Source: Nitrospira sp. (GTDB taxonomy: Bacteria > Nitrospirota > Nitrospiria > Nitrospirales > Nitrospiraceae). From it: a stretch of DNA of 34,846 bases. Positions within the stretch are counted from its first letter, which is position 1. Every line of letters begins with the position of its first letter. A program made the translations under genes and the position numbers. Positions 1 to 34,846 of the stretch are shown here, piece after piece. The stretch lies in NCBI GenBank assembly GCA_030692565.1, contig JAUYAO010000036.1, forward strand, positions 1 to 34,846, in the 5' to 3' direction. The notes beneath the pieces were generated by a model. That model was not told where the DNA came from, did no database searches, and saw only the letters and a list, made by a program, of their open reading frames with translations.

Positions 1-137
1 CCCCGCAGTTTCGGATTGGACTTCCTTCAGACCCCGCCTCACGGCGACGCCCTTGCCCTTCTCCTTGCCTTCGGCTCTGCGACAACCTGGCAGTCGGACT
101 TGCACCGACTAAGTAACGCGCCATGCCCGGCGCACAC
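1..137 (-). mobile_element. Group II intron, 5' part (domain I), running off the left edge
   Basis: Read on the minus strand, the segment starting at 137 opens with GTGTGCGCC, matching the GUGYG 5' consensus of group II introns. It continues with blocks typical of bacterial group II intron 5' regions: GGTGCAAGTCCGACTGCC, then GGGCAAGGGCGTC, then GTGAGGCGGGGTCTGAAGG. Downstream coding in sthA resumes exactly at 138, so the 5' splice boundary is placed at 137/138. The intron lies antisense to sthA and therefore could not be spliced from sthA mRNA. A six-base match (CGGATT at 12-17 against AATCCG at 140-145) could be part of an exon-binding/intron-binding pairing, but could also be chance. The maturase gene and the 3' end lie outside the window. 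Confidence 0.85.
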
Positions 138-1259
138 GAAATCCGGATCGTCCAGGATCAGATGCGGCGCAACTCTGTCGACATGATCTATGGCACCGCC
201 AGCTTCGCGGACCCACACCGGCTGCGCGTACAACAGACCTCCGGGACCGTCGAGCATACCGCCCACTTCATCGTCATCGCCGTCGGAACCGAGCCGGCCA
301 GGCCGCCCGAAATCCCCTTCGACGAAGAATCCATCATCGACACCGACGGACTCCTCACATTAAAACGTATTCCGCAGTCCATCGTGATCGTCGGGGGTGG
401 CGTGATCGGGACGGAATACGCGTCCATCCTGGCGACCATGGGGGTGCCGGTCATTCTGATCGATAAACGCCCACGCTTATTGGAGTTCGTCGATGCGGAA
501 ATCATCGAGGCCCTCCAGCGACAAATGAAAGAGATCGGCGTGACCCTGTACCACAAGGAAGAAGTCGTCAGCATTCAGAAAGAATTGAGCGGCCAGATTG
601 CCGTCACCTTACAGAAGGCCAAACCCATTTCGGCAGGCACATTGATGTATGCGATTGGGCGAGTCGGTGCCACTCGCGATCTCCAGCTGGAGCACATCGG
701 CCTCACGCCGGACAGCCGCGGCCGGCTCGCGGTCAATGAACATTTTCAAACCCCGGTCCCGCACATCTACGCGGCCGGCGACGTCATCGGCTTTCCCGCG
801 CTGGCTTCTACCTCCATGCAGCAAGGCCGGCATGCAGCCTGCCATGCATTCGGTCACCCGGATCGCACCGATACCGCCCTGCTGCCCTACGGCATTTATG
901 CAATCCCTGAAATTTCGATGGTGGGCCGCACAGAAGAGGACTTGGCCAAAGATCGGATCCCCTTCGGTGTCGGCATCGCCCGATACAAGGAGATTGCCCG
1001 CGGACAATTGATCGGCGACGAAATGGGCATGTTAAAGCTGTTGTTCCATCGACAGACTCGTGAGCTCTTAGGCGTCCACGCCATTGGCGAAGGCGCGACC
1101 GAGTTGATCCACATCGGGCAAGCCGTGATGGCCTATCACGGCCGCATCGAGTATTTCGTCGACACGGTCTTCAACTATCCAACTCTGGCCGAATGTTATA
1201 AAGTCGCTGCGCTAGACGGCATCAATCGGCTGCCGCGCCCCTGGCCGCCGACCCCTTAA
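123..1259 (+). CDS. sthA: Soluble pyridine nucleotide transhydrogenase (SthA), C-terminal part; 5' end replaced by intron
   Basis: This is an FAD-dependent NAD(P) transhydrogenase of the class I disulfide reductase family, which exchanges reducing equivalents between NADPH and NAD in the cytoplasm. The NAD-binding fold is seen at VIVGGGVIGTEYASI, the second FAD contact at HIYAAGDVIGFPALAS, and the C-terminal dimerisation domain ends in FNYPTLAECYKVAALDG. Compared with E. coli SthA (466 residues), about 95 N-terminal residues are missing, including the FAD GxGxxG motif and the segment where lipoamide dehydrogenases carry a redox CxxxxC. The ATG at 123 is inside the intron: codons 123-137 are intron sequence and genuine SthA sequence begins with Glu at 138. 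An in-frame TAA lies at 114-116. As it stands this is the distal fragment of a gene broken by insertion and is probably non-functional. Confidence 0.9.
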   Translation: MPGAHEIRIVQDQMRRNSVDMIYGTASFADPHRLRVQQTSGTVEHTAHFIVIAVGTEPARPPEIPFDEESIIDTDGLLTLKRIPQSIVIVGGGVIGTEYASILATMGVPVILIDKRPRLLEFVDAEIIEALQRQMKEIGVTLYHKEEVVSIQKELSGQIAVTLQKAKPISAGTLMYAIGRVGATRDLQLEHIGLTPDSRGRLAVNEHFQTPVPHIYAAGDVIGFPALASTSMQQGRHAACHAFGHPDRTDTALLPYGIYAIPEISMVGRTEEDLAKDRIPFGVGIARYKEIARGQLIGDEMGMLKLLFHRQTRELLGVHAIGEGATELIHIGQAVMAYHGRIEYFVDTVFNYPTLAECYKVAALDGINRLPRPWPPTP

Positions 1260-1288
1260 CCACATAGCACCTTGAATCAGGAGCCTCT

Positions 1289-1957
1289 ATGTCGTTTTCA
1301 AACCATCTCCGATCCCTGGCCACCTCCATCTGGGACGACCAGTTGACCCATCCCTTCGTTGCCGCCTTGGGCAACGGCACCCTGCCGGAACGAAAATTCA
1401 AATACTACATTCTGCAGGACGCCAGATTCCTCGGCGACCTCTCACGGGTGTTCGCCGCAGGGGCGGTGAAGGCTCCGGATGCGGACAGCGCGCTCCGCTT
1501 TGCCAAGCTGGCCGAAGAAACCATCGTCGTCGAGCGTAGCCTCCACGAAAGCTACGGCACCCAGTGGAAGATGAGCACCAGGCAGATGACGTCCGTACCG
1601 ATGGCCCCCACGAACTATGCCTACACCCGCCACATGCTCAGCGTGGCACAGAGCGGATCGGCCGCGGAGATTACCGTCGTCGCTCTCCCCTGCGCCTGGA
1701 TCTACTGCATCGTCGGGCAACATCTCTTAAAGAATGGCCCGCCTAAGAAGAATCATCCCTACCGCAACTGGCTCATGCTCTATGCCTCGCCGGAATTCGC
1801 CGAAGTCCAACGCTGGATGAGAAAAAAGGTCGATCAGTGGGCCAAGACCGCAGGCGTTGAAGAAAAACGCCGGATGGAAGAAGCCTTCATCATCAGCTCC
1901 CGTTACGAGTGGATGTTCTGGGAAATGGCGTGGAACGAGGAAACCTGGCCCGTGTGA
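1289..1957 (+). CDS. tenA: TenA family protein (aminopyrimidine aminohydrolase / thiaminase II)
   Basis: This 222-residue helical protein has the TenA/THI-4 fold, which salvages degraded thiamin by hydrolysing aminopyrimidines to HMP. The catalytic set of Bacillus subtilis TenA is matched almost position for position: Asp44 in LQDARFLGD, Cys135 in ALPCAWIYC, and a C-terminal Glu207 in SSRYEWMFWEMAW (family Glu205). Tyr112 of NYAYTRHM also fits; position 47 is Phe rather than Tyr. The start has a good ribosome binding site (AGGAG, 7 bases upstream). It follows sthA by 29 bp and probably shares its transcript. HMP made here would feed ThiD, encoded at 5342 beyond an accessory patch. Its last codons and stop form the left arm of a long palindrome. 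No TPP riboswitch was seen upstream. Confidence 0.85.
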   Translation: MSFSNHLRSLATSIWDDQLTHPFVAALGNGTLPERKFKYYILQDARFLGDLSRVFAAGAVKAPDADSALRFAKLAEETIVVERSLHESYGTQWKMSTRQMTSVPMAPTNYAYTRHMLSVAQSGSAAEITVVALPCAWIYCIVGQHLLKNGPPKKNHPYRNWLMLYASPEFAEVQRWMRKKVDQWAKTAGVEEKRRMEEAFIISSRYEWMFWEMAWNEETWPV

Positions 1958-2074
1958 GCCGACGGGTCCTGTCGCGAACCAGCCCGTCCATCCTCGCACC
2001 CCGCCCGGAGTAGGGACCCCGCTGCGGGCGGACGGGCACCCAGGTTCGCGCCACCCGTCGAGTCACACGGGCCA
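1946..2074. repeat. 129-bp palindromic element overlapping the tenA stop codon
   Basis: The outer arms at 1946-1980 and 2043-2074 are inverted copies. The core CCCGTGTGAGCCGACGGGT reads CCCGTGTGACTCGACGGGT in the opposite arm, followed on both sides by CGCGAACC. Inside lies a second stem, GCCCGTCC with GGACGGGC, and a third, CCGCCCG with CGGGCGG, so the whole block can fold into one extended hairpin. There is no T-run for a classical intrinsic terminator. The left arm includes the last codons and stop of tenA. It could be a small palindromic mobile element (REP or MITE-like), an RNA-stabilising 3' structure or a transcription barrier. It differs from the repeats at 9943-11284. Confidence 0.7.
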
Positions 2075-2221
2075 GATTGGGGGAGACAAAATGACGGGAG
2101 CGGATAGAGGGGCAGGGCAGGACCGTCTCGGGCTGCGCGCAATTTGGCCCAGCCCTGCTACCCAGCCCGTGACCTGTCTTCCCTTAGAATAGGCCCAGAC
2201 TCTATGACATGCTTCAAACCT
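2075..2221. other. Gene-free spacer between tenA and the accessory patch
   Basis: I see no convincing gene here. A 33-codon ORF at 2091-2192 has a purine-rich stretch upstream but no recognisable product. The only structure is a short possible hairpin, GCAGGGC with GCCCTGC, around 2113-2160. The strand orientation of genes changes across this spacer, and base composition becomes more AT-rich on the right. Confidence 0.4.
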
Positions 2222-2692
2222 TCAGGATAAGATATAGCTCACGAAGTCAGAGCGCGTGTATCGTGCCGGAGAAATCGTCTCCCCGATTTTATTGGGACCC
2301 GTCACGTAATACTTCCCATTTTTGCATGTAACGCGAAGCCATGATTGCCGCCCACCAGCGTCACCACCCATAAGACGAAATCCATTACTCCATTTGATGG
2401 CACAGACGACCTCGTTGCCACAGACCAGGAGGAGAAAGACCTTCTTAGTAGCGGCCGCTTTCTGAACTAGAAATTCTTTCAATGGGGATAAGAAAAAGAA
2501 GTTCCATGCCTTTCCCTTCTTTTGCTTCCACGTCCGGCCTTTTTTGAGAGCAAGAAGCCGGTCGTCATTAATGAGGTAAGACGCTCGTTGTCCGCATATG
2601 AGCTCCAGCTTCACGCATTTCTCATGGTTGAGGATCGGCAGCAACGCCTTCGCATACCATATATCTTGTTTCTGTAAGGTTGTGACGGGCAT
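2222..2692 (-). CDS. Hypothetical protein (156 aa)
   Basis: I do not recognise this protein. It is soluble, basic in its first half (a Lys/Trp-rich stretch around residues 50-65, KKGRTWKQKKGKAWNFFF), then has a beta-looking middle (KVFLLLVCGNEVVCAIKW) and no signal peptide or membrane helix. The start at 2692 is supported by a GAGGAG ribosome binding site 6-7 bases upstream. Its DNA is visibly more AT-rich than the flanking housekeeping genes, which suggests acquisition by transfer. It sits on the minus strand next to a nuclease-like gene and a toxin-antitoxin pair, so a role in an accessory or defence-like patch is possible but unproven. Confidence 0.6.
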   Translation of the reverse strand: MPVTTLQKQDIWYAKALLPILNHEKCVKLELICGQRASYLINDDRLLALKKGRTWKQKKGKAWNFFFLSPLKEFLVQKAAATKKVFLLLVCGNEVVCAIKWSNGFRLMGGDAGGRQSWLRVTCKNGKYYVTGPNKIGETISPARYTRSDFVSYILS

Positions 2693-2812
2693 GCGGGTCT
2701 CCTCAATTAATGGGGCATCTCAAACACCTACGACAAAGGCCATCATGTTTTTTGCAATTCTAAATTAAAGCCTGCGCCGCCACCCGTTGCCATAAAAACC
2801 AAACGGCATGTC

Positions 2813-3406
2813 TTATGCGCATCGCTCCAGTCCCCCGTTTCGCTGTGCTTCCCATATCGCATCGAACTGCTTCCGCCACGCCTCATAATTGCGGCGCTGC
2901 CGAAGCGTCTTCACATCAAAACGCATGTTGATCTCTATCACTGAGACCCTCTTGATGTCCCGTTTGCGCAGCACCCGGTCTGGCAGATACAGCTCGCTAT
3001 CGCTGTCATACACCACTACAAGAAACCCATAAGACAACCCATGCCTGAGGCCAAGCACTTCCAACTTGCGCACATCTTTCTCCACCGCTTTCTCCACCGC
3101 GGCTCGGTTAACCCCTGCAATCCTTGGAAACACCTTGAACTCCACCGCATAGATTGGCTTGCGCTGATTGAACACCACTAAATCTGGCCTGGGCCGCTGG
3201 CTGCCTGGTCCCTTGAGCGTTGCATCGCACCGAACGATCAACCGATCACGGCCTTTCCGTTCTAGAAACTTGCGGATGTAGCCATAAGCTGCCGCATGGA
3301 CATCCCGCTCATTGTGCAGCAGACATTTCCGAAGATCTTTATACAAGCCTTTGCCGAGCCCGCTCTTAATGAAGCCGTTGAATCTGTCCGCTTCGAACTT
3401 ACTCAT
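2813..3406 (-). CDS. Putative PD-(D/E)XK nuclease-like protein
   Basis: The 197-residue protein contains RPDLVVFNQRKPIYAVEFKV, split here as PDLVVF and AVEFKV: a Pro-Asp, about 14 residues, then Glu-Phe-Lys. That is the PD-(D/E)XK spacing of restriction-endonuclease-fold nucleases, with hydrophobic beta strands on both sides. Upstream helices are rich in basic residues (KFLERKGRDRL) and the C-terminus is Arg-rich. I chose the ATG at 3406 because it has GGAGGG just upstream; an in-frame ATG at 3514 would add 36 residues without a clear ribosome binding site. No DNA-recognition domain, methylase or helicase partner is visible next door. It may be a stand-alone nuclease, a remnant of a restriction or phage module, or an enzyme with an inactive fold. 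Confidence 0.55.
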   Translation of the reverse strand: MSKFEADRFNGFIKSGLGKGLYKDLRKCLLHNERDVHAAAYGYIRKFLERKGRDRLIVRCDATLKGPGSQRPRPDLVVFNQRKPIYAVEFKVFPRIAGVNRAAVEKAVEKDVRKLEVLGLRHGLSYGFLVVVYDSDSELYLPDRVLRKRDIKRVSVIEINMRFDVKTLRQRRNYEAWRKQFDAIWEAQRNGGLERCA

Positions 3407-3718
3407 GAAGCCCTCCCGCATCGATAGAAGCCCTGTCATCCCACGCACGTGGCAGGTGAATCGTATCAACCCCTCCGCATAAGGCAAAACAGTTTCGGAG
3501 AAACTGCGTATCACACACCCTCAATCCCTAGCCCGCATTTGTCATGACGGCTCATCTCAATAAGAATTGAACGTACCCCGCGTGCATCATCCTGGTGAGT
3601 TGCCGCAGGATGCAGCTGAAGATATGGCTGAATCTCAGTGAGCTTGGGGTATTGATTGCCCTAAGGCGGCTTGTCTATTGGCTGAGCACCGCACGCAAGC
3701 CATGCAGGAATTATCAAA
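3407..3718. other. Gene-free stretch between nuclease-like gene and toxin remnant
   Basis: About 310 bases with no supported gene. The first ~110 bases could encode the N-terminal extension of the nuclease-like ORF if the upstream start were used. The rest (3515-3718) has no long ORF, no hairpin with a T-run and no recognisable RNA gene. It may be decayed sequence from earlier insertions in this accessory patch. Confidence 0.4.
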
Positions 3719-4009
3719 TCATGGTTCAAGACGGAGGAGACGAGCTGTGTGATGAACAGTGAGGATATGGATCTCGTCGTGAATAAGGCGATAAACAATC
3801 CGGTAGGTGCCGTGAATCACTTCTCGAACAGCGGGATCGTTGACCTCCGGGACGACACGCCCGGACTGCGGAAAGGCAGGCAATCGTTCAGCAGAAGATA
3901 TCAATTGTTGGGTCACGAGTAGCGCGTAGTGGGGAGAATCCTGCGCGATGAAACGCCTGATCGACTGGACATCTTCAATAGCCCGGCGAGTTCAGACCAG
4001 CGGCATCAT
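3719..4009 (-). pseudogene. ParE/RelE-type toxin with a nonsense mutation at codon 6
   Basis: The conserved C-terminal core of a ParE/RelE plasmid-stabilisation toxin is clear: FPQSGRVVPE, then VREVIHGTYRIVYRLI, then ILTVHHTARLL. Translating upstream in the same frame gives MMPLV, a TGA stop at 3992-3994, then TRRAIEDVQSIRRFIAQ, which is the normal N-terminal toxin sequence. The family usually has Trp (or a similar residue) at this place, so TGG to TGA is the simplest reading. Full length would be 96 residues. The ATG at 4009 overlaps the antitoxin stop as ATGA, the usual coupling. A GTG at 3916 could give a 65-residue C-terminal piece, but that lacks the first helices and is unlikely to be toxic. 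Confidence 0.7.
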
Positions 4010-4188
4010 TTGAGAAGCTGACGAACCGCCTCGGCGTGGGGCACTGTTTCACCGCTATCGGACTGCCGGAGGCCCTCTTCGACTTTCGCCAGAAAACAGA
4101 GCCGCTCAATGGCATCCTCAAGCGTAGCGGTGTCTGGAAGCCCTTCGACCGCTTGAAGAATCCTCTGTTTGACCGTTCCAGTCGCCAT
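4006..4188 (-). CDS. Antitoxin-like partner of the ParE toxin remnant
   Basis: A 60-residue acidic protein directly upstream of the ParE-like toxin frame, overlapping it by ATGA, as in type II toxin-antitoxin operons. It is predicted mostly helical (VKQRILQAVEGLPDTATLED, AIERLCFLAKVEEGLRQ) and ends in a short tail that could wrap the toxin. I chose the ATG at 4188 because GAGGTG lies 6 bases upstream; a GTG at 4197 would add three residues. It has its own promoter at 4212-4240. With the partner toxin broken, the antitoxin may persist as a relic or as an anti-addiction protein against related toxins. The family assignment rests on context and size. Confidence 0.65.
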   Translation of the reverse strand: MATGTVKQRILQAVEGLPDTATLEDAIERLCFLAKVEEGLRQSDSGETVPHAEAVRQLLK

Positions 4189-4211
4189 AGTAATCACCTC
4201 TTACAATCCGT

Positions 4212-4240
4212 ACTCTAGGACACTTTTTCTGATGCGTCAA
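4212..4240 (-). promoter_or_regulatory. Sigma-70 type promoter of the toxin-antitoxin operon
   Basis: On the minus strand TTGACG (4240-4235) is separated by 17 bases from TAGAGT (4217-4212). Initiation would fall near 4205, giving a ~17-base leader with the GAGGTG ribosome binding site before the ATG at 4188. Confidence 0.6.
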
Positions 4241-4251
4241 CGTTCAGACGC
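4234..4251. promoter_or_regulatory. Candidate operator overlapping the -35 box of the TA promoter
   Basis: GCGTC (4234-4238) and GACGC (4247-4251) form an inverted repeat around a central AACGTT palindrome. It covers the -35 element, where autorepressing antitoxins usually bind. The binding protein is inferred only from position. Confidence 0.35.
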
Positions 4252-4320
4252 CTGCTCCTTGTGCAGAAAGACCACCTAATCAAACCAGCACACGGTATAC
4301 CAGTCAATCCCTATGAGCTC

Positions 4321-4348
4321 TAGACATGCAGCCCAACCTGAGTATAAT
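4321..4348 (+). promoter_or_regulatory. Sigma-70 type promoter for the FlgO-like/thiD operon
   Basis: TAGACA (4321-4326), a 16-base spacer and a perfect TATAAT (4343-4348). Initiation is expected around 4355, only about six bases before the ATG at 4361, so the first gene could be translated from a nearly leaderless mRNA. Confidence 0.5.
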
Positions 4349-4360
4349 GGCGCCACTCGT

Positions 4361-5326
4361 ATGATCAGACAGGTTCTCGCCATAACAGGACTCCTCTTCG
4401 GCACGCTGCTTTCCGGCCACGTCTTCGCGGCTGGAAACTATGAGGAGAGCCTCAAGCTCTTGGCTGACGGAGTGATCGCCGAATCTTTGAAAGCCAAGAA
4501 GGAACGCCTGGCCATTATCGACTTCACGGATGCCAAGGGCGCCGTCACGCCGATCGGACAGTTTTTAGCAGAGGAACTCGGCACACAGCTATTGGTAGCA
4601 GGCGAACTGAAGGTTGTGGAACACAAGCTCGTCAGCTCCACGCTCAAAAAGCGACACATCACCCAGATCGAGGCAACTTCCCCCAAAGCCCTGAAGGGGG
4701 CGGCGAAGGCCATCCGCACCGACGTCTTTGTCACGGGGTCTTACCTCGATGCTCCGGAGGGAATCCTGGTCACCGTGAAGCTCATGAACCCGTCGAATGC
4801 CCAGGCGATCGGCGCGGCGCGGGGCATGATCCCGAAAGCCGGACCCCTCGGTGAAATGGTCAAAGAATTCAATAAGCCGCCGGCGGTCAAAGTAGAGCCC
4901 CCGAAAGGGCCGACCACCCCGGAAGGATTGGGCTTCCATCGAAACGAATTCTATGAATTGGTCGTGCGGGCGCTGAGCCGGCAGGACAATCGGATCCGGA
5001 TGGATCTGACGATTGAAAACCGGTCTCCACGCGATGTAAAACTGCTCTGCCTCCTCCAAAATACCGTGTTGAGGGACGACCAGGGAGGGCAGTGGTCACA
5101 AAGTGTCGAAGGTAATCGCGAGGGGCTCTGCACCAGAGGCATCGAACTCTCGCCGCGGGAGAAGGATCGAGCGGTGCTGACCTTTGTTGCGCCGGCTGAC
5201 TCCACGGCCGTTTCGCAATTCACCTTCTCCTTTCATGAAAAATCGCCTCGCCGAGATGCCACGTTTACGATCGAAGGCCTCGCCGTTGAGACATCGCCGA
5301 CTCCGGTTACCCCAGCTACCCCTTAA
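4361..5326 (+). CDS. Exported FlgO-domain-like protein
   Basis: A 321-residue protein with a signal peptide (MIRQVLAITGLLFGTLLSG, cleavage probably after HVFA). Residues ~45-150 resemble the FlgO/CsgG-type domain: LAIIDFTDAKG, IGQFLAEELGTQLL, VVEHKLV and a later VFVTGSYLDAPEGILVTVKL. Family members are outer-membrane or periplasmic proteins linked to flagella or surface structures. The C-terminal half is a beta-rich domain (LVVRALSRQDNRIRMDLTIE, VLTFVAP) ending in a Thr/Pro tail. I chose the ATG at 4361 because it starts a proper signal peptide; the longer in-frame start at 4313 lies upstream of the promoter. thiD follows after 15 bp and is probably cotranscribed. The exact function is unknown. 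Confidence 0.7.
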   Translation: MIRQVLAITGLLFGTLLSGHVFAAGNYEESLKLLADGVIAESLKAKKERLAIIDFTDAKGAVTPIGQFLAEELGTQLLVAGELKVVEHKLVSSTLKKRHITQIEATSPKALKGAAKAIRTDVFVTGSYLDAPEGILVTVKLMNPSNAQAIGAARGMIPKAGPLGEMVKEFNKPPAVKVEPPKGPTTPEGLGFHRNEFYELVVRALSRQDNRIRMDLTIENRSPRDVKLLCLLQNTVLRDDQGGQWSQSVEGNREGLCTRGIELSPREKDRAVLTFVAPADSTAVSQFTFSFHEKSPRRDATFTIEGLAVETSPTPVTPATP

Positions 5327-5341
5327 CGAATCGGAACTATC

Positions 5342-6145
5342 ATGGCTGCACGCACCTTAAAGCAAGTTCTCACGATCGCCGGGTCCGACTCGGGCGGAGG
5401 CGCCGGGATTCAGGCGGACCTCAAATCCATGTCGGCCAACGGCGTCTTCGCGATGTCGGTGATTACCGCCGTCACAGCGCAGAACACGGAAGATGTGACC
5501 GATGTGTTCGAGCTGCCGACCTCCATCATTGCCTCGCAACTCGACGCCGTCTTCGACGACTTCGAGGTTTCCGCCGTCAAAACCGGCATGCTCTCCTCCA
5601 CGGCGATCGTCGAACTCGTAGCGAAAATGCTGGCCATACAAAAGGTCACGAATCTGGTCGTCGACCCGGTGATGATCTCCAAATCCGGCCGCGCACTTCT
5701 GAAGCCGGATGCCATCGACGCCCTCAAGAAACTGCTCTTTCCGCTCGCGCTCGTCGTGACCCCCAATATCCATGAGGCGCAGCAGCTTTCCGGCATCGCC
5801 ATCAGCAACCTGGCCGATGCGCGCCGCGCCGCGAAGATCATCCACGGCTTCGGCTCTCAGTACGTGCTGATCAAGGGCGGCCACCTGCTCACTGAGCGCG
5901 CCACCGACCTGCTCTATGACGGCCGGTTTTTCAATATCTATAAAGGCGAGTTCATCGACACGCCCCATACGCACGGCACCGGCTGCACCTTCGCCTCGGC
6001 GCTTGCGGCACAACTGGCGCGCGGCAAGGCCATGACGGATGCGGTGCAGGCTGCAAAGACCTATCTCACGGAGACGATCCGCCATAGTCTTGCCATTGGA
6101 CACGGCACCGGCCCGACCAATCACTTCTACTTTCTCGAAACGTAG
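5342..6145 (+). CDS. thiD: Hydroxymethylpyrimidine/phosphomethylpyrimidine kinase (ThiD)
   Basis: ThiD phosphorylates HMP and HMP-phosphate to HMP-pyrophosphate for thiamin synthesis in the cytoplasm. The 267-residue length is standard. Family motifs are complete: TIAGSDSGGGAGIQAD (residues 11-26, substrate binding), VVDPVMISKSG (106-116), and the anion-hole/catalytic HGTGCTFASALAA with Cys215. It lies 15 bp after the FlgO-like gene and 9 bp before a membrane protein, with no TPP riboswitch seen, so its expression seems tied to the upstream promoter. TenA at 1289 would supply HMP by salvage, and only an AT-richer accessory patch separates the two. Confidence 0.95.
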   Translation: MAARTLKQVLTIAGSDSGGGAGIQADLKSMSANGVFAMSVITAVTAQNTEDVTDVFELPTSIIASQLDAVFDDFEVSAVKTGMLSSTAIVELVAKMLAIQKVTNLVVDPVMISKSGRALLKPDAIDALKKLLFPLALVVTPNIHEAQQLSGIAISNLADARRAAKIIHGFGSQYVLIKGGHLLTERATDLLYDGRFFNIYKGEFIDTPHTHGTGCTFASALAAQLARGKAMTDAVQAAKTYLTETIRHSLAIGHGTGPTNHFYFLET

Positions 6146-6154
6146 GGACCAACG

Positions 6155-7447
6155 ATGTCGCGACTTCCTGGACGGCCGCTCACGTTCCTTCTGACCGGAT
6201 TCTCGTGGCTAGTGCTGGCGTCGCTCGTCGGGCTCGCCATCCTCGTCGGCCTGGTTCGGGGAACGCCGCTCCCTCATTGGATACGCCATGCCCATGTGCA
6301 TGCGGCCCTCGTGGGTGGAGTGGCGCAAATGATTCTGGGCGCGCTGCTGACCTTCATCTCTCCGCTCCTCCTGACCGGCCGCACACAACGCGAGTCGCAC
6401 CCGCTCCTGTTTGTGACGATCAACGGGAGTGCCGTGGGAATGGTTGCGGGATTCGGACTCCACAACTACACGGTGATCGGTGTCAGCGGGCTCTTCGTCG
6501 TCGCGTCGTTTCTCTGGATTGCACGCGACACCTGGCTGCAAGCCAGGCAGAGCCTTAATGCCCCTCCGCTGAACCTCTGGTATTACGCGCTGGCGGTGCT
6601 GGCGCTCTTCGGCGGATTGGCCTGCGGGGAAACCATGGCGTTCGCCTGGGCCCAGCAATCGTTCGGCTACATTCGGCTCGCACACATCCACCTCAACCTT
6701 CTCGGCTTTATCACTCTGGCGATCGTCGGCACGATGCACAATCTGCTGCCGACCGTCTTGAACGCGCCGCTTTCCAGTCCACGGCTCGCTCGGGTCGTCA
6801 TGTGGCTGTTCCCGCTGGGGTTAGCAGTGCTGATCGCGGGATTCATGAATTCCTCGGTGATGATCGAGATGGCCGGAGGGGGCGTGCTGGTCATCAGTGC
6901 GCTACTCTATGCCTCCAATCTCTTCACCACCTGGTTACGGTCGAGCCATCAAGGAAGTGCCGCATCGGATCACCTACTGATCGCCACGTTTTTCCTGGTG
7001 CTCACGCTGGTGCTCGGCGTGCTCGTAGCAGCCAACAACATCGCGGCCACTCCCATCATGCCCTTCGGGTCGCTGCACTTAGTGGCGTACACGCACCTAG
7101 CGCTGATCGGATTTATTCTGCAAACGATCGTGGGAGCTCTCTCCCATCTCGTTCCTGTGACGCTGGCCGTGCGCCGTGCGCCAAGCCCGAAGAAACGCGG
7201 TCCCTATCTCGAACACCTGACGGGCGTCATCAATCGTTGGAGAACCATACAGGTGGCGAGCCTCAGTATGGGCACGATGGGATTGGCCCTGCTCGCATCG
7301 CTCACCTGGAATGTGCCCCTTTCATCGCCCTACGTCCAAGGCGCCATGTGGGCTTCGTGTGGGCTGTTGCTGACCGGCCTGACCGTCTTCTCCGTCAAAC
7401 TGGTCACCGTCCTCTGGACCGAGCCGGAACAGACTGTAGGTTCCTGA
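6155..7447 (+). CDS. Polytopic membrane protein with COX1/NnrS-like histidine motifs
   Basis: The 430-residue protein has about 12 predicted transmembrane helices. Three similar His-bearing segments recur: RHAHVHAALVGG (His45, 47, 49), RLAHIHLNLLGF plus MHNLLP (His177, 179, 195), and LHLVAYTHLALIGF plus SHLVP (His308, 314, 331). This pattern matches cytochrome-oxidase subunit I-like and NnrS-like proteins, where paired His residues bind haem or copper. The classical Cox1 active-site Tyr-His region is not obvious to me, so I do not call it a terminal oxidase. It follows thiD by 9 bp. A second, clear NnrS protein is at 26521. Alternatives are a haem-sensing or nitric-oxide-related membrane protein. 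Confidence 0.7.
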   Translation: MSRLPGRPLTFLLTGFSWLVLASLVGLAILVGLVRGTPLPHWIRHAHVHAALVGGVAQMILGALLTFISPLLLTGRTQRESHPLLFVTINGSAVGMVAGFGLHNYTVIGVSGLFVVASFLWIARDTWLQARQSLNAPPLNLWYYALAVLALFGGLACGETMAFAWAQQSFGYIRLAHIHLNLLGFITLAIVGTMHNLLPTVLNAPLSSPRLARVVMWLFPLGLAVLIAGFMNSSVMIEMAGGGVLVISALLYASNLFTTWLRSSHQGSAASDHLLIATFFLVLTLVLGVLVAANNIAATPIMPFGSLHLVAYTHLALIGFILQTIVGALSHLVPVTLAVRRAPSPKKRGPYLEHLTGVINRWRTIQVASLSMGTMGLALLASLTWNVPLSSPYVQGAMWASCGLLLTGLTVFSVKLVTVLWTEPEQTVGS

Positions 7448-7500
7448 ACCGAATTGCCTGTCACTGAATCGAATAACCGACTCTGCGAGAATCGTCCGCC

Positions 7501-8259
7501 ATGGAACAGGATCTTTCGTTTTCCGACCCTCAGGGCCATCGTGTAGCCGCAGTCCTGGCCGCTCCCGCCAATGAGACAGATCGAATCGCCATCCTGTGCC
7601 ATGGCTTTCTCTCCGGGAAGCGCAGCACGACCAATAAAACACTGACTCGCCTCCTCAACGCACAGGGCATTGCCACCTTGGCCTTTGATTTTTTCGGACA
7701 GGGAGACAGCGAAGGCCCGTTTGAGGCGCTCACCACAACGACCGCTGTAGCGCAAGCACATGCTGCCCTGGATCTCGTCCGGCAAAAAGGTTTCAGACGG
7801 CTGGGGCTGATGGGGTCCAGCTTTGGAGGACTGGTCGCCACGTTAACAGCGGCGCAGCGTCAGGATCTGGCCTGCCTGGCCTTAAAATGTCCCGTGGTCG
7901 ACTTTGCCGAGGAACTGCGGCTGACGCTCGGAGATGCTGAGATGGCGGCGTGGCAATCGACCGACACCATCCCCAATATCATGGGTGGGGCTGAACGCAT
8001 CCGGCTCCGCTACGCTTTTTATGAAGACTGTCTTCGCCGCATTGCCTACGAACCGGCAAAGACGATCACTGCGCCGACCCTGATAGTCCAAGGAGATCAG
8101 GACGAATGCGTCCCTTTACACCAGAGTCGACAGCTAGCCGCCGCGCTGACCTGCCCCAACCGTATGGAGCTCCTTCCAGGCGCCGACCACCAGTTCACGA
8201 AGAGTGCGGATTTTAACCGGATGACGACTCTTATTGCGGATTGGCTCACGGCACACTGA
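7501..8259 (+). CDS. Alpha/beta hydrolase (serine hydrolase)
   Basis: A 252-residue cytoplasmic protein with a complete alpha/beta-hydrolase triad: nucleophile Ser107 in GSSFGG, Asp201 in GDQDECVP and His230 in GADHQF. The oxyanion region is ILCHGFLSGK. The substrate is unknown; the short cap and HGFxSGK motif fit carboxylesterase or acylpeptide-hydrolase-like members. It starts 53 bp after the membrane protein and ends 1 bp before the next gene, so it is likely within the same operon. Confidence 0.85.
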   Translation: MEQDLSFSDPQGHRVAAVLAAPANETDRIAILCHGFLSGKRSTTNKTLTRLLNAQGIATLAFDFFGQGDSEGPFEALTTTTAVAQAHAALDLVRQKGFRRLGLMGSSFGGLVATLTAAQRQDLACLALKCPVVDFAEELRLTLGDAEMAAWQSTDTIPNIMGGAERIRLRYAFYEDCLRRIAYEPAKTITAPTLIVQGDQDECVPLHQSRQLAAALTCPNRMELLPGADHQFTKSADFNRMTTLIADWLTAH

Positions 8260-8260
8260 C

Positions 8261-8719
8261 ATGATTCCAGAAGATGAGCGGCGTGAAACAGTTTTGCGGC
8301 TCTATCCGATTTTTAAGGAAGAGGTCTATCGGCGCCGCGACCAGATGATGCGCTGGACTGCAATTGGAGCAGGATCGCTTGTCGCCATACTGAGCATCGT
8401 TCTCCTGGGACCCGCAGCACACTCGCTTTCAGCAACATCTCGACTGCTCCTGGCCTGTGCGACGCTCTTGTTGGCGATCACCTATATGGGGATCATCTGG
8501 CAGCAGCACAACCGCCATCGGCAAGCCAAACAACAACTCATTACACTCGAGCAGGCCCTGGGCCTCTTCGGGGAATTCCCCTCGCATCATGACAGCGCTC
8601 TCTACCCTGAAGACTGGCAGAATGAATGGGCTCGCGATAGAAGTCTGCTGCAATACCTTACAATTCTCACTTTTCTGACCGGGATCGCCCTCGTCGCCAT
8701 CCTCCAGCCGAACCTATAG
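8261..8719 (+). CDS. Small membrane protein, unknown function (152 aa)
   Basis: The protein has two central transmembrane helices (around 31-51 and 60-78) and a third at the C-terminus (130-149). A charged segment HNRHRQAKQQLITLEQAL lies between, probably cytoplasmic. I do not recognise the family. The ATG at 8261 starts one base after the hydrolase stop, which indicates translational coupling; a longer in-frame ORF from 8234 overlaps the hydrolase and is less likely. The tight link suggests a role with the hydrolase, but nothing in the sequence names it. Confidence 0.75.
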   Translation: MIPEDERRETVLRLYPIFKEEVYRRRDQMMRWTAIGAGSLVAILSIVLLGPAAHSLSATSRLLLACATLLLAITYMGIIWQQHNRHRQAKQQLITLEQALGLFGEFPSHHDSALYPEDWQNEWARDRSLLQYLTILTFLTGIALVAILQPNL

Positions 8720-8895
8720 TCAATCCCGACACCCCAACAGCCACGTAGGTAGCTTCGTGCCGCCGTACCATTTCGTCCAGGCAGAGCACGCCTTAGCTTC
8801 CATGGCCTACGTATTCCTTCACAAGTTCAAGAATATTTTCACATAACATCAACCAGTTATATTTATCATCTTTACAGAAAATGGCAAGCTGGCCA

Positions 8896-8911
8896 TGGCA
8901 CATCTATTGCT
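8896..8911 (+). promoter_or_regulatory. Sigma-54 (RpoN) promoter upstream of the Fn3 protein
   Basis: TGGCACATCTATTGCT matches the sigma-54 consensus TGGCAC-N5-TTGCW at every defined position, with GG at 8897-8898 and GC at 8909-8910 and the required 10-base spacing. Initiation is expected near 8922, 44 bases before the chosen ATG. A sigma-54 promoter needs an enhancer-binding activator; ACGTAGG and CCTACGT in the ~150 bases upstream form a spaced inverted repeat that might be its site. The 8720-8895 segment holds no gene. Confidence 0.75.
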
Positions 8912-8965
8912 TAGATTAAGGACTCTTGTCATGTGAAGCAGAACCCAAAACAAATTCAGGTTGAT

Positions 8966-9943
8966 ATGACGATCCAAAACCCCTCACCCACAAATAGACC
9001 AACAGTCACCTTCTCCACGTGCATCTGGCTCCTGGCCATGGCATTGACAGCCCCCGTTCTCGCTGGAGAAACGGCTACTCCGAAACAGCATAGCCTTATT
9101 CACCGTCCCGATGCTCCGGCATCGCCGATCGTCCCGCGGCCAGAATCCGCGGCCATGCCCTCCCGGCCTGTTGCAGCCACTGCGCCGGCAGTGACGACAC
9201 CCTCCTCGCAGACACTCCACCACAAATTGACAAAGAAACCGGCCTCGGCGGTCGTCAGCGCGCCTCTCGCGTCCGAACCAAGCCCTTCATCGAGGACAAG
9301 CTCCAGACTGCCTTCAGCGGGAACCATCCCAACCACGGCACCCAAAACCGGGTCAGAGAGTCCATCAAAGAGCACTCCGGCTCCAGTCGGTGACCGTACG
9401 ATTGCTCCGATTGTTCCGATTGCCGCGAGGCCGCTTTCGATGTCTTCCCTGAGCAACATCGCAGCTCCAACAGCAGCTCGTAATGCTGCCGCAGTAGCTC
9501 CATTGACTGCAGCAGCACAATCCGGTCTCCCCATAGCCAGTCTCCCCATAGCCAGTCTCGCGCCTTCCATGTCCCGGCTCGTCCAGATGAGCCCGGGGCT
9601 AGCAGGCTTACTACAACCGTCCGCGCCTGTGGTCACGCCCTCCTCAACGACTCCGCCGCCCGCCACCCCGCCTTCAACCCCACCCCCTGTATCCAACAGC
9701 GGAAGCGTCACCCTATCCTGGTCTGCAAACGGTGAAAACGACTTGGCCGGGTATAAGATCTATTTTGGAACCTCGTCGGGAAATTACACCGCTTCGGGAT
9801 CGCCCACGGTGATTGGAAAAGTAACCAGCTACACCGTTACCGGTCTCCAGCGAAACACCACCTACTTCTTCGCCCTTTCCGCCTACGACAGTGTCGGCAA
9901 CGAAAGTGCGCTCTCCGGCGAAGCCAGCAAAAGCATCCTCTAG
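8966..9943 (+). CDS. Secreted protein with Pro/Ser/Thr-rich linker and C-terminal fibronectin type III domain
   Basis: A 325-residue exported protein. The signal peptide is the helix TCIWLLAMALTAPVLA, probably cut before GETATP. About 200 residues of Pro/Ser/Thr/Ala-rich low-complexity sequence follow, which likely span the cell wall or extracellular space. The last ~85 residues form one fibronectin III domain (VTLSWSANGENDLAGYKIYF, then YTVTGLQRNTTYFFALSAYD). I chose the ATG at 8966, which has AGG 6 bases upstream; a GTG at 8933 would give a longer N-region. There is no PEP-CTERM tail. The perfect sigma-54 promoter suggests regulated export, perhaps for a surface matrix. A palindromic repeat begins at its stop codon. 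Confidence 0.8.
   Translation: MTIQNPSPTNRPTVTFSTCIWLLAMALTAPVLAGETATPKQHSLIHRPDAPASPIVPRPESAAMPSRPVAATAPAVTTPSSQTLHHKLTKKPASAVVSAPLASEPSPSSRTSSRLPSAGTIPTTAPKTGSESPSKSTPAPVGDRTIAPIVPIAARPLSMSSLSNIAAPTAARNAAAVAPLTAAAQSGLPIASLPIASLAPSMSRLVQMSPGLAGLLQPSAPVVTPSSTTPPPATPPSTPPPVSNSGSVTLSWSANGENDLAGYKIYFGTSSGNYTASGSPTVIGKVTSYTVTGLQRNTTYFFALSAYDSVGNESALSGEASKSIL
9526..9555 (+). repeat. 15-bp tandem duplication inside the Fn3 gene linker
   Basis: TCTCCCCATAGCCAG occurs twice head to tail, giving a repeated LPIAS pair in the linker. The unit is a multiple of three, so the frame is kept. It fits length variation by slippage in a low-complexity surface protein. Confidence 0.85.
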
Positions 9944-10068
9944 CGGCTGGTGAAAACGGTCCCCGGCTTCGTTCTCACCTCGGTAACATCCTCAACGTAG
10001 CCCCAAAGCTACGCCTGCGGTATTACTCTCGGCTGCGGCCTCGCTGGATGACCGTTTTGACCAGCCGC
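9943..10068 (-). repeat. Palindromic repeat, copy A
   Basis: Terminal arms GCGGCTGGTGAAAACGGTC (9943-9961) and GACCGTTTTGACCAGCCGC (10050-10068) are inverted with one mismatch. Inner arms include GTAGC and GCTAC around CCCCAAA. Read on the minus strand it aligns along its length with copies B and C (shared ATCCAGCGAGGCCGCAG and GGGCTACGTTGAGGA). It starts at the stop codon of the Fn3 gene, so it may end or protect that transcript. Confidence 0.8.
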
Positions 10069-10076
10069 TTCATTCA

Positions 10077-10130
10077 GGATGCTCAAATAGACGATCCAAC
10101 AAGGCCGCAGGGAGTCTAGCGACTGAGGCG
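10077..10130 (+). repeat. Degenerate partial copy of the palindromic repeat
   Basis: GGATGCTCAAA, then ATCCAACAAGGCCGCAG and GAGGCG match the 5' half of copy C in the same orientation, then similarity fades. The rest of 10131-10218 holds no gene and only a GGGGTACGT block that recalls the repeat centre. It suggests insertion or decay within an older copy. Confidence 0.55.
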
Positions 10131-10218
10131 TTATGCTTCTCACCCACCCACCCCGAGCTGCCAAGACAGCTCCTTCACCGGTGGGGTACGTCGCAAGGAG
10201 ATGGACGACGACTAAAAA

Positions 10219-10340
10219 CGGCTGCTCAAAACGGGCATCCAGCGAGGCCGCAGGAGAGAAATAACCGGAGGCGTACCCTCTGGGGTACGTTGAGGACTAT
10301 TTCGATCCGAGAACGAAGTTGGGGGCCTTTTCAGCGGCCG
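10219..10340 (+). repeat. Palindromic repeat, copy B
   Basis: It runs from CGGCTGCTCAAAACGGGC to GGCCTTTTCAGCGGCCG and shares ATCCAGCGAGGCCGCAG, ACCGGAGGCGTA and GGGTACGTTGAGGA with the other copies, in opposite orientation to copy A. It ends at the base before the stop codon of the minus-strand sulfatase-modifying-fold gene, so copies A and B separate two convergent genes. Confidence 0.8.
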
Positions 10341-11138
10341 TCACGATTTTGCGCAGCGGAAGCCTATGTAGCTATTGCGCGTCTCAGGAGGAAGTTTGAA
10401 TCGCCCGTAGGTGAGCAGATACTTGGGCAGATCCGACCAGGATCCGCCACGCAGCACTTTGAACTGGCCGTTTTCCGGACCCAATGGATTGGTCTCCGGA
10501 CTATGCTCGTAATAATTCGCACTGTACCAGTCAGAGACCCATTCACCCACATTTCCGGCCATCTGATACAGGCCGTAGGGGCTCTTTCCTGACTCATACG
10601 ACTGCACCGGCATCAGCACCTGACTGTAGCTAAAGCGCGCCCCCAGCGCGAAATTCGCGACATCGTTCGTCGGGACCTGATTGCCCCAGGGATATAACCG
10701 CCCATCGACACCGCGTGCCGCCTTCTCCCATTCGGCTTCAGCCGGCAACCGCTTCCCTTTCCAGCGGCAATAGGCATCGGCATCATGCCAATCCACGCCG
10801 ATTACGGGCCGGTCGCTGTGAGTGACCGGACTCACCGTCTCCCACAGCCATGGAGCCGTCCGGCCCGTCGCCATGAGAAACGCGCCATACTGCGCTGTCG
10901 TCACCTCATGCATGTCCATCATGAAAGCCTCGAGCGTCACGCGATGGCGAGGCCGTTCATCCTCCAGCGCCTGCGTGCCGGCTGCCCCCATCTCGAATGG
11001 GCCTTGAGGAATCGACACCATCAGCGTCTCCGTGGGAAGCGGACGCTCCAGGGCCTGTGATCGCCTGAGCCGATCCAACTGCGCCTCACTTAAAGAAACG
11101 ATGCCTGCCAGCATCAGAAGGATGCTCAAAAAGGCCAT
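10341..11138 (-). CDS. SUMF1/FGE-fold exported protein lacking the FGE cysteines
   Basis: The protein has an N-terminal hydrophobic segment (MAFLSILLMLAGIVSLSEA) and a complete formylglycine-generating-enzyme fold: IPQGPFEMGA, DERPRHRVTLEAF, VTTAQYGAFL, PVIGVDWHDADAYCRW, KRLPAEAEWEKAARG, GNVGEWVSDWY, VLRGGSWSD and IGFRC. True FGE uses two cysteines after the GGS motif; here those positions are not Cys, so sulfatase activation is unlikely. Such proteins often act as ligand-binding or structural domains. The start is uncertain: the ATG at 11138 and the in-frame ATG at 11282 both lie within repeat copy C, and neither has a strong ribosome binding site. The longer form would add about 48 repeat-encoded residues. 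It follows the methyltransferase operon. Confidence 0.75.
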   Translation of the reverse strand: MAFLSILLMLAGIVSLSEAQLDRLRRSQALERPLPTETLMVSIPQGPFEMGAAGTQALEDERPRHRVTLEAFMMDMHEVTTAQYGAFLMATGRTAPWLWETVSPVTHSDRPVIGVDWHDADAYCRWKGKRLPAEAEWEKAARGVDGRLYPWGNQVPTNDVANFALGARFSYSQVLMPVQSYESGKSPYGLYQMAGNVGEWVSDWYSANYYEHSPETNPLGPENGQFKVLRGGSWSDLPKYLLTYGRFKLPPETRNSYIGFRCAKS

Positions 11139-11284
11139 CCAACGCGGCCGCAGGCGAGAGAAAACCGGAGGCGTAGCCTCTGGGCTACGTTGAGGATTTT
11201 GTCGAGACGAGAAACAAACCTGGGTCAGGCGCGTCTCGGCGCGCCGGGGTTGGGAGGGTGAGACGAAGGCCTTTTTCAGCATTC
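11120..11284 (+). repeat. Palindromic repeat, copy C, covering the start of the SUMF1-like gene
   Basis: Ends GGATGCTCAAAAAGGCC (11120-11136) and GGCCTTTTTCAGCATTC (11268-11284) are inverted with two mismatches. The left half aligns with copy B (GGCCGCAG, ACCGGAGGCGTA, GGCTACGTTGAGGA). The right half is longer than in A and B and contains its own stem, GGCGCG with CGCGCC. It starts about 4 bases after the methyltransferase stop and reaches into the first codons of the next gene. Confidence 0.8.
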
Positions 11285-11287
11285 TTC

Positions 11288-11950
11288 TCAATGGATGATG
11301 CCGCCGACCACCCAATGCCGATCATCCGGCACATCAATGAGGAGCCGGGTAAGATTCATCTGAGCGAGCTGAGAACCGATTTCATCTTCCGTAAATGCCG
11401 CGAGCAGCGAATTGTAAAAATCACGACGCAGAATATCGGGCGCCCCACTGGCATACTGCTCCACGATGGCTTGCGCGGCCTCGGGCGATTCGGGCCGCAG
11501 CAGATCCATGACCAGCACCGGCGAGCCCGGCTTCACGAAGAGCCTCAGCTTGTGCCAGAACTGCAAGGGATTGGGCAGATGATGGAGCAGACTATTGGAG
11601 ACAGCCGCATCGGCCTGGTTGGCTCCGGCAAGATCCTGGAATCGTTCACAGCGCACAGACACCCGATCCGACAGCCCTGCCTGGCGAACAGCCTGCCCGG
11701 CTAACTCAATCATCGGCCGCGACGCATCGATACCCGTAATGCGACAGTCGGGAAGCGCGCGGGCCAAACGCATCGGAATGTCGCCCGGCCCACAGCCAAA
11801 ATCATACACATGGCCATGGGAAAACTCCGGGAAGTACTCTCGGAATAACTCGACGAAGCGCTGATTCTCCGATGAGAAATCCGCCTCGGCATAGGCCTTG
11901 GCTTGCAGAGGATCATCCATCAATTCCGGTTCAAGAATACGTGACGTCAT
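11288..11950 (-). CDS. Class I SAM-dependent methyltransferase
   Basis: A 220-residue methyltransferase with motif I at VYDFGCGPGDIPMRLA, the acidic ribose-binding residue in ITGIDASRPMIE, motif IV around DAAVSNSLLHHLPNP and a following PVLVMDLLRP strand. The substrate is not evident; the layout resembles small-molecule and ubiquinone-type methyltransferases. The start at 11950 has GGAG about 8 bases upstream and lies 4 bp after the MOSC stop, so it is the third gene of a prmA-MOSC-methyltransferase operon. Confidence 0.85.
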   Translation of the reverse strand: MTSRILEPELMDDPLQAKAYAEADFSSENQRFVELFREYFPEFSHGHVYDFGCGPGDIPMRLARALPDCRITGIDASRPMIELAGQAVRQAGLSDRVSVRCERFQDLAGANQADAAVSNSLLHHLPNPLQFWHKLRLFVKPGSPVLVMDLLRPESPEAAQAIVEQYASGAPDILRRDFYNSLLAAFTEDEIGSQLAQMNLTRLLIDVPDDRHWVVGGIIH

Positions 11951-11954
11951 ATGC

Positions 11955-12458
11955 TCACTCCGTGGATCGGCCGGCCTTCGCCTGAACGCTCACCTGATCG
12001 CCAGGCCGAACGACACCCTCCTTCAGCACTTTGGCATACACCCGGCTCCACCCCGGATACTTTTTCTGCGAGATGCGCTGATAGTCCCCATCGTGGAACC
12101 ATTGGGCATTATGACTACAGGGCGATGTATAGCTCATCACTTCCAATTCGACATCGGGCCCGACGGTGAGCCGTACGCCCGGTTGCATGAGTTCCCAGTC
12201 CAGCCCCGCCAGTGTCAGATTCTCTCCGGAAAAACCCGGCTCGATGGAATGGCCCGCTTGTTGTAATTGCTCGATCACATCCAACGAATACAAACAGACC
12301 GCACGATCCGGGCCGCCGTGCACTTTCAAGTTGCGCTGGCGATCTCCTTCTACGCCCTGCACAGTCACGCGAGCCTCCAGCACCGGCTTCTTCGGCACCC
12401 CGCCATCGGATACGCTGATCTGATGAATATGCGGATAGGGAGGCCGTCCGCTATTCAT
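11955..12458 (-). CDS. MOSC domain protein
   Basis: The 167-residue protein is essentially one MOSC domain, as in YiiM. Visible features are GVEGDRQRNLKVHGGPDRAV, the FSGENLTLAGLDW motif and the conserved cysteine in SPCSHNAQWF, the proposed molybdenum-cofactor or sulfur ligand. Members handle N-hydroxylated substrates or sulfur transfer with molybdenum cofactor. The start ATG overlaps the prmA stop as ATGA, so translation is coupled. The specific substrate cannot be told from sequence. Confidence 0.85.
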   Translation of the reverse strand: MNSGRPPYPHIHQISVSDGGVPKKPVLEARVTVQGVEGDRQRNLKVHGGPDRAVCLYSLDVIEQLQQAGHSIEPGFSGENLTLAGLDWELMQPGVRLTVGPDVELEVMSYTSPCSHNAQWFHDGDYQRISQKKYPGWSRVYAKVLKEGVVRPGDQVSVQAKAGRSTE

Positions 12459-13336
12459 GATTGTCTATCTGCTTCGCAGGACTCCGACCGACCGAGTTCG
12501 AGCGCCACCCAGCCCTCTTGGTCCCGCCGATGGACCGGATACAGTCCCGAAGCGGCATACCGCGCCATGACCTCTTCCACCTGCTCGACCAGCAGACCTG
12601 AGAAAAAGAGTCGGGAACCGGCCACGCCATAGGCAGCCAACTCATCGGCTAACAGCAAGAGCGTTTGCCGATCGATGTTCGCGACCACCAGATCAGGCCT
12701 TATACCCGCGGCCACGTCGGACAGCGTCCCGCAGAAGAGTTTCAACTCCGCACCGAACGCATTTTGGCCCGCACACTCCCGGGCACAGTCCACCGCCACA
12801 GGATCGATTTCGACACCGACAGCCGACCGCGCACCCAGCCGCAAGGCCGCCATCGCCAGAATGCCGCTGCCGGATCCGACGTCGAGCACCGTCTCGCCCC
12901 CGTGAATCAGTTCCTCCAGCCACTCCAGCAACATGCGGGTCGTCGCGTGATGGCCTGTCCCGAAGGCCTGTTTGGGATCGAGGATAATGTCGAGATCGCC
13001 GTCCAGCAATGGCGCAGACTCCCAACTGGGTCGAATGACCAGATGGCGCCCGACCCGGAGCGGCTTGACCGACTGTGCCCACTGGCGATTCCAATCCTGA
13101 TGCGGCAGGTCCCCGACATGGACGGTCCCGCTGCTTTGCCCGGAGGGATCGAGTTGATCCAGCGCCGCGCGGACCTGCCCCAACTGGTCGCCACTCCAAT
13201 GATCCCGAGACCAATAGAGATGGGTCACCCCTTGATCCTCCCATGCGCCACGCACATGAGGATCGCCCAGTAACCCGAGCAATTCTCCAGAGTCAATCGC
13301 GCTGTGAATACTGACGTCGATCCACTCCTGCGTCAT
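12455..13336 (-). CDS. prmA: Ribosomal protein L11 methyltransferase (PrmA)
   Basis: PrmA trimethylates ribosomal protein L11. The C-terminal catalytic domain shows the signature DPKQAFGTGHHATTRMLLE, motif I in VLDVGSGSGILAMAAL, an acidic VGVEIDP and the VVANI motif. The N-terminal ~100 residues fit the L11-binding domain. I chose the ATG at 13336, with a GAGAGAAG stretch just upstream; a longer frame to 13498 runs into the divergent gene and is not credible. The C-terminus has a short polar tail beyond the usual end. It is the first gene of the operon with the MOSC protein and methyltransferase. Confidence 0.9.
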   Translation of the reverse strand: MTQEWIDVSIHSAIDSGELLGLLGDPHVRGAWEDQGVTHLYWSRDHWSGDQLGQVRAALDQLDPSGQSSGTVHVGDLPHQDWNRQWAQSVKPLRVGRHLVIRPSWESAPLLDGDLDIILDPKQAFGTGHHATTRMLLEWLEELIHGGETVLDVGSGSGILAMAALRLGARSAVGVEIDPVAVDCARECAGQNAFGAELKLFCGTLSDVAAGIRPDLVVANIDRQTLLLLADELAAYGVAGSRLFFSGLLVEQVEEVMARYAASGLYPVHRRDQEGWVALELGRSESCEADRQS

Positions 13337-13381
13337 CGCTTCTCTCTCACAATCAATTGACGAGCACGCGCCCTTCCCAGT

Positions 13382-15229
13382 ATGGTCGATCTCATCGTGA
13401 AGTCCGATCAGGCCACCCCCAGACGCGAACACACACTTACCCGCCAGCTCCGGCGAGGCGAGACACAACACCAGCAGGGAACACGTGCCAGCGCACAATT
13501 CTCCCGCTGGCGAGGCGTCCTATTTCTCATCGGGCTGTTCATCACCGTGAGTCTCTACCGGCTGGAACACTACGACGCCGGTAACTGGTCGCTCCTGTTG
13601 TTCTTCATCGGATTTCTCACGATCGCCGCGTATCATAACAGGCTCGAACATCGGATTCATCGGCTCACGCTGTGGTCCGGGATCAAGCGCCAACACCTTG
13701 CCCGGATTCGCCTTGATTGGCAGGCGCTCCCTCCGTGCTATCCTGTCACGGCGGACGCCCATCTCTACGCGCGCGACCTCGACCTGATCGGACCGCACTC
13801 GCTCCTCCATCTCCTCGACACGACCACGTCCACACAGGGCCACGACCGACTCGCATCCTGGCTCCTCACTCAACCGCCGGATGAACAGACCTGGCAGACC
13901 AGGCAACAGCTGGTCAGAGAACTGACTCGACTGACAGGATTCCGGGATCGGCTGAACGTCCAAGCCCGACTGACGGGCGAGGCTGAAATCAACGGACAAC
14001 GCATTACGGCTATCCTGCAGCATCACCTGCATCTCCCCTATCTGCACATCGTCCTTCCGATCCAGGCCGTACTCGCTGTCATCACCCTGATCCTCGGCCT
14101 CGGCGCGCTGCTCAATCTCTTGCCGGCCTATTGGATGATGTCCTTCGGCCTCTATGCCGTGATCTTTTTTCAGACCGATCAGGGAGAGGAATTGCTCGAA
14201 CATGCCGTCGGCCTGCATCACGAAGTCGAGAAGCTGGGCACCGTCTTACAGTTCCTGGAACAACGCGCCCGGAAACCGGGATCTGCACTCGCCGCAACCT
14301 GCCGCGTGCTCATAGAAACGGATAAGGCCCCGTCGGCGTTGATTCGCCGTCTGGCCTGGGTGCTCCATGGCGTCAGCGTCAAAGCCCATCCGCTGGTTCA
14401 TCTCGTTTTCAATGCGCTTTGCCCCTGGGATCTGTTCTTTACCTTCCGCCTGCAACAATTCCAACATCGGATTCAGAACCTGCTCCCGCTGTGGCTGGAT
14501 TGCCTCGCCGAAGTAGAAGCCGCCTCGGCCCTCGCGACCTTTGCCTATCTCCATCCGTCTTACGTCTGGCCTGATCCAGCGAGCCCTACGGCGCTGACCG
14601 CCACCCGACTCGGCCATCCGCTCATCCCATCGCAGCACCGTATCGCCAACGACATCTCCTTCGCGCGCTGCGGCACCATCTATCTGGTCACCGGTTCGAA
14701 CATGTCGGGCAAGAGCACCTTCCTCCGGACGATCGGCATCAACCTCTGCCTCGCGCAAGCCGGTGCGCCGGTCTGCGCACAGAGGTTTGCATGGACCTGG
14801 AGCCGTCTGGCCTGCTGCATTCGCGTGGACGACTCGTTGGATGCGGGCTTGTCCTTCTTCTATGCGGAAGTCAAACGGCTGAAAGCGCTCCTCCAGGCGA
14901 CGGAGGATCGGAACGCTCCCCCGGTGCTTTTCCTGATCGATGAGATTTTCAAAGGCACCAATAATCGCGAGCGGCTGATCGGCAGTCGCGCCTATGTGCG
15001 GGCGCTGGCAAGAGGCAACGGCTACGGATTGGTCACGACCCACGATCTGGAACTCGCCGATCTTGATCAATCGATTCCCGGGCTCACCAATTGTCACTTT
15101 CAGGAAACCGTCTCAGCCGGCACGCTGCAGTTTGACTATCAGCTTCGCCCAGGTCCCTGCCCGACGACGAATGCCTTGCGGATTATGGAATTGGAAGGGC
15201 TGCCGACGGACCGCCCGCCTGGATCATAG
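13382..15229 (+). CDS. Membrane-anchored MutS-family ATPase
   Basis: The 615-residue protein ends in a MutS domain V ATPase: Walker A GSNMSGKSTFLRT near residue 438, Walker B LFLIDEIFKGTNNRERL and the switch HDLELADL. The middle helical part resembles MutS core and clamp regions. Unlike MutS it has no N-terminal mismatch-binding domain; instead there are hydrophobic helices around residues 42-82 and 215-265, which predict membrane attachment. Such proteins form a little-studied MutS branch in bacteria, with roles not settled. It is divergent from prmA with 45 bp between. A TTGACG-18-TATGGT pair overlaps the ATG at 13382, so the start could be a little downstream, for example GTG at 13397. Confidence 0.8.
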   Translation: MVDLIVKSDQATPRREHTLTRQLRRGETQHQQGTRASAQFSRWRGVLFLIGLFITVSLYRLEHYDAGNWSLLLFFIGFLTIAAYHNRLEHRIHRLTLWSGIKRQHLARIRLDWQALPPCYPVTADAHLYARDLDLIGPHSLLHLLDTTTSTQGHDRLASWLLTQPPDEQTWQTRQQLVRELTRLTGFRDRLNVQARLTGEAEINGQRITAILQHHLHLPYLHIVLPIQAVLAVITLILGLGALLNLLPAYWMMSFGLYAVIFFQTDQGEELLEHAVGLHHEVEKLGTVLQFLEQRARKPGSALAATCRVLIETDKAPSALIRRLAWVLHGVSVKAHPLVHLVFNALCPWDLFFTFRLQQFQHRIQNLLPLWLDCLAEVEAASALATFAYLHPSYVWPDPASPTALTATRLGHPLIPSQHRIANDISFARCGTIYLVTGSNMSGKSTFLRTIGINLCLAQAGAPVCAQRFAWTWSRLACCIRVDDSLDAGLSFFYAEVKRLKALLQATEDRNAPPVLFLIDEIFKGTNNRERLIGSRAYVRALARGNGYGLVTTHDLELADLDQSIPGLTNCHFQETVSAGTLQFDYQLRPGPCPTTNALRIMELEGLPTDRPPGS

Positions 15230-15308
15230 CGGGGACGCGTTTCATTGCATCCAGCTCCCCCTGACGAGGGGAAATACCCGCATTCCTTCGCTCCAAGCGA
15301 CGTTTTCT

Positions 15309-15337
15309 TTGACCTCCACATGAGCTTGCCCCATAGT
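15309..15337 (+). promoter_or_regulatory. Candidate sigma-70 promoter for aas
   Basis: TTGACC (15309-15314), 17-base spacer, CATAGT (15332-15337). Initiation near 15345 would leave a ~28-base leader before the ATG at 15373, which favours that start over the TTG at 15349. The surrounding 15230-15372 contains no gene. Confidence 0.4.
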
Positions 15338-15372
15338 TATGCGAACAGTTGCACTTCACCCAGGCGTACCGC

Positions 15373-18300
15373 ATGACTACTCCATCGTCGCATCCGCTTC
15401 GCGGTCTCTTGATCGCACAGTTTTTCGGTGCCTTTAACGACAACGCCTGGAAACTCATGGTCGCGCTCCTCGGCATTCGCCAGGTCGCGACGACCATGGC
15501 ACCAGGCGCGGATCTGGAATCGGCTTCTCAGTCGCAAACGACTCTGACCTTCGTCATCTTCACGCTGCCGCTCATGCTGATCTCGCTCGTGGCCGGCGTC
15601 GTCGCGGACCGCGTCAGTAAGCGTACGGTCATTGTGTCCATGAAAGCCGTCGAGGTCGGCCTCATGGCCGCCGGAACGGTCGCCCTCTTCATCGATCCGG
15701 CCGGAGGCATCCTGCCGCTGATCGTCCTCGGCTGCCTGGGTGCCCACAGCGCCCTCTTCAGTCCGGCGAAGTACGGCATCCTGCCGGAGATTTTGCCGCA
15801 TGACCGGCTCACCCAGGGCAACGGCATTCTTGAATTGAGCACCTTCCTCGCGATTCTTGGCGGCACCGCCGTCGGCGGAATGCTGCTGGATGGCGCGGGC
15901 TCTGCCACCTGGCTGGCTCCGCTGGCACTCACGTTGCTCTCGCTCATTGGCTTCGGCGCATCACTGACCGTCCCGGCCGTTCCGGCCGCCCGCACAGAGG
16001 GAGGCATCGGCTCCACTCTGGGGGGTGCCATTCAGGCCGTCCGCTCCGACCAAACCTTGTTCCTCGCCGTTCTCGGCTCCGCCTTCTTCTGGACGATCGC
16101 CAGCCTGGTCGGCCAGGATATGTTGGTCTACGCCAAGACGGCGCTGCATCTCTCGGACTCGCTCTCCGGCCTCCCCCTTGCGCTCCTGTCGATCGGCATC
16201 GGCGCCGGCGCAATGCTCGCAGGTAAGCTATCCGGTGAGCGTGTCGAGTACGGATTGATTCCGATGGGCGCCTTCGGAATCTGTACGTTTCTCCTGCTGC
16301 TGGGGCTTTTGGGTCCCGGACTCTACGGCACACTCATCTTGATGGCGGGGCTTGGCTTGTCCTGCGGACTCTTTGTCGTACCCGTAAACTCGTTGATCCA
16401 GTGGCATGCCCCCGCCGATCGACGCGGCAGCATCATTGCCCTCTCGAATACATGTACGTATAGTGGCGTACTCATGGGATCGCTCAGCGGCGGCGTTTTT
16501 GCTTCACTCGGCCTCTCCACCACCGGCATTCTCCTCGCGGCGGCCGCGGCGACGTTTTGGGGCACGCTCTGGGCCCTGTGGCTGGTCCCCAGCGCCTTCG
16601 TCCGTCTCATTCTCATTCTCCTGACGAAAACGGTCTACCGCGTCCGCGTCGTCCACCCCTCGAATGTGCCGCAGACCGGCGGAGCGCTGTTGGTGCCCAA
16701 CCACATGTCGCTGGTCGACGGCTTCCTCCTGATTGCCAGCCTCGATCGCCCGGTCCGCTTCGTGGTCGATGCCGCCTATGCGACCCATCCGTTGTTCAAA
16801 TGGGTGATGGACATTATGCGGGTCATCCCGATTTCCTCTTCCGGGGGACCGCGGATCATCCTGCGCGCGCTACGCAGCGCCGGTCAGGCGCTGGACGACG
16901 GCGAGATCGTCTGCATCTTCCCGGAAGGGCAAATCACCAGAACCGGGACCCTGCTGCCGTTCCGCCGTGGCTTCGAACGCATCGTGAAAGGCCGCACGGT
17001 TCCGATCATTCCGGTCCATCTGGATCGCGTCTGGGGCAGCCTGTTCAGCTTCGTGAAAGGACGTTTTATCTGGAAGCTTCCGGAACAGATCCCCTATCCG
17101 GTCACGGTCTCCTTCGGCGCGCCGCAGCCGGCCGACACCCCGGCGCACGAACTCCGCCGACTCGTGCGCGAGTTGGGCGAAGCCGCCTGGACGCTCCGGA
17201 AAGCGGATCAGCAGCCGATCCACCGCCCGGTCATCTCGGCCTGGCGCCGGCATCCCCTTACGTTCGCGATGGCGGACGCCGCACGTCCATCGATCACCGG
17301 ACTCAAAGCCTTGCTCGGCACCATTACGCTGGCACGCGCCATGAAGCCGCATTGGAAAGCGCAACGCTATGTCGGATTGCTGTTGCCGCCAAGCGTACCC
17401 GGCGCGCTGCTCAATGTCGCCGCCGCATTGACCGGAAAAACCAGCGTTAATTTGAACTACACCGTCGGTCGGGTCGGGCTGGAGTCGGCAGTCGCTCAGG
17501 CCGGCCTCAAGACCGTGCTGACCAGCCGCCTGTTTATCGAGAAGGCCAAGCTCGACATCCCGGGAGGCGTCACCATTTTGTATCTGGAGGATATCGCCAA
17601 GACGATTTCCGGCAGCGCACAATTCATCGCCTTGCTGCTCGGACTCTTTGCGCCGATCGGACTCCTGGAGCGCGCCTGCGGACGCGAGCAGCCGATCAGC
17701 CTGGACGATCTGGCCACGATCATCTTCAGCAGCGGCAGCACAGGCGAACCGAAAGGCGTCATGCTTTCGCACTTCGCCATCAACTCGAACGTCGAAGGCG
17801 CGGGGCAGGTCATCCACATCAGCCAGGCCGATCGCGCCTTGGGCATCCTGCCCTTCTTCCACTCCTTCGGGTATATGCTGCTCTGGTTCTATGCGCGTCA
17901 CAACACCGGTGTCGTCTTCCACCCGTCTCCGTTGGATGTCGGGGCCATCGGCGAGCTCTGCAGCAAATACCGCATTTCCCTGCTGGTCGTGACCCCGACA
18001 TTCTTGCAGCTCTATTTGCGCCGCTGCACGCCGGAGCAATTCAGTTACCTGCGTGTCGTGCTCACGGGGGCGGAAAAACTCCCGCTTCGCCTCGTGCAGG
18101 CATTCCAAGACAAGTTCGGCATCGCCCCCGTCGAAGGGTACGGTGTGACAGAATGCGCCCCCGTCATTTCGTCCAATTGTCCGGACTTCCGCGCCTCCGG
18201 TTTCTATCAGGTCGCCTCGCGCCGCGGCACCGTCGGCCAGCCGTTCCCCGGTGTGTCGGTGCGCATCGTCGATCCCGAAACCTGGGCCATCCTGCCGCCC

Positions 18301-18792
18301 GGCCAGGCCGGCATGCTCCTGGTCAAAGGTCCGAATGTCATGAGCGGCTATCTGGGCCGCGAAGACCTCACGGCCAAAGCCATGAAGGACGGCTGGTACA
18401 TCACCGGCGACATCGCGACACTGGACGACGACGGCTTTCTCACGATCACGGATCGCCTCTCCCGCTTCTCGAAAATCGGCGGCGAGATGGTCCCGCATGG
18501 CAAGGTCGAAGAAGCGCTGCAACAGGCGGCCGGCGCCGAGCTGCAGGTCTTCGCCGTGACCGGTCTCCCGGATGAGAAAAAGGGCGAACGGCTGGCCGTG
18601 CTCCACACCATCGACGAAGCCAGCCTCCCCGAGATTCTTGCAAAAGTCGCCGCAAGTGGACTGCCGAATCTCTTCATCCCGGCAAGAAGCCAATTCGTGA
18701 AAGTCGACGCGCTCCCGATTCTCGGCACCGGCAAACTGGATTTGCGTAGCGTCAAACGCCTCGCAGCAGAACGGCTCATGCCGGCGTCGTGA
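15373..18792 (+). CDS. aas: Three-domain Aas: lysophospholipid transporter, acyltransferase and acyl-ACP synthetase
   Basis: A 1139-residue membrane protein with three enzymes in a row. Residues ~10-410 are an LplT-like MFS transporter with about 12 helices (FFGAFNDNAWKLM, VVADRVSKRTV). Residues ~420-610 are a PlsC acyltransferase with the HX4D motif at His444-Asp449 (NHMSLVDG) and FPEG at 516. Residues ~640-1139 are an AMP-forming ligase with SSGSTGEPKGVMLSH near 785, YGVTECAP near 923 and the hinge TDRLSRFSKIGGE. It would flip lysophospholipids inward and reacylate them using acyl-ACP made in place. In E. coli LplT and Aas are separate neighbouring genes. The ATG at 15373 is preferred on promoter position. 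It overlaps the next gene by GTGA. Confidence 0.92.
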   Translation: MTTPSSHPLRGLLIAQFFGAFNDNAWKLMVALLGIRQVATTMAPGADLESASQSQTTLTFVIFTLPLMLISLVAGVVADRVSKRTVIVSMKAVEVGLMAAGTVALFIDPAGGILPLIVLGCLGAHSALFSPAKYGILPEILPHDRLTQGNGILELSTFLAILGGTAVGGMLLDGAGSATWLAPLALTLLSLIGFGASLTVPAVPAARTEGGIGSTLGGAIQAVRSDQTLFLAVLGSAFFWTIASLVGQDMLVYAKTALHLSDSLSGLPLALLSIGIGAGAMLAGKLSGERVEYGLIPMGAFGICTFLLLLGLLGPGLYGTLILMAGLGLSCGLFVVPVNSLIQWHAPADRRGSIIALSNTCTYSGVLMGSLSGGVFASLGLSTTGILLAAAAATFWGTLWALWLVPSAFVRLILILLTKTVYRVRVVHPSNVPQTGGALLVPNHMSLVDGFLLIASLDRPVRFVVDAAYATHPLFKWVMDIMRVIPISSSGGPRIILRALRSAGQALDDGEIVCIFPEGQITRTGTLLPFRRGFERIVKGRTVPIIPVHLDRVWGSLFSFVKGRFIWKLPEQIPYPVTVSFGAPQPADTPAHELRRLVRELGEAAWTLRKADQQPIHRPVISAWRRHPLTFAMADAARPSITGLKALLGTITLARAMKPHWKAQRYVGLLLPPSVPGALLNVAAALTGKTSVNLNYTVGRVGLESAVAQAGLKTVLTSRLFIEKAKLDIPGGVTILYLEDIAKTISGSAQFIALLLGLFAPIGLLERACGREQPISLDDLATIIFSSGSTGEPKGVMLSHFAINSNVEGAGQVIHISQADRALGILPFFHSFGYMLLWFYARHNTGVVFHPSPLDVGAIGELCSKYRISLLVVTPTFLQLYLRRCTPEQFSYLRVVLTGAEKLPLRLVQAFQDKFGIAPVEGYGVTECAPVISSNCPDFRASGFYQVASRRGTVGQPFPGVSVRIVDPETWAILPPGQAGMLLVKGPNVMSGYLGREDLTAKAMKDGWYITGDIATLDDDGFLTITDRLSRFSKIGGEMVPHGKVEEALQQAAGAELQVFAVTGLPDEKKGERLAVLHTIDEASLPEILAKVAASGLPNLFIPARSQFVKVDALPILGTGKLDLRSVKRLAAERLMPAS

Positions 18793-19673
18793 CGGTCCCC
18801 TCTATGCACAATCGCTCGCGTATCCCGGCCATCCTCTTGACGGTGGTTCTGTGCGGACTGATCGCTTCCGGCCTAGCACCTAACGATCGACTCACCTGGT
18901 TTCTGGAAATCTTCCCGATCCTCCTGGCGCTCCCCGTCCTGATCGCGACCGCTCGCAGCAATCCTCTCACGCCCCTGCTCTACTGGCTCCTGGCCATTCA
19001 TGCAGCCATTCTCTCAATCGGCGGCCATTACACCTACGCCGACGTCCCGCTGGGGTTTTGGATGCAGGACTGGCTCGGCTTCGCCCGCAATCACTTCGAC
19101 CGGATCGGCCACTTCGTGCAGGGATTCGTGCCGGCCATCCTGATGCGAGAACTGCTCCTCAACAAGACGCCGCTCAAGCATCCGGGATGGCTGTTCGGTC
19201 TTGTTTGCTCCGTGTGCCTGGCTTTTAGTGCGCTCTATGAACTCTTCGAGTGGTCTGCGGCGGTCACTCTTGGGCAATCCGCCACCGCGTTTCTTGGGAC
19301 GCAGGGGGATGAGTGGGATACACAGTGGGACATGTTCCTCGCCCTAGTCGGCGCGATCACGGCACAACTGCTGCTCGCCCCGCTGCATGATCGACAGCTT
19401 CGCACTCAATCCGGCTCACAGATGAGTTCACACGCCCCACCAATCACGGTTGCCGGGATCCTACTCGCCACCACAGTCGTGTTCGACCCGGGCCCTGTCA
19501 TAGCCGCACCGGCGCTTGACGGAACGATGCCCCCCATCTGCTGCGCAGATCGGCCGGTCACCATTGCAACACGAACCGCTCGGACTCTTCGACGGGTCGG
19601 CCTTCACCGCCACGACCGGTCGATGCAGCGACTGCAGCACGCCGCCGCAAGCCCTGTGGTACTTTGCCGATGA
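18789..19673 (+). CDS. yjdF: YjdF (DUF2238) membrane protein with unusual C-terminal extension
   Basis: Residues 1-~210 match E. coli YjdF closely: GGHYTYADVPLGFWMQDWLG, NHFDRIGHFVQGFVPA, ALYELFEWSAAVTLGQSATA, GTQGDEWDTQWDMFLALVGA and LHDRQLR. About six transmembrane helices are predicted; the function is unknown. The GTG start overlaps the aas stop as GTGA; an ATG at 18804 is an alternative. The frame does not stop where YjdF normally ends. It continues into MSSHAPPITVAGILLATTVV, which is a signal peptide or extra helix, then into out-of-frame residues up to 19673. The tail after ~19530 looks like the wrong frame of the next gene. Confidence 0.75.
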   Translation: MTVPSMHNRSRIPAILLTVVLCGLIASGLAPNDRLTWFLEIFPILLALPVLIATARSNPLTPLLYWLLAIHAAILSIGGHYTYADVPLGFWMQDWLGFARNHFDRIGHFVQGFVPAILMRELLLNKTPLKHPGWLFGLVCSVCLAFSALYELFEWSAAVTLGQSATAFLGTQGDEWDTQWDMFLALVGAITAQLLLAPLHDRQLRTQSGSQMSSHAPPITVAGILLATTVVFDPGPVIAAPALDGTMPPICCADRPVTIATRTARTLRRVGLHRHDRSMQRLQHAAASPVVLCR

Positions 19674-21039
19674 AGCCATCGCGATTCCCCTGGCGCAGGA
19701 GCAACAAGGAGTCGCCCATCAGCCGCCCTTTCTGGTGTGGCTGGGTTCTCCGGAATTCATTCCCCGCGCCACCCTCGGACCGGAGCAGACTCATCTCGAC
19801 ATCCCCGACATCGGCTCCATAGCTCTTCGCCTGGCGCCGAAGCTCCCGGCCAATCAGTCGTACTACAATGACGCCACCGCGCGCTTTTTCAGCTCGCATC
19901 CATTGCGCCTGCGCGGCCGCACCATCTCCACAGCGGAGGGATCTGCGTTCGAAGCCCGCACTATTTGGCCGGCGGACTATCTCCTCACACCCGATCGGGC
20001 GCGCACGGTCGCCGCCGATGACCGAACGATCTCACACCTCATGGAAAACACGGACGGGCTTCCCGCAGGCACCATCACGACCCGCCTCTTGTGGGGGAAA
20101 GCAGACGGATCATGGGCCGGGAAGCCGGTCCTCGGCGCCATTCTGAACGGCCCGCAAGGCGACGACGACGAGGCCCACGGAGGACACTTCGGCATCGTCA
20201 CAGGACGCGTCGGCCCTGATGGAGAATGGGCCGACTGGATGGTGAACAACTTTTACGACGCCGACGTGGTCAGCGAAAAGGGCATTCTCCCCGCGATGGT
20301 CCCCATGGACAATTACCTCATGGACCTCAACAGCGGGCAATCCTACTATCGGCCGAGCGCGCTCCTCGTGCTGGTCTTGAAACAGGATCGCATCCCGGCT
20401 GCCTATCAAGCCGCCATCCAGGACGTGTTTCGCCGCTTTTACCGGCACGAGCTGGATTACGATCACTCGCGGCTCAACTGCGCGGGACTCAGCATCGATC
20501 AACTCCGCACGCTCGGCTGGCAGATTCCTCACCAAGGCGCCAGCAACCGGCTGAAGGCGACGGCGGGCTATGTCTACATGGCCGCCTCAGATCGCAGCCT
20601 GACCAGCGGGCTGAAGGTGTATCGCTATTTTTCAGAGAAACTCACCCGCCTGCTGCCGCGGGTCACCTTTGAGGCGATCGGAAGCGATCTCCTCCACTTC
20701 CTGCAGCAATCCAATCTGCAGCGAACACTCACCCCCTTCGAGCACTGGCTGACGGAAGATGTTGAAGCCGTGCTCTATGTTCACATCCCGCAGATTCCCT
20801 CCAGCCGCGCGATGGGCACCTCTGCCGTGGCATCGCTCGATGAATATCAGCAGCGCGTGCCATCGGACCGGTCGAAGTGGAAAGCGGTCCCCGTGCCGCC
20901 TCGCCCGTTTCCACCTGAGCTGCGCGTGGCTCCGGCGCCGGTCGAAGCGGCAACGATTCCAGGTTCTGTGCTCGCACTCACAGCCGGCTGCATGGTCGGG
21001 TTGGTCTGGCTAGGCCGCCTCCTGATCCGTAAGCGATAG
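19516..21039 (+). CDS. Exported papain-fold-like protein with C-terminal membrane anchor; N-terminus frameshifted
   Basis: I do not recognise a named family. The first open TTG is at 19516, but the natural N-terminus is probably the signal sequence encoded from the ATG at 19422 in the YjdF frame; removing one C from the C6 run at 19530-19535 joins the two. A block with His224 (GGHFGIVTGR), a WxVNNFY stretch and Cys322 (LNCAGLSIDQL) about 100 residues later resembles the His-then-Cys order of permuted papain-fold (YiiX/NlpC-like) enzymes. The C-terminus has a hydrophobic helix (VLALTAGCMVGLVWLGRLL) followed by RKR, a tail anchor with the body outside the cytoplasm. It sits among lipid genes. 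The enzymatic role is an inference. Confidence 0.65.
   Translation: MTERCPPSAAQIGRSPLQHEPLGLFDGSAFTATTGRCSDCSTPPQALWYFADEAIAIPLAQEQQGVAHQPPFLVWLGSPEFIPRATLGPEQTHLDIPDIGSIALRLAPKLPANQSYYNDATARFFSSHPLRLRGRTISTAEGSAFEARTIWPADYLLTPDRARTVAADDRTISHLMENTDGLPAGTITTRLLWGKADGSWAGKPVLGAILNGPQGDDDEAHGGHFGIVTGRVGPDGEWADWMVNNFYDADVVSEKGILPAMVPMDNYLMDLNSGQSYYRPSALLVLVLKQDRIPAAYQAAIQDVFRRFYRHELDYDHSRLNCAGLSIDQLRTLGWQIPHQGASNRLKATAGYVYMAASDRSLTSGLKVYRYFSEKLTRLLPRVTFEAIGSDLLHFLQQSNLQRTLTPFEHWLTEDVEAVLYVHIPQIPSSRAMGTSAVASLDEYQQRVPSDRSKWKAVPVPPRPFPPELRVAPAPVEAATIPGSVLALTAGCMVGLVWLGRLLIRKR
19530..19535 (+). other. C6 run at a probable frameshift
   Basis: Six C's follow ATG in the overlap. With five C's the reading would pass from the signal-peptide frame (APALDGTMP) straight into SAAQIGRSPLQHEPLGLFD of the downstream protein. 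This is a likely sequencing or genomic indel, or a slippery site. Confidence 0.6.
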
Positions 21040-21152
21040 CCACTTTCGTCTGTGAAGACGGCGCGGCCGGCTATCGAACAAGGGCGATTTGACTTGGCTT
21101 TCCGAGTCGGCATGCTACGCTGGCACAGACTTGCAGGAGTACGTAGATCGCC

Positions 21153-21757
21153 ATGGCCAGTATCTATCAACTCAAATCAGCGTTTCAGAATGTCCTGCGC
21201 CCCCTCACTCGCGCACTGGCCGCGGCACAGGTAACGGCAAACCACGTCACGCTGGCGGCCCTGGCACTTTCCTGCCTGGTCGGTGGCGCGATGGCCTCGC
21301 ATCCTGACCAGACCTCACTGCTTCTGCTTCTCCCGGGAACGCTGTTCGTTCGCATGGCCCTGAACGCCATCGACGGCATGCTGGCGCGCGAACACAATAT
21401 GAAAACGAAAATCGGCGCAGTCCTGAACGAACTGGGCGACGTGGTGTCCGACACAGCACTCTATCTGCCGTTGGCACTGGCCCCGGCCTTCAATCATTGG
21501 CTGGTGGTCGGTATCGTTATCCTGGCCGTGATGGTGGAGATGGTCGGTGTCGTGGCGATTCAGATCGGCGCCGCTCGCAATTATGCCGGCCCGATGGGCA
21601 AGAGCGACCGGGCTTTCGCATTCGGACTGATCGCGCTCCTGCTCGGACTGGGGGTGGCAGAAGGAACCTGGGTGACCGCCGCGTTGTCCATCATGCTGCT
21701 GCTCTCGCTCTTCACGATCTACAACCGTGCCAGTCTGGCGTTGCGAGAGAGCCCCCG

Positions 21758-21761
<4 letters not shown>
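21153..21761 (+). CDS. ynbA: CDP-alcohol phosphatidyltransferase, YnbA-like
   Basis: A 202-residue, six-helix membrane enzyme that would transfer a phosphatidyl group from a CDP-lipid to an alcohol. It aligns with E. coli YnbA throughout, including QVTANHVTLAALALS and NYAGPMGKSDRAFAFGL. The family motif D-xx-DG-xx-AR-x8-G-xxx-D-xxx-D reads here NAIDGMLAR, eight residues, then GAVLNELGD: the first and third Asp are Asn. As I recall YnbA of E. coli carries the same two changes, so this marks a subfamily, not a mutation. AGGAG lies about 12 bases before the ATG. A TTGACT box is upstream at 21089. It overlaps ynbB by ATGA. Confidence 0.85.
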
Positions 21762-22699
<938 letters not shown>

Positions 22700-22707
22700 G
22701 GGATCCC

Positions 22708-23340
22708 GTGTTCCAGCAGCTGTTTTTCCTCTTGATCGTTCGGCCTCTCGTCCTGGTGGTGCTGGGCCTCAATGTCCGTCATCGCGAACGGATCCCCGCC
22801 AAGGGACCGGCTATCATCGTCTCGAACCACAACAGCCACCTGGACACCTTAGTCTTGATGACACTCCTTCCATGGCTGCTCTTGCCGCGCCTTCGGCCGG
22901 TGGCGGCAAAAGACTATTTCCTTCGCAACCGTCTGCTTGCATGGTTTGCTTTGAACATCATGCACATCATTCCGCTTGAGCGTGAGATCATCGACCGACA
23001 CCAGGACCCGTTAGCCGCTTGCTCTGAGGCCCTGCAGAACGGAGACATCCTGATTCTCTTTCCGGAAGGGTCGCGGGGAGATCCGGAGCAGATGGGCACC
23101 TTCAAAGGCGGCATCGCCCATCTCGCCAAACGTCACTCAGACGTTCCCATCACACCTATCTTTCTGCACGGCCTCGGCAAAGCGCTCCCAAAAGGGGAGG
23201 CTCTGCTCGTTCCGTTTTTCTGCGATGTGTTCATCGGGGAGCCCATTCGCTGGAGCGGCGATCGAACAAGTTTCATGACGAGCCTCGAACAAGAGATCAC
23301 ATCTCTGGCAGAAGAAGGATACAGACCTGCGTGGGAATAA
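22708..23340 (+). CDS. 1-acylglycerol-3-phosphate O-acyltransferase family protein (PlsC-like)
   Basis: A 210-residue PlsC-family acyltransferase, which acylates lysophosphatidate or a similar lipid at the inner membrane. The catalytic HX4D is NHNSHLDT, the substrate motif is LFPEGSRGDPEQMG, and ITPIFLHG fits block IV. It begins with a hydrophobic helix (LFFLLIVRPLVLVVLGL). I chose GTG at 22708 because GAGGG lies just upstream, at the ynbB stop; a TTG at 22696 overlapping that stop is the alternative. Together with ynbA and ynbB it could form a compact route from acyl-glycerol phosphate to a new head-group lipid. Confidence 0.88.
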   Translation: MFQQLFFLLIVRPLVLVVLGLNVRHRERIPAKGPAIIVSNHNSHLDTLVLMTLLPWLLLPRLRPVAAKDYFLRNRLLAWFALNIMHIIPLEREIIDRHQDPLAACSEALQNGDILILFPEGSRGDPEQMGTFKGGIAHLAKRHSDVPITPIFLHGLGKALPKGEALLVPFFCDVFIGEPIRWSGDRTSFMTSLEQEITSLAEEGYRPAWE

Positions 23341-23374
23341 CCGGTGACTTCAGATAATATGAAAGAGACACGCC

Positions 23375-24367
23375 ATGAATAACACCGCCACAAAATCGCT
23401 GGTCGATTGCCACGTGCATCTCGCCGCCCTTCCGGATGGAGACAACGGCTGCTACATCTCGCCGAAGATGCTCAAGAGCCCGTTGTTTCGATTCCTGTTT
23501 TGGAAACATGGCCTCTCAGTCGACCACCCGCGTGAAGCCAATGAAAAGTATCTGGACGATCTGCTCGTTGAACTGCGCGCCTCGAAGCATGTGCAGAAAG
23601 GCGTATTGCTCGGCATGGACGGCCATTATGACTCCACCGGCATCCTGAGCTTGGAACATACCGATCTGCTCGTGAGCAACGACTATGTGCTCAAGGCCGC
23701 TCAAGCCCATCCGAACGAGTTGCTGGCCGGCGTCTCCATCAACCCCCAGCGGCGGGACGCGGTCGACGAAGTGCACCGTTGCGCGGACGCCGGAGCAACC
23801 CTGGTCAAGGTATTGCCGAACGCGCAACAATTCGACCCGGCCGATCCAAAGTACAAGCCATTCTATCGGGCACTCGCCGAACGGAAGCTTCCGTTTCTCA
23901 GCCATGTCGGCTACGAGTTCAGCTTGATCGGCAAGGATCAATCGGTCGGCGAACCTGACCGACTCAGAGTCGCGCTTGACGAAGGGGCCACCGTCATCGC
24001 CGCTCACGCCTGTAGCTATGGCCTGATCCTCTTCGAGAAATTCCTCCCGACCCTGCGCGATCTGGTGCAGCGCTATCCGAATTTCTATGCCGATATCTCC
24101 GCCCTGACCCTGCCGAACCGCTTCCGGATGCTCTTGCACCTGCGCAACTACCCGGAAGTCCACGAGCGCCTGCTCTTCGGCACCGACTACCCGCTGTCCG
24201 TCTTTCACATCGCCGCCTGGGGACGCGTCGCCTTCGGCACGTTGCGCAAGATGATACAGACCAAGAACCGCTTCGACCGGCAGGTTGAAGTGTGCACCGG
24301 ACTGAAACTGGGCTTCCGCTCCCTCGGCGACATTCTTCCCCATTCAACGATTCAATTGATCCGGTAG
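23375..24367 (+). CDS. Amidohydrolase family (TIM-barrel metal-dependent hydrolase)
   Basis: A 330-residue protein of the amidohydrolase_2 group. The metal HxH is near the N-terminus (DCHVHL, His13 and His15), further barrel His residues are in FLSHVGYEF and IAAHACSYG, and the catalytic Asp is in LLFGTDYPLSVF. An active-site Lys candidate is in LVKVLPNAQQF. Substrates of this group include decarboxylated aromatic acids and lactones; none can be named here. It lies 34 bp after the acyltransferase and 12 bp before the sigma factor gene. Confidence 0.85.
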   Translation: MNNTATKSLVDCHVHLAALPDGDNGCYISPKMLKSPLFRFLFWKHGLSVDHPREANEKYLDDLLVELRASKHVQKGVLLGMDGHYDSTGILSLEHTDLLVSNDYVLKAAQAHPNELLAGVSINPQRRDAVDEVHRCADAGATLVKVLPNAQQFDPADPKYKPFYRALAERKLPFLSHVGYEFSLIGKDQSVGEPDRLRVALDEGATVIAAHACSYGLILFEKFLPTLRDLVQRYPNFYADISALTLPNRFRMLLHLRNYPEVHERLLFGTDYPLSVFHIAAWGRVAFGTLRKMIQTKNRFDRQVEVCTGLKLGFRSLGDILPHSTIQLIR

Positions 24368-24379
24368 TCAGGCGCACCG

Positions 24380-24877
24380 ATGGACCGCAATCAGATACTC
24401 GCCTCGCTTCGCGAAAGGATTCTCGCCTTCGCGACATCACGAGTATCGAGAGACCATGCCGAAGATCTGACCCAGGAGACGCTGGTCGTCCTTCATGAGA
24501 AGTACCCCGCGGTCACCGACTTGACCGAACTGGTCCCCTTGGCATTTCAGGTCTTGCGGTTCAAGATGCTCGACGCCCACCGCAAGGCCTTCCGGCGAGG
24601 CGAGTACAATCAGGAGTCGGTCGAGGAATTGCCGCTGGCTGATCCCGGTGATGATCCGGCCACTCAGCTCGACCAACAGCAGCGCGTGAACCGGTTACTC
24701 GCCGCGATCATGCAACTCGGCGAGCGCTGCCGGGAACTCTTCAAGTGGAAACTGGAGGGCAAAACCTTTCCCGAGATTCAGAAGATCATGGGCCAACAGT
24801 CAATCAATACGATCTATACCTGGGACCTTCGATGCCGAAAGCAGCTGTTGGCGGCAATGGACGGCAGCTGGGAATAA
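24380..24877 (+). CDS. ECF-type RNA polymerase sigma factor
   Basis: A 165-residue sigma-70 family protein with region 2 (FATSRVSRDHAEDLTQETLV, then LVPLAFQVLRFKMLDAHRK) and region 4 (LGERCRELFKWKLEGKTFPE, then QQSINTIYTWDLRCRKQLL). No region 1 or 3 is present, as in ECF sigmas. It is followed after 3 bp by a membrane protein that has the layout of an anti-sigma factor, so the pair is likely an ECF/anti-sigma unit. The target promoters are unknown. Confidence 0.88.
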   Translation: MDRNQILASLRERILAFATSRVSRDHAEDLTQETLVVLHEKYPAVTDLTELVPLAFQVLRFKMLDAHRKAFRRGEYNQESVEELPLADPGDDPATQLDQQQRVNRLLAAIMQLGERCRELFKWKLEGKTFPEIQKIMGQQSINTIYTWDLRCRKQLLAAMDGSWE

Positions 24878-24880
24878 ACA

Positions 24881-26308
24881 ATGGCTGAACACGAGCTTGA
24901 AAAACTCCTCGGCGGTTTCGCGGCGGATACGCTGACGCGGGAGGAACGCCGACAGCTCTTCACCGCCGCCATGCAAGATCAGCAACTCTTCAATGCCTTG
25001 GCCGACGAGCAGGCACTGAAAGAACTGTTGACCGACCCGGCTGTGCGACGCCGTTTGCTCCAATCCTTGGATAATACAACTCCGGCTCCTGCCGGCGGGT
25101 CGGCCTCATGGCTGGATTGGTTCCGACGACCCGCCAATCTCGCACTGGCGGGAGGACTGGCCACGGCCGTCTTCGCAGTCATCCTGGGCACCAAGATCTA
25201 TCAGGACAGTCTAAAGCAAGCCGTCCAAACGGTTGCGACTGAGGCAACACCATCTGCCGCGCCATCCGTTCCTCCGCCCGCACTGTCCCAGCCGTCAGCG
25301 GCCAAACCGGCTGAATCAAAGGCACAGGCCCAGGAGAATCAAGGCCTCTCAGCAATCGCCGCTAAGAAGGACTCACTGGCTGATACGAGTGTCACCCGCG
25401 AGCAATCAGCCACCGCACCACCGCAGGCAAGCGTTCCGGCTGATACCCTTCGCGACAATGCGCCGAAGAACACACAACAAGAAGAAGATCGGAAGCAAAC
25501 AGCGGCACCGGCCATCTCGATGGGGAAGACCCCAGACGAAGTCGCGGCAATAGTCCAGCGTCCACTCTCCGCCGGCTCACCGCCGACAGCGGCCATGCCG
25601 GAGGCCAAGACAGCACGGACGCCGGCCGGAGCATCCTTGTCAGAAACCAGTCCCGCGATCGCCGGCGCACGAGCCTTGTTTTATGGCGCCGGCGCCGATA
25701 CTGGGAGAATGGCCCAAGCCCAGGAACGCGCCATGAAGCCCCTGGCCGAAGCCGAGCCGCAGACGAGTCCGTTGAAGCGCAAACTCGAAGGGCTCTCCCA
25801 GCTCGGCAAAGCTGCTGCCCCTCCAATACCCGACAAGCCCCTCGGGCTCCGCTACAGTTTTGTGATCCGGACTCCCGACGGACAGGACCAGGAAGTCAAT
25901 GCAGCCGCGGCTTCGACGAGTTCAAGACCCGTGCACATGACCCTCGAACCCAATCAAGACGGCTACATTCAGGTATGGCGAAATGTGGGATCGGCCAACA
26001 CCCAACTGCTGCTGCCACAGAAAGACAGCGGTCATATTTCGGAAAAGATTCACGCCGGGCAACGGCAGCGCCTCCCATTGCCGGCTGACAGCGGCACCGT
26101 GATCGTCCGTCTGTCTCGCGTCCCGTTCGGACCTATCTCACGACAAGAGGCCGCGCTCCTCAACCGAGTTGCACCAAACCAACTCCAGGAATCGGTCACC
26201 GCCTCAAGTCCAACGGGTCCGCAGGAACAGGCCACTTACATCGTCAGCCAGGATCCCTCCCCCACCGCGCAGATCACGGTCGACATTCTGCTGACCCGCC
26301 AGCAATAA
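24881..26308 (+). CDS. Probable membrane anti-sigma factor with C-terminal DUF4384-like domain
   Basis: A 475-residue single-pass protein. The N-terminal ~85 residues are a helical cytoplasmic segment (LEKLLGGFAADTLTREERRQ) like anti-sigma domains, but without the zinc HxxxCxxC motif. One transmembrane helix follows (LALAGGLATAVFAVILGTKI, ~93-112). Then come ~200 residues rich in Ala, Pro, Gln and Ser, and a C-terminal beta-rich domain (LRYSFVIRTPDG, NQDGYIQVWRN, VIVRLSRVPFGP) resembling DUF4384. The periplasmic domain could sense a ligand and control release of the ECF sigma encoded 3 bp upstream. Neither the signal nor the release mechanism is visible. Confidence 0.75.
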   Translation: MAEHELEKLLGGFAADTLTREERRQLFTAAMQDQQLFNALADEQALKELLTDPAVRRRLLQSLDNTTPAPAGGSASWLDWFRRPANLALAGGLATAVFAVILGTKIYQDSLKQAVQTVATEATPSAAPSVPPPALSQPSAAKPAESKAQAQENQGLSAIAAKKDSLADTSVTREQSATAPPQASVPADTLRDNAPKNTQQEEDRKQTAAPAISMGKTPDEVAAIVQRPLSAGSPPTAAMPEAKTARTPAGASLSETSPAIAGARALFYGAGADTGRMAQAQERAMKPLAEAEPQTSPLKRKLEGLSQLGKAAAPPIPDKPLGLRYSFVIRTPDGQDQEVNAAAASTSSRPVHMTLEPNQDGYIQVWRNVGSANTQLLLPQKDSGHISEKIHAGQRQRLPLPADSGTVIVRLSRVPFGPISRQEAALLNRVAPNQLQESVTASSPTGPQEQATYIVSQDPSPTAQITVDILLTRQQ

Positions 26309-26375
26309 TGGCACTACCCAATTGTGTGTGGTTCAAGATCGATTGCGAGCTCTCACCACGTCATGCCCCTTGTTG

Positions 26376-26496
26376 GTAAGGAGGGGTGCGGGGAGGTCGA
26401 AGACCATGGTGGCTACCATGGTCAGGCGCGGCTCGCACGAATATACGGCGGTCCATGAACCCTCTACCCCTCCTAACCTCCCCTTACAAAGGGGAG
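26376..26496. repeat. Intergenic palindromic repeat with a perfect inner hairpin
   Basis: Arms TAAGGAGGGGTGCGGGGAGG and its approximate inverse around 26465-26496 (CCCCTCCTAACCTCCCCTTA) form a loose inverted repeat. In the middle GACCATGGT (26402-26410) and ACCATGGTC (26415-26423) form a perfect 9-bp hairpin with a 4-base loop. The block lies between the anti-sigma gene and nnrS and fills most of the 212-bp gap, which otherwise has no gene. Confidence 0.6.
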
Positions 26497-26520
26497 GAAT
26501 AGCGGACCGGCACAAATCAT

Positions 26521-27696
26521 ATGGCGACGGAACAACCTAGATCCCAAGAACCGGCATTCTTGTCCTACGGATTCCGCCCGTTCTTTCTGAGCGCGGCACT
26601 GTTCGCCGGCATAGCCATTCCTGTCTGGGCGCTGATTCTGTCTGGATGGACGGATTCACCCTTCCGCTATGCGCCGCGCGATTGGCATGTGCACGAGATG
26701 CTCTTCGGCTTTCTGCCCGCCGTGATCACCGGTTTCCTCCTGACCGCGATGCCGAACTGGACCGACCGGCCTCCGCTCAAAGGCACGCCGCTGCTGGCCT
26801 TAGTGACTCTCTGGCTGGCCGGACGTCTGACGATCGCCATGCCATGGCCGACGCCGCTGGTTTCGGCTCTCATTGATGCGGGATATCTGGCTGTGCTGGC
26901 CGCCATTGTCTGGCGGGAAATCATAGCGGGGAAAGCGTGGGATCGCGCACCGATCGGCATCGTCATCAGTCTCTATGCAGCCGCCGATATCCTGTTTCAT
27001 GTGCTGGCGCTGCGGGGATCAGAGACGGATCTTCCGGAGCGGATGGCCGTCGCGCTCATGATGCTGTTGCTGGCGCTCATCGGGGGGCGTGTGACGCCCA
27101 GCTTCACCAGCGATTACCTGGCCGAACGAGGCCTTCCCGACCAGCTTCCATCATTTTCCCGATTCGATGGACTGACGATTCTTCTCACAGTTGTCGCCGC
27201 ACTGTCCTGGGTGGTTCAGCCGCAAGCCAGAACAACGGGATGGTTTTTGATCATCGCAGGACTGGCCAACAGCGTCCGTCTCACTCGCTGGCGCGGGTGG
27301 CTCACATGGCGTGAGCCGATCGTGCTGATCCTGCATGTGGGGTATGGCTGGCTCGCGTTCTCGCTGCTCATCATCGGCGGATCGATACTCGGATTCGGCC
27401 TGAAACCGGCTGATGCGGTGCACGCGCTTACGACCGGCGCAGTCGGTTCGATGACCATGGCGGTGATGACCCGCGCCAGCCTAGGTCATACCGGACGACC
27501 GAAGCAGGCCGACCGCCTGACCATCATGATCTACATGCTGGTCAGCCTGGGTGCGCTGCTGCGAGTCTTCGGGCCAATGACGGGTCTGCCGCCGAATCTC
27601 GTACTCGGCGCAGCGGCGGCATTCTGGAGCGGCGCCTATCTTCTCTTTGCCGCCTTGTACGGCTCCTACCTCATTCGCCCCAGCCTCGACGAGTAA
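26521..27696 (+). CDS. nnrS: NnrS family haem-copper membrane protein
   Basis: A 391-residue protein with about 12 helices and the NnrS signature: FLSYGFRPFFLSAALFA, WHVHEMLFGFLPAVITGFLL, TAMPNWTDRPPLKG, GGRVTPSFTS and a C-terminal MTRASLGHTGRP. NnrS proteins bind haem and copper and are linked to protection from nitric oxide and nitrosative stress. That fits an organism handling nitrite or nitric oxide. The ATG at 26521 has no strong ribosome binding site. It is convergent with the phosphofructokinase fusion gene; the 78-bp gap has only a short TTTCACG direct repeat. Confidence 0.92.
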   Translation: MATEQPRSQEPAFLSYGFRPFFLSAALFAGIAIPVWALILSGWTDSPFRYAPRDWHVHEMLFGFLPAVITGFLLTAMPNWTDRPPLKGTPLLALVTLWLAGRLTIAMPWPTPLVSALIDAGYLAVLAAIVWREIIAGKAWDRAPIGIVISLYAAADILFHVLALRGSETDLPERMAVALMMLLLALIGGRVTPSFTSDYLAERGLPDQLPSFSRFDGLTILLTVVAALSWVVQPQARTTGWFLIIAGLANSVRLTRWRGWLTWREPIVLILHVGYGWLAFSLLIIGGSILGFGLKPADAVHALTTGAVGSMTMAVMTRASLGHTGRPKQADRLTIMIYMLVSLGALLRVFGPMTGLPPNLVLGAAAAFWSGAYLLFAALYGSYLIRPSLDE

Positions 27697-27774
27697 GGCC
27701 GTTCACACCATTTCTCGTTCGGGTTTCATGTCCCAGGTTCCACATCTGACGTTTCACGTTTCACGCATCAGGCT

Positions 27775-30102
27775 TTACGGCGGTCCGTTGCGCAACTCCG
27801 TGCCATGCATCCTGGCGAAGAGATCCCAGTCGAACTGTTTAGGCGCCACGGCATGGAGCGGGATCGCTTCGATCGCCCCGCGCTCGCGATAGGCCAGCAT
27901 GCATCCCACCACTTCCTCCGGACGTTCCACTAATCGATGGACCGTCTCATAGGCCAAATGCTGGGCGATGGCTTTGTCTTCCGGGGTCGGCGGAGCGCCC
28001 CGCAACGTATGGCCGAGAATGGTAGCCTTGGTCGCGAGCGTCAAGGGATACTGACCGGGCCTTGCGTGGCGCTGGGGCCATCCTCCGATCGCGCCGGCCA
28101 CGTAATCGACCAGGCCATGCACCCCTCCCTCCCGATGATGGCGATGGGGGGTTCGTTCGGCCACGACAAACAAGTGGCTCTTGTTGGGCACCCCCAGCGT
28201 GCGCTTCAGCGTGCCGAGAATCACCTCGTCGATATAGGCATCGGGATCGGGATGTTCGTTGACCAATAGGCCCTCAGCCCTCGCTTGATAGGCGCAGGCG
28301 AGCGCCAGATGCCCCGACCCTGCGCCCATCACTTCAACGAAAAACACGCTCCCCATGGCGGCGCTGGTCGCCTTGAGCGACTCAATCGACTGATCCGCCA
28401 GGGCCATGGCTGAATGGTAGCCGAGCGAGATGGCACCCTCGAGGTTGTTGTCGATCGTGCCGGGGATGCCCACCACCTGCACACCGAACCCTTCGTAGAT
28501 CGCCCGCGCCCCGCGGAAACTCCCGTCTCCCCCCAGAACCACCAACGCGGCGTCTTCCAGAAAAGGCGCGAGGTGCCCGACCGCCGCCCGCTGAACCAGT
28601 TCGTCCTTGAAGTCCTCGAAGCGGCTGCTGCCGATGGGACTGCTCGCATGACTGCTCATGCCGCGCGTATCCTCTTCAGTCACCGGTTCGATCCAATTAT
28701 TAGCGAGCCCGAGGAATCCGTGCCGGACGAAGTGAACATCCAGGCCGAATCGAGCCCCCTGCACGTGCAATTCTTTCAATGCGGCGCCGGCGCCGGCGAA
28801 ATCTCCCCCCGAGACCAACGCCACGATCCGCTTGATCTGTCGAGGTTTCAACGTCACCCGGTCTTTTCGCACCCGCTCGACCGCCACCCATGAATCCCGC
28901 GAGGCTCGTTCACGCTCCGATAGTCCGACCGCCGTAGAATAGCCCGACAAGCGCCCCTTTTCATACGCCAGCAGCACGACATTGTCCTGACTCTCTTTGT
29001 AGTCGCTGAATTCGGTGAAGGCTTCGTGAAACGGGCGCGGGTCCAGATAAATCATGAGGGCCCGCAACGTCGAACTGTGCGTATACAGGCACGCCACCTG
29101 GCCCTGATGCGCATCCCCCATGTGATGCAGTCCATCGATCACATCGACGTAGAGATCAAAAAACGAATTCCCGCCGGGATAACAATACAAAGGATCTTTG
29201 ATCAGACGTTTCGCGGTTGGGACATCGACGCCGAAAGCCTTGGCAAGTTCCTGAGTCTCCACCGTTTTTTCGACGCCGGTGATCCACCCAAAATCCGACG
29301 ACTCCAACGCAGGCGCATACGCCGCCCCGGCCGGAGGAAGCGGATCACGCACCAGCGCGGCCCCCACACGCTCAAAGAGTTGCCGCGTGTTCGGACTCCG
29401 GCTGATGAAGTGAAGAAACCTGGCGGGATCCAGGTAATTGGACAAGTGGAGAAAATCCAGCTGTTGACCGACCACGCCGACCATCCGGGCCAGTGCGGTC
29501 CCCACAGCGTCGGCCCGTGGCACGCCCCGTTCCTGATCCAACTGATTCGCCAAACGGCGACCGACCCGGTGCGTTTTACTCTCCACGCGGGAAATGCCAT
29601 GACGCATGGTAAAGAGCACGGTGCGACCGGACAATTCGCGCGGCAGGAGCCAGAATCGTTCATCGCCCAAGTCGAGCACGATACGTCCGTCCGCCAGCTG
29701 CGGCGTAAGCTGCGCACGCGGGACGATCGCCACGGGACGCCGCTGAGTCGGTTTCAATACGGATCCGATCGGCGCCCGCATCAAGGGTTGGAGCGCGCCC
29801 TCCGCGAGCACACGGTTCCAGGCGGCGAAAAACACCAGCGGGTCACCGGCACAGGGGCCATCGATCAGGGCTTGCCTGGCCGATCGATAGGCTTCGGCAT
29901 CGGGAAATCCAGCGTGAGCGCGGTCGACAAACGCCGTGATCTGCGCCATCGCCTGGCGCGCTTGCGCGGCACGGTCGTTCGATGGAGCCGGAGCGGCCGG
30001 CGCCGACACGCCCTCGATGGCCGGCCGTCGCGCGAACTGCTCTCCGTAGGCCAGCAGGCCTTCAATCGTCACGAAATCGAGCGAATTTGTGATACTCTGC
30101 AT
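27775..30102 (-). CDS. Histidine phosphatase fused to 6-phosphofructokinase
   Basis: A 775-residue two-enzyme protein. Residues ~1-155 are an N-terminal region without a clear family. Residues ~160-410 are a histidine phosphatase: nucleophile His168 in MRHGIS, second His342 in LYTHSSTLRAL, and a YPGGNSFFDL block that recalls YPxGES of fructose-2,6-bisphosphatases, with Asn312 in place of the acid Glu. Residues ~420-775 are a PFKA-type kinase: SGGDFAGAG (usually GGDAPG), LGGDGSFRGA, PGTIDNN with catalytic Asp551, VEVMGAGSG (usually VMGR) and TKATILGH (usually TR). GGDGS and GTIDN point to ATP rather than pyrophosphate. It is divergent from pyruvate kinase. An AGGAGG sits unusually close (about 3 bases) to the ATG. 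Confidence 0.85.
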   Translation of the reverse strand: MQSITNSLDFVTIEGLLAYGEQFARRPAIEGVSAPAAPAPSNDRAAQARQAMAQITAFVDRAHAGFPDAEAYRSARQALIDGPCAGDPLVFFAAWNRVLAEGALQPLMRAPIGSVLKPTQRRPVAIVPRAQLTPQLADGRIVLDLGDERFWLLPRELSGRTVLFTMRHGISRVESKTHRVGRRLANQLDQERGVPRADAVGTALARMVGVVGQQLDFLHLSNYLDPARFLHFISRSPNTRQLFERVGAALVRDPLPPAGAAYAPALESSDFGWITGVEKTVETQELAKAFGVDVPTAKRLIKDPLYCYPGGNSFFDLYVDVIDGLHHMGDAHQGQVACLYTHSSTLRALMIYLDPRPFHEAFTEFSDYKESQDNVVLLAYEKGRLSGYSTAVGLSERERASRDSWVAVERVRKDRVTLKPRQIKRIVALVSGGDFAGAGAALKELHVQGARFGLDVHFVRHGFLGLANNWIEPVTEEDTRGMSSHASSPIGSSRFEDFKDELVQRAAVGHLAPFLEDAALVVLGGDGSFRGARAIYEGFGVQVVGIPGTIDNNLEGAISLGYHSAMALADQSIESLKATSAAMGSVFFVEVMGAGSGHLALACAYQARAEGLLVNEHPDPDAYIDEVILGTLKRTLGVPNKSHLFVVAERTPHRHHREGGVHGLVDYVAGAIGGWPQRHARPGQYPLTLATKATILGHTLRGAPPTPEDKAIAQHLAYETVHRLVERPEEVVGCMLAYRERGAIEAIPLHAVAPKQFDWDLFARMHGTELRNGPP

Positions 30103-30135
30103 GCCCCTCCTTCACCTCCGGGTAGTTGGCCCGAC

Positions 30136-30145
30136 CACCGGTGGG
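30136..30145. promoter_or_regulatory. Perfect palindrome in the gap between the PFK fusion and pyk genes
   Basis: CCACCGGTGG lies in the 119-bp gap from which both glycolytic genes are transcribed outward. It is placed where a shared regulator could act; no known operator is recognised. Confidence 0.3.
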
Positions 30146-30221
30146 TGGCGCACAGCACCGGGCGTGAACGAGCGCATCATTGGGTGTCCGCCGATTCTTG
30201 TCAAGGGCTGAGGAGCGTCCT

Positions 30222-31679
30222 ATGCGAAAAGCAAAGATAGTCTGTACGATCGGACCCGCCAGCAGTTCGCTGGCGATGTTGGATCGGCTCATTGCATCTG
30301 GAATGGATGCCGCCAGGCTGAACTTCTCCCATGGGGCACATGACACCCATGCAGCCGCCATCGCGACGATCCGCCAAGCGGCGGAGCGCCGCCAGGCCGC
30401 CGTCGCGATTATCCAGGATCTCCAAGGACCCAGGATTCGCGTGGGCGACTTACCCGAAGAGGGGATCGAGGTGACCACGGGCCAGTCGGTGCGGCTGCAG
30501 ACGATGCTGGCGCGGTCCGGCGGTCAGCTCGGCGCCCAATCCGTCGCCAAGGCGCACTCCGCCATCCCCGAAATCCCGGTCACCTACCCCTATCTTGCCC
30601 GCGACCTTAGGCCCGGCGCGCGAGTCTTGATCAACGACGGGCTGATTGAACTCATGGTCGATCGCATCGCGGGCGGAGCCGTCGAATGCACCGTCGCCAC
30701 CGGCGGGACGATCACCTCGCACAAAGGCATCAATTTACCGGGCACCCTCGTCAGCGCGCCCACCCTCACCGACAAAGACCGGGAAGACATCCGGTTCGGC
30801 ATCGCCCACGGCGTGGACTACCTGGCGCTCTCCTTCGTCAGGGGACCGGAAGACATCCTGGCAGCGCGGGCCTTGGTCGCTCAATGCGGCGGAACGGTGC
30901 CGATCATTGCCAAGATCGAACGGGCCGAAGCCGTGACCGCCCTGGACGCGATCCTGGACGAGGCGGACGGGGTCATGATTGCGCGGGGGGATCTGGGCGT
31001 GGAGATGAGTCCTGAAGCCGTGCCGCTGTTGCAGAAACGTATCATCATGGAAGCCAACCGCCGCCGCCGCCTCGTGATCACCGCCACGCAAATGCTGGAG
31101 TCGATGACCCAAGCCCTGCGTCCGACCAGAGCGGAAGCCTCGGATGTCGCCAATGCCGTGTTCGACGGCACCGACGCGGTCATGCTGTCGGCTGAAACGG
31201 CCATCGGCGCGCATCCGGTTGAAACCGTCCAGGTCATGGATCGCATCATTCGCGCGGCGGAAGAAGGTCCCGAGCCAGGCGTGAGACCCAAGCGTCACAC
31301 CGACTGGGGAGACATGGCCTTCCCCGAAGCGATCTGTACCGCAGCGGCCTCGGCCGCCAAGGCGATCGCCGCCGGCGTCATCGTCGCCTTCAGCGAGCGG
31401 GGCACGACGGCGCACCTCATCTCGAAACAGCGACCGGCCGCACCGATCATCGCCTTCACTCCGTTTGAGCCGGTCAGAAAACGGATGGCCCTCTATTGGG
31501 GCGTGCGCCCTTACACCATGCCGCAGATCGAACAGACCGATGCCCGTGTGGACGAAGCCGAACGACGGCTGAAAGCGGAGGGACTGGCCAAGACCGGAGA
31601 ACGGATTGTCATCCTCTCCGGGACTCGCATCGGGCAACCCGGGGGCACGAATCTGATCAAGCTGCACGTCGTGGGATAA
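30222..31679 (+). CDS. pyk: Pyruvate kinase
   Basis: Converts phosphoenolpyruvate and ADP to pyruvate and ATP, the last step of glycolysis. All blocks are present over 485 residues: KAKIVCTIGPASSS, AARLNFSHG, the active-site IIAKIERAEAV, GVMIARGDLGVEM, ATQMLESM and DGTDAVMLSAETAIGAHPVE, plus a C-terminal regulatory domain. The ATG at 30222 has GAGGAG 7 bases upstream; an in-frame start at 30180 is unlikely. It is divergent from the phosphatase-PFK gene, which suggests joint control of glycolytic flux. Confidence 0.95.
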   Translation: MRKAKIVCTIGPASSSLAMLDRLIASGMDAARLNFSHGAHDTHAAAIATIRQAAERRQAAVAIIQDLQGPRIRVGDLPEEGIEVTTGQSVRLQTMLARSGGQLGAQSVAKAHSAIPEIPVTYPYLARDLRPGARVLINDGLIELMVDRIAGGAVECTVATGGTITSHKGINLPGTLVSAPTLTDKDREDIRFGIAHGVDYLALSFVRGPEDILAARALVAQCGGTVPIIAKIERAEAVTALDAILDEADGVMIARGDLGVEMSPEAVPLLQKRIIMEANRRRRLVITATQMLESMTQALRPTRAEASDVANAVFDGTDAVMLSAETAIGAHPVETVQVMDRIIRAAEEGPEPGVRPKRHTDWGDMAFPEAICTAAASAAKAIAAGVIVAFSERGTTAHLISKQRPAAPIIAFTPFEPVRKRMALYWGVRPYTMPQIEQTDARVDEAERRLKAEGLAKTGERIVILSGTRIGQPGGTNLIKLHVVG

Positions 31680-31776
31680 ATTGCGTGCCGCACTAACGGT
31701 AGACTGCCTTTGAGAGATCAGAGCCCCCAAGCCGGTTTCCGCATATCCAACAGGCCACGGACCCAACGGCGCTGAG

Positions 31777-32139
31777 TTACGGAGAAAACTGCCCGATCGA
31801 CAACCCTGCAATCGCGGCGATGCCGCCCACACAGCAGAGGACGAATCCGACCGCACCGGCCACGAACCAGGGACGAACCGGCGCGAACTCGATCGGCGTG
31901 AGCCGGTCATGCAACTCAACCGGCCTCCGCCACCACCATGACGGCAGCGTCATCCGCCGCTTGAGTGCGCGGTACAAGACCACGTGATACCACAGCCCTG
32001 CCGGAATCCCGATCAGCAAGCCTCCGGCCAGGATCCATAATCCGAACTCGATCATGATCTCCGGCGTGACCACCTTCGCAATCAAGCCGATCACCACGAC
32101 TCCGACCAGACTGGCCAGTACCAGCAAGAACTCATGCAT
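31777..32139 (-). CDS. Small membrane protein, unknown function (120 aa)
   Basis: Three hydrophobic segments are seen (FLLVLASLVGVVVIGLIA, IEFGLWILAGGLLIGIPAGL and FVAGAVGFVLCCVGGIAAI), with a basic cytoplasmic loop containing RALKRRMTLPSWWWRRP. I do not recognise the family. It is convergent with pyk, and the 97-bp gap shows no clear terminator. An octa-G run lies about 30 bases upstream of its start (32168-32175). Confidence 0.65.
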   Translation of the reverse strand: MHEFLLVLASLVGVVVIGLIAKVVTPEIMIEFGLWILAGGLLIGIPAGLWYHVVLYRALKRRMTLPSWWWRRPVELHDRLTPIEFAPVRPWFVAGAVGFVLCCVGGIAAIAGLSIGQFSP

Positions 32140-32223
32140 GGGACGGATTGTACCGGAATCTATCTGCGGGGGGGGAGAGGCGATCGATATTCCGCTAGTT
32201 CGAGAGACATCCGATGAAGAATC

Positions 32224-33042
32224 TCATGGTTGAGTTCGGCTGGCGTAACGACCGAGAGTGGCCACAAAGGGAAACCGCAACATCATAAAGAGATTCAAGC
32301 AGACCGGCGGGCCGAGATGTTCGAGGCCGATTTTCATCCCCAATTGCCCTAGGGCCGGTTCCGCGCAGTAGGTGCCGAACAGCCGGTCCCACCAGGCCAC
32401 GTTGAATCCATAGTTGCTGTTGGTTTCTCGCACGTCGGTGGAATGGTGGATGCGGTGCATATCCGGTGTGACGATCACATAGCGCAGCACTCGATCGAGC
32501 CCCAATGGCATCCTTACATTACTGTGATTGAACAAGGCCGTCGCGTTCAGCACGATCTCAAAGATGACCACCGCCAGCGGCGCGACACCCAACATCAATA
32601 CCGAGAGTGCCTTCACGCCTGTCGAGATGATGATCTCGACCGGATGAAACCGTACTCCGCTGGACACGTCCAAATCCAAATCCGAGTGATGCATCATGTG
32701 GAACCGCCAGAGGATCGGCACGTAGTGGAAGACTTGATGTTGCCAGTAGATGATAAAGTCGAGCGCCACGATGGCAATGGCGACCTCCAGCCACACCGGG
32801 CCTTCGATAAGATTCAAGAGCCCCCAGCCCCGTTCTTGGCCCATCGCCGCGACAGCCACCACGCCGCCCATGAAAAACAGCCGGGCGATCACCGTATTCA
32901 AGATCACGATCGTGAGATTGCCGCCCCACCGGCAGAGCTTCGAGGCCGTCAGCTTTCGTCGCGGCGCCAGCAGTTCCCATGTGGCCATGATGGCTAACAC
33001 GGAAAGGTACGAGCCCGCTCGAATGAGATCTTGAGATTCCAT
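32224..33042 (-). CDS. Fatty acid hydroxylase / sterol desaturase family protein
   Basis: A 272-residue membrane enzyme with the His clusters that bind the di-iron centre: HQVFH, HMMHHSD and HRIHHS, plus the C-terminal NSNYGFNVAWWDRLFGTY. About four helices precede the first cluster. Members hydroxylate or desaturate lipids with oxygen. The ATG at 33042 has GGAGAG immediately upstream; the longer frame to 33159 overlaps the next gene. The lipid substrate is not known. Confidence 0.88.
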   Translation of the reverse strand: MESQDLIRAGSYLSVLAIMATWELLAPRRKLTASKLCRWGGNLTIVILNTVIARLFFMGGVVAVAAMGQERGWGLLNLIEGPVWLEVAIAIVALDFIIYWQHQVFHYVPILWRFHMMHHSDLDLDVSSGVRFHPVEIIISTGVKALSVLMLGVAPLAVVIFEIVLNATALFNHSNVRMPLGLDRVLRYVIVTPDMHRIHHSTDVRETNSNYGFNVAWWDRLFGTYCAEPALGQLGMKIGLEHLGPPVCLNLFMMLRFPFVATLGRYASRTQP

Positions 33043-33146
33043 AGCTCTCCGCGATGCCGATGCTCGTTTGCAGCTGAGCCTGAAGCCTACTCCATCGTTA
33101 ATTGCGGCTCTTCCACATATCCGGCGTCCGGCGCTCGATGCAAGCA

Positions 33147-33716
33147 CTACCCATCCCATCGATAGGGATAATCCATCTGTGCGGCAACTCTGCGCTTCGC
33201 ATCTTCGCCTGCTAGTCGCTGCACAACATACAGCCCTGCATCGATAGCCGATGCCACCCCGCCGGCAGTGATAATGCCGCCTTCATCGACAACTCGCTCA
33301 CGAACAACCTCCCTGCAGTATGGGCTCAATTCTTGGAGTGCGGTCGGGTGTGTCGTTGCGCGCTTGCCGCGAAGAAAACCCGCAGCACCAAGAAGCAAAG
33401 CGCCGGTACAGCATGACACCTTCAACGGAATGGAACCGGCCGTTTTCAACCAATCGACAAAATGCTTATTATGCTGGAGACTTCTGGTGCCGATGCCGCC
33501 TGGCACAAAAAGTATATCGTAAGAATCGAGAGGCTCGGCAACTGCAGTGACTTCAATCCGAAGCCCCCGATCATCAACGACATCCTTCGTAAGGGCGCAT
33601 ATGCGCCATTCAAAATCATCAATGATCTGCATGGACTTCAGCCGTGTTAATGGATCATAGAACCCGATAAAGTCCAGCGTAGTCATACGATCAAATACAA
33701 CAAATGCGATGTTCAC
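33147..33716 (-). CDS. DJ-1/PfpI family protein, isonitrile hydratase-like
   Basis: A 189-residue single-domain protein of the type 1 glutamine-amidotransferase-like fold. The nucleophile elbow is SCCTGALLLGAAG with Cys103 as the likely nucleophile, followed by GKRATTHPTA with His123 and a TLDFIGFYDP segment near residue 15. GGIITAGGVASAIDAGL near the end is typical of the group that includes isonitrile hydratase. The start is GTG with GGAGG just upstream. The reaction is unproven. Confidence 0.82.
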   Translation of the reverse strand: MNIAFVVFDRMTTLDFIGFYDPLTRLKSMQIIDDFEWRICALTKDVVDDRGLRIEVTAVAEPLDSYDILFVPGGIGTRSLQHNKHFVDWLKTAGSIPLKVSCCTGALLLGAAGFLRGKRATTHPTALQELSPYCREVVRERVVDEGGIITAGGVASAIDAGLYVVQRLAGEDAKRRVAAQMDYPYRWDG

Positions 33717-33791
33717 CCTGCCTCCAAGATTTCACCTGGCTAAAAACCATACCGCGCATGCAATCACTAGCAGCTGAAAGCGTTTCAGCTG

Positions 33792-34100
33792 CTATCGTTT
33801 CTCAGGTGGGATCGTCTTGACCTTGGCCATGAACTGCGCATGAGCCACCGGATCAACCGGCCGGTGCTTCACCGTAGTGCTCGCCGGATCTTTTCCCAGG
33901 AAGTTGTCACCCTTCCAATTCGTCGCAGGCCTGATCGGCCGAGGAACAAACCCGCCGCCGCAGTTGGGACAGACATTCTCCAATACCTGTTCGACGCACG
34001 TCGCACAGAATGTGCATTCATACGAACAGATCCGCGCCTCAAGCGAATCAGGAGGCAGCGCCTTGTTGCAATGTTCGCAGGTAGGTCTCAATTCAAGCAT
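33792..34100 (-). CDS. DUF1272 zinc-binding protein
   Basis: A 102-residue protein whose first 60 residues match DUF1272: LRPTCEHCNKALPPDS, ICSYECTFCATCVEQVL and VCPNCGGGFVPRP. Eight cysteines in four CxxC-type pairs could bind two zinc ions. The C-terminal tail is basic and of unknown role. The family has no established function. Confidence 0.88.
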   Translation of the reverse strand: MLELRPTCEHCNKALPPDSLEARICSYECTFCATCVEQVLENVCPNCGGGFVPRPIRPATNWKGDNFLGKDPASTTVKHRPVDPVAHAQFMAKVKTIPPEKR

Positions 34101-34198
34101 GGGCCCTCAGAATGACGCTACCAAACATGCCTATCAATGGTCCCTGAACCTTTTTCACCCTTCAATCGTTCCTATAGCCTTATTCAGCGACCTGTCTC

Positions 34199-34666
34199 TT
34201 AAGCTTTGGACTTCTTTCGATAACGACGAGGAGTATCCAAACCGGCAGCGAGAACGCTCAACTTAGAAACCATCTTAGCGTGGGAAGGTACTTGACTGCC
34301 GTCGGATTTATTTGTAAAGCGCTCTGTTCGAGGAGCGCCTTCCGCCATCCCACGTATTCGTTCTTCTGTGGTCATCGAATCCGTCGTCAAATGCTTTTTG
34401 ATCGGAACACGCGAAAGAAAAAGGGAGTGGATAGATGATGGTGCACCCGTCTTGTAGTACGCCTCCTGGTGCGGAAACCAAGGCTTCAAGTCTTCCTGAA
34501 GCCAATCAACTCGAGTACCTTTAAAACGCTCCAAAGCAAGAAAGGTCTCAAGATCGCCACGCACCAACACGATGCAATCCAATCCCCGTAACCACGCTTG
34601 GACGGCAAGGTAGTGACCAATGATGCGGTGTTGATTCCGACAAAATTCTCTATGCGGATCGGTCAT
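34199..34666 (-). CDS. Hypothetical protein (155 aa) next to the IS element
   Basis: I do not recognise this protein. It has no signal peptide or membrane helix. The N-terminal half looks globular (HYLAVQAWLRGLDCIVLVRG, ETFLALERFKGTRVDWLQED) and the C-terminus is basic (TPRRYRKKSKA). The start has GGAGGTAA upstream, a strong ribosome binding site, so it is probably a real gene. Its DNA is more AT-rich than the lipid and glycolysis genes, and it lies just left of the IS1182-type end. Confidence 0.6.
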   Translation of the reverse strand: MTDPHREFCRNQHRIIGHYLAVQAWLRGLDCIVLVRGDLETFLALERFKGTRVDWLQEDLKPWFPHQEAYYKTGAPSSIHSLFLSRVPIKKHLTTDSMTTEERIRGMAEGAPRTERFTNKSDGSQVPSHAKMVSKLSVLAAGLDTPRRYRKKSKA

Positions 34667-34710
34667 GGCAGCTTACCTCCAGTTTGACGGCATAATAATA
34701 AAGCTGGGCT

Positions 34711-34846
34711 AGGAGCCTGTCCGAGTAATGTGCATTTTGGACTGGACAGGCAGCGGGCATTGTGGTTTCTAGGCGGCATGGCTAAAACATTCAAATCCTG
34801 GGACGTCGATCAGCCGGTACTGCTCCCTCCGTCCGTGCAGGAGCTG
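34711..34846 (+). mobile_element. IS1182-type insertion sequence, left end
   Basis: The left terminus begins around AGGAGCCTGTCCGAGTAAT, like IS1182-family ends as I recall them, and is followed after ~65 bases by the transposase start. CCTGTCC (34716-34722) and GGACAGG (34744-34750) form a perfect 7-bp inverted repeat inside the end. The element continues past the window. Confidence 0.75.
34778..34846 (+). CDS. IS1182 family transposase, N-terminal fragment (window edge)
   Basis: Twenty-three codons are visible, beginning MAKTFKSWDVDQPVLLPPS, which matches the start of IS1182-family DDE transposases (a SWDVDQ block followed by LLPPS). The gene is cut by the window edge, so the catalytic residues cannot be checked. 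Confidence 0.8.
   Translation, partial: MAKTFKSWDVDQPVLLPPSVQEL

Follow-up and report, generated by a model that had tools for sequence, protein, structure and literature searches.

A histidine-phosphatase-like domain fused to a divergent PFK-1-type kinase in Nitrospira

Related enzymes and the fused gene

In the eukaryotic PFK-2/FBPase-2 enzymes (PFKFB), a sugar-phosphate kinase and a histidine phosphatase share one chain, with the kinase, a P-loop protein, placed before the phosphatase. Bacterial PFKA (E. coli PfkA) represents the PFK-1 fold, whereas the branch-1 histidine phosphatases include PhoE, PspA-type phosphoserine phosphatase and phosphoglycerate mutase. GPM2 and YK23 (SHB17), stand-alone active phosphatases of the same superfamily, carry the full catalytic set. 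Sugar-bisphosphate substrates are precedented among them, with FBPase or SBPase activity described for M. tuberculosis GPM2 and yeast YK23 (PMC4535450, available part). No description of a phosphatase-PFK fusion was found in the accessible parts of a mainly open-access literature (including PMC2964296, PMC8026999 and PMC3866925), and no word beginning with 'phosphatase' occurs in the available part of a PFK review (PMC12203962).

Such a fusion is encoded in the window, a 34,846-nucleotide stretch of Nitrospira sp. DNA. The open reading frame is confirmed as real, starting with ATG and encoding 775 residues, and a GGAGG-type ribosome site is visible by eye just 5' of it. Its main parts are as follows:

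27775..30102, minus strand: whole fusion gene, comprising an N-terminal region, a histidine-phosphatase-like domain and a PFK-1-type kinase (63 aligned sequences)
29638..30102, minus strand: N-terminal region, residues 1-155 (no family match; 13.5% invariant columns)
28867..29637, minus strand: histidine-phosphatase-like domain, residues 156-412 (Pfam and predicted fold)
27823..28842, minus strand: PFK-1-type kinase domain, residues 421-760 (PF00365, E = 1.5e-50; structural Z 33.0 to 1pfk)

Fusions were recovered at 74 loci, 12 of which were omitted from residue counts as they lacked a single reading frame spanning query residues <=10 to >=760. The counts below accordingly refer to 63 rows, the window plus 62 full-length loci, with near-identical loci given equal weight. 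All 63 share the three-part layout in alignment, which rules out chance or misassembly as the origin of the fusion and bears out, across relatives, the earlier note's reading of one chain with a phosphatase followed by a PFKA-type kinase; structure prediction recovers both folds, with the PFK-1 kinase second. The parallel with PFK-2/FBPase-2 drawn in that note stands insofar as the folds of the two activities occur in one chain, but it is a parallel of idea only, as the domain order is reversed and the kinase has the PFK-1 rather than the P-loop fold. Purifying selection acts on both parts, with dN/dS across eight pairs of 0.03-0.09 in the PFK half and 0.05-0.14 in the phosphatase half; these low values rule out decay of either half.

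The first 155 or so residues, which the earlier note had left unassigned, indeed match no Pfam family: a scan of the family returned His_Phos_1 and scattered weak matches, with no other N-terminal family. Helices are predicted at residues 13-24, 44-62, 69-81, 88-100 and 105-109, followed by short strands, and the ten-residue mean pLDDT of the AlphaFold model is 90-98 over residues 11-110. Almost no listed structural-alignment row reaches residues 1-155, which does not imply a new fold.

Judged from genome sequences, the fusion appears so far to be confined to the Nitrospira group of nitrite oxidizers. Outside the phylum, the scan searched genome contigs for six exact query peptides and could therefore miss distant fusions elsewhere. 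Two records whose titles name Nitrospinota (L044) and Nitrosospira (L034) also carry the gene. When the L044 genome was made the centre of a phylum search, the match coordinates were identical to those of an earlier search, placing this record in the same phylum.

The phosphatase-derived half

The AlphaFold model of residues ~157-393 adopts the branch-1 histidine-phosphatase fold, aligning over residues 160-391, best with 4ij6 (Z 16.9, 193 residues aligned, rmsd 2.7) and closely with PhoE (1h2e, Z 16.4), within a range of Z 15.2-16.9 for the 50 listed rows. The sequence signal in the window protein is weak: His_Phos_1 scores E = 0.023 and 14.8 bits for the whole protein, and PF00300 gives 14.8-18.6 bits depending on the stretch supplied, against a gathering cut-off of 21.7. 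Across the family, however, His_Phos_1 matches 53 of the 54 members scanned at E <=0.1 (best E = 6.4e-7). The segment identified earlier as a phosphatase does fold as one by prediction. A tblastn search with residues 156-418 against plasmids gave no match. The catalytic positions are:

29596..29604, minus strand: RHG motif, R167-H168-G169, containing the nucleophile His (63/63)
29077..29079, minus strand: H342, the second catalytic His, in THSSTLR (63/63)
29389..29391, minus strand: N238, aligned with the second catalytic Arg (hhalign, three settings; Asn in 63/63)
29299..29301, minus strand: S268, aligned with the acid Glu of LxExxxG (hhalign and MAFFT; Ser in 62/63)

The fusion thus shares the fold (Z 15-17), the RHG motif and the second His with branch-1 phosphatases, but has Asn at the second Arg and Ser at the acid Glu. 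H342 aligns with the second His of stand-alone phosphatases and, through a weak profile match (E = 0.4), with that of PhoE; R347 is present in every fusion. The stand-alone set consisted of the 8 and 7 sequences that a motif filter retained, in two comparisons, from 17 loci (L104-L120). The second-Arg position lies in a low-identity alignment, where MAFFT instead places R235, an Arg in just 23/63; when stand-alone phosphatases and fusions are aligned together by MAFFT, the beta-2 region is placed differently from hhalign, and neither placement contains a conserved Arg. No conserved Arg occurs at residues 230-244 of the 63 aligned fusions. R245 (Arg in 61/63) sits just past this stretch and, on sequence grounds, could compensate for the missing second catalytic Arg. 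Position 267, beside S268, is acidic in most members (Glu in 52, Asp in 10 of the 63).

Of the residue changes listed previously, RHGE to RHGI was right, and His168, His342 and the kinase residue Asp551 proved invariant. The replacement of the acid Glu had been mis-assigned to Asn312, a position that corresponds to the Glu of the PGGES block rather than the general acid and that is His in 48 and Asn in 15 of the 63; the changes to N238 and S268 had been missed. PFKFB3 and TIGAR are among the Foldseek matches to the N-terminal model (E about 1e-7 to 1e-6), but phosphoglycerate mutases and PhoE score similarly, and neither PFKFB nor TIGAR is among the 50 listed rows of the second structural comparison.

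The kinase half

The Pfam match to PF00365 covers residues 425-722 (172.6 bits against a gathering cut-off of 30.9), and in the AlphaFold model residues 422-769 superpose on 1pfk over 313 residues (rmsd 3.0). The NCBIfam equivalog for ATP-dependent PFKA (TIGR02482, PFKA_ATP) is nevertheless not reached, at 166.7 bits against 371.35. Substitutions fall within the active site (E. coli numbering for the reference residues):

28444..28452, minus strand: D551-N552-N553, catalytic base D127 kept, D129 replaced by Asn (D551 and N553 each 63/63)
28321..28350, minus strand: S585 to A594, R162 and R171 replaced (S585 57/63, A594 63/63)
28027..28029, minus strand: K692, R243 replaced by Lys (63/63)

H160 is likewise replaced, by M583, in 63/63. 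The earlier note had correctly read GGDFAG, VMGA and TK, which hold family-wide, and had overlooked the changes at D129, H160 and R162. All five positions (D129, H160, R162, R171 and R243) are kept in 5/5 other PFKs tabulated from the phylum. This table excludes two PPi-type PFKs of the group (G027 and G097), and one set of fetched comparison regions contributed 7 of its 10 members. By eye, the two PPi-type enzymes retain D129, R162 and R171, but their H160 position is not His and their R243 position not Arg; because they share this loss, the H160 and R243 changes alone mark no special function.

In other respects the domain remains close to PFKA, with which it shares the fold, GGDG, the catalytic base and the equivalents of R72, E222, H249 and R252, the last three kept in 63/63. 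It carries ~420 extra N-terminal residues. Several positions with effector-binding roles in PFKA differ in the fusion, yet these vary among other PFKs too. The ATP-type signature, comprising GGDG (D526, G527), G531, R494 and the base D551, and including the Gly of the adenine site, is present in every fusion. GGDG versus GGDD distinguishes ATP from PPi as donor in PFKs (PMC12203962 section 9, available part). A PPi-dependent PFK is ruled out by this signature together with P547-G548 (both 63/63), as GGDD and PKTIDxD are absent.

Genomic context and functional interpretation

The fusion gene lies back to back with a pyruvate kinase gene:

30103..30221: 119-bp intergenic region separating the fusion gene from the divergently transcribed pyruvate kinase gene (sequence)
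30204-30176, minus strand: sigma-70-like site in this region (consensus match only)
30222..31679, plus strand: pyruvate kinase (PF00224, E = 4.4e-111)

A pyruvate kinase gene lies within 1 kb of the fusion in 58/74 loci, in three arrangements. At nine loci the nearby enzyme is of another type, with 36% identity between the two pyruvate kinase groups, whereas the fusions are 70% identical. The linkage is not universal: pyruvate kinase is not adjacent in 9/27 fusion genomes, and none was found at seven loci having 1.5 kb or more on each side of the fusion. Ten neighbouring reading frames annotated at seven loci without pyruvate kinase revealed no common neighbour. Pyruvate kinase is also encoded in 10/13 genomes without the fusion.

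A survey of 40 genomes of the class, 27 with and 13 without the fusion, indicates that other PFKs, counted as matches to PF00365 or to TIGR03168 above its cut-off, are present in 23/27 fusion genomes versus 11/13 fusion-free genomes (Fisher p = 1.0). By these two models the fusion may be the PFK in the four genomes lacking another (G110, G117, G125 and G137). PfkB-like enzymes occur in 6/40 and separate PF00365 enzymes in 28/40, with zero overlap, the former being found only where the latter is missing. The window genome has one PF00365 match, but the notion that the fusion is its only PFK is rejected, as C56:42580-43494 encodes a PfkB-like enzyme (332.1 bits; cut-off 216.4). Isozymes are common, as in E. 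coli with its two PFKs, so a retained second PFK is no proof that the fusion lacks PFK activity. A PF00316 FBPase is encoded in 40/40 genomes, ruling out the fusion as the sole FBPase of the cell, and GlpX in none of the 40. Glycogen phosphorylase (PF00343) was detected in 35/40, mostly as partial matches, and does not clearly separate fusion from fusion-free genomes.

The reading favoured here, though tentatively and at somewhat less than even likelihood, is that the protein is a remodelled PFK-1-type kinase with an N-terminal phosphate-binding, histidine-phosphatase-derived domain, acting as a glycolytic control protein rather than a general PFK or FBPase. We infer that the kinase half would bind Mg-ATP and a sugar phosphate and transfer the phosphoryl group through Asp551. 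Since residues that contact the 6-phosphate and the transition state are altered, it is proposed to be slower than a housekeeping PFK, to lack classical cooperativity, or to act on another sugar phosphate. The phosphatase-derived half would use R167, H168 and H342 to hold a phosphorylated metabolite between them, perhaps hydrolysing it slowly, and would adjust the kinase; there are good grounds for the earlier suggestion of a sensor role for one half, as the residue changes are genuine and shared across the family. A regulatory or specialized kinase of this type could help set glycolytic flux in coordination with pyruvate kinase.

A true bifunctional enzyme, whose kinase makes and whose phosphatase removes a sugar bisphosphate so as to set its level or switch between glycolysis and gluconeogenesis, is possible but rather doubtful. 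The invariant Arg167, His168, His342 and Asp551, the intact ATP site, the sugar-bisphosphatases within the superfamily and the Foldseek matches to PFKFB3 and TIGAR agree with it, but it is weakened by the loss of the acid Glu, the lack of a conserved second Arg and the FBPase in each of the 40 genomes, and the structural matches do not single out PFKFB or TIGAR. Its more specific form, an independently arisen bacterial counterpart of PFK-2/FBPase-2 in which the scarce bisphosphate acts as effector on the pyruvate kinase next door rather than as a bulk glycolytic intermediate, coordinating glycolysis with gluconeogenesis, is as a whole very improbable. Gluconeogenesis in Nitrospira is fed by the reverse TCA cycle. 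The effector circuit has biochemical precedent in trypanosomatid pyruvate kinases, which are activated by micromolar fructose 2,6-bisphosphate (PMC4448766, available part).

It is unlikely that the fusion is an ordinary glycolytic ATP-PFK with an accessory domain, its drifted residues merely tuning kinetics. The intact ATP signature, base and R252, H249 and E222 equivalents, the pyruvate kinase linkage and the four genomes with no other candidate are compatible with this, but five active-site positions kept in other PFKs are changed family-wide, the PFKA_ATP score falls far short, and other PFKs are as frequent alongside the fusion as without it, whereas PfkB-like enzymes occur only where a separate PF00365 enzyme is missing. 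A fully non-catalytic pseudoenzyme pair that responds to ligands and partners another protein, possibly pyruvate kinase, is decidedly unlikely. Catalytic residues are altered in both halves, pyruvate kinase is linked, other PFKs and FBPase are present, and the C-terminal half of rabbit muscle PFK similarly aligns Asn at D129 and Gly at R171. Pseudoenzymes, however, usually lose metal-binding, base and nucleophile residues, whereas Asp526, Asp551 and His168 are each invariant in the fusions.

Whether a nitrifier is credited with glycolysis is decided from gene lists; for Great Lakes Nitrospira, one study infers incomplete glycolysis because no phosphofructokinase was present (PMC9239080, available part). 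If the PFK domain leads to the fusion being scored as a phosphofructokinase, reconstructions of this kind depend on an active site with five altered positions, and in 4/40 class genomes it is the only PFK candidate by two models. The fusion may be a control protein for sugar breakdown that has so far gone unstudied, and, if it does control flux together with pyruvate kinase, it would add a new fused control protein to the central metabolism of nitrite oxidizers.

Domains and predicted folds of the fusion

The gene encoding the phosphatase-PFK fusion lies on contig C36 of genome G000, the source of the window (stated completeness 100):

27775-30102, minus strand: fusion open reading frame, 775 residues

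In the encoded protein, Pfam recognizes PFK at residues 425-722 (E 1.5e-50) and, weakly, His_Phos_1 (E 0.023). The latter profile matches 53 of 54 scanned family members at E values up to 0.1, the best at 6.4e-7. In the full-length AlphaFold model (mean pLDDT 78.3, pTM 0.58; five models span 65.5 to 78.3), residues 422-769 align with E. coli PFK (1pfk; Z 33.0, 313 residues) and residues 160-393 with PhoE/YhfR (1ebb; Z 16.8, 195 residues). A separate AlphaFold model of residues 1-418 (pLDDT 83.3, pTM 0.86) aligns with phosphoserine phosphatase (4ij6; Z 16.9) and PhoE (1h2e; Z 16.4), with bisphosphoglycerate mutase, PFKFB3 and TIGAR also among its Foldseek matches (E about 1e-7 to 1e-6). These structural alignments therefore answer, by prediction, whether the N-terminal half folds as a histidine phosphatase, as an earlier note had proposed: the models predict that it does.

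Distribution, active-site residues and selection

A contig scan recovered 74 fusion loci, all but two in records titled as members of the Nitrospira group. Sixty-two are full-length (a single reading frame whose match begins at or before query residue 10 and extends to at least residue 760) and, with the window, form the 63 rows behind every residue count; the 12 omitted loci are cut, frameshifted or differ at the N-terminus. At L068 (Ca. Manganitrophus GAC4, 5941-8321), the gene appears as two overlapping frames that break near residue 433, at the start of the PFK part, which may reflect either an assembly frameshift or a real split. Among 148 genomes of the phylum, 27 contain the fusion (best E 0, both halves matched), all within the 40 listed genomes of the class Nitrospiria. 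Matches in the remaining listed genomes reach E 7e-28 at best, the rows given spanning the PFK part or little more, and 14 of the 148 have no match to the query.

Within the phosphatase half, R167, H168 (the nucleophile), G169, H342 and R347 are invariant across the 63 rows, and N238 and S268 occupy the positions aligned with the second catalytic Arg and the acid Glu. MAFFT places the second-Arg region elsewhere, at R235, where Arg occurs in 23 of 63 rows. The earlier assignment of Asn312 as the acid Glu position does not hold, as this column contains His (48 rows) or Asn (15 rows) and is part of the PGGxS block, with S268 aligning with the acid Glu.

Aligned against E. coli PfkA, the kinase half retains the ATP site and catalytic base, and D129, H160, R162, R171 and R243 are replaced by N553, M583, S585, A594 and K692. 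The roles of D129, R171 and R243 are known from mutagenesis of the E. coli enzyme. Five further PFKs, found in four of the phylum's genomes, retain all five residues; in two PPi-type PFKs, D129, R162 and R171 are retained and H160 and R243 are absent (alignment read by eye). Passages of a 2025 PFK superfamily review describe Arg162 as a ligand of fructose 6-phosphate that, in the active state, is supplied by the adjacent subunit (PMC12203962).

When the window protein was compared with the next eight rows of the family alignment (81-95% identical), dN/dS came to 0.03-0.09 in the PFK half and 0.05-0.14 in the phosphatase half, and the N-terminus gave 0.15-0.28. In two of the eight pairs, dS is above 1.8 in both enzyme halves, near saturation. 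Given the low ratios in the two enzyme halves, both altered halves are therefore maintained by selection.

Genomic neighbourhood

Pyruvate kinase is the divergent neighbour of the fusion in the window and was found at 59 of the 74 loci. It lies less than 1 kb away at 58. At 39 of these it is the divergent upstream neighbour, at 17 it follows the fusion in the same orientation, and at two it is downstream and convergent. At one further locus it lies 2.4 kb upstream on the same strand. Of the 15 loci where it was not found, seven are flanked by 1.5 kb or more of sequence on each side. Nine loci carry a second type of pyruvate kinase, within 1 kb at eight and at 2.4 kb at one (about 37% identical to that of the window; L037, L042, L043, L044, L047, L048, L049, L061 and L073). 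Mean identity between the two pyruvate kinase groups is 36.0%, compared with 70.1% between their full-length fusions. That adjacency has outlasted both rearrangement and pyruvate kinase replacement suggests functional coupling of the two proteins (genome relatedness uncorrected). Pyruvate kinase is present in 37 of the 40 class genomes: all 27 with the fusion, adjacent by coordinates in 18, and 10 of 13 without. The window also contains:

23375-27696, plus strand: amidohydrolase, sigma-70-region-2 protein, long protein without a family match, and NnrS

The first three each occur near the fusion at 8 of 74 loci, and NnrS at five.

Other PFKs and FBPases, and possible function

FBPase (PF00316) is present in all 40 class genomes, and GlpX was found in none. 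At G119:C2:33868-35069, matches to a stand-alone histidine phosphatase and to an FBPase follow one another on one strand, the phosphatase first, with 60 bases between them. A PF00365 enzyme separate from the fusion occurs in 28 of the 40; those of G027 and G097 contain GGDD and PKTIDND and are therefore of the PPi type. The sole PF00365 match of the 2.0-Mb genome G105 (G105:C19:26428-27132) has partial profile coverage and an internal TGA stop. PfkB-like enzymes exceed the TIGR03168 cut-off in six genomes, including that of the window, although this model also takes in 1-phosphofructokinases and a match is not proof of PFK activity:

G000:C56:42580-43494: PfkB-like kinase, TIGR03168 over cut-off

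PfkB-like and separate PF00365 enzymes never co-occur in the 40 genomes (hypergeometric 2.4e-4, relatedness uncorrected), and the two types look interchangeable. No such pattern is seen for the fusion: another PFK accompanies it in 23 of 27 genomes and occurs in 11 of the 13 that lack it (Fisher p 1.0). It is the only PFK candidate (PF00365 or TIGR03168) in G110, G117, G125 and G137.

By fold and domain score the fusion belongs to the PFK superfamily, but it scores below the cut-off of the PFKA equivalog and lacks four residues that define PFKA. Its fold and RHG/His residues likewise place it in the histidine phosphatase superfamily, although two catalytic positions fail; it is not a member of PFKFB. 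The 2025 superfamily review expects more domain fusions from new structures, and the passages and section covered here name none that includes a phosphatase (PMC12203962).

The fusion could be a bifunctional enzyme in which both halves act: its nucleophile His and base Asp (D551) are invariant, and passages of PMC4535450 describe histidine phosphatases with FBPase activity. Given the intact ATP site and base, the altered acceptor-side ligands and the partial phosphatase catalytic set, together with the linkage to pyruvate kinase and the retention of other PFKs and FBPase, the fusion is most simply explained as a kinase of specialised or regulatory function that carries a phosphate-sensing domain.
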